Shown: positions 1 through 64,000 of the stretch, piece after piece
How the letters are laid out: the number at the start of each line of letters is the position of its first letter
Numbering within the stretch: position 1 is the first letter of the stretch
DNA from: Rhizophagus irregularis
Taxonomy: Eukaryota > Glomeromycota > Glomeromycetes > Glomerales > Glomeraceae
Direction: 5' to 3'
Length of the DNA: 64,000 nt
Assembly: GCF_026210795.1 (NCBI RefSeq)
Contig: NC_089430.1
Coordinates: 4,278,001 to 4,342,000 of the forward strand
Translations under genes and position numbers: made by a program
Notes under the pieces: model-generated
What the model saw: the letters and a program-made list of their open reading frames with translations, nothing else
Database searches by the model: none
What the model was told of the DNA's origin: nothing

Positions 1-3
1 TGA

Positions 4-300
4 AGTGTCAGTCAAAATAACGTTAATAACAACGAAGATACAATGCTATTTAAAGGAAGATTGTTTGATACAGCAACATTAGAATCGCCAGTGATGCAAA
101 ATGAAAATATACTCAGAGAAGCAACAAGAGGTTTAATCAACGAGAAATGGTGGCGAACATGTAAACTGAAAATCAAAGGAACTACCTAAAGGAAATATTC
201 GATGTTTACATAAGAAAACTTCAACAAATATGGAACAAGCAAGAGATGTAATGAGTTAGAAAGACAAATGGGAATTACAAAGAGCTAAAAAGGAAAAAGA
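4..300 (+). pseudogene. Unidentified coding remnant at left edge
   Basis: An open stretch of 61 codons runs from 4 to a TAA at 187-189, with coding-like composition (motif EKWWRTCKLKIKG near its end). The reading then continues plausibly in other frames (a segment containing KEIFDVYIRKLQQIW from about 189, another from about 246), as if frameshifts had broken one protein. An in-frame TGA at 1-3 shows it is not simply an ORF entering from the left. I do not recognise the family. It could be the 3' end of a decayed transposon ORF. The following stretch to about 660 is A-rich and shows nothing recognisable. Confidence 0.3.
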
Positions 301-666
301 ATAGGGAAGATAATAGTGATGGGGGAAAACTAGGAAATAAAAAACAACAAAAAAAAAATCAAAACTATTATAACATAATATGGTAGAAAATAGCAAAGAG
401 GGGGTATTTAGGTTAGGTATTAACGATATTAAATTTTGGGGAAATAAAGTAATTAGTAATTTAGTAAATACATAGAATACATAAGATATATGTAGATTTA
501 GATAAACGCATAAAAATGTATAGTCATTAGTTACTTCGTTATATTATACGAAAATAATTTTTCCAATTATTAGATATGAATTATCAAAATAATAATATAA
601 GTATATAAAACCATTTTCAATATATAAAATTAGTAAAATTTTTATTTTTATACTCATTACAATAGC

Positions 667-867
667 AGGACCCCGAGCTATACATAAATAGGTAGGATAA
701 AGGATTGCGTAGATTTTTCCTTTTTTAGATAATGCCGGGCCGGAATTTATTTCCTTTTTTAGACGCTGACTGGAATTATCATAATTCCGGCCCTGAATAA
801 ATGCGTAGAGCTAATAGTAATTTTTTTTTCTGCACCTTACCTCTATATTTATATAGCTCGGGGTCCT
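667..867. mobile_element. hAT-like MITE, family 1, copy 1
   Basis: A 201-bp non-coding element has terminal inverted repeats reading aggaccccgagctat at the left and its complement at the right. It is flanked by a perfect 8-bp direct repeat, acaatagc, at 659-666 and 868-875. An 8-bp target duplication is the hAT superfamily signature. The interior holds a sub-terminal inverted pair (gccggaatt / aattccggc). A second copy lies at 34023-34253. Confidence 0.85.
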
Positions 868-875
868 ACAATAGC

Positions 876-1229
876 TGATTGTATTTAATTATATTGTTGA
901 CTTTACTTTAAAGCCTACAAAAATATTCTCTATTTTTTAATAAATTATATTTTTAAGACAAAGCCATTACGACATTATACATATTATACATAATTATTTT
1001 AACTTTATAATAAGCAGTGACATTGATCTTTTAGGTCAGGTTAGTTAACAGAATAATTAACTGCCAAGTTTTACTGTTTTACTAGTCTAATTCTTATCGG
1101 TTTAACATATTAGAAAACGTGAGTTTATTTAATATATTTTCTTTTATCGGAATTCTATTCATAGACAGATGGAGTTTCGGAAAGAGTAAGCCTGATTTCC
1201 TACCTGACTAGAAAAAAATTATTCAACCT
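876..1229. other. AT-rich intergenic, nothing seen
   Basis: No convincing ORF, RNA gene or repeat. It separates the MITE from the 3' end of the minus-strand membrane-protein gene. Confidence 0.4.
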
Positions 1230-2270
1230 CTACTGATATGAAGAATGCTTGAAGCAGATGGAAAAAAGACCAACTTCTATGCAATCAAATGGTATGTATA
1301 ATTCTGTAATTTTAATCCAAATAAGCATATATTTGAATAAATAAGGACAAGTGTAAATAGCAAAAATGAAGGAAATGATAAAATATGAAATCCATAAAAA
1401 ATTCTGCCCGGAATTCATACATGAAAATATATGTGCTAAAATGCCTAGAACTATTAAGGTTGTTAAAAAAGGAATAAGTTGTATAACAATCATACAAATA
1501 ATAACCGTTATAGTATCAAAAATATAACATAGTATGGGAATACTAAACAAAAAGGAACCAACCCAAGAAAATGTGAAATTAATTTTCCATTTGATTTTTT
1601 CATATGTGAAATTTGTGAAAAGATTCGCAATAAAAAAAAAGCTTTGAAAAACGCACACTACCAATATGATAGTATTTAAAGTTGAAACTGAATTATTACG
1701 ATAAAGTAAAGCCCCTTCACAAATAGTAAATATGATTTGGAAATGAAAACCAATCGGAATTATATCAATCAATTCAAAAAAAATTGATAATAACTTTAAT
1801 GAGACCTAAAAAGAAATAGATGCCACCAAGACCTGCAACATATTGTCTAGAAAGATTCAAAACAATCGCTGTGATTGATAAAATATTCAATTGTATGTGC
1901 GAAATTTCATTCCCTACTCCTGAATATTTAGTTATAACCGATGAAATCATCCATAAAATAAAGGACATTACACCTCTATAAATTGAAGCCAAACCTAGGC
2001 CTAGATCTGTTGCGTTTTAACACAATCAATAAATACAGTTGTTCCATGTAAAAACCAATGTGTCGAAATATTGTTTCTAATATCCGATTTAAGAAAAAAG
2101 AACACAAGGAACAATTCATCACAAGCAATGAAGGCATCAATAAGCCAATAGTATTTGTTATATTCGATAGTGTTATTATCAGCAAGAACAAAATGAAACA
2201 TAAAAATTGTACAGAGAGATATGTTCAATTTTACGTTTAGAAAATAAAATTTAACGCTTTGAGTTTTCAT
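1230..2270 (-). pseudogene. Multi-span membrane protein, broken by two frameshifts
   Basis: Three overlapping minus-strand reading frames join end to end. The first runs from the ATG at 2270 to about 2001, with an N-terminal hydrophobic segment that could be a signal or first span. The second runs from about 2000 to 1774 and the third from about 1772 to 1230. The shifts fall in short homopolymers: an A run near 2015 and a T8 run near 1777. Removing one base at the T run would restore continuity, so these could be real inactivating indels or base-call errors. The joined product would have roughly 8-9 hydrophobic spans. The middle portion (ITAIVLNLSRQYVAGLGGIY) resembles a PQ-loop-like segment, but this is weak, so no function is assigned. 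No GT-AG intron fits the junctions. Confidence 0.5.
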
Positions 2271-2348
2271 TTTGCAAATAAAGGATAAAAAGTTAATAGT
2301 CGGGACAACCGTATATTCAAATATTTATGTTTATAGGACAAATGAAAC

Positions 2349-2367
2349 GGCGTTTCGCCGAAACGCC
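2349..2367. repeat. Perfect GC-rich palindrome
   Basis: The 9-bp arms ggcgtttcg and cgaaacgcc are separated by a single c. They stand out in AT-rich DNA and resemble the cgccgaaa core in the termini of the Mutator-like element at 58784-60463. It could be a relic terminus or a transcript-end hairpin. Confidence 0.5.
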
Positions 2368-2684
2368 TTTGTATGTTTATTATTATACACAGAAGATGCT
2401 TAAAAGGAAATATTTTCTTTCTCTACGTAAATCTAGCCAAATCGTGTGACCTTTCATTTGAATTGTGTATCACATGATGCACTGGGTACCTGCTAATTTT
2501 GGTAGGACAATAAACTAATAACTTGATTGGGACGTTAAAAAATTCAATGAATAATTTAAATTAGTTTAATGCATTCTTAAAACCGGCAAGGGCTTCGAGT
2601 TGAAAAGTTCTCAAGAAATTTAAGCACCGAAATTCTATTTTATTATATAGGATCAATGATTTTTTATATTTAATGACAATCACA

Positions 2685-3509
2685 TGAGCATAGCGTACAT
2701 TCCTATTTTATCACAATTTTACCGATCATTTGCCAATCATTTGTCGATCATTTATTCAAATATATCACATAATATAAATGCCATTATTGGAAATTTTTAC
2801 ATAATAATATATGCTCAAAATTTGCAAAAAAGACTTAAATTTGGTTATAATTTGTTTTATATTAAATTTTATTAGAATTGGATTGTTATTGAGTGACTTT
2901 TCTTAGTAGCAACTTTTTAACTTTTATTATTGTTTTAAAATTTTTATGAATTGTTAGCATATGTTTTATGGTATTATTTATTAAATTTTGCGATTTATTT
3001 AGTTTCATGGCATCAATTTACTTAATTTCGTGGCATTAATTTATGTAATTTCGTGGTATTTATTTAATTTTGTGGCACTGGTTTATTTTATATTTATTTA
3101 TTCATTTTGCAAAATTATTCGTTAAATACCTTACTAATAAAAAATATGTTTAATGGATTGTATCACTGTTTTATTTTTAATATATATTGTATATAAGACA
3201 GAGAATATTTGAATATTTGTGCAAAGTTTCAAGTTTCGCCCATGAATATTCATCAATTTTTGTCTGATGATCCGCAAAAATGACTGAATTATCACATACG
3301 AAAAATGTGTTATAGCAATATAAAAAAATTATACTAATAATCACGTAATTAAAATTATATGACAATTTAGTACTTAGCTTGGATTTCCATTATTTTTTTG
3401 CCACATTATTTTAAAATTATTTGTGACTTTTCAACAAGTTTTTAAAATCCGGAATTATGTGATCGGAAAATGATCGGCAAGGTGATATGAGCATGTTCGC
3501 TATGCCTCA
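2685..3509. mobile_element. Degenerate TIR element
   Basis: The left end (tgagcatagcg, then tatcac, accgatcatttgccaatca) aligns with the reverse complement of the right end (tgaggcatagcgaacatg, then atcacc, gccgatcattttccgatca). This gives imperfect inverted termini about 50 bp long around an AT-rich non-coding core. No clean target duplication is visible, so the boundaries are approximate and the element is old. Confidence 0.45.
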
Positions 3510-3793
3510 CTACATGCTGTATGTTAAAATTTATGAAAATCATAAGTAAACATGGGATAAAATAAAAAAATATCATCATTTTAGTACTTTGGATAAATAG
3601 CATTAGAATTTTGAAAAAAATATATTAAAATAATTGAAATTTGTAATTTTTATAAAATTTATTTATGAAATTTATAAATAACTTACAAAGCATGAGATAA
3701 TTTAATGGAAGCTTCATATAATTGTCTATCATCGAGTGAATCAAATCCGCCCCATATTTTGATTTGTAGTTACAATAAAATGTTTCATAATCG

Positions 3794-4160
3794 TCATAAC
3801 AATTTTAAATACATAAAATTTCGAACTTCCAATATATAATGAATCCTAACCAAAATTAAAACTGGTACTAATATAATTTCATTATTTTCAAATGAGATGA
3901 TAAAGTTACCAGATGATTTATACCATCGAAAATCAAGTACGTCAATTGAAACATTATTTTCAACTATAACCATTAAAGACTTTGTCAGATAATTGATCAT
4001 TAAACTAGCTACTTGACCTTAAAATTTATTCTTAAATGAATTAATTTCAAATCCATCACAACTACCATTAAAAATAAAGTCAAATTTATATAAAAGAATC
4101 TTCTTTTCAGTAAGAATCACTAGTAAAGGATTTTTTTTTTGTCAATCCAATTTTAAATAG
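3794..4160 (-). pseudogene. TLDc-domain gene remnant
   Basis: On the minus strand the residues FRWYKSSGNFIISFEN (about 3885-3935) match the TLDc core seen in the window's intact BTB-TLDc genes (YNSSDNFIFSFEN). Upstream, the nucleotides at 4000-4160 align with the part of those genes encoding the conserved GSRDG segment and the preceding NWIDKK region, with stops and shifts. The BTB and BACK parts are missing. It is a dead 3' fragment. Confidence 0.6.
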
Positions 4161-4319
4161 TTTTAGTTTGAATAGAACCAGACTACTTAACTTTATGCGT
4201 CTTTTCTATATAAACATTTTTAATAAAGACCACACTGTATTTTTTGACGATAAAAAAATTTTTTAGTAAAAGAAATTAAATAAAAAAAAAATAACAAACC
4301 GAAAAAAAAATACAATATT

Positions 4320-4690
4320 TAATTCTTACATTGTAATGCAACAGCTCGCAAACTCTATCTGAACCTAGAAAGGCAAAAAAAATTTCTAGTGAAAGAAATT
4401 AACGATGCAAAAAAAAAATTCAGCGCTTACCATAGTACCACAGCGCCTCACTGAACCCATTCTGGACGACTGGACCTAAAAAAGACGAAAAAAAATAATT
4501 AGTAAAAGAAATTATATAAAATAATTTACAGATCGAAAAGAAATGAATTTTGGCGCTTACCATAGTACCGTGACGCTGAACTGGATCTGAAAAGACAAAA
4601 AAAATTTTTTTAGTAAAAGAAATTAAAAAAATACGAAAATTCGGTGTTAACCGCAGTACCGCATCACCTATCTGAACGAAAAAGCAAATT
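4320..4690 (-). repeat. Tandem microexon-like array 1
   Basis: Three to four degenerate units of about 105-130 bp. Read on the minus strand, each has a T-rich tract ending in AG, a short non-T-rich block, then a strong donor-like gtaag. Blocks are 4561-4586 (26 nt), 4431-4475 (45 nt) and 4330-4364 (35 nt), with a further diverged one near 4650-4670. Two blocks end in the identical ggtactatg|gtaagcgc. Whether these are spliced exons or just a tandem repeat that mimics splice sites cannot be settled from sequence. Confidence 0.5.
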
Positions 4691-5204
4691 TTTTCTTGTA
4701 AAGAAATTAAATAAAAAAAGATTTTTTTTTTAATGTATTAGTAACTTAATCAACCAAACATAAATAATGTGATGAACAAAGACACAAAAAAAAAGAAAAG
4801 AAAAAAGAAGAGTACCTGGTACTTGTTAATTCTCCGTGTATACCGCCTACAAAAATATTATGTGCATTATTATGTATGAAAGCTTACGGTTTGCTTTGGA
4901 TTTACACAATACTATTTGCGTCTCTAGCTTGTAAAAACTAATTGCGTTTTTCAGTTTCACATTTTATTTCCTCACGTTCCTTTAGTCTTTAACCTAGTAT
5001 GCCAGAAAAGGGATTACAGAAATATTTTATTAAACTCAAATACCGCGGTAAATGTTAATCATATCTATGATTCAATATTCTTTTAACACCGCTAACGTTG
5101 ATTATGGGTGAAGCCCTGTTCCGAATGGTGCAATACCAAAATTTAATACAAATTTTTCTTTAAAAAAATTCTACAGCAACAATACAGGTTTCGTACAATT
5201 CTTT

Positions 5205-5537
5205 AGGTATAGAACTTGACATACTCATCGAAAATGTAGACAAAGAACAAGAACAAGTAGGAAAGCCATATCAAATGAGGGATAGATTGAAGATTAGTAT
5301 CTTTAGGAATTTATCAATGAATTGTGCTACGTCCTGCTCTGTGGGTGTGGAGAAGAAGAGCATCTGGTCCATAGGTCATGCATGCATCGTAACGTGCGTA
5401 TCTTACTGAATGAAGACTCAGCAAAAATTCTTTTGAGGTCTACTTTCGAAACAAAGATCATTTACTACGAGAAACAACTGCCAAGCAGATTAAAGAAGAT
5501 CTGTTGGGTGAGACGAATCTTAAGAACTCCGAACTAA
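5205..5537 (+). pseudogene. Frameshifted coding remnant, family unknown
   Basis: Composition is clearly less AT-rich than the flanks. One frame reads from about 5206 (IELDILIENVDKEQEQVGK and onwards) and shifts near 5320 into a second open frame to 5537, which contains CGCGEEEHLVHRSCMHRNV followed by a basic C-terminus. The Cys/His spacing hints at a metal-binding or transposase-associated segment, but I recognise no family. Confidence 0.3.
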
Positions 5538-5799
5538 TAATCGGACAAAACCAAGTATTTGGTTACATTCATTCCTGCATTCACAATAAATTGATACTAG
5601 TAGGTTTTAAATAAGAAACATTTAAAGGAAATATTGACCAAATTCTTAATAAAATCAATAGAATATTCACAATTATTGGAATAAGCTAAATAATGTTTAT
5701 TGTCCAATACGAAGCGAAGGATTTTATGCCTTTTACAAATGATAATAAAAAAACAAAAATTACTTGGTCTGCAATTTGCTATAGTCACGTAAATTGTAA

Positions 5800-6818
5800 T
5801 GTAAAATAATAAATAAATAAATTTTTATTTTCTGATTTAAAAATAAATAATCAATTCTTCTTTGTATGATGATGTTGAAAAATATACCGTAGAGACACTT
5901 CATATCGGCGGATTTGATTACTTTGCGTTAACAAGCCTTAACAAAAAGATTTTCATAATTTTATTGCCCAAAATTGTGTTGTAATAATATATATAATATG
6001 TTAAGTTAAAATCTACGCTCTCAAAACTTAGTTTTTCAAATAAAATAGACGAAAAAAATCCATTTCATTAATAAACAACTCATTTTTCACTCACATAGTT
6101 ATATTTCAATAAAATAAAAATAAAATATAACCTTAACAATAGTCATAAATATTTAAAAATTCATTCTTTTTATTAAAAAGATTTAAATTTTATACTTAAT
6201 TAAAATCTTTATAAAGGACTGTAAAATCACGACAATATCAAAAATACAACCATCAGCAAGTTACGGAAGTGATGTTAACCTCTAGATGTTCACCATAAAA
6301 ATACATTGAACATCAGACCCTTTGATGTAATACCAACGTTACAACAATACAATGTTTATTGCAAAATCAAGATGTTTTGTTATTAATATCATTATTGATA
6401 TTATTTTATTCAGTTTATTTAATAGTACAAATTTATATTAATTATAAAAACAATAAAAATACATGAAATTTTTAAGTCACATCAGTTATAGAAAAAAAGT
6501 TTTGAATCAATTCAAAACTCATCCATTATCCAAGAATCGTATCCAAACCCTATAAAAATGTACTGTTTAACAAAATCCCCAAAATTTTTAAATTTAAATA
6601 GACACAAAATTTTATCAATTTTTTTAAATCCCTCTTCCTCCCCCCAAAAATTTGGTTTCATACTATACATATTAAAAAAAATGTTTTTATATAATATTCC
6701 CCAACCATGGAAATCTAATTTTTAGATTTCTTTTTTTTACTTTTTCCTTCCTCATATTTTCAAAATTCAATAGTAAAAAAAAATTTTAAAAAAAATTTAT
6801 AAATTATTTTTAACCCCT

Positions 6819-6819
<1 letters not shown>
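5800..6819. other. AT-rich stretch, nothing seen
   Basis: No supported gene. Short ORFs here are compositional. Confidence 0.4.

Positions 6820-6845
<26 letters not shown>
6820..6845. repeat. Poly-C tract (26 C)
   Basis: An uninterrupted run of 26 cytosines in otherwise strongly AT-rich DNA, next to microexon-like array 2. The exact length is likely unreliable in assembly. Confidence 0.9.
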
Positions 6846-6851
<6 letters not shown>

Positions 6852-6899
6852 TTAAACAGAAATTCCTATTGGCCTGATTACCACCCACCATCACCTAAA

Positions 6900-7560
6900 A
6901 ATCAAAGCTCAACAAAAAATAAAAGAAACATTAGTACATTTCTTAAAGCACTAGTGATGAACTCCATTTTCAAAAAAGGTAATTTACCATTGAAAGCACC
7001 TTCTGGAGAAACTAATACCTGCAACAAAATAAAAAGAAGTATGAATACATTTTTGTGGGTAAATGGAGAAGCTTCTCTCAAAAAAACCAACTTACCATCA
7101 AAAGTATTCTTTAGAGAAGCTAGAACCTACAAAACTAAAAAAAGAAACATTAGTATATTTCTTAGATTTTAGATTTTTCTGATTTTCACTTTAATAAATA
7201 AAAATTACAAATTGAGACCATTATAACAAAATTTAACTGCAAATTCTGCTAATGTATAATAGTCAAGTCTAAAGTCAAATCTGCATCCAGAAAGATACCT
7301 ACAAGAAAAAAAAGGAATATTAGTAAAGGTATTACTAACGTTCCAAAGCCATAATTCCCACACGCACTGTTAATGTTCAAAGTCAAAATTCGCGTCTAGA
7401 AAGATACTACTATAAGAAAAAAAAGTAAATATCTTACTAACGTTATTCCCACCCACACCCTTCCATACTGGATCCAAAGTCAAATCCAGGTCTTAGGAAA
7501 ATAACATTATTAGTAAATTTCACTAATGTATCCTAATCCCTAACCCTTATTATAACCCAC
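6900..7560 (-). repeat. Tandem microexon-like array 2
   Basis: Minus-strand reading gives repeated blocks bounded by T-rich ...tag / ...gcag acceptors and gtaag- or gtaaa-type donors. Two neighbouring blocks, 7096-7126 and 6988-7018, are both exactly 31 nt and clearly homologous (each ends ...ATG|gtaa). Further longer blocks sharing the start ATCTTTCT and the core GATTTGACTTT begin near 7298 and 7410, each after a T-rich run ending tag. Spacing is about 108 bp between the two 31-nt blocks. A 31-nt unit is not a multiple of 3, so any translation would change frame at each unit. Confidence 0.5.
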
Positions 7561-8139
7561 AGCTCTTACCTTATTCCTTTTTTCGTCCTTAGTTATGCTA
7601 TAATCTATTTTTCAATTATTTTTAATAAAAAAAGTACTACATCAGTTGATATTTTTTGAAAAAAAGAAAAAGCTTCTCTTTCACCTTTTTTCTCTCATCG
7701 AGTTTAAGAAAGTATAAATATATATATACATTTTTCATTAATTTATATTTAAAAAAAAATTCTACAATATGTTTATAAATATAAAAGCTGGGTAAATTAG
7801 CCCAAAACCCATTTAAGGGATAATTAATTTGCAAAAATGATTCCCCAAAATGTATTAGTAGTTTTCACTGGTTCGGATACTGTTTACTCCATTTACTAGT
7901 TTAATGAAAATGTTTCACAAAATTTTGTTAACTAAGTTAAACAATGAGTAAATTATCGCATAATATAATTTTTTAATTGATAGACTTTTAAAAGGTTATA
8001 TTTCATTTATCAATAAAATTAACAAGAAAAATAAAATTTTTAATTATAGAATAATAATAAAATGTAAAACAAACTCTTTATAGCGTTTAGGCCGTTTAGT
8101 TATTAAAATTCGCTGTGATGATCTATATTAAAATTGTCG

Positions 8140-8262
8140 ATCCTACAATGACGAAATAATTCCTTTTTTATCTTTATTGAATATCCAAATTTAGTTAAAT
8201 ATAAAACGCCATTTTTTTTTTTGCGAACGTAAATTCTTTTTCATAAATTTGAAACATGCTTA
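8140..8262 (+). promoter_or_regulatory. Putative promoter of kinase gene 1
   Basis: The block aaataattccttttttatct, an attgaatat segment, an ata(t)aaa-type TATA element, then a T run followed by cgaacgtaaa, is shared with the region upstream of the intact kinase at 50342-51979 (reverse strand, about 52010-52105). Conservation in non-coding DNA between paralogues suggests core-promoter function or recent duplication. Confidence 0.5.
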
Positions 8263-8274
8263 TAAAATTCAAAA

Positions 8275-9906
8275 ATGAGTGTTAATATTAAAAATAATGT
8301 AGTATCTGAATTTAATGAATTAAATATTTCCGACAAAGATCCAAATTCATCAAAAATTGATCATGAAAATTGTTATGACCTAGATGATAAAAAGTTTTGG
8401 TGTAAAGAATGTGTTCCTCGTTGCATAATTGAAGGATGGACTAGTGGAAATGATGATATTGATAATTTTATCAAGGATACGATTTATAATGTAGGTGGAG
8501 AGTGTTATCCATCATTTCTTGAATGGGTTCCATTTGATAAATTTAAAGATATGAAACAAATAGGTGAAGGTGGATTTGCAAAAGTGTATTCTGCAACTTG
8601 GATTGATGGTATAGCAAAATACACTAAACAAGATGATGAAAATTGGATAAAAATAAAACCTAAATCCATGCAAGTTGCTTTGAAAAGGCTAAATGGATCA
8701 AAGAATATGTCAGCTGATTTTTTAAACGAGGTATTTTTTTTATCATATGTACTTATTTATAATTTTAATAACTATTATTAAGATTAATTTAATTTATTTT
8801 AATTTGTATAATAGCTTAAAACACATTGGAAATTAAATTGTTTACAAAATAATTCTTTAAAATTTTATGGAATAACTAAAGATCCAGAAACTGAAGAATT
8901 TATGATGGTTATGGAATATGCAAAAGATGGAAATTTGAGAAATGTTCTTTCAAGTGATTTTAACAAAATTTTATGGGTCACCAAAATTAGATATTTATAC
9001 TTTTCAGCAATGGATCTTAAAAATTTACATGAATTAGGATATTTTCATAGAGATTTTCATAGTGGAAATATATTAAATATTAGTGGAGCTTCTTATATAT
9101 CAGATTTTGGATTATCCGGACAATTAAATGAACAAAACTTAGATAATAAAATATATGGTGTATTGCCATATATTGCTCCAGAAGTTTTAAATAGAGAACC
9201 ATATACATTATCTTCTGACATTTATAGTTTTGGTGTAGTTATGACTGAATTATCATCTGGAAAACCTCCTTTTCATAAAAGAAAACATGACATTAGTTTA
9301 GCATTAAAAATATGTAATGGACTCAGACCAGAATTTGGAAAAGGAACTCCCGAAATTTATAAGAAATTAGCTCATAGATGTATGAATGCTAATCCAAATC
9401 AAAGGCCAACAGCCAATGAATTATATAAAATATTAGATTGTTTGAATGGTCATAAAGATAATGAAAAATATGGATATAAAGGAGAAGAAGTTAAAGCTAT
9501 ATTTGAAGAAGCTGATAAAGAAATACCAAATATTTCAACCTCATATGAAAAGAAGCCTGATGCCATTTATACTAGTAGAGCATTTACATTTAAAAATTTG
9601 TCAAAACCCATTAATTCATCTTTTATTACTACTACATATCTTAATGAAGAAGATAATAAAGGTACTGCATTTTGTATTATTATTTAATTTTTATAAATAA
9701 TTAAGATAATAACTAATTTTATTTATTATAATAGGTTGTCAAGATTCTCAATTAATTGACCTTGAGATTCCTAACACATCAAAGTTAAAAGGTAAATATA
9801 ATCCACTAGTATATTTATGATATTAATTTCATGATGTAAAATAAAAAACGTATTATTAATGTTTTATTACTAATTTTTATTAATAGACGGAAATAGTGAT
9901 AACTAA
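8275..9906 (+). CDS. TKL-type protein kinase with N-terminal WTSGN region (kinase 1)
   Basis: Predicted serine/threonine (TKL-like) kinase of 459 aa from four exons: 8275-8730, 8815-9661, 9735-9791, 9887-9906 (stop 9904-9906). All introns are GT-AG and the phases agree with kinase 2. Visible parts: N-terminal FWCKEC Cys pair (41-46), WTSGN motif (55-59), glycine loop GEGGFAKVY (97-105), beta-3 Lys in VALK (K137), catalytic HRD (230-232) with downstream Asn237, DFG (249-251), APE (273-275), DIYSFG activation segment helix. All key catalytic residues are present, so it should be active. The FWCKEC/WTSGN layout is typical of the expanded kinase family of arbuscular-mycorrhizal fungi. The last two tiny exons (57 and 20 nt) are conserved in kinase 2. 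Substrate unknown. Confidence 0.88.
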
Positions 9907-11947
9907 ATAATTTATATTTTCATTATTTTTATATATATATTTTTTATTATAAATTACTAGCTGCAACCAGGACACCAAGCAATATATATAGGTAATAAGA
10001 AAAGTCAAAATTTTTATAATAGCTCTACACAAGGTTTTTATTAATATAAATAAGCAAATTCAACATGTGACTTCACGAATTGCCTAAAAATGAGCAATCA
10101 AGTCATATGACCTAAAATTTTTTAATACGAAAAATCACAATAATAAAATACATTGATAATTTCCAATTATTGTCATTTTTTTCATTTTATCAATTAGTAC
10201 TTCACGATATACAATTTAACATTTCATCATTTTTTCAATAATGTCATCCCAACCAAAATATTCACATTTCTTTTCATTCCCTATTAGCTTAGCATATTAC
10301 CATCAATTAAAACTTTTACATGATGTTAAAATAAGAGCAGTATTTTTTTTTAGATCTCAACGTACTAATAAATAACTTTCAGTTTCTAATTTAAATATGG
10401 ATATACTAAAAGTATAATATAATCACTATAATAATAATTAAAACTAATTCTGTATTAGAAAGAATCACAGCTTTTATCTATAAATACAGGATGTTATATT
10501 ATAAGCTAATAATGTATTAATATTTTCTAAATTAACTAAAATAAACAACGATAACTTGCAAGTGCAAAATAAATTCAAAAGATCGTTTTTTAAAATTCTT
10601 CAAAAATTTTTTACGACCTTTTCTTTTAGTACATAATTTTCTTTAAATTAACATATATGAAGGCGTAATGCAAGTACATTACAATTTCATAAATGACAAG
10701 GAAACAGAATTACTTTAGGTTTTTACTCATAATAGTTTCTTTTTATATTAATTAAAAGCTCTCTCTATAGTAAAATTTAATCCTTATTTTATTTTCAAAA
10801 TGATATATGATATACTTTATACTTTTTTACAATACAAATTTTCTAATTTTTAATATCATTTTACAGTAAATATTTTTGCAAATTTATCAAATCATTTTTT
10901 GAATATCCAATAACACTATCACTAACAATAAAATATTATTTAATCTTTTGATGCTAAAAATTATTATAAAAGAATTTTCTTTATAAATACGTAAAATAGT
11001 AACAAATTCTGAGTCTGATCTCATGTAACAATATCATAAAAAAAGTCGAATTTTGAAATAAAATAGTTAAAATTCTTATTGTCCGAAGCGTATGCGTAGG
11101 ACACTTCCATTATTCTACTCCAAACCATGCATGTGTTGTCTGTCCGCACACGTGTATGACCAATAAAGTCTTAGGATCAGGTGTACCTTAAATTTGTTTA
11201 CGTATATAACACTTTTTGTTTATGTCCCCTGATTTAAAATTAAATGTTCCAAAACATGACCATTTCCGAATGTTTTCCGGACGCACGGAAATTTCCGGAC
11301 ATTTTCCATACTTTTCAGGACAAATTCCGAATTTTCTTTTTTTATAGGGCATTCAAAAAATAACAAATAAATTTTTTAATTTCTTATAATTTTTACACGT
11401 TTTTTATGTTTTTTAATTGAAAATAAAAATAAATAAAAAATAAAAAAATAAAACAATTGATTTCATAAATAACACTGAATTTTTGATCGTTGTGTTGTTG
11501 ATTTCTTACATTTTATAGTTTATAGTTTAAATTTATGAGCATGTGATTTATGACGCTTTGGATGCATCAACGGTTACCGTTTCCTAGTATTATAGTAAAA
11601 AGTAAATAATATCTACTGTGTATTACTTAATTTTTATAATAAATTAAAAATTAGAAAAGGCGAGTATTTAAATAATTTAGAAAAATAATAAACCTTCACT
11701 TGACAACATAAAATATTTTATGTATTAATAATATACAATAATTTTATACATTTTTACGTAAATTATTATTCGCAATACTACATGTATAAAGCTTCTTTAT
11801 TTTTACTAAAATTTCTCAAGAATTAAATATGTTTCACATAATTAAAAAGCTATAGAATGGAAATTTTTACTCTTGAATAAATTAATAAATAATGAATGTA
11901 TGTTGAATAAAAATAATTTTAACTATCACACGAAATAAACTTATATA
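9907..11947. other. 2-kb AT-rich intergenic
   Basis: No gene supported. At 9958 a reversed ctag terminus weakly resembles a Helitron 3' end. A slightly GC-richer block at 11080-11340 has no recognisable coding or repeat structure. Confidence 0.4.
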
Positions 11948-12530
11948 TTATCCCATCGGTACTATGTATACACCGATGGATTTTTTTGTAAATTATTCCA
12001 CCGGTATATAAAAAGTATAAAAAAGTATAAAATCCATCGGTGTATACGCCATACACAATGAGCTAAACCTGTTATTCCGGTATCTAATAAATACTCCATA
12101 TTAGAGGTCTGCAAACGGGACACGGAACCCGGAAACCCTAACCCGGCCCGGACCCGGCTCCGGGTTTAAGCCGGCAAATTTTCTTCAAAATTCACCTGGG
12201 CCGGGTCCGGGCCGGCACATGAATTTTCGTTAAACCCGGATTTTCGTAATTCTGGCCAAAATCGTCTTAATTCCGGCCGAAATTAAACTGGCCAAAATTA
12301 AGTTGGCCAATTTTTTTTGTTTTTACAACAAAATAATATAATAAAAGTCCGGGTCCGGTCCGGGCCGGGCACTTTATGTTAATTTCCAAGTGCGGGCCGG
12401 GCCGGGTTGTAAAATAGTGGTCAATGCTGACCTCTACTCCATATACACCAATGCTCCCCTCCCTTCGCCCTTCGGGGGCCCCCAAGGCATCGGTGAATAT
12501 TTCAGTTATTCATTGATACCCATGGAATAA
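11948..12530. mobile_element. Degenerate TIR element hosting a hAT MITE
   Basis: The left end ttatcccatcggtactatg matches the reverse complement of the right end (ttattccatgggtatcaatg) with several changes. An internal pair caccgatggat / atccatcggtg lies at 11970-12050. The element is split by the hAT-like MITE at 12102-12436. No clear target duplication was found. Confidence 0.45.
12102..12436. mobile_element. hAT-like MITE, family 2, copy 1
   Basis: A 335-bp element with termini tagaggtc.../...gacctcta and a perfect 8-bp target duplication ctccatat (12094-12101 and 12437-12444). The GC-rich interior has many gggccggg-type motifs. The small ORF across it is an artefact of that composition. 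Copy 2 is at 35467-35842. Confidence 0.85.
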
Positions 12531-13478
12531 CAAGTATGTATTTTATCCCTGTTTATTTTAACAAAATGGGATACAAAATAATAAGTTTTTACAAATTTCA
12601 TTAGAAAAAGAGAAAAAAAAATAAATGATGTAAACCCATCAAATTACGTACTAAAGTCATACCACTTTTACACTAACCTTTTTGAAATAAACTTATACAG
12701 TGCAGTATTACAGATACTTTAATTTGTTATTATTTTAGAAATTTTTCTTTCTTCGGGGGTTTAACGATTTCTATAATTAAAAGAGAACAATACCACTATA
12801 ATAAACTTTTAACATTATACAGGAAAAAAAGCTTGTCATATGGATTTTTAAATGTTACAGAAATTTAAAATACAATCCAATTTATTTTTATATCTAAAAA
12901 AGGTCTTCAATTATCGTTCCAGTCTTTTAAAAAATTTTCATCATAATGCAACTAACAAAAACGAAAATATAAAAAAAAGCGTGTTCAGTTTTTACTTATA
13001 TTAAACGTGACTTCTTGAATAAATGAGTTACAGTACAGAAAAATACCATATAATTTATAATTCTTTGATAATGAAATATATTTATTGTATAAAATCATTA
13101 CTGTGCAAAAACATCAGATGTACTTAATTCTTAGTTGCATTTGGTAATCGAACGTTCAAAGAATATTTGATAAAATAAAATAAATCTAATTTTTTTGTTC
13201 TTAATAAGTCTGCAATAAAACTATTGTTATGTCAATTCTCTCTGAAAATTATCTTAAAAGATATTTCTTAGATATTTTATTATTTTAAACATGACTCGTA
13301 GAAATAGAAACTAGAATAACTAGAACAATAGAACCAAAGTAAGGAATAAAAATAGTAATTATGAAGTCATAAAATAAATTTTTCATTTATAATATTACAT
13401 ATATAATACATTTATAAAAAAATCATCATTTCTTACCATAAATAAATAAAAAACAATATTTAGGTATAAAATTTTGAA
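12531..13478. other. AT-rich intergenic, nothing seen
   Basis: Nothing supportable between the nested elements and the 3' end of the kinase pseudogene. Confidence 0.4.
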
Positions 13479-13600
13479 TTAGTTATCAACATCATCATCA
13501 TCTATTATTTAAAAAATTATTAGTTTATTTAACATCATAAAAATAGATAAGCACTCACCCTTTAGTTTTGAATCATGACAACCTATTATAATAAATAAAA

Positions 13601-14945
13601 GGAAATTGCTAACCGCGATGTCGCCTGGGTGATTGTCGCCTGTGTCCTCGATCACGTGACAGATTTAATATTTTTGATTGGCCAGATTGGCCACATGATC
13701 GCGAGGTATTTTTCTTTTCTTTTATTTTTATTTCTAACTTACATTCTGCTTGCACTTTCTTACTACACTATTTCATTATTTTTAGGTCCTTTAGTCCTTC
13801 CGGTTCTGCAATTAAGGTTCAGTTGTTTTTCACTTTACGTTTCGTTTCTTTTTGTTTCTGTTTCATATTTCGGTTTTCAATAATTTTATTTCATTTTTTT
13901 TTAGATATATTAGTTCTTTCGGTTCTACAATTAATAAAGGTATGTTTTTTTTATTTTTTATTTATTTATTTTTTATTTCGTTTCTATCTTATATTTCGTT
14001 CCTTACTAACTTCAATTTTTTTTTTACTTTATGGTTTTATTTTTTACTTGGTTTCCTATCATTACCCAATCTCCTATCATAATCATTTTTTTATTTCTTG
14101 TATTACTTCTCCTTTCGTCTCCCATTATTTTCTATTAAAACTTTTCATTTTCTATTATCTTTTTTTCTCTCCTGTTTACTTCCCATCATTTCCTTTTGTC
14201 TCTCATCACTCCTTTTCGTCTTCCATCAACTCCTCTTCATCTTCCTATCACTTCTTTTCGCTCCTTTTCGTCTTCCATCACTTCTTTTCGTCTCCCATCA
14301 CTTCTTTTCGTCTCTCATCACTCCTTATCGTCTCACATTATTCCTCTTCATCTTCCCATCACTCCTCTTCATCTTCTCATCACTTCTTTTCGTCTCCCAT
14401 CACTCCTCTCCCTCCTCTTCATTCTCGCATCACTTCTTTTCGTCTTCCATCACTCCTTTTTACCTCCCATCACTCCTTTTCATCTCTCATCATGTCCTAT
14501 TTCTCCTTTTTGTTTCCTATTACTTCTCATTACCCTTTTTCATTTTCTATTACTTTCCATTATTCCATTGTTGTTTCATTTTTTTTATTAGCATCTTTCT
14601 CCTTGATCATTATAATTTACTTATCTTTTTTATTTATTGTTATCATTGTTATTGTTTTTTTTATTTGTATTGCTTCATTAAAAATAAATACGGTGATTTT
14701 TTTTTTAAAATCGTAAATGTGTGACTTAAATTTTAATATTTGCAAATAAAATAAAATTTCATTAAATAAGATTATTTTGAATAAATGTGTTTGCAAAAAA
14801 CTTTTTAAAAAATATCTTCGCAATAAAATTTTAAGTTTAACCGATCAAAAGTTAAAAAAATCAGCCATCAGCCGATTTACTATATATTGTACATCACGTG
14901 ACATATTTAAAAAAAACCCAGCCCAGGCGACGGTTAGCAATTCCC
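13601..14945. mobile_element. 1.35-kb non-autonomous TIR element in a kinase intron
   Basis: The left end ggaaattgctaaccgcgatg, continuing tcgcctggg, and the right end (reverse complement agggaattgctaaccgtcgc, continuing ctgggc) form inverted repeats. Flanks aaataaaa (13593-13600) and aagtaaaa (14946-14953) are an 8-bp duplication with one mismatch. Comparison with intron 2 of kinase 1 shows the intron is otherwise intact, so this is a clean insertion. The interior is T-rich with a tandem array at about 14190-14490. The long Ser/Phe/His-rich ORFs over it are compositional. No transposase is visible. Confidence 0.8.
14190..14490. repeat. Minisatellite inside the TIR element
   Basis: About 15 degenerate units of roughly 19-20 bp with consensus like tcccatcacttcttttcgtc. 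Confidence 0.8.
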
Positions 14946-16376
14946 TAAGTAAAATTAGTCATTTATCTTAATTATTTTTAAAAATTTAATACCTTCACTG
15001 TCTTCTGAAAATGCTCCTTTTTCAAATTCTGGTTTGAGTCCATTACATATTTTTAATGCTAAGCTATTATCATGATTTCTTTTATAAAAAGGCGGTTTTC
15101 CAGTTGATAATTCAGCCATAATAACACCAATACTATAAATGTCAGAAGATAATGTATATGGTTCTCCATTTAAAACTTCTGGAGCAATATACGGTAACAC
15201 ACCATATATCTTATCTAATTTTGTTTATTTGATGGTCCAGATAATCCAAAATCTGATATATAAGAAGCTCCACCACTATTTAATATATTTCCACTATGAA
15301 AATTTCTATGAAAATATCCAAATTCATGTAAATTTTTAAGGTCCAATGTTAGCATACGTAAATAATTAATTTTCTCATTCCATAAAATTTTGTTAAAATT
15401 ATTTGAAAGAACATTTCTCAAATTTCCATTTTTTGCATATTGCAAGACCATCATAATTTCTTCAGTTTCTGGATCTTTAGTTATTCCATAAAACTTTAAA
15501 GAATTACTTTGTAAACAATTTAATTTTCAATGTGTTTCAAGCTATTATTCAAATTAAAATAAATTAGATAAATTTTAATAATTATGTTGAGAAAAACTGA
15601 TACATTTAAAAATATCAAATCCAATCGGAAAAATTACCTCATTTAAAAAATCAGCTGACATATTCTGTGATTCATTTAGTAGTTTCAAAGCAACTTTTAT
15701 GGATTTAGGTTCTTCTTTTATCCAATTTCCATCATCTTGTTTAATATATTTTGCCATACCATCAATCCAAGTTACAGAATACACTTTTGCAAATCCACCT
15801 TCACCTATTTGTTTCGTATCTTTAAATCAATCAAATGGAAACCCATTCAAGAAATATTGGACAATATTTACAATTACCAGTATGTTCCCCATAACGTACA
15901 TCATAAATCGTATCCTTGATAAAATTATCAATATCATCATTTCCACTGGTCCATCCTTCAATTATGCAACGAACACATTCTTTACACCAAAATTTGTCAT
16001 TATCTGGGTCATAACAATTTTCATGATTAATTTTTGATGAATTTAGATCTTTATCAGAAATATTTAATTTATCAAATTTAGATACTAATTGATTTTCATT
16101 GTTAAAACTCATAAATTTTGTTAAGAGTAAGTTTGTTTCAAAAGAATTCCACGGTTATAAAAAAAAAGGATCGGCATAAATTTAGCCGATATAAATCATT
16201 TTCTGCGGTATGATCATCGGGAGGAAATTTAGCCGAACTCCGAACTCACGACACTATTGCAGATCGCATTGATGACTACTTTGTGGGTTGCGTGACTTGT
16301 GTCTATGGATATTAGGAGTACTTAGTTTTTAAGGTGGTTAAATCTAGTTTTAGTTGATTAGTAATAAGATGCTTTA

Positions 16377-16673
16377 CTAGCATGACGGGTGGTACAGCCG
16401 GATCTTGGTGATTCTGGAATCGTGAACTTCTTTTGTGCGAGAATCCACCAAGTTGCCATCACAATCAGGACAATTACAAACTACTAGTTTTCTTTTATTA
16501 CTTGTTGGTCTAGCAGAAGATACTATTTCTTCGTTTATTATACTATAAATTGATCTATTTCTACGAGTAGAAGATGGCCGATCTTTCGTACGGCGGCATA
16601 CTGTACATAGAAATAAAGTTAGTCTAGATAGTAGGTTTTCTAAGCAACTTTTAGTTAACGTAAATTTTGTCAT
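16377..16673 (-). CDS. Hypothetical protein with CxCxxC...H motif (98 aa)
   Basis: Open from the ATG at 16673 to a stop at 16377. The C-terminal half contains CNCPDCDGNLVDSRTKEVH, a compact Cys/His cluster of the sort found at the N-terminus of fungal tnp2/Plavaka-type transposon proteins and related ORFs. A basic stretch (RRTKDRPSSTRRNR) precedes it. If correct, this is the first exon or relic of a transposon-derived gene, since nothing downstream continues it. It lies alone between the kinase pseudogene and the repeat-protein gene. Function not assigned. Confidence 0.4.
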   Translation of the reverse strand: MTKFTLTKSCLENLLSRLTLFLCTVCRRTKDRPSSTRRNRSIYSIINEEIVSSARPTSNKRKLVVCNCPDCDGNLVDSRTKEVHDSRITKIRLYHPSC

Positions 16674-17676
16674 AATGTAGTTTTGTATTATGTACTAGTA
16701 CGTATTTCGTTATATTGATTTGACCAGTATTTATTGGTGTTTAACAATAATAAAAAATTAAAATAAGAAAAAGGAGGATACAAAAAAAGGATAAAAAAGA
16801 AATTATTTCAGCACCGCAGTAATATAAATCGATGGTGATTGTTAACATATTAAATTAATAACTAAAGACGCTAAAGTTTACTTTAAATTTAATAATTCAA
16901 ATTAGATAATTTATTGATTAAAAATTTAACTTATTATATTACGGTCACGTAAATTACACAACTTATTATCGCTGCAGCACATATTTTTACAACCGAACAG
17001 TCTTCAATTGGATGTAATTGATAAAATAAAACATATTTAAAATTTTTAATCGGAAATAATATTGTTTTAATCCTTTTGGAGACATCACATAATTGTATTT
17101 GCCGCCCAATCACGTATCTTCTTTGAATTTATATAAATTACGAAATTTTTGGAATCAAATGTTCGTTTGATTTGGAATGGTTGGCGCTCAAAAGTCTATA
17201 TTAATAAATATTTACGATCATAGATTTAAATCTAGTACATTGAAAAAAATTTGACCACTTGTTAATCGTTTCAGTATGTAATATTCTTTAGAGATAATCG
17301 AGGTAATCGTAATGTCATATACTGTACATGATAAAATGGCACAGAAATTTTGACACGAAAAATAGACGAGAAGAATCTTAAAAATTAGCCTGGAATATTT
17401 AGTTTTATTAATTATAATATTATTTCACAAATGAAGAATTAAAAAATCATGTAACGTTGAAAGTTTTTGATAACTAGGTAAATTCATTATCGAATAAGAG
17501 TTGGTGGGGTGGGAAGGGGAAGGAAAACTATTCAAAAAATTTAAAAAAATTTACAAATAAAAAATAAACTATTCACATTTTTTTCAAATAAAATCGTTTT
17601 TTTACAAATAATTTAAAATTAAAATTCTGGAAAGGAAACTAAATTAATATTATGCAAAACCTATTCAAAAAACATT
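16674..17676. other. Intergenic, nothing seen
   Basis: AT-rich. It lies beyond the 3' end of the secreted repeat-protein gene. Confidence 0.35.
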
Positions 17677-19268
17677 TTAATAATAGGATTTCTTTTTGTC
17701 ATCATCATATTTATCATCTTTTCCGCCATAGTAATCATCGTCTTTGCCGCCATAGTAATCATCATCTTTGTCGCCTGGGGAGGCAGATCGTTTGTAGCTG
17801 GATTTCTTTTTGTCATCATCATATTTATCGTCTTTGCCGCCATAATAATCATCGTCTTTGCCGCCATAGTAATCATCATCTTTGCCACCATAATAATCGT
17901 CATCTTTGTCGCCCGGGGAGGCTAAGGCAGATCGTTTGTAGCTGGATTTCTTTTTGTCATCATCATATTTATCGTCTTTGCCACCATAGTAGTCATCGTC
18001 TTTGCTACCGTAGTAATCATCATCTTTGCCACCATAGTAATCATCATCTTTGTCGCCTGGGGAGGCAGATCGTTTGTAGCTGGATTTCTTTTTGTCATCA
18101 TCATATTTATCGTCTTTACCGCCATAGTAGTCATCGTCTTTGCCGCCATAGTAATCATCATCTTTGCCACCATAATAATCGTCATCTTTGTCGCCCGGGG
18201 AGGCTAAGGCAGATCGTCTGTAGCTGGATTTCTTTTTGTCATCATCATATTTATCGTCTTTGCCACCATAGTAGTCATCGTCTTTGCTACCGTAGTAATC
18301 ATCATCTTTGCCACCATAGTAATCATCATCTTTGTCGCCTGGGGAGGCAGATCGTTTGTAGCTGGATTTCTTTTTGTCATCATCATATTTATCGTCTTTA
18401 CCGCCATAGTAGTCATCGTCTTTGCCGCCATAGTAATCATCATCTTTGCCACCATAATAATCGTCATCTTTGTCACCCGGGGAAGCTAAGGCAGATCGTT
18501 TGTAGTATGATTTCTTTTTGTCATCATCATATTTATCGTCTTTGCCACCATAGTAATCATCATCTTTGCTGCCATAGTAATCATCATCCTTGCCGCCATA
18601 GTAATCATCATCTTTGTCACCCGGGGAGGCTAAGGCAGATCGTCTGTAGTATGATTTCTTTTTGTCATCATCATATTTATCGTCTTTGCCGCCGTAGTAA
18701 TCATCATCCTTGCCGCCATAGTAATCATCATCTTTGCCGCCATAGTAATCATCATCTTTGTCACCCGGGGAGGCTAAGGCAGATCGTCTGTAGTATGATT
18801 TCTTTTTGTCATCATCATATTTATCGTCTTTTCCGCCGTAGTAATCATCATCTTTGCCGCCATAGTAATCATCATCTTTGCCGCCGTAGTAATCATCATC
18901 TTTGTTACCCCGGGAGGCTAAGGCAGATCGTCTGTAGTAGGATTTCTTTTTGTCATCATCATATTTGTCGTCTTTGCCGCCATAGTAATCATCATCTTTT
19001 CCGCCATAGTATTCATCATCTTTGCCACCATAATAATCATCTTTTTTGTCCTTTTTGTCTTTATAATCATATGAAGGTGTTGTGTCGCGTTTATTATTTA
19101 TTCCGATCTCGGCAATAGGAGCAGCATTGACTATACATATATTATAAATTGAATTAGAAAAAATTTAGAAAAAATTTTATTTTCTTTATAATCAAGTTAA
19201 TAATAATCACCTTCATTCAAGGTCGAAATCCCCAAGATTGCCAAACAAGCAAGAGTCGTGAACTTCAT
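17677..19268 (-). CDS. Secreted Kex2-processed-type repeat protein (~503 aa)
   Basis: Two exons: 19268-19211 and 19130-17677 (stop TAA 17679-17677). The intron 19210-19131 is GT-AG, and the exon lengths keep phase. The N-terminus MKFTTLACLAILGISTL..VNA is a signal peptide with a likely cut before APIAEIG. A first dibasic site NNKR follows. The rest is about ten repeats of ~36-49 residues, each with two or three DKDDDYYGGK-like blocks, a KDDKYDDDKKK block, then SYYRR or SSYKR followed by SALASPG or SASPG. Cleavage after each KR/RR by a Kex2-type protease would release near-identical acidic Asp/Tyr/Gly peptides. Fungal precursors of this design (Kex2-processed repeat proteins) include mating pheromones and secreted peptides of mycorrhizal fungi. 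No Cys in the repeats, so no disulfide fold. Receptor or role unknown. Confidence 0.85.
17690..18990 (-). repeat. Coding tandem repeat with higher-order 2-unit period
   Basis: Basic units are about 108-147 bp. From about 17790 to 18500 the units alternate between SASPG and SALASPG forms, so a ~283-bp pair is repeated almost identically (17940-18220 against 18225-18500). This points to recent unequal exchange. Units toward the N-terminus are more uniform SALASPG forms. Confidence 0.85.
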
Positions 19269-19387
19269 AATTGAATTTTAGACTTCTTTAACTTTATTTT
19301 TGTTTTTATTTTATTTTATTTTTTTTTTGTTTCGACTTCTAGTTTTTTTCGAATCGAACTGAAGATTTTTCGAAGGAAAAAGCTAAG

Positions 19388-19402
19388 GATTTATATAATT
19401 TT
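19388..19402 (-). promoter_or_regulatory. Putative TATA box of repeat-protein gene
   Basis: The sequence ttatataaatc on the minus strand lies about 125 bp before the ATG at 19268, followed by an A-rich leader. Position and sequence are consistent with a core promoter. Confidence 0.4.
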
Positions 19403-20589
19403 TGAAATTCGAAATATTTTATTTGTAGTTGTATATTCTTCATCGTTTTGAATTATAAACTTCCTTTAAATGGACATATCATTGTTATTATGATCTAACT
19501 AAATTTGATAAAAATATTTTTCTTCTCATACTATGCTATTCGAGATCTTCAATCTACTGAAAAAAAATTTTCTTTTTTTAAATTATATAAAAAAGGGAAA
19601 ATTCATAGATACTTTAAAATTTTTTAATAGATTCTTGATTATTTTTAATTTCTCTCTTTTTTTTTTTCTTTTAACAGTATGATTAATAGTATGATTTTTA
19701 ATAAATCTCAATTTTACATTGTCATGAGATTTTCAAATATTAAATTTCATCATATTTTTCCTAAGTCAGTTAAAATATTGTAATAAAATAAAGAATTCCC
19801 AAGAAATTTTGAGGCTTTCATTTGATTTCATTGTCATCATTAAAAAAATTTCATATTATTTTTATAAAGAATGGTAATATCATAGAGTAATCTTATTTTT
19901 TTCTTTTATTAAATATTTATTACGAAAACTTGAGCATGAATGAAAATTGATATGAGGTTTTTTTTTTTCAAAAAAATTTTCATAGTCGCAGCCTCACAAA
20001 TGATAGTCATGCACGTTCTTAAATTAGATATACTAAACTTAATATGGAAAGTTTGTGACTTTTTAAATTGAAACACAGTAAATTTAGATACATTCTATAT
20101 TTATATCTTTGTACGTACGTGAGAAATCATTAAGACCTAAGCCCGTGATAAATCACGTTGCCACCTTAGGCTTAATAAATTAATACTTTATTAATATAAA
20201 TAAATACAATAATATGCTTGGTTTAACAATACTAAATAATAATTAAATTTTTGACAAAATAAATTCCTAAATTCGTAACCTGAATTTCCACAACGTCAAT
20301 ATTTATGTCTATTTATATGAATTCATAAATAGTATCTTTCATATTCTTTGAAATTTTGAATTTTTCTTCGTTTTTGATCTTCAATACCATTTCCTTAAAT
20401 ATAAATTTCCTAATTATAGATTTCTAAAATGATCTACAGTTCAAATCACCTGACATCCCAATCACTTGACTTGGCAATCGTCTCGAACGTTACATTTATA
20501 ACGTCATACAATTTTAAAATACTAAAAATTTATATACTAATTTTAAAATATAATACTACGCCTCATAATTAATAAATTTACTAGGTATA

Positions 20590-20949
20590 TTACGGCATTA
20601 CATTAGGAAAACCATAATATGAAATCAACGAAGAGGATTTAATTTTTTTGTCCAAAAGAATTAAAAATAAACACGTGTATGAATTTGTGAATAAAAGGTA
20701 AAAAGGATCATGATAATATTTGACGGTTTGACATATTTCGCAATATGTAAACAATTTTTTATTAGATGATATCATATTTATGTTATTTAAATTATGATCG
20801 GATCTCGCAAAAAAAGTCAGGGTACCATGTTTTTTTTTTCTCTGAACAAGTTTTAATCGGAAAATTCTTTCAGTGCGAAAATCAAGCAAAATAAGAGAAA
20901 AAAGACTTTTTTTTTCGTAAAAAGAATTCATTAATATAACATAAACCAA
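20590..20949 (-). CDS. Possible hypothetical protein (119 aa), weak
   Basis: An uninterrupted ATG-to-stop frame with a CEICQTVKYYHDP segment that could be half of a zinc-binding site, and a hydrophobic stretch near the C-terminus. Composition is close to background, no splice partners are obvious, and I recognise no family. It may be chance. Confidence 0.22.
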   Translation of the reverse strand: MVYVILMNSFYEKKSLFSLILLDFRTERIFRLKLVQRKKKHGTLTFFARSDHNLNNINMISSNKKLFTYCEICQTVKYYHDPFYLLFTNSYTCLFLILLDKKIKSSSLISYYGFPNVMP

Positions 20950-21084
20950 CGAAAATAATGTTATTTTTCTTCTGTTTAATTTTATTTTCGTTTTTTTTCT
21001 CTCTTTTTTTTTCCTTCAAGAAAAAAAATCATTCACGATATTTTTATTATTTACTAACTATTAACTATTTACGAGATATATATA

Positions 21085-21199
21085 CCGTATTTGCCCAAAA
21101 ATAAGCAACAAGTTTTGCGGCCAAGTTTTGATAATGTGGGCCAAAATTTGTTATAATGCGGGCCATGTTTGGTGATTGCTTATTTTTGGGCAAATACGG
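21085..21199. mobile_element. Mariner-type MITE (115 bp)
   Basis: Perfect inverted repeats of about 24 bp beginning ccgtatttgcccaaaaataa and flanked on both sides by TA, the Tc1/mariner target. The interior has three gcggcc/gggcc-containing mini-repeats. Related termini bound the element at 25040-25447. Confidence 0.8.
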
Positions 21200-21444
21200 T
21201 ATAAGACAGTCTTCTATTTAAAACTATGAAGAAAGAAAAATGTTTTTGATGGTTGGCTTGAAATTGCTATTGTTAATTTGAAAAAAAAAAATACACTACA
21301 ATATTTATAAAACAAAAATTGTCCTTTCTTACATTGCAATTAATATGAATAAAATTAAAACGTTTGATAATATTAATGATATAATTATTATTTTTCTTTT
21401 TAAGATGTAAGAGTCGATTAATCTCCTCCTAAATTTAGGATATG

Positions 21445-22115
21445 TCATTCAACAAACCTCGTTTCCGCATTATCGCTATCACTAATAGGTTTATTTATTA
21501 CATCATCGTCATCCTCTTCGATATCTTTCATCGAAGATGGAGTTGAAGGAGGAGTTTCAGCACAATATTGATTCCCATTTATTATTGAAACATCAGACTC
21601 GCTTTTAACCGGTGAAGATGATGTTATCTGAGTTTGTAAATTTTCATCAATTGAAAAATATTCTTTAAGTAACTCTCTTAAAATATTATCAGGATCAAGG
21701 AAATAATATAGTGATCTCTTTGCGATTGTTGGATGAGGTTGTTTTACTATGATTGGATTTGGAACTACTTGATTACGAACACGAGAAAAATGTGTCGATA
21801 TATGACCTGATACTGTCGCATAAGGAGTTTGACCACTAATTAAGAAATATTTTTTATTAATATAATTTAATAATTAAAAAAAAAAAATTAATATTTAATT
21901 TACTTTACCCTAACTGCGTAAAACCATATTTTTGTATACATGCCGCCAATTGTCTTGGGCTTGATGGGTCATTATTTAATGATATTAATGCTTTAATTAT
22001 TGCAACAAGAACTCGATCCGAAGCGTCAATAGGATTTATAGTATATTGTATTTTTAAATATATTTCTTCCACAATTCGGTTAACCTCTGACTTATTTTTC
22101 TTGTAAAAAAATACT
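21445..22115 (-). CDS. GDS1-like winged-helix protein (5' end incomplete)
   Basis: Two exons readable on the minus strand: 22115-21909 and 21835-21445 (stop TGA 21447-21445). The intron 21908-21836 is GT-AG. Joining gives LGGQTPYATVSGHISTHFSR, preceded by PSSPRQLAACIQKYGFTQ. This is the hallmark of the fungal GDS1-type winged-helix domain, a nuclear DNA-binding-type module. The C-terminal ~90 residues are Ser/Pro/Asp-rich and disordered, with an acidic EEDDDD run. Neither exon supplies a start Met, and the first begins in phase after a cag acceptor. At least one 5' exon upstream of 22130 is therefore missing from this model. No disabling change is seen in the two exons. Confidence 0.72.
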
Positions 22116-22722
22116 CTGCATAAGAAACTTTTTTTTTAAAAAAAAATTTGAATTATGGATTGAATGAAAAGATAAAAAACTTTATTCAATTTTTTTTTCA
22201 ATAGTCGTAATATAAAAAAAAAATTTTTTTTTCTTTTTTTTTTGAAAAAAAACAAAAAAGAAAAGGAGAAAGAGAAAAATTGAAAAGTTTGGCTCAAGCT
22301 AAAAGTTTATATTTGTTTTGTTGTTATAAAATATGCTATATTCATAATAAATATCAAATAATTTTCTTTTTCTATCTAAAATCATTTCAGATTTTAGCAA
22401 TACATACATTATCTTAAACCTTATAATTCTTCTACGTAAATGAAATTTTTATTCAATGCAAATATTAGTACTTCTTATAATCTAATAAGAAATTTGCCGA
22501 ATAACACATTTTTAATAAATTCAGACTTTAATTTAAAAATGAAATTTTAGGCGTTTCGCGATTTTTTTTTCACATGTTGTTGCAACAATACTGAAATATT
22601 AAAGAGACTCAATATATAATATTTATTTTCGGAATTTAATGGAATTAAATTTTAAAAAAATTCAAAAAAAATTGAATTTGGTATTTTATATTGAGATATT
22701 CATAAAGGGATTACTTTAGGTA

Positions 22723-22998
22723 CAGTCAAATCTCGATATACCGAACCCACGGTTTGGGTAAAAGTTCGGCATATAGTAGTTCGGTAATACCGAACTCAGT
22801 CACATGATTTGCCAATTTCGCCTGAAATTAATTAATTTCGGCCAGAATTAGAACCACTTAATTTTTGCCTAAATTAATTGATGCCAAGACATCTTAATTC
22901 TGGCCGAAATTGGGATATTAATCACGTGATTTTCTTTTATATATCGAACTTTCCCTGAAAAAACTTAGAGGTTCGGTATATAAAAGGATTTTCCTTGA
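22723..22998. mobile_element. Degraded pogo/Tigger-type TIR element
   Basis: The left end, after TA, reads cagtcaaatctcgatatacc and continues gaac. The right side carries gttcggtatata in inverted orientation. Inside are further pairs of ttcggtat/ataccgaa and aattctggcc motifs. The right terminus has lost its expected ctg-TA, so the border is approximate. Confidence 0.5.
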
Positions 22999-23029
22999 AC
23001 ATTAGAAACATTCTTAAATGGAATTATTA

Positions 23030-23345
23030 AAAGAGACGAAAAAAGGAAACTTATCTTTCACCTCCAAGAGTCACCAGGAGGTGTTCCTATAAAAAAAAAT
23101 TATTGAAGAATGTTAGGAATGTTCTTAAACGAAATTAACAAATATAAATGAAAAAAAATTTTACCTTTTGTCTTTAAGAGTCTCTCCAGGGAGTGTTCCT
23201 ATAAAAAAAAAATTACGAAAGAATGTTAGGAACGTTGTTCTTGAACGAAATGAATGGGAAAAAAAATTGAAAAAAACACCTTTTATTTTTAGGGGTCCAT
23301 TTCGTCTTCAGGGTATTCCTACAAAAAAAGAGTAATTAAAAAACG
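23030..23345 (-). repeat. Tandem microexon-like array 3
   Basis: Three units of ~113-120 bp. On the minus strand each shows ttttttt-tatag (or tgtag) acceptor, then a block starting GAA(T/C)AC(C/T)C, then AAAAG|gt donor. Blocks: 23318-23280 (39 nt, donor gtgttt), 23198-23165 (34 nt, donor gtaaaa), 23086-23055 (32 nt, donor mutated to ataag). The intervening sequence is also repeated (gttcctaacattctt). Block lengths differ and are not all multiples of 3. Confidence 0.5.
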
Positions 23346-23962
23346 TTCCTAAACAAAGTAAAAAATAAAAAATAGATTGATTATCACCAATAAAATTTTA
23401 AAATCATGTCACGTGAGTGGGTGCAGGTGCATTCAAATTTTAAACCCTTTTATCTATTATTTAAAAAAAAATGGGTCATATTTAGATTAGTCATACAAAA
23501 AATTATAAAATTGTATAATGATATAATGTTTATTTATCTGTATTATTGATTTATTATCTGTTTAAATTTTTGGATCGGTAAATCAATATCGTGAATACCG
23601 ATCATTACCATATCATTAGTACTATGAATGCCGATCATTTTATTTTATAATAAATCATTAAATCGTACTATGAATGTTAATCATTTGAAATTATCGTAGC
23701 TTTATTATCAAATTACCAAAAAAAAAAAATATTTTAAAAAAGCTATTATAAAATTAAAATTATTTATAATATTATAATTTCGTATGATTTTACAATTTTA
23801 TTTGTAATCTGTAATAAAATTAGTAGACACACATAATAATATAAAATATATTTTTGATCTCTGTTTCATATGATATATCATATATTATATATTAATTTTT
23901 TCATTATATAGCACATATTAAAGTAAGTTAAATTAATATCATAAATACATAAATACTGTTCA

Positions 23963-24405
23963 TCTATATAATTAAAAAAATTCTGTAACATTTAGATTAT
24001 TTTGTATAAATAATTTGAATTGTGTAATGGGTGGTCTGTCTGCTCCTGAAATATTTGATCTATATTATTATGGTTAAAATATTAATCAGTAAATTATAGC
24101 ATTAATACAAATTGCTAATAATTACTATTTTATTACTGAAATTAAAAAAAATTAATTAGCCCATTTATTGATTACAAATACTTATTATAACTATGTACTC
24201 TTTTCATAAGTATTCATGTCAGATATTTACTAATTACTCTAATGCACTATAGTTATATCATTCTAAATATAATTTATATCATTCTACTAATCAAAAAACT
24301 GTAACCATTTTTAATTTACTTAGTATTACATTATAATACCAAATTGTTCTCGGCCTATTTAAACATACTCATTAGTCCCAGTGCGAAGCAACGGGTAACT
24401 GCTAG
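23963..24405 (+). mobile_element. Non-autonomous Helitron-like element
   Basis: It starts TCTATATAATTAAAAAAA after an A and ends ...gcaacgggtaactgCTAG before a T. This fits Helitron structure (5' TC, 3' CTRR, insertion between A and T, no target duplication). The same 5' start, with about 100 bp of similarity, recurs at 28333, and a similar 3' end (gcgaaaacaacgggttgttaCTAA) lies at 24776-24800. There is no coding capacity. Confidence 0.55.
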
Positions 24406-25037
24406 TATATAATTAGTAGTACTGTTAGGCGCAGATGAATCATGCATTACACAATTCAAAGATGATTATACAGGCTAATCTAAACGTTAGAAGATCGACA
24501 TGTATTTTTTTATTATATTAATATAGATAGATATAGATATAGATGATTTTTGGGCTAATGTATATTTTCAATTGGGAGTTAAATTTTATTCAAAAAAACT
24601 ACATTTTTAATAATAAAGGATTTGTATCTTATTTGATAATTTTATGGTTTAAGTAAACCTTGTACTATGGATTAGATTATTAGATTCGTATCATGAGTGT
24701 CGATCATTTAAAGAATTGTAGAATTATTTTGCGCACAATTTATTTACTATATCATTTTAGGTTCATTGATCTTGGTGCGAAAACAACGGGTTGTTACTAA
24801 TATATTTTTGAGAAAATTACAACTTAAAAACCATAATATAATCTAATTTTCTAAAAAAAAAAACACTACAATTTCTGTGTTTTTCTTGACAACTGAATCC
24901 ATATGATATTACAATTATTGTTTTTTTATTTTTTTTGCTGAATATAATTACAATATCAGACTTGTGATAGATAACTTCATAATTCCTTTATTATTATAAA
25001 ATTTTATTTGACATACTTAATATAATTTAAAAAGAAA
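24406..25037. other. AT-rich stretch with a second Helitron-like 3' end
   Basis: Apart from a short agatat microsatellite near 24525-24545 and the CTAA-terminating Helitron-like end at 24776-24800, nothing is recognisable. Confidence 0.4.
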
Positions 25038-25039
25038 TA

Positions 25040-25447
25040 CCGTATTCTCCGAAATAAGCAACCCCGAAAATAAGCAACTCCTAAAATAATTTATACCCGA
25101 AAATAAGCAACAACCTTGAATATTAACTAGTTTTGCGTTAAAACTTGGGCAATTGTTTGATATAATTCATTAATAAAAATATATTTTCTGTGACTATTTG
25201 AACATATATTTATTATTTAAAATTTTTTATTACATTACATTGTGTCAGTCATGTCACTATCGTAACATACACATTACGGTAAATGTAAAAATATTAACTA
25301 TAACCAACTGAAATTAAACAATTGATCGTCTTCATGTTAAAAGATCAGCAATTACAGGAATCATGTTATCATTTTTAAAAAATCGAACTATCCGAAAATA
25401 AGCAATGTTATAACAAAAATATTTTGCTTATTTTCGGAGGAATACGG
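25040..25447. mobile_element. Mariner-type MITE abutting a stop codon (408 bp)
   Basis: Inverted ends ccgtattctccgaaataagc / complement are flanked by TA at 25038-25039 and 25448-25449. Ccgaaaataagcaa is repeated several times inside. The right TA touches the stop codon (25452-25450) of the minus-strand BTB gene, so the element forms that gene's immediate 3' flank. Confidence 0.78.
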
Positions 25448-25449
25448 TA

Positions 25450-26958
25450 CTATTCTTTAGTAACAACAAATACTTCTACCTCTTTAATAGTACCGACATA
25501 TTCATCATTCAAAATCTTTTCATACCTATTGCAATTATTAAGAAGAAACATATTATTAACCATACGAAATGAACCACCACCAAAATTAAACCCATTACAG
25601 AAATATTCCATCATGGCTCTAGATTTGTTTATTACACGACCTATTTTCATATTTTGTATATCTTCACTGTTTTCAAATGAAAAAATAAAATTATCTGATG
25701 AATTATAAAATCGGTAACCATTTTCATCAAAATAATTCTTTCCTAATGAATTAAACCCAATGGAACTATAACCACCAAAAATTTTGGTTGATTTATATTC
25801 TTTAATTAAAATTAAACTCGCCACTTGACCATTGCATTTATTTTTAAATGTATCATTGTCAATTCCATCACGACTACCATAATAAGCAAGGTTAAACTTG
25901 TATGACGGATCATTTCCAGTGCGAGTAGACATAGCATTTTTTTTATCAATCCAATTGACGATTATATTTGCAAGCTTTGGTCTGATAATATTTGATCTAA
26001 AGTTCCCTTTTCTATTTAAAAGACCAGTTCTAGGTGTTGAAATTGTAAATATTGGTATGGTGTCCTTATAATAAAATTCTTCAATTTCCTCAAAAATATG
26101 ATTAGGAATAATAGCTTTATAGGGACGGACTTTATCAAAAAAATCTGCACGAAAAATTTCCACAAATCGAATGAGAGGAATAAATTGATTTAAGGTTTTC
26201 TTTAACGCTTTATAATTCTCATTGTTCCACTCTGCTCTATCACTTTCAAGACCAGGAGTTTGTTCAATACCCCATTTAACTAAATTATCCCAAATGATAA
26301 TTTCTTCAATTTGTAAGTCGTCACTTTTAAGCAAGCAACGAAGTATTTCCCTATTTATTGAGGGGAAAGAATTTGAAGAAAATAATTGTGTTGGATGTTT
26401 GCAGATAGAGTTAAGACAATAATCTCGCAATTTCTCGCAACTAGGAGATTTAAGTACAGTATTAAGAACAAATACAAAATTTTCATGAATCCATTCGGTT
26501 TGTTTTTCAATTAAATAATCTTGAACATAATCGAATAATTCTTCAAGAAGTAATTCATCAGCTGAAATTAGCAATCCAAGAATGTTTTCACCCGATTGCT
26601 TAGCCAAATCAATTTCACCAGTGTAAATATACCTTAAAAAATATATTATTATAAATAAATTATTACTAAATTAATGACTATTATAAATCATTCTTAAATC
26701 TTACTTTAAAATCATCTTAAAAACAATTGGAGTAATGTTTGGTTTATTAAACATAATCATATTATTTTTCCTTGTAATCCAATTGGCTGAAAGCGCAGCT
26801 TTAAAATAGGGAGAACGAGCACGTAAAATAACAGAATGTGCACGAAATTCTTTTGTGTTTTGGTTTTCACCAACTTGGATAATAACATCGTAGTCATCAG
26901 CACCATTTATTATTAAGGAAAAGTCCTTTGAAAGATTGGAATGAGATACTAATTTCAT
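25450..26958 (-). CDS. BTB-BACK-TLDc protein A
   Basis: A 478-aa product from two exons, 26958-26705 and 26632-25450, with a GT-AG intron 26704-26633. The split Lys codon reforms the ILK|YIYTG motif typical of BTB domains. Domains: BTB about 20-125 (DYDVIIQVGE, KEFRAHSVILRARSPYF), BACK about 130-275 (conserved IIIWDNLVKWGIEQTPGL), TLDc about 300-478 (GSRDG, IFGGYSSIGF, DNFIFSFEN). BTB-BACK proteins often serve as Cullin-3 adaptors. TLDc is linked to oxidative-stress protection and V-ATPase binding. The family is strongly expanded in Glomeromycotina, with unknown roles. First of three same-strand copies. Confidence 0.88.
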
Positions 26959-27007
26959 TTTTTTAAAGGAAAAATAAGAAAAAATGGCGTACGGATAAAT
27001 TATTGTC

Positions 27008-27050
27008 GGTTATTTATTAAGCCATTAGCCATTAGGAAGGTCACACAGCA
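27008..27050 (-). promoter_or_regulatory. Conserved upstream block of BTB-TLDc gene A
   Basis: Plus-strand ggttatttatt, about 15-20 bp, then attaggaaggtcacacagca, located 50-90 bp before the ATG. The same two motifs in the same order precede genes B (30681-30719) and C (33889-33926), outside coding sequence. Confidence 0.5.
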
Positions 27051-27059
27051 TTAGTTTAT

Positions 27060-27805
27060 TTATTCGCATTGTAATTGGCATCATGTTCATATGAATGGGA
27101 ATTTTTTCGTTGCCGTGGCGCAGTACAAAATTTTACACGTGCTCGAAATCACAAAAGGTAATTTTGGATGATCTTCGGCACCAATCAGATTAAGGTGACG
27201 TAAATGGCGCAACCAAACAATAATCAGGTGATTTCGCAATCTTATCACTTAAGGTTTGACGTCATTTTGGAGAGAAATTTTTTTTTATTTTATCGTGTAG
27301 TTTTTTCGTGTAAATAATTTTTGGTTTGGGGGACATTTCTTGGTTTTTTTCAGGGTACTAGTCTAGCTTTGCTTTAAACGGTAAACTGTAGTTTTGGTTT
27401 AGGGTGTCTTTTTAGATTTAGTGAATGTCAATTAGGGCTGGCTTAGGTCGAGACCTTTTTTTTCAAGTGGGATCCGCCCATAACGTTTCTGCGGTTTTTA
27501 GGGATTAGCCTTTTTTTCATTTTTTTTTTTTTGTACTGTATATATAGAGTTAGATGGCGTCTGGTGTAATTAGTTTTAGTTTTTGTGTAGCATAGTAGCG
27601 TAGTTTAAGAAAAAAACAATATTAAATTTTAGTCAAACACAATTAGTTAGACTTTAAATTAGAATTTTTGATACGATTACTTAGTTATAGGGTGTAGAAA
27701 GTTTATCTTTCTTCGCTCTAGGTACTTTCTATGTAATTATGATCCTTTTTGGATCCAGATAATTCAATAAAGTGCGTTGCTATTTTTTTTAAAAAAAAAG
27801 GAACT
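27060..27805 (+). other. Possible retroposed transcript 3' region
   Basis: A moderately GC-richer non-coding block ends with an AATAAA signal (about 27766-27771) followed after ~15 bp by a T-run and then an A-run, as in a poly(A)-tailed insertion. It has a T-rich block near 27505-27530 and a gatcctttttggatc hairpin. I found no flanking target duplication. It may be the 3' UTR of a non-LTR element. Confidence 0.3.
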
Positions 27806-28332
27806 CATGTATCGTCAGCTAAAAAAAAAAAATACTATTTCTAAATTAAAATCATACAATAATCACGAAAAAACTATTTGCCGCAGAAAATTAATCCTAT
27901 TTCAGAAATCTTATTATTATTTTTAATATACAATTTTGTACAAATATATTTTTATGAGAAATTTTTGCAAATTAGTCAATAAAAAAATGACGATTTCATA
28001 TGATAGAAAGTAATTAAATCAAAAAATATTGAGAAATAAATTTGATAGTAAAAACTGTGTTTAATCTAAATTTAAAATTGTGATTATCTTCAACTAAATA
28101 ATCGTAGTACTTGATATTAAGGTTAATGAGAGATTACAAAGGTTATAAAATTTTGATCTATTTAGAAATTAATAAATTGAATATAAAATAAAAAAAAATA
28201 TAAGATAAATTAACGTTTTATTCATATATAAACAGAAATATCCAAATGAAACATATATTTCATGACTAATATGTATGTATTTTTTGAATACATTGTGTGA
28301 GAAACTTTTTATATATGACTTAATAGTTATCA

Positions 28333-28480
28333 TCTATATAATTAAAAAAGGTCTGTATAACTGTTATGTTTAGAGCAATCTGATTAAATAATTTTGAATT
28401 GAATCATGACATATAATTCATTTACACCTGATCTATTCCATGTTTTTATAGTTGTTAATACTAATACAAGTACGATGTCG
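28333..28480 (+). mobile_element. Helitron-like 5' terminus (second copy)
   Basis: Starts with TCTATATAATTAAAAAA after A and aligns with the start of 23963-24405 for about 110 bp. Its 3' end is not identified. The foldback element begins immediately after. Confidence 0.45.
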
Positions 28481-28900
28481 ACAAAATCCTGACATCCATT
28501 TTCCCGACAGGACGTTTGCTCGACACCATTGGCCTACATTAGTTTTACAGCAAAATTCGAAATACGATTGTCGGGTTGTCAGGTAGCCGGGTTACTCGGC
28601 AGTAGGTTATTTATTAGAAAAGTATAAATAAACCCGTGACATGAGTATATCAGATTATATAATCGTATTATATAAATAAATATAGTATAATAGTATATAA
28701 CATGTAACAATTAATTACTTTACCTACTGCCGAGTAACCCGGCTACCCGACAACCCGACAACCCGACAACCCGACAACCCGACAACCCGACAACCAGACA
28801 ACCCGACAACCAGACAATCAAATTTCTCAAGTGTCCCGTATATTTTGTATTTTGCTGTAATGCTGGTCAAAGTTATCGGGAAAATGTCCTGTATTACTGT
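28480..28900. mobile_element. Foldback element with long inverted arms
   Basis: Segments of the left arm (tccattttcccga; ttacagcaaaat; gattgtcgggttgtc; agccgggttactcggcagta) recur in reverse order and orientation on the right, so arms of 120-170 bp could pair around a ~110-bp AT-rich loop. The right arm is longer because of a minisatellite at 28746-28817. No ORF. Confidence 0.7.
28746..28817. repeat. 9-bp minisatellite in one foldback arm
   Basis: About eight copies of acccgacaa (variants accagacaa). The left arm has only one to two units, so the expansion is one-sided. Confidence 0.9.
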
Positions 28901-29533
28901 GAAAAAAATAATCATCATACGTTTTTTGATTCATTACGAACCTGTAGATAAAAATAATTAAAAAAAGTTTAAATTAGTTATGTCTCTTTAATCATCATAA
29001 ATATAAAAGGACATGAGTCTCCGGAACTAATCTAATTTTGCTCTGATGGTAATAAGCAAAAAATCACTTAGTCTTTTTTTGGGCATAATTCGATTTTTTA
29101 TAAACTATAATAAATTCAATAATTTACCCTAAAGATTTTGATAGTAAGTATATATTATATTTCTTTATATAATGCATACAATTATTGATATAATTTTAAT
29201 TATATATTGTCTTAGTATCAAGGGAAGAAGCGCTGCAACTTAAGGAATTTAATATATTATAAAGTCATTGATGAATGGTATGATTTTTGAAATCAAACAT
29301 TTTGATTAATTTGCGTATATTATAAATGATATGATTATTGATTCTTTGTTAGTTTTTTTCTAAAACGATTTTCATGGCCAAATTCTATTATTCTTAAAGA
29401 TTTTTTTATTTCTGAGGGATGTTTAATACTGTTAAGTATTCCTCTTATGAATATCTCATTATAAAATGTCTAATTTAACCTTTAAAATTTTTGATATTTA
29501 ATTACTATTATATGCCAAAATTAAATTTCAAGA

Positions 29534-30625
29534 TTAGTTATTAGTGACAACAAATGCTTCTACCTCTTTAATAGTACCAGTTATATGTTCTTCATTTGAA
29601 ATACTTTCATAATAATTCCGTTTGTTAATATAGAAAACTTTCTTATCCATACAAAACGAACCCCAACCAAAATTAAATCCAACACTATCTCCCATTTCCA
29701 AAATGGCTTTATTGCTATTTATTACACGTCCTATTTTCATATTCTGTACATCTTCACTGTTTTCAAATGAAAAAATAAAATTATCTGATGAATAATAATG
29801 ACGTGCGTTATTTTCAGATAAATATTGATCTCCTAATGAGCTAAATCCGATAGAACTATATCCTCCAAAAATCATGTTTGATTTTTTTTCTTCAATTAAA
29901 ACTAAACTCGCTACTCGACCATTGCATTTACCTCTAAATGATTTATTGTTAATTCCATCACGACTACCACGATAAATAAGTTTAAATTTATATAACGGAT
30001 CACTAATGGTGCGAGTAAACTTAGCATCTTTGTTATCGATCCAATTAGCGATTATATTCGCAAGTTCTGGTTTGATAATGTTTGATTCAAAGTTCCCTTC
30101 TCTTGCAATTAGAAAATTTAAACACAGCGTTAAGAACAAGCATAAAATTTTTACCAATCCAGCTATTATGTTTTTCAATTAAATAATCTTGAATATGATC
30201 GAATAATTTTTCAAGAAGTAACTCATCAACTGCAATTAGCAATCCAAGAATATTTTCACCTGATTGCTTAGCAAAATCGATTTCACCAGTGTAAATATAC
30301 CTTAAAAAATATATAATAAATTATTACTAAATTAGTAACAATTATAGTATAATAAAATAAATTATTCTTACTTTAAAATCATTTCAAAAACAATTGGAGT
30401 AACGATTGGTTTATTAAACATGATCATGTTGTTTTTCTTTGCAGCCCTATTAGCGGAAAGAGCATTTTTGAAATAGGGAGAACGAGCACGTAAGATAACA
30501 GAATGTGCATGAAATTCTTTTGTGTTTTGGTTTTCACCAACTTGAATAATAACATTATAGTCGTCAGCATCATTTAATATTAAGGAAAGATTCTTTGAAA
30601 GATTGGAATGAAAAACCAATTTCAT
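29534..30625 (-). pseudogene. BTB-TLDc pseudogene B lacking BACK
   Basis: Exon 1 30625-30372 is intact and encodes an 84-residue BTB N-part. Exon 2 starts at 30300 (YIYTG region). After a NCK motif near 30115 the sequence jumps, out of frame, directly to the segment before TLDc (GNFESNII). About 400 nt encoding the BACK domain, present in genes A and C, are therefore deleted. The TLDc part (to the stop at 29534) is fully open, with GSRDG, IFGGYSSIGFSSLG and DNFIFSFEN. The BTB part terminates soon after the deletion. Sequence is close to gene C, which suggests recent duplication followed by deletion. Confidence 0.82.
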
Positions 30626-30680
30626 TTTTTTTAAGAGAAAAAATAAAAATAAAGTGGCGTTAAATGAATATTTTTTTGGT

Positions 30681-30719
30681 TGGTTATTTATTTAGCAATT
30701 AGGAAAGTTACACAGCATG
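30681..30719 (-). promoter_or_regulatory. Conserved upstream block of gene B
   Basis: tggttatttattt followed by taggaaagttacacagcatg, the same pair as upstream of genes A and C. Confidence 0.5.
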
Positions 30720-31239
30720 TAGTGACACCAATGATTTATGATTTCGCATCATGATCAACGTTAATATGAAGAAAATCTTTCAGAAATTTCCAATATCAAT
30801 CTAAATAATACAATTACTATTATTTCTTGAAGTTATATTAACAAATAATTTTATACGAAATATAGTGTGTAACCTTTTGTAAATTAATGAAGATTCATGC
30901 AACAGAAAGTTTAAAAAAAAAAACAAACTGAATTTTAATGGTAAATTGTAAACAATCTTGTGGATATTTTCTAAAATACATCAATACTTTAAATAATAGA
31001 TTGATCTTTCTGAGTCCAGTCATGTCAATTTTTAGCACAGTCATGTTAATTTGATGCAGACTGAATTATCGGACTTTGCTACCATCGGACTGAGTTAACT
31101 GTGCTGAGTCCTGTGATTTTGATCGCTTATTATAAAATCTACTACAACCATTATCTCATTAAGTATTTAAATTAGTAAAAAAAATTTTTTTCAATAACTC
31201 TCATTATAAAGTGAATAGCAAAAAAAAAATTCGTGTGGA

Positions 31240-31306
31240 TAATCCGATGATTTGGGATTCAAATTCACATGACTGTGCTAACCAATACTCTAAAAGCGCT
31301 ATACTA
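31240..31306 (-). other. tRNA-like (SINE-head-like) segment
   Basis: On the minus strand ttagagtattggttagca resembles an A box and atttgaatccc a B box. The spacing (about 29 bp) is shorter than in a true tRNA, and no acceptor stem forms, so this is at most a tRNA-derived SINE head. Confidence 0.3.
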
Positions 31307-31489
31307 ATTTTCGTCCCTAGTTCCATTGATTCTGGCTGGTGAACTGGGTCTGATTGATTAACATCTGGAATTTTTTGATTTGTAATCATTTGTAATCATC
31401 CGGACCTATGTCTTCTGCCGTCATTACATAGAATCCGAGCTAATTTCACATCGTACCCAATGGGAACCTGGGGCGAAAATTAGTATAGC
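31298..31489. mobile_element. Small TIR element next to the tRNA-like segment
   Basis: The left end gctatactaattttcgtccc and right end (complement gctatactaattttcgcccc) are inverted, with a further similar aggttcc/ctagttcc extension. No target duplication is evident. Confidence 0.55.
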
Positions 31490-32324
31490 CCTCAGAAAGA
31501 TCATCGGACCGGATACCGTAAAGCATAATTGATTTTTGCCAACCTATTTCTGATTCGAATTATTGCTGTTTTTAATTTAGTGCGATCACAGCTAGCACTC
31601 CTATAAAAATATGATTATCAAAATTTTGTGAATACCCATGATTTTTCTAAAAAATCATTTAAAAAATAGTTGATAACCTGTGAATACCAGTGGAAATTAT
31701 AGAAAAATCTCAATTTTTCGAGTAGTTCACTTATACGCAAGTTTTTTTAGCTTTGTTGTAACAATAACAGTTTTTTATAAGTAAACTACTCAAATAATTG
31801 GGAATTTTTCATGATTTCCCCGGTAATCATAGGCAAACAACCCTTTTCTAGATGATTATTTGAAAAAATCACGAGTATTCACAAATTTTTAAAAATTGAT
31901 TATTTTTAGGGATGTTACACTATAATTGCACCAAATTGAAAACAGCAATAAATAAAATTTATTATTTAACAAAAAATGCAATCAAAATTTTTTCTTAAAA
32001 AGTTATGCAATTTAAAAAGTTAGCCAGTGATTTTACAATTTTTAATAAATTTAAACTTCAAAATTTAATAAAATTCGAGAATTAATCTTGTTAGAAAGTA
32101 TACACATTTTATTAAGAAATCAATAAAGAGTAAATCATACTTATTTTATACAAATTATATCTCTATCAAATATATCACATTTTAAGAAACAGCCACATTT
32201 TCGACTAATCTATATGATATTTCAATTATTATCATAATTACAATATTAGACTTGTGACTGATAACTTTATAATTTATTTATTTATAATTTTGTTTAACAT
32301 ATGTAATATAATTAAAAGGAAAGA
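31490..32324. other. Intergenic, nothing seen
   Basis: AT-rich with some local gattatc / gataatc inverted motifs (31600-31900). No gene. Confidence 0.35.
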
Positions 32325-33851
32325 CTAGTGACTAGTGGCAACAAATGCTTCTATCTCTTTAATAGTACCAGTTATATGTTCTTCATTTGAAATACTTTCA
32401 TAATTATCCCGTTTATTAACCTGGAAAGTTTGATTAATCATAGCAAAAGTACCCCAACCAAAATTAAACCCAACACTATCTCCCATTTCCAAAATGGCTT
32501 TATAACTATTAATTACACGTCCTATTTTCATATTTTGTACATCTTCACTGTTTTCAAATGAAAAAATAAAATTATCTGATGAATAGTAATAACGTACGTT
32601 ATTTTCAGATAAATATTGATCTCCTAATGAGCTAAATCCGATAGAACTATATCCTCCAAAAATCATGTTTGATTTTTTATCTTCAATTAAAACTAAGCTT
32701 GGTACTCGACCATTACATTTATTTTTAAATGAATTATTGTTAATTCCATCACGGCTACCACAATAAATAAGTTTGAATTTATATAATGGATTCTTAATGG
32801 TGTGAGTAAACTTAGCATCTTTGTTATCCATCCAATTGGCGATTATATTTGCAAGTTCTGGTTTGATAATATTTGATTTAAAGCTTTCTTTTTTATCTGG
32901 AAGACCAGTTCTAGGTGGTAAAATTGTAGTTTTTGGTAAGGTATCTTTATAATAAAATTCTTCAATTTCCTCAAAAATATGTTTAGGAATAATAGCTTTG
33001 TAAGGACGAACTTTATCAAAAAAATCTGCACGAGAAATTTCCACAAATCGAATGAGAGGGATAAATTGATTTAAGGTTTTCTTTAACGCTTTATAATTTT
33101 CCTCATTCCACTTTGCCCTATTACTTTCAAGACCGGGGGTTTGTTCAATACCCCATTTGATTAAATAATCCCAAATGATAACTTCTTCAATTCGTAAGTC
33201 GTTTCTTTTAATTAAGCCAAGAAGTATTTCCTTATTTATTGAGGGGAAATTTTTTGAAGAAAAAAATTGTAGTGGATATTCGCAGGTAGAATCAAGACAA
33301 TAATCTTGCAATTTCTTGCAACTAGGAAATTTAAGTACAGTATTAAGAACAAATACAAAATTTTCATGAACCCATTTGGCTTGTTTTTCAATTAAATAAT
33401 TTTGAACATGATCGAATAATTCTTCAAAAAGTAACTCATCAGCTGCAACTAGCAATTCAAGAATATTTTCACCCGATTGTTTAGTTAAATTAATTTCACC
33501 AATGTAAATATACCTTAAAACAATATATTGTTAAATAAATACAGAAATTACGAAATAAATGAATAAAGAATTATAAAATTATTAGAATTATTCTTACTTT
33601 AAAATCATTTCGAAAACAATTGGAGTAACGTTTGGTTTATTAAACATCATCATATTATTTTTCTTTGTAATCCAATTTGCTGAAAGAGCACCTTTGAAAT
33701 AGGGAGAACGAGCACGTAAGATAACAGAATGTGCACGAAATTCTTTTGTGTTTTGGTTATCACCAACTTGAATAATAACATCATAGTCGTCAGCGTCATT
33801 TAATATTAAGGAAAGGTCCTTTGAAAGACTGGAATGAAAAATTAATGTCAT
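32325..33851 (-). CDS. BTB-BACK-TLDc protein C
   Basis: A 480-aa product from exons 33851-33598 and 33513-32325. The GT-AG intron splits the Lys codon of ILK|YIYIG exactly as in genes A and D. It has the full BTB (about 20-125), BACK (about 130-275, WDYLIKWGIEQTPGL) and TLDc (about 300-480; GSRDG, IFGGYSSIGF, DNFIFSFEN) set with no disabling change. It is the outermost of the three tandem minus-strand copies and the likely closest relative of pseudogene B, sharing SLGDQYLSENN and the C-terminal TGTIKE region. The expected role is as for gene A: a BTB scaffold or possible Cullin-3 adaptor joined to a TLDc domain. The partner is unknown. Confidence 0.88.
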
Positions 33852-33888
33852 GTTTTTTTAAAAGAAAAAAAGAAAAAAAAGGGGCGTC

Positions 33889-33926
33889 TGGTTATTTATT
33901 TGTAATTAGTATGGTTACACGGCATG
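33889..33926 (-). promoter_or_regulatory. Conserved upstream block of gene C
   Basis: tggttatttatt then attagtatggttacacggca, about 40-75 bp before the ATG, shared with genes A and B. Confidence 0.5.
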
Positions 33927-34022
33927 AGGTGCATCAATGATCATCGATACTTAATTTTCGCAAAAAATTACATTTTTTAAACACTATTATTTATTTTTAT
34001 AATAAAAAATGGCTTGTCAACT

Positions 34023-34253
34023 AGGACCCAGAAATATATAAAAGGCTCAGGCTTGAGTTTGCGTATTTTGAACTAAAAAATCATGAAAATCTTTCCTTTT
34101 TTAGATAATTTTTGATAATGCCGGTCAGAATTTTATTTCCTATTATAGTAACCGACTGACTTTATCATAATTCCGGCCCTGAAAAAATGTGTACAGCTCA
34201 TAGTAAAAAATTTTTTTCATCACCTGACCCCTATATATATACTTCTGGGTCCT
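34023..34253. mobile_element. hAT-like MITE, family 1, copy 2
   Basis: A 231-bp homologue of 667-867 (shared interior ataatgccgg...attccggccctga and aggaccc/gggtcct ends). It has a perfect 8-bp target duplication tgtcaact at 34015-34022 and 34254-34261. Confidence 0.85.
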
Positions 34254-34952
34254 TGTCAACTTACATCCGACTGTTATACTCATTCATGTTTGTTAAGTTA
34301 ATCATCGTAAAGTTTCTATTAGAATATTTGGAATTTTATGAGTTGTATAAAAATGGAATTTTATTCAAACGCTCACTTCTATTTAATTATGTAGCATTTT
34401 CCATAATTCCTTCAATCAATAATGTCCTTAGAGATGCGAAAAAGTAAATTTATAACTTTAATCATTATCAATATCTCCAATTCCCAAATTTGTATTCTGA
34501 TTTTTTAATCAGTTGTCACAAGTACGTCATAATTTTCAATCAATTTTATTATTTCAAACGAGTTAAAGGAATTAATTTCTTTACAGAAAAATTTGAAAAT
34601 TTAATTTTAATAAATTTTTGAGCAATGTTGGATTATAAAGAAAAATTTGAAATTAATTAAAATATATGTATTATTTTCAAGCATATGATTGAAGATATAT
34701 ATTATACTGTATAGAAGAAAAACTAGTAAATGCCTACATTATTTCTTGTTTGTAGTATTATTCTAACTATGACATGGTATTTTCTTTCACTGACATGAAA
34801 TTAACCAGCATCATTTTACTGACTTCCCATTCTACCAACAACCAATCGAATTTGATTTACCAATTATAACAAGAGGAATTTGTGAGAATTGCTACATTAT
34901 ATTATGATTTATTAATATTATGTTTAATATTATTTAAATATAATTTTTCAAA

Positions 34953-35083
34953 TTGAACATCTGAAAATAATGATATTAGTAATTTAATAAAAAATTGTCA
35001 AATGGAATTACTTGAGCCAAATGTTATTATTATTAAATGGATTCCATATAATAATTTTCAAATATTGAGGAGGATTCTCTAAA
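34953..35083 (+). pseudogene. Kinase N-terminal fragment
   Basis: Reads TSENNDISNLIKNCQMELLE... then KWIPYNNFQILRRIL before a stop. This is the WTSGN-to-glycine-loop segment of the local kinase family, with the Trp codon changed to TGA and nothing beyond the loop. It is a dead fragment. Confidence 0.6.
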
Positions 35084-35217
35084 TTTATACAACATATTAT
35101 CGTTATATGATGAATAAGATTCCTTTTAGATGGATTTTAAGCTATTTACAAATGTTATTGAAAGATATATTGTTCAATTATTGGTCCATAATATGTTATT
35201 TAGAACTGTTTTAATTA

Positions 35218-35890
35218 CAGTTAACTCTCTATAAATGCACCCTCTATAAATGCACACCCTCTATAAATGCACCTTTTATCTAGTCCCAACTTGAGCCTTA
35301 ATGCTAAATGCACGGTTTTTATATATATATTTTCCGTAAATGTACCCTTTATAAAAAAATTTTATAGTTTACTTATAAAATTTTTGTATTACCTTAATTT
35401 TAGATTAATATCATACAGATTTATATATATTCTATAAATGCACATCCTTTTTAAATGCACTCTTATTAGAGGTCTGTAAACGGGACCAAGAACCCGGAAC
35501 CCAGAAACCCTAACCAGCCCAGACCCAGATCCAGGTTTGGGCCGGCAAACTTTCTTCAAAATTCACCTGGGCTGGGTCCGGGCTGGCACATGAATTTTTG
35601 TTGAACCCAGATTTTCGTAATTCTGGCCAAAATCGTCTTAATTTCGGTTGAAATTAAACTGGCCAAAATTAAGTTGGCCGATTTTTTTGTTTTATAACAA
35701 AATGATATAATAAAAGTCCAGGTCCGGTCTGGGCCAGGTTTTTAATATTTTAAGTCCAGGCCAGACTAGGCCAGGCACTTTATGTTAATTTCCAAGTGCG
35801 GGCTGGGCCAGGTTGTAAAATAGTGGTCAATACAGACCTCTAACCCTTATACCTGGTCCCAAGGGGGGTGCATTTATAGAGAGTTGACTG
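35218..35890. mobile_element. pogo/Tigger-type element hosting a hAT MITE
   Basis: Ends cagttaactctctataaatg, continuing cacc, and the complement at the right (one mismatch), flanked by TA on both sides. The left end has three copies of ctctataaatgcac. The interior is interrupted by the MITE at 35467-35842. No transposase. Confidence 0.75.
35467..35842. mobile_element. hAT-like MITE, family 2, copy 2 (nested)
   Basis: A 376-bp homologue of 12102-12436 with tagaggtctg/cagacctcta ends. The flanking 8-mers actcttat and acccttat differ at one base. It carries an extra ~40-bp segment relative to copy 1. Many G-to-A/C-to-T differences from copy 1 are visible in its ccggg motifs. Confidence 0.82.
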
Positions 35891-36469
35891 TATAATTATT
35901 TATAAATAAAAGAAATGATATGACCGCTGACTGGTAAGGTTACAAATAATTTTGCTCCTTTTTACCAAGATGAAAATACCTCCTTTACAATTTAATATAA
36001 AGGTATAAATTTTACATAATTAGTCAAAAGTTTGTTAACTTTTTACCCAATTCTACATATTACTAACTAAATTTAATATATTATTAAATTAAAAATTTTA
36101 AAATATATTTAAATAATAATATTTATTAATGCTTTTTTCACTTCTTGTACTTCTTGTATTAATAATTCTTTCACAAATTATTTTTAGTTTATAAATTGAT
36201 TAATTTTATTAAACTACTAAAATTATCTTTTATGAAATATTACAAATAAGTTAAATTAAAATATATGATACGTGACGTATTGTTAATGAAATCAATTTTA
36301 TTTTATAATATGATATCAATCTATATAAGTATGCGGAAAAGATTTGTATTTCAATTACTTTAAAACAATTCCAAATTCCTAAATTCTCTCTTTGGATAAA
36401 TATTCTAGAATACATTGAATATGATAGATTTCTTAAAGCTTAGTATGTCTTCAATTCGTCAATAAATTA

Positions 36470-36798
36470 ACAACAGACAAAGAATTAAAAGAATGTTATA
36501 TAGAAAATGGTTTATGTAATGAATGTAAGCAACTTAATACTAGTTATGATTATTGTCAGTTATGTATTCTAAAAGATTTCAACAAAATTTCAAAAATTAA
36601 ACAAGTGGAAATCATGATGTTGATGAATTTATTCAAAAAGCACAATTAAAAACTAAAAATACGATCCATATCATAAAGTTGATTGAAAATGATGAATTTG
36701 AAGATTGTTTAATAATTAGCAAAAGGGGATTTGGAACTACTTTTAAAGCAGTTTGGATATAGATGATTGGGATTATGACAATAATCAATGGTGACAAC
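36470..36798 (+). pseudogene. TKL kinase N-terminal pseudogene
   Basis: Readable as ELKECYIENGLCNECKQL, then YDYCQLC (two Cys pairs), a frameshift near 36600, TSGNHDVDEFIQKAQLK, IISKRGFGTTFKAVW (decayed glycine loop), a TAG near 36767, then DDWDYDNNQW. This Cys-pair plus SGN layout is the other common N-terminal type of mycorrhizal-fungal kinases. The frame stops at the MITE insertion at 36799. No catalytic lobe is found beyond it. Confidence 0.75.
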
Positions 36799-37241
36799 TA
36801 GGGATGGCAATGGTCGGTCACAGTCAGTTATCAGTTGGTCATAACCGGTTAAGGGCCTTTGACCGACTGACTATTTTGGCTGACCGTTTTTCTGACCATT
36901 TAACCAACCATTTGACTGTCCGTTTAACTGACTGTTTAACCATTTTTTTAATGAATTTAATTAAGAAAAAATGTTAAAGTATTTTTTTTGATTAAATCCA
37001 CTAAAGAAAATGGTATAACAACTTTTTTATTGATTAAGTTCGTAAAAAAAAGTGTTAAATGATTAAATGGTCAGTTAATGGTTGGTTAAACAGTTGGTTA
37101 AACAGTCAGTCAAATGGTCAGTCAAACCAGTTGGTTAAACTGGTCAGTTAAACGGTTGGTCAGAAGCTTTTGACCAACTGATATCAGTCACAGTCATAAC
37201 TGGTCATGACCGGTTAATAACCATGACCATTGCCATCTCTA
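36799..37241. mobile_element. hAT-like element in a kinase pseudogene (443 bp)
   Basis: TIRs tagggatggcaatggtc and complement (tagagatgg...). Flanks gtgacaac (36791-36798) and gtgaccac (37242-37249) form an 8-bp duplication with one mismatch. The whole interior is built of short ggtcagtt / ggttaaac and inverted aactgacc / gtttaacc motifs, a dense foldback. Confidence 0.82.
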
Positions 37242-37249
37242 GTGACCAC

Positions 37250-37970
37250 ATAAAAATAAACTCTGATGTACATATTTTATATAAATTAAAATATAATTAA
37301 TAAATAAATGATTAAAACATTTCTTCTATTTTGAGTTTACATATATGATCAGCATATGATGAAATAAAATGCTGATAACCATACATTTGAGAGATTATTT
37401 AATGCTTAAATTATTTTTTTTTATTTTTTTTATAAACGTATTTAAATCATTTTATTAGCAATCGTAATATATTACATTGACTAATAGTAAAATAAACAAA
37501 AAAAATACATTGAAGCTAGTTTCGAAAACAAAACTACACCTCTCCTTATAAAAACTTTAGACAAGTAATGTTAGATTTATTTTTTTATTTTTAATTTTTA
37601 TACGAATTATTAAATATTTATAAAAGTAATGGTATAATGTAATTTACAATATTATTATAATGTTGTAAATGTATTATGACTATAATAATTACTATACAGT
37701 AATCACAAAACTAGTAAACTACACTGTTAAAGCATAAAATTTATGTTGTTATATTATGGTAACAGTGTAATTAAAAAAATAGGGGTTTTAGCAAAGAAAA
37801 TCTAAAGTATAGACTAACGTAACCAGCATGCTATTCACGTAAAAATCCAATACTATACTAAATTCCAAGCTAAAATACCTAATCTAAATACATTCTGAAA
37901 AAATTTCTTTAGTAATTTTTGCTATTTTATTATGTTTTTTACCTTTTCATATTTTTTTTCCCAAATTTCA
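37250..37970. other. AT-rich stretch, nothing seen
   Basis: No coding or repeat signal beyond composition. Confidence 0.4.
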
Positions 37971-37975
37971 TTAAA

Positions 37976-38784
37976 TTACCTCCATTGTTTTTGTGGCTTC
38001 AAAGAATTGACGTGTCTACTTAGTTGTTGTTGTCCTATCAAAGTGCCACTTGAACTTGAGGCTGTATTCTGAAAATCATTCCTTTTAACCAGTTCTTGCA
38101 AATTTCCTGATTTGTCAATGTAATCATTCAGTTTTTTTATCCATAATCCACATCCAATATCATGTATCTCAATTGACGCGTTAATTTCTATCATCAAATC
38201 TGATTCTCTATGAAAATATAAAATTAAAAATCTCATTCCATTGACTCTGATCACTTTTTCAAAAAAAGCGTGGTAAATTTTAACGTAATCCTTTATAATT
38301 GAACAATCATCTTGTTGAATATCCTCACCGAGTTGTTTACTTGCTTGCCAATGAAATTTATCTTTAATCTGCACATACAACAACTTTGAATCAAACATCC
38401 TCAAAAAAAAATATGATTCTTCCTTGTTAATGACACGTTCACGCCACCCTCTTTATAAATTTTCTCATAAGCATTGCTAAAGCGTAACGTTACTCTAACG
38501 GTCTTGTACTTATAACATCTTTTGGTTTTCATATACTCCACAAATCCAACATTATCATTTAATAGTGTAAAGATCTCTCCATCACTCCAATATGCAGGTA
38601 CGTCATAAAAAGTAATGTCATGTGACCTATCGGCAAAATGTTTTTCCAGATGATCCTTATCCTTATCGCTGATCATTCCTAAATGCATTTCAGTGATCGT
38701 ACCATTTTGGTCATATTGTGCACGCGTCCTTTTTCTCTTTTTGTTTGGCTTAATGCTTAAATTAAATATTATTGTAATAGACAA
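37976..38784 (-). pseudogene. RRM-like/basic protein gene, frameshifted
   Basis: Two minus-strand frames, 38784-38401 and 38404-37976, meet at a T9 run (38402-38410), where a one- or two-base indel would join them. The first part has a basic KPNKKRKRTRAQ stretch, then ITFYDVPAYWSDGEIFTLL and a VRVTLRFS strand. This matches the LVYDIPVSWTPEEILQKL...TVHLKIEL pattern in the retrocopy at 38893 and is suggestive of an RRM-like fold. The 5' border may be an acceptor (tttaag near 38757) rather than the first Met. Similar proteins are often ORF1 of non-LTR elements or a repeated family, so I cannot separate those. Confidence 0.5.
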
Positions 38785-38809
38785 GCAATTAATAATGAAT
38801 ATCTAAAAC

Positions 38810-40713
38810 ATTGAACACTTCCTTCAAAAATTAAAAAACATAACAATTCCGCAGTAAAATTTTAATTTTATTTTACTCAGTTTTTTATTAAAATGGAAGA
38901 TACAAGAAAAATACAAATAGCCGAAAATAAGTTTCTTATGCTTATTATGGGTGATGAAAATAGGTTTTTAAAAACTACATATTTCCAATATATACAATAT
39001 TGTGAAAGTCTTAGTGCTTCGTTTTTTAAGGGACGTTCAACAGAAGTTCAAAATAATATTTTAAAAGCAAATTTTGGATTAACAAATGAAGACATACTCA
39101 GTTGGGAGAATAGAGCCTCTCGTTACCAAATGACTCCTCAAAGTTTCTCATTTTTTTTACATGTTGCTATGTATTCTGCTTCTCATGGTTTTAACGCAGT
39201 ATATAATGGGGTACAACAGAGATATGCTGAAAGAAAGCAAATAATAAATGTTGTGAGAAAACATGAGGATAAGTCTAAAAAAAGAAAGGCTAAAAAGAAT
39301 AAAAAGAAAAAACACCAAACTGTTGATTCTGATTCTGATCCATTAACAAATGATGAATCAGATGATTATATGCGAAATACTGTTGATGATGATGATCAAA
39401 TAGGTGATGATCAAGATGTTAATATAAATCGGTCGATTGCGGATGCCTCTGGATCTCAATCACATATTGATCAACTTTTTGATATGGACGTTACACCAGT
39501 AGAACCAGTATCTAATCTGGATGTTACAATGCCTCAGCCGCAGCTATTACAACAACCAGATAATAATTTATCTAATTTGACAAAATCTTCGAATAAAAAA
39601 AAGAAGTCAAATAAAAATATAATTCAGCAAGTTATTACAGGTCATAAACCAGGTGATGATGGTACATTACAAGTCAGAGACATTTTGGTTTATGATATCC
39701 CAGTATCCTGGACGCCAGAAGAAATTCTGCAAAAGTTAACATTTTGGGGGAATACTATCTCATTACAAATGAAACAACAAAAGAAATACCAAACAGTTCA
39801 TTTGAAGATAGAATTAAATTCTTTGCGTCTTACCCAGTTCAAAGGTAATGATGATCCTGTTTGAACTACAGATTTAGGGGGATACCAGTTCGATGGTTTC
39901 CAGCAAGGTGTACACTCAAAGAAAGAAAACAACGTGAGAAGTTCCAAGCTACGATTCAAAAAATTCCAGAATCGATGATGATAGCAGCCTTATGGAAAGA
40001 CCATTGCCTACATTCATTCCTTTCTGTGATTAAGGGTTTGAAAAGCTTTAAAATTATACAGACTGCAAGGGGGAATCGTAAACTTATTAGTTATTTTGAA
40101 AAGTGGGTTGATATGCGTACAGCATTAGATAATCAATTTGATTGGGAGCAATTGCACCTGTCTTGGAATCGACATAATTCTTCATTGCAACGAACAAGGT
40201 CATTTGGTAATAATACCAACAAGGACCGGCAATGAACTTCAGGAAGTCGACAGACTGATAAAAGTAAGCAGAATTCTAAGAATTCTAAAAAGAAACTACA
40301 AGAGGCAAAATCTGAGAAGCATAAAAAGCAGAAGAAAGATAAGTCCTGTAAAACATTACGATCAAAGGTCTTAGCGGAAATTTTAGATGTTTTACGTAAA
40401 TTAATTTAGGATATACTAAATTTTTTTAGGTTTTAGAATAATTTTCTTTTTGTTTTATAGTGTGTTTTTTTTTTTAGAAAAATATTTTTGATCTAGTCAC
40501 CAAAGGATGTATAAATACCGGTAGGGTGCTTATGCATGTGAAAGTATTTGGGCAGGCATGACGGTAGATAGTTCTTTTGAACATATATTCTTAAGTTACC
40601 ATTTTTTTTATTAGTTTTTATTCGATCTTGTATTTAAACTAGATTAGTTCAATTTTGTATATTTTTCTTTTATAATAAATATTGTCCTTTGTTTTAAAAA
40701 AAAAAAAAAATGT
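38810..40713 (+). mobile_element. Poly(A)-tailed retroposed copy with 14-bp target duplication
   Basis: A 14-bp direct repeat tgaatatctaaaac lies at 38796-38809 and 40714-40727. The right copy directly follows an A-tail (about 40695-40710). This is the structure of LINE-mediated retroposition of a polyadenylated transcript. The cargo is the ORF described at 38893, its 5' leader and a ~300-bp 3' UTR. No reverse transcriptase is present, so it is either a processed retrocopy or a non-autonomous element. Confidence 0.8.
38893..40409 (+). pseudogene. RRM-like/basic protein ORF in the retroposed copy
   Basis: An ATG at 38893 opens 323 codons to 39864: a helical N-domain, a Lys-rich block (KSKKRKAKKNKKKK, about 129-142; probable nuclear signal), an acidic linker, a second Lys block, then LVYDIPVSWTPEEILQKL and KKYQTVHLKIEL (RRM-like, similar to the minus-strand neighbour). 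The reading then shifts by +1 near 39846 and continues (GIPVRWFPARCTLKERK) to an in-frame TGA at 40233-40235, beyond which a Lys-rich tail runs open to 40409. One frameshift and one stop make it a probable pseudogene, though the first 323 codons could still be made. Confidence 0.6.
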
Positions 40714-40864
40714 TGAATATCTAAAACCAATATTTTTAAAATACCTTTATTAGATGCATATTCACCATAAAAGATCTTTTATTTTTCCAAAATGGTAAAT
40801 TTTATACATGTAACAATTGTGATATATTATTGAAATATAAAACAATTAAATTAAACTACTAACC

Positions 40865-41110
40865 AGATCAAAATTCATAAATCTTGTTAATATTATCAAA
40901 AAACATTGTAGTAACATTCAATTTATTAAGTATAATCATTTATAATCCAATTAGAAAAAATAGTACTTTTTGAAATAAGGTGAACAAGTATGTAAAATGA
41001 CCAAATTTGTATGGAATTACTTTCATATTGTAATTTTCACTAATTTGATTTGCAATAATATTATGGAAAGGTCTTTTGAAAAGATCAAAATAATAAAATT
41101 GTAAAAAAAC
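40865..41110 (-). pseudogene. Decayed BTB exon 1
   Basis: Minus-strand nucleotides align along the whole of exon 1 of genes A-C (MILK end at about 40890, NKPN, YF..., KEF, VGE.., KDFS near 41080), but with many indels and stops. No exon 2 follows. It is an old orphan BTB relic. Confidence 0.6.
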
Positions 41111-41150
41111 ATGTTATCACTTCAAACAAAGACTACTTACAAGATATGAA

Positions 41151-41402
41151 ATGAAAAAAAATCTTTATCTTTCACAAATAATTTACAATAAGGATAAATA
41201 TTTTTGGGAAATAATTAAAACTAAATTTAACCTTGAGGAGTTCAAAATTCAGTCCAGTTCTGAAGTTAATATAATACAATACATTCTTATAATACATGAT
41301 AATGGCTATAGGAATCACAAACTGAATCTATCATATTGTAGAGAAAATCCTCAATTTTACAAACTAAAAAGTTTCCAAATCCAAGGGATACATAATTTAT
41401 AA
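41151..41402 (+). CDS. Small hypothetical ORF (83 aa), weak
   Basis: ATG-to-stop frame with slightly better-than-background composition (segments LEEFKIQSSSEVN, HKLNLSYCRENPQFYKLKSF). I recognise no family and no neighbouring exon. It may be a relic. Confidence 0.22.
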   Translation: MKKNLYLSQIIYNKDKYFWEIIKTKFNLEEFKIQSSSEVNIIQYILIIHDNGYRNHKLNLSYCRENPQFYKLKSFQIQGIHNL

Positions 41403-42700
41403 TAATGGCATCCTTGCAAGAACTGGCTCCTTGCTCTGATTTGCAGATTCTTAGTTCTAACAAATATGTAAGTTAGTAAGTATACTAATATGTAGTACTA
41501 ATTATTATGATTATCTAAAATAATTTTGTAAAGTAATATAATTAATGAAATTATTTCATGTAATAATTGTAATCTATAGTATAATGGTGATAAGTATAAA
41601 AAGAATGATTACTAGAAAGTGGATCATTATTATCATTTTTTTTAGTATTTCATGTAGATGTTTCCATATATAAAATATTTGTGGAAGACTAAAATTTTGA
41701 ACAATGGTATTAAGTTGGTATTCCTTTTTTCTCAAAAATGAATCTCCTGTTCTAATAAAGAAAGGTAATACATTTGCAAGTAATTCATCTACAATTTTTC
41801 TTGCACAATGTGCAAACCTGTTTTATGGAATACAGTATATAATTTGTTGATTCTATATGTTTTATTTTATATAAAGTAAAAAAACATTATGCAGAAATTG
41901 TAGTTATTGAAATATAATTATTTTAAATTAAGGTAAAAATAGTATATAATAATAAATATGTAATACAATAGAAAACATTTCCAATAAATATTATTGATGT
42001 TATTTTAATAGAAGATTTCAGATATAGGTTATCATTGAATTGAATCTGTATTCGTCTTGTGAAGGATATATGGATTTTTCAAATAATATTTTTACGACCC
42101 TTTTAACGAGCTCCTAATCAAACGAGGTTAGTATTTCAGTTTTACATTAAATAATATTTATCTTTTATTACCTTTATATAATCTGGATCTATTGTATTAT
42201 TTTTTTTGTTATCATCGTTCAACTTTTTTTCTATACCCAAAAGACAGGTTTTGAGACTTTTTTAACTAGTGAGGAGTACTTCAAGCTTAGAAATTATTTG
42301 TGAATCAGCTCTTAAGAGCCATCCCAAATAAATTATGATTAGAATTTTTTAATATTGTGTTGTTACTTGATTCTATAAAACTGGTCTATTAATATATATT
42401 CAATATATACAATAAATACAGATGTATTTCACTTTACCATATTTCTTTTAAATTTAAATAAAATATGGCTGTGTTGATGCTGCTTTTGATTGAAATTTGG
42501 AAAATTATTAATTTTAAAACTTTTTGTTGTAAAAAAATATAAAATATTGATAAATAAATTAATTTCCACTTAATAAATGAAATGGTAAAGCTTCTTAATA
42601 CAAGTATTGAGTTTGATAACTTTGCTTTATCTTAAAACTTGCATTATTTCAAATATGAAGTTGAAATTATGCAATGTAATATGTATAATTTGAAAAAATA
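41403..42700. other. AT-rich stretch, nothing seen
   Basis: No supported gene. Short frames are interrupted frequently. Confidence 0.35.
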
Positions 42701-42819
42701 ATGAATTAATAAATTAATTAATTGAAAATACTCTGGCAGTATGAATAACATGTCTTTAGGTGGCCTATTCAAGAAACACTTTTATTACTCCTGCAACAAT
42801 TTTCTCACTTTCTAAATAA

Positions 42820-43140
42820 CAGATTTTAGTCATTCTACAATTCTTTAATGCATAAAAATGGGCCATTGATTTCAATTGTGAGGTGTGTAAACTTTGATAT
42901 GTAACTGAAAGAATTGGTTACATTCAACAATTCAAGGTTACTAAATCCAACTTTTATACTGTCTTCATTAAAAAATCATTATTAAATTCATAAAGATTTT
43001 CAAGTGCTTTTTTAGCTGCTAAATTGATAATATGAGCTAAACATCTAATATGTTTGTTATTTGGATCAAAATTAATATATTTTTTAAGATAATTTATCTA
43101 ATATAGTGTCTATGTTCATTATCACATCTTATTGCTAAAA
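42820..43140 (-). pseudogene. hAT-transposase remnant
   Basis: The minus-strand frame at 43072-42990 reads NFDPNNKHIRCLAHIINLAAKKAL. It is preceded by RCDNEHRHYIR (43130-43100) and followed by ENLYEFNN. H-IRC-AH--NL is the conserved RNase-H-core motif of hAT transposases. Stops and shifts surround it, so it is only a fossil. It is a possible relative of the autonomous source of the hAT-type MITEs, but no terminal repeat links them here. Confidence 0.6.
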
Positions 43141-43664
43141 TAAATAAACTGTCTACTTTTTAACAAATTAGCAACAAGAATAGATCAATAATTTGTATTG
43201 GAGCATCCTTTCAAGGACTATAAATACTAGCATGAAAGTTCATTGAATGCATCTCCAATAATTTCAATTACTACTTTATGTTAAGATGAACACATTTCAA
43301 CTATATATTATATATGGATGTCACAATATTTATTCTTTCAATTAAAGATGCACCAACAATAATTAAAATAGGTCATAAAGAATCATCAATATCATTATGG
43401 GCAAAAAATATTGCAGAATAAAATAAAATTCATGAATGAAGATGCATTATAATTAAGTTCTACCTCTATTATTCCCTAACTTTGAAGCAGATAATATTAC
43501 TAAAGGTTATTTGTTGACTTTGAGTTGAATTTATCCTATTAAAATATTATCATGCATTTGAATTATATCAGATGTAATCTTGACTATTGCTAATAGAATT
43601 GGAGGTTATAAATTGAATTCTGATTCAAGCTGTGTTTTATTTGATTTAATTAATCATATATTAT

Positions 43665-44773
43665 TTATAAAATATTCAATGAGCATAAAAAAATAATTAT
43701 GATGATGGCGAAAAGGTAGCTCCCGATGAGAATGGTGAGAAAATGGATATAGAGGAAAAAGGTGATTGTTGATGATGAGATGATTGTTGAGATTATTGAT
43801 AATTTTTTAGAAAGAATATTATAAGTATAATTGTGACAAACTTCAAAATTCATGTTACTTAGGTATGAAAGCTTTACATTATGAACATGCCAACGGTCAT
43901 TACATTTATAAATTATTTCACTAATCCGCAATGAACCATCAGGAAGAAATGTGCTTTGGGTCATTATCTTGCTAAAATTTCAATCATCCATAATAAATTT
44001 TGCATTCCCAATTTTGACTCATCTTTATAAACTTCCATCACTAAAGGAAAACTATTTTCAGTTAAATTAATTCATAAAAATTTTCCCATTCTTTGTTTAA
44101 TTTATGAAATTAAACAGGTTGATTTTTTTTCTATTTTCTTTGTTTAATTATATTGTAATGACCTCTTGGTGCTTGAGAAACCAATCCTAGATATGCAAAA
44201 AATTAAATTTTTTTTAACTTCATTTTAGGATACATGTGGATACACACTGTACCCCTATTTTGTTATACAAGATTCAAAGTGTATGCAAATGTTTAAATGT
44301 CCAAAAATGCTTTTGAGTTACCAAATAATAAGGAGCCATTTCAAAAGGGAGATGATTTCTTCTGAAATTATGACATTTCTTAATGAAAGTGGAAGATTGC
44401 AGATGGTGCAGTGGAATGCATCATAACTTATTTCAAATTCAGCAAGATGATTTATTAAGCAGGAACCTAGTCCATTGCAAGCAGTAACAATGTAACATTT
44501 CCATTAGCATTACTATTAGTATTACTATTAGCATCATTCTGAAATAAAATAAAAATAAAGTCTCTAAGGAATGTAATAATCCTTAATGCAGTCATCACGT
44601 GATGGAAAAGGTTGAGATCGTAAGAGTTTTTGAGATGAAGTATCAATAAAAGCAATAGGGATATCATCTGAGGTGAGAAGTGCATAATGATAAAGAAAAT
44701 AGTAATAATAGGAAAGGGAAAAAGTGAGAAAGAAGTGAGTTTTAAGGGGAATTCCCACTGTAATATTTGCCAA
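43665..44773 (-). other. Interrupted weak ORFs, possible relics
   Basis: Minus-strand frames 43964-43665 (starting TQSTFLPDGSLRISEIIYKCNDRWHVHNVKLSY) and 44773-44467 have local coding-like stretches but no recognised domain. They could be parts of the same decayed transposon as the hAT remnant. Confidence 0.25.
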
Positions 44774-47470
44774 AAATACTTAAATTGATTGTAAGAAACA
44801 TAAATGGTACTATGCAGTGTGCTAATATTACCTCTTCAAAATATACTCCTGGTTATCCATTTACTGCTGCATGATTTGGTTTAAATGTTCTACATTTATT
44901 ACTAAGTAAAAAATAACTTATTTTTGCTTATTATGTAACAAATCTGCCTATGTAAAAATTTTCCTTTATCCACAAGCCATAACTAAAACAAATTGGTTAT
45001 TTTATAATCATAACAGTTTTCAATATTTTTAGAACAAAGGTTGAATTTTCAAAAAAATCTTATGAATAATTGAAAACTGTTACATTTTAAAATAAATCTG
45101 GTATTGTTAGCTGGACCTACAGTATATTATGGAACTATCCTCATATGCTTATGAATATTCCTTTGGTAAAAAGTGATAAACTCAAGAAAAAGTTTATAAC
45201 GTCATTATACTTTTTAGTAATCATAAATTTGTAATTTGAATTTGGTAAACTATTCTCGTTTTTAAATTGTTTAATTATCCTATTTCTGTTTTTTTTTTCC
45301 AACAGTTGAAGCAGTGTCCTTATAGCAAAGTGATAGTCATCTATGTTTGGACATCCAAAAAATTAAACTCATATAATAATCAAGCTATTTGAACATTTAG
45401 ACTAGCTATGAATAACTTGATTAATCTGCTATTAGACTAAGTTGGAGACAATAGATGGAGTAGACTTTAAAGAATACTATGCTCAATATGATCTAAAAGT
45501 TTGCTTTGACAATATCTGTTCAATATTTTAATTATAGTCATTCAATAAATAAATTTGTAAGTTAGCTGGTCTTATATTTAATAACTTTATATGAATGTAT
45601 TGATCCTTGTTGGACAGTTGCTGAATTTATTTTGTACTATAAGTTCTAAAGCCTTAAGAATTTCCAAGTGAAGAATCTGTACATAAAGTAAGTGATGGTA
45701 TAATATTCTCAACAGTACTTTGATAATGTTTATTAAAGATTTTAATTTGTGTATGACTAAAATTTGAAGGGTTATTGAGTAGCATTGGTAGTCATTCTTT
45801 AAATATTTTATTGCTATATAAAAGAAAGTATATAATATTGTTCAATATTGTATTGAAGTGATACTATATTATTGGTATTGATGATTATTGTAAACCAATA
45901 ATTAACTATATAGTGTTTATTGTAATATAATAAAATTCAAAGGGATGTTTAAAAATTAATTATATTGTAAATTTTTTTTAGAATATACAGCTTGACCAAA
46001 TTTTGCATTCAATCTGTTAAAATTATCATATTATTTATTAATGATATTATATATATTGTTTTCTTTAATGATTTAAAATTCCTAAGTAAATATTTTTGAG
46101 AGAACATAAGGGGAATTTAACAATGAAATTTATGAATTACAGACTTATTTATAATAAAATTTTGATTGTTTAATTTAGTGATGTACAGAATTTTGCCACA
46201 TATTTATGTCAAAGCCAAAAAAATTGCTACAGCCACAAAATCAAAGTTATAATATCCAGAAAGAATTTCTAAGCATAGCCTTATTATATATGCTAAGCCC
46301 TTACAAAGTCGAAAATTGATATTTGATTAGTTTTAAACCTGTTAAACAACATTTTTTAGCCTTTTAGAACCTGTTTTATTATTATAGGTTTTTTTATTAT
46401 TATTTAAGAGGCATGTAGTTTGTTTATACAACATAATTTATACAATGTAACAACGTATATGATATAAAGAATTGTAGAATGCAAAGCACATGATTTATGA
46501 TCATATGATGTATGGTATGTAATTTTAATATTAAACAAAATTGATTGTAAAAAATAAATCTAAAAAAAATTTTAATTTTTTTCTGTATTGTTAACACAAT
46601 ATATCAATATATAAAGTGAAAATTTTCACAATTTAATGATATATACAGAATACTTTTCATTATTTTTAATTTAGTTCATTACTTCTATTTTAAATCTTTT
46701 TTCGTATACAAAAAGATTAGTAAAGGATTATTTTATGATAAATTATTTTGTTATTTTTGGATAAATGAAGCCATTAAGATTAGTAATTATAAATACTAAT
46801 AAAATCACATTATTTAATGACTTTACAGTATAGAATGTTTAAATTTTATATTTCTATAAAGTGTATATAATTAGGATAAAGAAATAGCGGTCTGAATCAG
46901 TTCTGAAAACTGTTTAACAATTTAAAATCAAACTGGATTTATTTCTAAACTCTCTGAAAGAAACTATAAAAAAAACTATAAAAAAAAATTTAGTATAAGC
47001 ACACCTCCGTTCGAAATAAGAATGATGGCAAATTAGTATGGTCATTCACAATTTTTTTAACTAATATGTCTTCACATATTCTATTTTTATATATTTAATT
47101 TGACGCTCTTAATTTTAATTACCTTGGGATTACCTAGAACCGAAAAGGAAGTGAATGAGCATTCCCATATGTAAGATGCATTGTACTACTAAGTTTATCA
47201 CGTGAATAAGCCTGTGAAACCAACTAATTCTAGAATAAATTTTTCGCTGCTTACAAATTCTTTTGTGAAATCATTTCAGGCTGATTTACGATTAATTTCG
47301 GCAATGATACTATATAGATCACATGATTTAACTTGTAAATTTGTCATTTTAACACTGGTTAATTTTAAGTGATCGACATACAAATATAGCATTATATCAA
47401 ACTCGTGATTATTCCTTATAAATTGAATTTTTGAACAAGAAAATTATTAACGCGTTGTTTTAATTTTTTT
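44774..47470. other. 2.7-kb AT-rich intergenic
   Basis: Nothing recognisable. It precedes BTB gene D, whose upstream region lacks the block shared by genes A-C. Confidence 0.35.
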
Positions 47471-47501
47471 TTTAAAAAAAAAAAATCCGAAAGGAAAAAA
47501 T

Positions 47502-48999
47502 ATGACAACAACTTTTCATCATAATCTTTCAAAGGATTTTTCCTTAATATTAAATGATGCAGATGATTACAATGTTATTATTCAAGTTGGTGAAAACAAT
47601 ACAAAAGAATTTCGTGCACACTCAATTGTTTTACGTGCTCGTTCACCTTATTTCAAAACTGCACTTTCCGTTAATTGGATAACAAGAGAAAATAATATGA
47701 TTATATTTAATAAACCAAATGTTACTCCAATCGTTTTTGAAATGATTTTAAAGTAAGAAAGATTGATACATAAATTTTTTTATTTTATATAATGTTATTT
47801 TTAATTTATTAACATATTTTAAAATATTAATTAGATATATTTATACTGGTGAACTTGATCTGACTAATCAATCAGGTGAAGACATTCTTGGTTTATTAGT
47901 TGCATCTGATGAATTACTTCTTGAAGAGTTATTCGAATATGTTCAAGATTATTTGATCGAAAAACTAAATAGCTGGATTTATGAAAATGTTGATCTCATT
48001 CTTCATTCTGTATTTAATCTTGAAAATTGTAAGAAATTAAGAGATTATTGTCTTGAATTTATCTGCAAAGATCCACTACCATTTATGTCTTCAGAAATTT
48101 TTCCTTTAATAAAAAAGGAAATTCTTTTTTGCTTGCTCCAAAGGGACGACTTATCTATTGAAGAAATTATCATTTGGGATTATTTAATTAAATGGGGCAT
48201 TGAACAAACCCCCGGTCTTGAAAGTAATAAGGCAAAGTGGAATGAAGAAAATTATCAAGCGTTGAAGAAAACTTTAAATCAATTTATTCCACTTATTCAA
48301 TTTGTTAAAATTTCGCGAGCAGATTTTTTTGATAAAGTTCGACCTTATAAAGCCATTATTCCTAATGATATTTATGATGAAATTGAAGAATTTTATTATA
48401 AAGATACTTTACCAAAGAATTTATCACCTAGAAAAGGTTTACTAACAAAAATTAAATCAAGCATTATCAAACCAAATCTTGCAAATATTATATTTAATTG
48501 GATTGATAAAAAGGATATCATGTATACACGTACTATAAATGATCCAGTTTATAAGTTCGACCTTATTTATCGTGGTAGTCGTGATGGAATTAATAATGAA
48601 ACATTTAAAGATTATTGTAATGGACGAGTAGCAAGTTTAGTTTTAATTAAGGTTCAAAATTCAAACAAGATTTTTGGAGGGTATAGCTCTATAGGATTTA
48701 ATTCAATAGGAGATGGTTATTTTGTTGAATTTGGATATCTATGGTATAGTTCATCAGATAACTTTATTTTCTCATTTGAACATGGAGAAGACACACAAAA
48801 TATGAAAATAAGTCGGGTAATAGATTATTCTAAATCTATAATTATTAATCGCGCTGGATTTAATTTTGGATGGGGTTCATTATGTATGACCAATCAAACT
48901 TTACACCTTAATAATAGCGACAATGCTTATGAAAATAATTTACACACTAATAGAACTTATTTGATCGAAGAGATTGAAACGTTTACCATAAGTCCATAA
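47502..48999 (+). CDS. BTB-BACK-TLDc protein D
   Basis: A 471-aa product from exons 47502-47752 and 47835-48999, GT-AG intron 47753-47834. The split Lys codon gives ILK|YIYTG as in genes A and C. BTB about 19-125 (one residue shorter: VGENNTKEF), BACK about 130-275 (IIIWDYLIKWGIEQTPGL), TLDc about 295-471 (GSRDG, IFGGYSSIGF, DNFIFSFEH; C-term more diverged). No disablements. It lies on the opposite strand and ~14 kb from the A-B-C cluster, so it is an older or dispersed copy. Expected role as for gene A. Confidence 0.88.
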
Positions 49000-50341
49000 C
49001 TAGATAATTATTCAATAAATGTCATTTACTAAGTTAAAATAAATAAAGAATATAGAAAATGATTTATGATGATGAAAACTTTAATGAAAAAACAAAGATT
49101 TTAACAATTGTCATATAAAATAACATTATTTAGATACAGTATCTTGAAAGATTAGGCCTTCACTAGTAAATATGATTTACAAATATGCTACGAATTAAAA
49201 GATGTTTATTCAATAAATTCAATAATATAATGTGAAAATATAAAATTAAATTGCAGGTATGAAGAACAATTTGCATATTATATTAATTGCATCACACAAT
49301 AATTTTTTTAGTCGTTGTAAATTTTATTACGTGCATGATTATAGTTAGAAACATTTACAACTATCACGACTATAAAAAAAAATTATGGTTTAAAGCGTTT
49401 GTATAAATACCAAACAAGTCGATACCTACAAAAAGAAAATTAAAAGAAAAGAAAAGAAACGTTAGTTAAAATATTTTTCTGTTTAATTTATTAATATGTG
49501 TATATAATTATGTTTAATTTATAAAAGATATGTGCTTTAGCCATGCTTGTAATCTGCCAAAGACTTCTTTCCTTTTTCTGAATCATATCTAAAATTAATA
49601 ATAGAAATAAGTATAAAGTATCGAATTCTTCTGTGCTAAATTTATTCTAAGATCAAGAATGATAAAAATCAAAATTAACTCTTAAGTTCAAAATTGCTAT
49701 CGAAAAAAAGAAATGTTGGGAGAACCGATCTGAGTTATAAATAAAACCGCTTTTAAAATAAATGTTAACTGACCGAACTATCCATATCACTGATTATTTT
49801 GAAGATAAAAAGATAAAAGTAAATTTTATTCATTTGTTCAAAGCTAATAGATAGTTTTAAAAATAAATAATAATTACATAAAAAAATTCAATTAATATGT
49901 CAAGTTATAATATTTTTTTAAAATAAAATGATCATGAATCAAACATCATTCACGAAAACAAAAGACGAAGTTAATAATAAAAAAAATTAACCTGTTATAA
50001 TATTTTAATATACCTGATCATAACTATGAATGAGTTTATAAAGTTTAATAATTTTCTATTTTTTCGTTATTCTAAAAAAATTATACTTTTATAATTTAAC
50101 ATAACGCTAGTATATCAATCACAAAAGTACAGTCCTTTCCTTCACTACTGAAATAAAAAAAATTATGTAGCTTATCCCAATAATCGCTAATATTCCATTT
50201 TTTTATTAAAATTTGAACGTATTCAAATGTAGTTTATGTAAAATCATATGATAAAAATGTAGTTTAAACTATAAAATAAATAAATAAATAAATATACATA
50301 TATATATTGATTCTTTAGAAATAATTTACAGTGAAAATTAT
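49000..50341. other. AT-rich intergenic, nothing seen
   Basis: Between convergent gene D and kinase 2. No gene or clear repeat. Confidence 0.35.
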
Positions 50342-51979
50342 TTAGTTAATACTATCACCATCTGTTATTTAAAGTTTAAAATAAAACATTGGTGAATTAG
50401 TTTTAATTTTACATCATAAAAATAATATCACGAATATATAATAGATTATATTTACCTTCTAACCTTGATGTGCTAGGAACTTCTAAGTTAATTAATTGAG
50501 AATCTTGACAACCTATCAAATTAAATAAGTTTTAATTATTTAATAAAATTTAAAAAATATAATATAGTAAAATGTAATACCTTCATTATCTTCTTCATTA
50601 AGATATGTAGTAGCAATAAAAGATGAATTAATAGGTTTTGACAAATTACTGAATGTAAATGCTCTACTAGTATAAATAGCATCAGGTTTTTTTTCATTTG
50701 AGGTTGAAATATTTGGTATTTCTTTATCAGCTTCTTCAAATACAGCTTTAACTACTTCTCCTTTATAACCATATTTTTCATTATCACTATAATTATTCCA
50801 ACAAATTAATATTTCGTGTAATTCATTGGCTGTTGGTCTTTGATTTGGATTAGCATTCATACATCTATGAGCTAATTTCTTATAAATTTCAGGAGTTCCT
50901 TTTCCAAATTCTGGTCTGAGTCCATTACATATTTCTAATGCTAAGCCACCATCATGTTTTCTTTTATAAAAAGGAGGTTTTCCAGATGATAATTCAGCCA
51001 TAACTACACCAAAGCTATAAATGTCAGAAGATAATGTATATGGTTCTCCATTTAAAACTTCTGGAGCAATATATGGCAACACACCAACTATTTTATTACT
51101 ATCTGATGATTTCTGTTCATTTGATGGTCTAGATAATCCAAAATCTGAAATATAAGAATTAACGCCAATACTTAATATATTTCCACTATGAAAATCTTTA
51201 TGAAAATATCCTAATTCATGTAAATTTTTAAGGTCAAATGCTGAATCCGATAAATATCTAATTTTCCCATTCCATAAAGTTTTTTTAAAATTACTTGAAA
51301 GAATATTTCTCAAATTTCCACCATCTGCATATTGCATGATCATTATAATTTCTTCAGTTTCTGGGTCTTTAGATATTCCATAAAATTTTAAAGAATCATC
51401 TTGTAAACAATTTAATTTCCAATGCGTTTTAAGCTATTAATTAAATTAAATCAAATTAATATTTTCAAAAAAATTAAAAAATATAAAATATAAATGAAAA
51501 TATACCTCATTTAAATAATCAGCTGACATATTCTGTGATCCATTTAGCCTTTTCAAGGCAACTTTCATGGATTCAGGTTCTTCTTTTATCCAATTTCCAT
51601 CATCTTGTTTAATGTATTTTGCATCACCATCAATCCAAGTTGCAGAATACACTTTTGCAAATCCACCTTCACCTATTTGTTTCATATCTTCAAATCTATC
51701 AAATGGAACCCATTCAAGAAATGATGGGCCAAATTCATCATTACCAATATATTTCTCACGTGCATCATAAATCGTATCCTTGATAAGATTATCAATATCA
51801 TCATTTCCACTGGTCCATCCTTCAATTATGCAACGAGGAACACATTCTTTACACCAAAATTTTTCATCATTTGGGTCATCACAATTTTCATGATTAATTT
51901 TTGATGAATTTGGATTTTTATCAGAAATATTTAATTCATTAAATTCAGTTACGACTTCGTTTTCATTAATAAAATTCAT
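50342..51979 (-). CDS. TKL-type protein kinase with WTSGN region (kinase 2)
   Basis: A 467-aa product from exons 51979-51506, 51433-50581, 50512-50456 and 50361-50342 (stop TAA 50344-50342). All introns are GT-AG with phases identical to kinase 1. Motifs: FWCKEC, WTSGN, GEGGFAKVY glycine loop, VALKRL beta-3 Lys, DFG, APEVL, DIYSFG. The catalytic segment reads HKDFHSGN instead of HRDFHSGN. Arg to Lys before the catalytic Asp is conservative and the Asp is kept, so activity is plausible. The C-terminal tail, including the 57- and 20-nt last exons, is nearly the same as in kinase 1. Likely a recent dispersed duplicate in inverted orientation. Confidence 0.88.
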
Positions 51980-52009
51980 TTTTAAATTTATGTTTTGTTA
52001 GTATTTTGC

Positions 52010-52105
52010 TTCAAATTTGCGAAAAAAGAATTTTACGTTCGAAAAAAAAAAAATTGGCGTTACTTTTATATTTATATTCAATGAAGATAAAAAAGGAATT
52101 ATTTC
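52010..52105 (-). promoter_or_regulatory. Putative promoter of kinase 2
   Basis: On the minus strand aaataattccttttttatct, attgaatat, atataaaa-type element, T run and cgaacgtaaa follow in the same order as upstream of kinase 1. Confidence 0.5.
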
Positions 52106-52259
52106 AACCAAAATTGTCATTGACATAATTGTGATACATCGCAGTATCACAATCAACATACTACAATCCGAAGTGTAACGAAGGTGATACAATGTCCTGC
52201 AGATGTCCGTCTGACACGTGACGAAGTACAACAATAAAACTTTAAACAGCACTTCGGAC

Positions 52260-53050
52260 TTAATAACGGTTTCCGTTTCCTAGATCATTCCAATAATTAA
52301 AATTTATTAAAGTCTACTAATTTTGTTGATAAGTGAAATGTAGCACTAAAAATTTTGTTATTTGAACATTAAATTATATCTTAATTTACTTTCCGTTGTT
52401 TAAATTAACAAACGTTACAAAACCTTTTTAATCGTGGGTAACATTCATTATTTATTATACTTAATAAACTTAACGTACATAAAACCAATTAAAAAACAAC
52501 TTCTTTAATATTTAATGTGATACTTTCTAATTTTTATATTGTACTTATTATTAAAGTTTGAACGTTTTTTATATTCGTATTTTTTTCTAATAGAAAAGGA
52601 AAAGTAAGAAATTATTTAAAAAACTATAAATTTTATTACGTATATATTTAATTTTATATTTAACATTTTTAATATTTATATTATTACATTAAAATAAATA
52701 AGTTTATCTGATGAATAATAAAATTGAATAATATAATGATAATTAAGAGATTCTTTCAAAAAAATTTCATCACAAAAGAGTTTGATAGGAAAAAAAAAAA
52801 ATTTTTTTGAAAATAATCACGTTATGGTCGTTGATTGACAAGAAGTTACACAAGAAATTTATGTTTTATATAATTATGTAATTGAGTTATTTTCGACACA
52901 GATCAATATACAATACTGATGAACTAATTACGTCATAGGATTTTTACCGTAAAATGAATAGCACAATCATATGATACATGTCAATCAATTTCTGATGTGC
53001 AAATATAACGAACTTTACTCTTTTTTAATTTATTTTGCAAATTTTTTTTT
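52260..53050. other. AT-rich stretch, nothing seen
   Basis: No supportable feature. Confidence 0.35.
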
Positions 53051-53089
53051 TATTTTAAAGATTGGAAATGAAGATTAAAGTTTTTTTTT

Positions 53090-54395
53090 AAAGATCCTCC
53101 CATAACGTTAAAGCAATGCTGACGATTGAGACGCTATTATTCGAGTTTGTGAAAACAAAATACAGAGGTTTCGTGCATATTCGCTTAATTTACCTGCTCG
53201 TTATTTCAAAAGTGTACTTTCTGTTAATTAGATGAAAAAGGAAATTAATATGATAATACTTAATAAACCAAATATTATTCCATCCGTTTTTGAAATAATT
53301 TTAACGTAAGTATATTTTATTTTATTAATTTTTATATTGGAGCATTATTTGTTGCTTTTAAATTTTAATGAAAAAAAAAAATTACTATTTAATTTAAATA
53401 TATTGACATTGGTGAACTTGTTTTGACTGGGTGAAAATATTCTTAGTTTGCTAGTTACATCCGATGGATTATTTCTTGAAGATTTATTTGGATTTGTTTA
53501 TAATTACTTACTTAAAAACGAGCCGTGAAAATTTTGTGTTTAACTTTGATAATTGCAAGAAATTAAAAGATTATTGTCTTGAATCTATCCGCAACATTCT
53601 ATTAACATTTTTTCGTCAAAAGCTTTTCTTTCAAATAAATAAGGAAATACTTTTTGCTTGTGAATTATTAATTGAAGAAGTTATCGTTTGAAATTATTTA
53701 ATTAAGTGAGTATTGAACAAAACTCCTGGTCTTGGGAATGAGAATAATGTGATAGAGCCAAATGGAATAATGAATTACTAAGCATCAAAATTGACTTTAA
53801 ACCAATTTACTCCTCTTGTTCTATTTTTGGAAATTCTTAATGATGACTTTCTTACTATTATTCCTGACAATACTTATTAGAAATTCATTATAAAAATTTT
53901 TTATCTAAACTACAACTTTATTACCTAAAACTAGTTTAATATTCAAATCAAATATAAAACTTGCAAATATAATAATTAATTGAATCGATAAAAACGTCAT
54001 ACTAGAAATGATTCTTTATATCAATCAGTTTAAGCATTTTATCGTGGTATTCGTGATGAAATTAATAATAGTTTATTTAAAAATAAATGTAATGGTCAAA
54101 TAATAAGTGTAGTTTTAATTAAAAGTTAAACAATCAACAACAATTTCTGGTGGATAATATAGCTTTTATTGGTTTTAATTCTTTAAGAGATAATTATGTT
54201 ATTAATAATGTTTATGGTTATCGATTTTACAAGTCGTCGATAATTTTATTTTCTCATTTAAAGATAGTAAAGTTACTCAAAATATGAAAACAAGTCGTTT
54301 TAAAGCAATATTCAAAGATAATCGTTGTGGATTTAATTTTGGTAATGGTTTATTGAGTATGAATAATAAAATTTTACATGTTAAATAATTTAAAT
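53090..54395 (+). pseudogene. BTB-BACK-TLDc pseudogene F
   Basis: Collinear with gene D but heavily mutated. Exon 1 relic at 53120-53308 (NKPNIIPSVFEIIL then gtaag), intron, exon 2 relic from about 53400. BACK remnant at 53520-53720 reads NFDNCKKLKDYCLESI. TLDc remnant at 54030-54390 is detectable by IRD..NNSLFKNKCNG and GFNFGNG. Many frameshifts and stops. It is older than pseudogene B. Confidence 0.75.
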
Positions 54396-54399
54396 ACGT

Positions 54400-55985
54400 G
54401 TAATAGTAATATAATTGGCAAAATTAGGATCTTTATCACATCTAATCGATAATTTATTTTAGAAAATTTTAAAATTTAGATTTGTATTTTTTTTTAAGAA
54501 TTCGATCAATCTAATTAAGGATTTAGACACTTCAATTAATATAATTCGAATTATTATTTTTTGACAATTTAATACGGTAATAATTATTAGACGAATATGT
54601 AACCGGAACTACTATATCATATTATTAGCAATTTAAAGTACTACTGTAATTAATGAATACTAAATTAAATAATCTCAACCGAAGTAATATTTTAATATCT
54701 TAGACATTGAAATCTTTAATTCCTTTACGATAATCCTTTTGAATTCCAATAATTGATTTCAACTTAAAATTTGTTTTCTAAAATTGTCTACTATGTAAAT
54801 ATTGATTCAGAATATACTGTAATTAATAAATTTATGGGAGATAGAGATTATCAGACAAAGACTGATATCTTCCATCTAATAAATGAATTATTGTACTGCC
54901 ATTAAAAATACTGCGGTGGCTAGTAAGAATTAAAACCACTAAATACTAATATTGATTTTAAACATCCCAGTAAATATATCGGTCAATAAAATCCCATAAA
55001 CTTACAACTAACAGAACAATAATAAATAATTGAATACTTTTAAATTTCACACAATTATTGATTTTCTTTCAAGTTTGACGAATTTATTAAATATCCATAA
55101 TTTTTATTACCTTGGTTTTACCTTTCATTACCTAAACAATATATAAAATATGATTTAATTCCTTATGACATTTTAAAAGTTACGAAGAATCGGCCGCTAT
55201 ATGTTTAATTATTAAAATTTTATAGAATAACATTTGTACATAGCATAAAAATAAATATAATCTTTTTACAAGCGAAATAACTTATCATACATCAATTTAA
55301 AAGGTATCAAAAGATGGCAATAACTTTTCAAGAGTTGTTGAAAGGAGTTGAACAACTTAAAAAGAGACTTATTCCTATAAATATTTTAATATTTTATTTA
55401 TTAAACTAACAATATTTATAAATAAATTATTTACATTGATTTGTATTTGATTTGAATATAAATTTGAGAATATAAACTTATTGCGATAGAAGACAAACTT
55501 ATGGACAGTAGCCATAATTAACAATGAATTGCATATTATCATTCTCTACAATTCTCCTTTGCAATAAATCTTTTAAAAATATAATGGGATTACTTTTGAA
55601 CTTAAAGTGCATTTTAGAATTGGATTATAATATAAAAATAAAAAATAACAATAATAATGATAACCGTGCTCCGTATATTAAATATAATTGCCGATAATTT
55701 CGTTATTTTAAAAAATCAAAAATAAGCTATTACGTGGCCAAATCTTTACCAATTATCTGCTATAATTGGTTAATAATTGTGATATTAATCGTTGCAAAGC
55801 ACAATAACTTATAAATAATATTCTTTATGGCATTAAAATCTCGTTTTTACTGGCATGTATTTCTTAATGAGGTTTTAAATTGTATCCGATTTTTATTAGT
55901 GATTTTGTATCAATGAAAATATTAAATATTGTCTACAGTAAAGATTTCAATTTTCTCAATGGTATAAATTATGTGTGTATTTAAA
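54400..55985. other. AT-rich intergenic, nothing seen
   Basis: No gene supported. Confidence 0.35.
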
Positions 55986-55991
55986 TTATTT

Positions 55992-57534
55992 TCATAATTT
56001 TTTGTTATTATTATTAATATGTAAACTATTTCCGTTCATACACAATGAACTCCGACTAAAATTAAATCCACTACTATCATGAACCATTATGGCTTGAGAT
56101 ACATTTACTACCCGACTTAATTTCTCGTCATTATTTTCGAATGAGAAAATGAAATTATCTGATGAGTTATAAAATAGAAAACCATAACCATCAACAATAT
56201 AATCATCTCCTAATAAACTAAACCCGATAGAACTGTATCCACCAAAAAATTTTATTTGTATCCTTAATTTTGATTAGGACCAAACTTGCTACTCGTCCAT
56301 TACATTTTCTTCTAAAAGATTCATTACTAATTCCATCACGACTATTTATTAATCCAATTAATCATTACTCTTGCAAGTATTGTTTTGATAATATTTGATT
56401 TGTATCTTTCCTATTCTGATTGAAAAATTAATACTAAGCGATAAAGTTATAGATTTTGATAAGGCATCTTTATTAAGAAATCTTTCAATTCCCTCATAAA
56501 TATTATTAGGAATAATAGTTATACAAGGGTAGACTTTATAAAATAAGCCAGTACGAGAAATTTCCAAAAACCGAATAAGAGGAATAAATTGGTTTAAAGT
56601 CAACTTTAATGCTTCGTAATTCTCATTATTCCATTTAGATTTATCATTATTCTCATTCTCAAGACCAAGAGTTTGTTCAAGGCCCCATTTAATTAAATAA
56701 TCCCAAAAAGTAATTTCCTCAATTGGTATGTCATCTCTTTGAAGCAAACAAAAAAGTATTTCCTTATTTATTGAAAGAAAAGCTTTTGAAGACAAAAATG
56801 GTAGTGAACCCTCCGCAGATAGATTTAAAACAATAATCTTGTAATTTCTTGCAATTATCAAATTTAAATACATTATGTAGAATGAAGGCGTTATTTCATG
56901 AACCCAGCTGATTTGTTTTGTAATTAAGTAATTTTGAATTTGTTCAAATAACTCTTCAAGAAATAATTCATGGGATGCAACTAACAATTCAATAATATCT
57001 TCACCCAATTGCTTAGTATAATCGAGCTCACCAGTGTAAATATATCTTAAGTCAAAATAAAAAATAATTTCTTTATTAAAAACAAATAAATAATCAAGCT
57101 TAAAAAATATAAAAATTATCCTTACTTTAAAATCATTTCGAAAACGGTTGGAAGAACATTTGGCTTTTTAAATATAATCATATTATTTTCTTTGGTTATC
57201 CAATTAACAGCCCAGTAAAAAGTTCTTATACCAATATAGGCCAATTATGAAATGAGCCCATTCGGTATAAAATTTGGCCATATTTATTTTAATTTTATCC
57301 CATTTATGGTCCAATTTTTCGTACCAAACGGGCTCATGTATAAATTCAATACAAACCTAATATGAATTCAGTACAGGACTTTTTACTGGGCAGGAAGTGC
57401 AGTTTTAAAATATGTGCACGAAATTCTTTTGTATTTTGGTTTTCACCAACCCGTATTATTACATTGTAATTGTCTGCATTATTCAATATTAAGGAGAGGT
57501 CTTTTGAAAGATTGGAATGAAAAATTAATGTCAT
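55992..57534 (-). pseudogene. BTB-BACK-TLDc pseudogene E with MITE in exon 1
   Basis: Exon 1 begins at the ATG 57534 (HSNLSKDLSLILN, VGENQNTKEFRAH), loses about 30 nt around SVILRARSPY, and is cut by the element at 57211-57390. It resumes at NWITKENN and ends with a gtaag donor near 57127. Exon 2 from about 57046 is open through BTB-C and most of BACK (WDYLIKWGLEQTLGLEN), with a local shift near 56890-56810. It then breaks before TLDc at about 56358. TLDc is traceable in shifted frames to a stop at 55992 (SRDGISNESF, RRKCNGRVASLVLI, GFNFS). Confidence 0.82.
57211..57390. mobile_element. 180-bp TIR element in a BTB exon
   Basis: TIRs cccagtaaaaagt and complement, flanked by a 3-bp duplication cag (57208-57210 and 57391-57393). 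Removing it restores the paralogous reading at this point. The CAG duplication and CCC...GGG ends are shared with the element at 58861-60411. A 3-bp duplication would fit a CACTA/Plavaka- or Harbinger-type transposase. Confidence 0.8.
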
Positions 57535-57540
57535 TTTTTT

Positions 57541-58774
57541 CGTAAGAAAAAATAAAAAAAGGTTGCAAAGTATAAACGAACAATTTATTAATTTCTTTTT
57601 TGACTCAATTTTTGATCATCAATTATGAACATTTGATTGTTTCACATGGCGCCATTCAAATGAATTAATTACGTCATAGACTTTTTTTCGTCCTCTCAAT
57701 GATGAGGATTATATTGCGTTCAATAATGACCTGGTCATTTAAGCTTCCTAATTTTGATTGGTTGACGTTTTATGATTTAATTGACCGACATTTTCGATCA
57801 TTCGATATGACAATTTACGAACTGTCTTTTTTTTTATGGGGCGGAAAATTCGTCGATCAACGTGATTATTTTATTTTTTTATCTAATACTACAAACTATG
57901 AGTTATCCTACAATACTATGATTTTGTGAATGTTTTTTTCAAATAAATAAATGGATGAAATTTTATCCTGTTTAGTTTAATCATTATTGGACGAAAGTTG
58001 TGGATTTATTATAAGATGTCTAAAACTTTCTCTCCAATCGTTATTTATATTTTGTTTGACATTCATTTAAGTAATCCAAGTAAAAAAAAACAGCCTAATT
58101 TATTCAAACAATCTCGTTTATATAAAAAAAAAAAAGTTTGTTTAAATAACAAGTGTTAACTTTATTATAATTATGTTCATATTTATTTATATTTTACAGC
58201 AAGTTCAGTTGTTAAAAACGATATTTAACCACTTCTTTAATTGCTTTCAATTTTTTATTTTTGTTAATTTTTTATTATATATAAAAATTTGTCCAATTAT
58301 TTTTACATGATAAATATTTAGAAACAATTTTATTAGAATGTTCGAAAATCTTCAAGAAACCGTAGAAATTAATTTATTAATTTTTAAATAATTATTTAAA
58401 AATAAACATTCCGAATATAAATTTACTTCTTTAAAAAAATATCATATATTTAGCACATATACCGAATATTTTTAGTATGAAAATTATATGTCACATGATT
58501 CAGTATTTTTTTTTTTTTTTGCGAAAAAAAAATTGAACTTTAATATTTGCAGAAATGATTTTTGCATAACATACGAATTCAATTTATATTGAATAGAATT
58601 TTTCAAAAATATTGTGCTATGAAAATGTTTTGGCCAAAATTATGTAAATTACTTTTGAAATTGGTTAAGGGAAAGCTACTGTATATTTGGTTAACTTGTA
58701 AAAAGTAAAATCTGTCAAAAATATTGAATATTATTAGAAATTATTTTATCGTTAATACTATCACCTCTCCTTTA
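57541..58774. other. AT-rich stretch, nothing seen
   Basis: Short ORF at 57699-57929 has no support beyond length. Confidence 0.35.
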
Positions 58775-59219
58775 GTTCTAAAAGGTTACGGTACATTTCG
58801 CCGAAAGGACGTTTCGACGAAAAATAGGGCCAACATTATGTAGAATTATAAATAACTCAGCCCTATAAAAAATTGGATACGTTTTTTATAAAGTTTTTAT
58901 ACGATTTTTTTCCTTAGAAATAACGTATCATAATAGGATACGGAAAAATGCACAATTCCGTATCACTAAAAATATGGTTTGGATACGGAATTTGCACGGA
59001 ATTCATATGGAATTTACATATCACTGATTTTATCACGAAATTTATACGATTTGGTCACTGAATTTACTATTTGTATTACAGTTTACTATAATTATATTTA
59101 CATAAATCTAATTTTACTTTATTAAATTAAATAAAAAATAAAAAATAAACAAAATATAAATACATTATGAAAATTCCCTCCTTATTAAAACCACCTATTG
59201 CAACCAAAATTATCTATAA

Positions 59220-59690
59220 GTTCAGGTTCATTTGGAGTCAAACAACCTAAAAAAAACAAAAAAAAAGAAACATAAGAACGTCTAACTTAATTGGAAACAA
59301 AACCCCCCTTCATATAGTATCTGCAATCGTCCAAATCACCAAAGGTCAGTATTCCTACAAAAAAAGAAAGAGAACTCCAGAATGTCTGACCTACATAAAT
59401 GAAAAGAATTATGAAGCATCTGATGAAAAAGAAACCAAAACAACAAAATAAATCCAAAACTGACCTACAAAAAAAGAAGACTCTGAAGCAACAAAACTAA
59501 AACAACCCACAAAAAGAAAAGAATCTGAACCCAACTTACAAAAAAAAAAAAGAAAATTTGAACAGACCTAAAAAAAGAAAAAAATCCTGAACAATCCTAC
59601 AAAAAGGAAAGGACTCCCAAACTGATCTACAAAAAAGAAAAAAGAAACTGAATCTTCTCACAAAAAAAAATCTGCTGGCCTATGAAATAA
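59220..59690 (-). repeat. Microexon-like array 4
   Basis: About ten short units (30-45 bp). On the minus strand each ends in a C/T-rich run then tgtag or ttag followed by a block like GTTCAGATTC or GATTGTTCAGGA. It resembles repeated splice acceptors without clear donors. It lies inside the nested TIR element. Confidence 0.4.
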
Positions 59691-60060
59691 AAAGGGATAA
59701 ATATAAATAAAATAGAAAGGGGAATAAAGAATAAATCAAAAAAAAATATTTTTTTAAAAAGAGAGTAACGAAGTTAGGAAAGTTAAAAAAAATTTTTTTT
59801 TAAAGGGAGGACGTCAAAGTTAGAAAAATAAAAAAATTTTTTATAAAGAGGAAATAGAAATAGAAAGAAGAAAATTGTTTTAAAAAAAAGATAAAAGAAT
59901 AAAATCAAAAAAAAATTTTTTTTTTAAGGGAGTGACGAAAAAAAATTTTTTTTTTAAAGGAGTGATGAAAAAAAAAATTTTTAAAGTGAGGTACGAAAAA
60001 AAAAATTTTTTTTTAAAAGGGGGGTGACGAAAAAAGAAGAAAAATTTAGAAAAAATAACA
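59690..60060. repeat. A-rich degenerate tandem tract
   Basis: Repeated gggagtgacgaaaaaaaatt-type units of ~35 bp within the nested element. The minus-strand Phe/Leu-rich ORF over its end is compositional. Confidence 0.6.
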
Positions 60061-60685
60061 AAAATAAGACAAGAGAAAAGAGAAGGAAGGGAAAGACAGA
60101 AAGGAAGATCGGAAGATCAAACTCATCAAAGTAAGGGTTTATATAAAAACAAAAAACAAAACAATAAACAATCACGTGATCTCGTGTTATGATACGAGAT
60201 TTTTGTAAAATTATTTTCTAAGTTTAAAAATTCCATATACATTCCGTATGATTAATTTTTTCCGTATACATTTCGTATACATTAGTTTTTTTAAAAAATG
60301 TTCAAAAATGAATTGCTTATTAAATATACGGAATTTGTATACAGAATCTATAGAAACGTACATAAAATGTATACAAAACGTATCCTTTCCGTATACATAT
60401 TTCTTATAGGGCAGGCCAGATTATTTTTCGACGAAATGGCTTTCGGCGAAATGTCCCGATACCGTTCTAAAATGTAGATCATTTCAAATATTGAACATTT
60501 TTATTTAAAAAAAGAAAGACTTACTCAACACATTATTTCGGTCTAACCAAAAATAACTTTGAAACCATAAGTACATAAATTTGTATCACACGAGGATGCG
60601 CCCTTACGTATAAATTTATTTATTTATATATCGTTACAAATAAGATTTTATTCAAAAAATTTTTTAGGTTGTTTAAATAATAATA

Positions 60686-63600
60686 ATGTCCTTTGAAGAA
60701 ATTGAAAGTAATAATTATTTAGAATACTTAAAAAAGAATTTTAAAAGCTGGACCAGTGGAAATGAACAAATTGATAATTTTGTCCAAGAAATGCAATTGA
60801 ATAATATTAAAGGCCATCATGATATTATATTTGAGTGGATACCATATAATCAGTTTTATGAAATCAAAGAAACAAAAAAAAATGATTTTATTACAGTATA
60901 TTCAGCAATATGGAAAGATGGCCCATTATGTAAGATTTTTTGGAGTGATAAACGTACAAGAAGTTCAAATAATAAAGAAGTTGCTTTAAAATGTTTGCAT
61001 AACTCACGTAATCCAATTGAATCTCTAATAAATGAGGTATAGCATTTTTATATATAACTTAATGTAATGTTTCTTACTGTAATTTATCTATTTGATTTAT
61101 TCATTAATCTTTTAGGTTAAAAGGTATTCAGTAAAAAAACTTGGTATTAAAATATATGGAATATCTCAGAATCCAGATACAAATGATTATATTCTAGTTC
61201 AATATAATTTCATTGTAAATTGTATGAGTGGCAATGAAAAAATTGATAATTTCATTCAAGAAATGCAATTGGAAACCAGTTATTCTAATATAGTATTTGA
61301 ATGGATAACATATAACCAGTTTTATGAAATTAAAGAAACGGGATAAAATGGTTTTATGACAGTATATTCAGCAATATGGAAAGATGGCCCATTATGTAAG
61401 AATGTTTGGGATGGTAAATGTACAAGAAATTCAAATAATAAAGAAGTTGCTTTAAAATGCTTGCATAACTCACATAATCCAATTGAATCTTTAATAAATG
61501 AGGTATAGCATTTTTATATATAACTTAATGTTTCTTATTGTAATTTATCTATTTGATTTATTCATTAATCTTTTAGGTTAAAAGGTATTCAGTAAAAAAA
61601 CTTGGTTATGAATTTATTAAAATATATGGAATATCTCAAAATCCAGATACAAATGATTATATTCTAGTTCAAAACAATTTCATAAATCTTGTAAATTTGA
61701 TGAGTGGCAATGAAATAACTGATAATTTCATTCAAGAAATGCAATTGGAAACCAATTATACTAATATAGCATTTGAATGGATACCATATAACCAGTTTTA
61801 TGAAATTAAAGAAATGGGAAAAAGTGGTTTTATGACAGTATATTCAGCAATATGGAAAGATGGCCCATTATGTAAGAATGTTTGGGATGGTAAATGTACA
61901 AGAAATTCAAATAATAAAGAAGTCGTCTTAAAATATTTGCATAATTCACATAGTCTAATTAAATCCCTAATAAATGAGGTATAGCACTTCTATATGTATA
62001 TAACTTAATGTTTCTTATTGTAATTTATTTATTTTTATTTATTTAATCTTTTAGGTTAAAAGGTATTCAGTAAGAAAAGTTCCTTATGAATTTCTTAAAA
62101 TATATGGAATATCTCAGAATCCAGATACAAATGATTATATTTTAATTCAAAATAATTCCATAAACCTTGTAAACTGGATGAGTGGCAATGAACAAATTGA
62201 TAATTTCATCCAAGAAATGCTATTGGAAACCAATTATTCCGATATATCATTTGAATGGATACCATATAATCAGCTCTATGCAATTAAAGAAACGGGAAAA
62301 AATGATTTAATGACGCTATATTCAGCAATATGGAAAGATGGTCCATTGCATTATAATTCTAAAAATGAAAGAAATTCAAACAAAGAAGTTGTTTTAAAAT
62401 GCTTGCATGACTCACATAATTTAATTGAATCTCTACTAATAAATGAGGTATGGTATTTCTATATATATATAACTTAGTGTTTCTTATTGTAATGTATTTA
62501 TTTTATTATTTAATCTTCTAGGTTAAAAAGTATTTAGTGAAAAAATTTTGTTATAAGTCTCTTAAGTTATATGGGATATCTCAAAATTCGGATACAAATG
62601 ATTATATTTTGATTTTTAACTGGACAAGTGGAAATGATAAAATTGATAATTTGATCCAAGAAATGCAATTGAAACCCAATCATTCTGATATAGTATTTGA
62701 ATGGATACCATATAATCAGCTTTATGACATTAAAGAAACAGGAAAAGATAGCTTTATGACAGTATATTCAGCAATATGGAAAGATGGTCCATTATATTAT
62801 AATTATAGAAATAAAGACCATTATATAAGAAATTCAAACATAAAAGTTGCCTTAAAATGTTTGCATAACTCATATAATCCAATTGATTCCCTAATAAATG
62901 AGGTATAGTATTTTATTTGTATCCGAATGTTCCTTATCAAAATATTCATTTTATTAATGATTTAGGTTAAAACATATTCAGTAAAAATATTTGGTTATAA
63001 TAAGTTTATTGAAGTATATGGAATATCTCAAAATCCAAGCACAAATAATTATATTTTGGTTCAAAATAACTTCATAAATCTTGTAAATTGTATGAGTGGG
63101 AATGAAAAAATTGATGATTTAATTCAAACAATACAATTGAAATCAAATAATTCTGATATAATATTTGAATGGATACCATATGATCAGTTTTATGAAGTTA
63201 AAGAAAATGGCAAAAATGATTTAATGACAATAATTTCAGCAATATGGAAAGATGGTCCATTTCATTATGATTATAAAAATGATTATTATACAAGAAGTTC
63301 AAATGAAAAGGTTGCTTTAAAATGCATGCATAGCTTGCAAAGTCCAATTGAATGCCTAATAAATGAGGTATAATATTTCTATATATATTTTAATTTTCTT
63401 ATTGTAAAATTTATTTTATTTATTAATATTTTAGGTTAAAAAATACTCAGCAAAAATATTTGGTTATGAATTTATTAAAATATATGGAATATCCCAGAAT
63501 CCAGATACAAATGATTATGTTTTAGTTCAAAATAATTTCATAAACCTTGTAAATTGGATGAGTGGTAATGAAAAAATTGATAATTTCATTCAAGAATTGC

Positions 63601-64000
63601 AATTAGAAACCAATAATAACTTTGATATGATAGTATTTGAATGGATACCATATAATCGGATTTATAAAATTGAAGAAACAGGTAGAAATGATTTTATGAC
63701 AGTATATTCAGCAATATGGAAAGAGGGCCCACTATGTAGGAATTTGCGGAGCAGTAAATGTACAAGAAATTCAAATAAAAAAGTTGCTTTAAAATGCTTG
63801 CATAACTCACATAATTAAATTGAATCTCTAATAAATGAGGTATAGTATTTTGTATATATTTTAATGCTTCTTATTGTAATTTATTTATTTTTATTTATTT
63901 AATTTTTTAGGTTAAAAAGTATTCAGTAAAAAAATTTGGTTGTGAGTTTCTTAAGTTATATGGAATAACTCAGAATTCAGACACAAATGATTATATTTTG
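60686..64000 (+). CDS. Tandem array of kinase N-lobe exons (partial, runs off the window)
   Basis: Eight homologous exons: 60686-61036, 61116-61502, 61577-61978, 62055-62447, 62522-62902, 62966-63367, 63435-63839 and 63911 onward. Each is a whole number of codons (117-135) bounded by GT-AG introns of 63-79 bp, so every junction is phase 0. A full unit reads: alpha-C/beta-4 segment (VKRYSVKKLGYE, KIYGISQNPDTNDYILVQ), MSGNEQIDNFIQEMQLE, FEWIPYNQFYEIKE, degraded glycine loop, TVYSAIWKDGP, VALKCLHNS and SLINE. The beta-3 Lys is mostly kept, but the glycine loop has lost its glycines and no HRD, DFG or APE occurs. Exon 2 has an in-frame TAA (61344-61346) and exon 7 another (63816-63818). Exon skipping would keep frame, otherwise the locus is decaying. 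Confidence 0.75.

Follow-up and report, generated by a model that had tools for sequence, protein, structure and literature searches.

What is encoded at the locus that begins at position 60,686 and runs over the edge of the DNA under study? By the window we mean the whole 64,000-nucleotide stretch of Rhizophagus irregularis that was analysed (contig C2, 4,278,001-4,342,000). It breaks off inside a series of similar exons, each of which carries parts of a protein kinase N-lobe, and a sequence-only reading had described the series as a polymer of N-lobes with no catalytic lobe. Is this a chain of half kinase domains, as claimed, or one part of a kinase gene? The locus was followed into the downstream DNA, and the genome (146.7 Mb in 32 contigs) was searched for others of its kind.

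On the plus strand the locus consists of nine phase-0 N-lobe exons followed, past the window edge, by one C-lobe exon (Table 1). The proposal of at least eight tandem phase-0 exons is hence upheld, and exons 8 and 9 in the downstream DNA bear out the expectation that the array would continue. The claim of a missing catalytic lobe was wrong, here and at 50 of the 63 array loci whose 3′ ends were followed, and a polymer without any such lobe is ruled out by the C-lobe at this locus and at most others. The C-lobe in exon 10 is complete and matches the Pfam Pkinase model with an E value of 4.4e-34. A catalytic lobe behind every unit, which the same reading had set down as contrary to its proposal, was not found either, since a C-lobe is present behind the last unit and behind no other.

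Table 1. Exons of the array locus, in window positions (continued beyond 64,000 in the same frame of reference).
Feature	Position	Strand	Content
Exon 1	60686..61036	+	Start codon, leader, SGN linker, first N-lobe β1 to αC start; without β4/β5 head
Module exon 2	61116..61502	+	In-frame TAA at 61344-61346
Module exon 3	61577..61978	+	Open
Module exon 4	62055..62447	+	Open
Module exon 5	62522..62902	+	Open
Module exon 6	62966..63367	+	Open
Module exon 7	63435..63839	+	In-frame TAA at 63816-63818
Module exon 8	63911..64288	+	Window edge (64000) falls inside the exon
Exon 9 (outside window)	64363-64710	+	Last N-lobe, intact GKGGF loop (GKGGFATIYSA)
Exon 10, C-lobe (outside window)	64779-65606 (C2:4342779-4343606)	+	HRDFHTGN, DMG, APE

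From exon 2 onwards the exons succeed each other at start-to-start distances of 444-478 nt. Each of exons 1 to 8 ends in NE immediately before a GT donor, and all of these except exon 1 begin with VK immediately after an AG acceptor. The order of elements within a module exon is the one that had been proposed: end of αC, β4/β5, SGN linker, β1 to β3 and start of αC, names that we assign from motif order and kinase anatomy. The β4/β5 sequence is YGISQNPDTNDYILVQ; after a short linker come SGNEKIDNFIQEMQL and EWIPYNQF, then the β1/β2 stretch ETGKNxxMTVYSAIW and a loop that varies, and finally VALKCLHNS with the first part of αC, which ends in NE. An intact kinase inside the window has its donor at the equivalent point after NE (GAG/GTATTT, near 8,730), in agreement with the exon boundary predicted to be shared with intact kinases. 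Likewise, a duplication unit that joins the start of an intact kinase's exon 2 to its exon 1 through the intron fits the sequence and is seen again at dozens of loci.

The in-frame TAA codons in exons 2 and 7 had been overlooked. Judged from its sequence, the copy at the window locus is probably decaying in view of these two nonsense codons, unless both exons are skipped; as the array exons are symmetric and in phase 0, skipping them would preserve the reading frame.

Several other features of the window were recorded. Just upstream of the array lies an inverted-repeat element of ~1.7 kb (58775-60472), the arms of which (58781-58807 and 60440-60466) show 85% complementarity; one 9-base sequence, GTTCTAAAA, occurs both at 58775 and at 60464. 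The element has the look of a non-autonomous DNA transposon and may be Mutator-like. Open frames at 56358-57615 (-) resemble a BTB-type protein by eye, and two pieces of them gave no Pfam match at E 0.001. Intact-looking kinase pieces lie at 8434-9495 (+) and 50801-51820 (-), and a kinase copy at 15018-15868 (-), with stops in its pieces, is probably a pseudogene.

The window locus belongs to a multi-locus family, for which we use the name array kinases. With module exon 3 as the query for a single module, the best 150 of 4,715 candidates were found to be clustered and spread over many contigs. A pattern for the module junction, in which β5 is joined directly to the SGN linker, had 88 matches in the genome versus 0 for the reversed control, in further support of the tandem exons described above. 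Contig C16 holds a strong concentration of arrays between 2.41 and 4.70 Mb, with 54 of the 88 matches. As the pattern recovered 32 of 243 known modules, a biased sample, the genome total of ~670 modules is to be read as an order of magnitude. The layout consists of a leader exon, about 9 to 36 N-lobe modules and, at most loci followed, one C-lobe exon; a module has ~130 residues and occupies one phase-0 exon, and the intron lies within αC.

Ten arrays were read at length and contained 9 (window locus), 29, 14, 13, 12, 11, 13, 17, 13 and 36 module matches, with split modules counted twice. In the longest of them, at C20:1,705-1,722 kb, none of the 36 matches has a stop and the C-lobe reading stops close to the expected C-terminus; if every exon were joined, we estimate a product close to 5,000 residues. 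The introns of the arrays are short and uniform, with a median of 74 nt, and the phase-0 calls outside the window array are partly assumed, as the splice rule demanded an in-frame GT and AG. Identical exons occur at C16:2.88 Mb, where two consecutive modules are repeated, and at C11 with one module; together with the short introns they support growth of the arrays by unequal exchange. No obvious hydrophobic leader was seen by eye in the first exons listed, which suggests an intracellular protein.

How the arrays end was followed at 63 loci: a kinase C-lobe was found at 50, a trypsin-like ORF at one and neither at nine, while three are undecided. Several of the 50 C-lobes are incomplete where the DNA read stops within them, and at least four look damaged (L026, L050, L069 and L079, split or stop-bearing). 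At the nine loci the models did not find a C-lobe within the 0.4 to 3.4 kb read beyond the last module match. In the ten arrays mapped, C-lobe matches occur only after the last module, and the internal units are without the lobe that bears HRD, DFG and APE. Among 27 C-lobes listed, HxDxHxGN is present in 24, HRD in 9, DxG in 27 (mostly as DMG) and APE(V/I) in 25, and by these motifs the kinase at the array end looks competent. All seven terminal exons listed start with the β4/β5 head of the preceding N-lobe, by which kinase and array are tied into one reading.

The exceptional ending was observed on C9 (3.339-3.345 Mb), where 11 module matches are directly followed by a 509-aa ORF (L008:1829-3355 (-), C9:3338829-3340355) with the motifs SNYHVL and GDSGCIW, on account of which we label it a putative trypsin-like peptidase. 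Pfam gave nothing above cut-off for this ORF, and only possible splice sites connect it to the array. A general fusion of arrays to such a peptidase was rejected: of the 30 places in the genome that match the ORF, the one on C9 is the only one in an array locus that was fetched.

Are the internal units able to hold ATP like the N-lobe of a working kinase? Among N-lobes placed immediately ahead of a C-lobe, 42 could be scored, and all 42 have the VAIK lysine as well as the second glycine of the ATP loop. In the modules that precede another module this glycine was found in none of 229, with asparagine in its place in 203, and the VAIK lysine is kept in 220. The count takes in matches that span both loop and lysine, and partial matches, including ten Cys-rich modules (see below), were excluded. 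Twelve further scored modules have neither a module nor a C-lobe after them and two more lie at an edge; one of the twelve, in L009, where an array on C11 is broken off, carries glycine as well as lysine. An earlier tally had shown the glycine in three of 220 modules labelled internal, which are that of L009 and those of L024 and L050, both later proved terminal. With the glycine rule fixed beforehand, fresh DNA gave no exception to it among 15 terminal and 18 internal modules. The description of the modules as pseudokinase units holds in a more exact sense: the internal ones are without the second glycine and have for the most part retained the lysine.

A second class of upstream module, rich in cysteine, is present in ten loci (C20, L022, L023, L024, L032, L038, L042, L072, L077 and L078) and sits just before the terminal N-lobe in nine of them; its position in L042 is undecided. 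By eye, its loop reads GKG(N/H)F in nine cases, with the second glycine retained, and DKSHF in L077, and the VAIK lysine is lost in all ten (VALLC, IALLC, VALVC, IALVC or VTLLC). Each of the two upstream classes looks disabled in its own way, and the terminal N-lobe, by its residues, looks able to hold ATP. The linker of the Cys-rich modules was also seen to carry a CxxC...CxxC-like stretch, which is zinc-finger-like by eye.

The glycine rule also bears on another way of using such a gene, in which one or a few modules per transcript would be spliced to the common C-lobe exon and the array would be a store of N-lobe variants. The module exons are all in phase 0 at both ends, so that any could be joined to any other in frame (although the rule sought in-frame splice sites), the introns are short and uniform as noted, and skipping would avoid the two nonsense exons at the window locus. 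Nevertheless, any of the 229 exons scored ahead of another module would, if placed before the C-lobe, supply it with a defective ATP loop, the intact loop being found in the last exon alone. We consider this cassette arrangement unlikely.

By the order of its motifs and its likeness to the terminal N-lobe, we regard the module as a probable kinase N-lobe. Pfam returned 0 families for five modules even at E 10, and for 69 modules no match to PF00069 or PF07714 above cut-off, with one module touching PF07714 at E 0.078; a module profile compared with the sequences of solved structures gave one chance match only. A structure model of a single exon, built from a 69-row alignment, has the expected order of strands and helices with a mean pLDDT of 64, rising to about 80 over residues 71-120. 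The 50 solved structures listed by VIA-align for this model are kinase domains, aligned from before β1 to αC, albeit weakly (Z up to 4.0, where values below 8 may reflect only a common arrangement). Foldseek gave no hit with E < 0.001, and its first rows were not kinases (first E 0.23). As each exon is made of halves of two neighbouring N-lobes, a weak single-exon model is unsurprising.

The internal modules are a lineage of their own. A 118-row tree places 89 of the 91 internal-labelled rows in a single group with support of 100/99, apart from the 25 terminal N-lobes, although that tree has few columns for its many rows and its bootstrap had not settled; the two rows outside the group are those of L024 and L050, the loci already mentioned as terminal. 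When the loop columns were left out, the division between internal and terminal required one change, as low a number as was reached in 0 of 500 shuffles, with an SH-aLRT support of 93 that is below the tool's mark of 95; L009, L024 and L050 were placed with the terminal group. A recent duplication of an ordinary catalytic exon was rejected in view of this separation.

The same result tells against an error of assembly. Highly similar tandem units are a recognised hazard for assembly, and the arrays might in principle be collapsed or misjoined copies of intact kinase genes. The units vary, however, in sequence and in loop length, the order of dead modules, live N-lobe and C-lobe is repeated at dozens of loci on different contigs, and modules of a separate lineage are not mis-assembled copies of terminal N-lobes. 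We regard such an artefact as highly improbable.

Whether the modules are being kept was judged from stops and substitutions. The exon set for dN/dS and codon counts comprised 147 exons with both ends found by the splice rule, and 134 internal exons remained once first exons, terminal exons and any not within 100-150 aa had been set aside. Their 17,200 codons include 18 in-frame stops, versus 1,198 and 2,693 in the other two frames. Among the module matches of the ten arrays, 12 of 167 have stops, all confined to three arrays (the window locus and two others), and seven arrays are stop-free. The lengths of gaps within exons had also been considered as evidence for frame keeping and were rejected, since the exons had been chosen in-frame and the counts are biased.

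By the Nei-Gojobori method the youngest pairs, those at dS 0.03-0.1, have a median dN/dS of 0.92, and the median falls to 0.63, 0.50 and 0.38 with rising dS. A neutral simulation with the base make-up of introns and transition bias gave 0.85-0.89, so that the youngest module pairs do not differ from neutral and the older ones fall below it; at dS 0.13 this simulation left 0.3% of modules free of stop mutations. Constraint varies along the module: low pN/pS (0.29-0.38) was found in β3, the linker helix and the EWIPY strand, and high values of about 0.9-1.0 in the β2/β3 loop, the stretch before β1 and the end of αC, which are either relaxed or diversifying. In four of ten arrays the median identity of introns exceeds that of exons, which counts against strong constraint; recent exchange along the arrays and the AT-richness of the short introns may account for this likeness.

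Part of these data would suit a history in which unequal crossing-over left by-products upstream of ordinary kinases, with most modules unused and decaying. Tandem debris would leave stops such as those at the window locus and in the two other arrays, and array ends such as the nine where the DNA read shows no C-lobe; it would also fit the several arrays in which introns match one another as well as exons do, and the near-neutral dN/dS of the youngest pairs. That seven arrays, including the longest with 36 matches, are free of stops is hard to reconcile with it in view of the small stop-free fraction under neutrality, and so is the retention across contigs of the diagnostic asparagine and of the lysine by internal modules. 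It has, in our estimate, a low probability.

A moderately probable reading is that these genes encode a kinase with a repeat array of ATP-dead N-lobes that would serve as a binding or regulatory scaffold. The exons would be spliced in genomic order to give a single long protein, and the arrays would have grown via unequal exchange through their alike introns. Each module would fold into a small N-lobe unit without the usual hold on ATP, and the array may be a repetitive scaffold or sensor for protein binding, by which the terminal kinase is recruited, positioned or restrained. Such a role is suggested by analogy with pseudokinase segments beside active kinases and by the conserved core of the modules as opposed to their variable loops.

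A more specific version is speculative and rather doubtful. Here the repeat unit is an ATP-dead N-lobe with variable β2/β3 and αC stretches, and the arrays would form a rapidly evolving repertoire for recognition inside the cell, through which cues of self or non-self are read and the end kinase is triggered. Copy number would be altered by recombination in introns, and the system would be the counterpart of plant tandem kinases and NLRs in a fungus that inhabits plants.

If the long proteins of the scaffold reading are made, half of a well-studied regulatory fold could be repeated as a building block, in chains of up to about 36. The confinement of a live ATP loop to the last unit offers a natural experiment in how a kinase N-lobe can be used in the absence of ATP. 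Since the modules are missed by Pfam, the expanded kinase repertoire of such fungi may conceal a layer of large scaffold-kinases; these, concentrated on C16, could vary between strains and act in symbiosis or self-recognition.

We found no earlier description of the array-kinase architecture in the literature searched. The full-text search returned no account of N-lobe arrays, and an earlier mention is possible in the pseudokinase survey of Kwon and colleagues (2019); nor do such arrays appear in the accessible portions of PMC10234402, PMC6123716, PMC8647823, PMC6170490 and PMC10260399. No relatives of the modules were confirmed in bacterial/archaeal or viral contig collections, which says nothing on other fungi. 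For R. irregularis, published work reports 2,533 kinase genes (PMC10234402), PF07714 as the motif that occurs most often in species-specific and expanded genes (PMC6123716) and kinases among the high-copy genes that adjoin Mutator-like elements (PMC8647823). The kinases at the array ends would belong to this same expansion of the kinase superfamily, from which the array modules differ in escaping the Pfam models.

Among genes with exon arrays, Dscam has many similar, frame-neutral exons ahead of a constant part. The array exons resemble them in being similar to one another, frame-neutral and placed ahead of a constant C-lobe exon, and differ in that the internal ones have a common defect that the terminal exon lacks.

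At the protein level, the plant tandem kinase-pseudokinases such as WTK1/Yr15 and RPG1 likewise combine in one chain kinase-derived units without a working ATP site and a putatively active kinase, and the positions that plant pseudokinase domains have lost include the glycine loop (PMC6170490, in which the Janus kinases are named as well). In the plant proteins the kinase is paired with an entire pseudokinase domain; in the arrays the internal units are N-lobes only, many per chain, and in a fungus. The plant tandem type is recognised by at least two complete domains in a row, kinase or pseudokinase, and the array genes do not conform to it, as their internal units are without a C-lobe.

In the Janus kinases the pseudokinase JH2 precedes the kinase JH1. 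The pseudokinase segment is thus N-terminal to the kinase as in the arrays, and its regulatory role is our working analogy. What distinguishes the two is that the Janus kinases carry one full, two-lobed pseudokinase, whereas the arrays of R. irregularis are a chain of half-domains.
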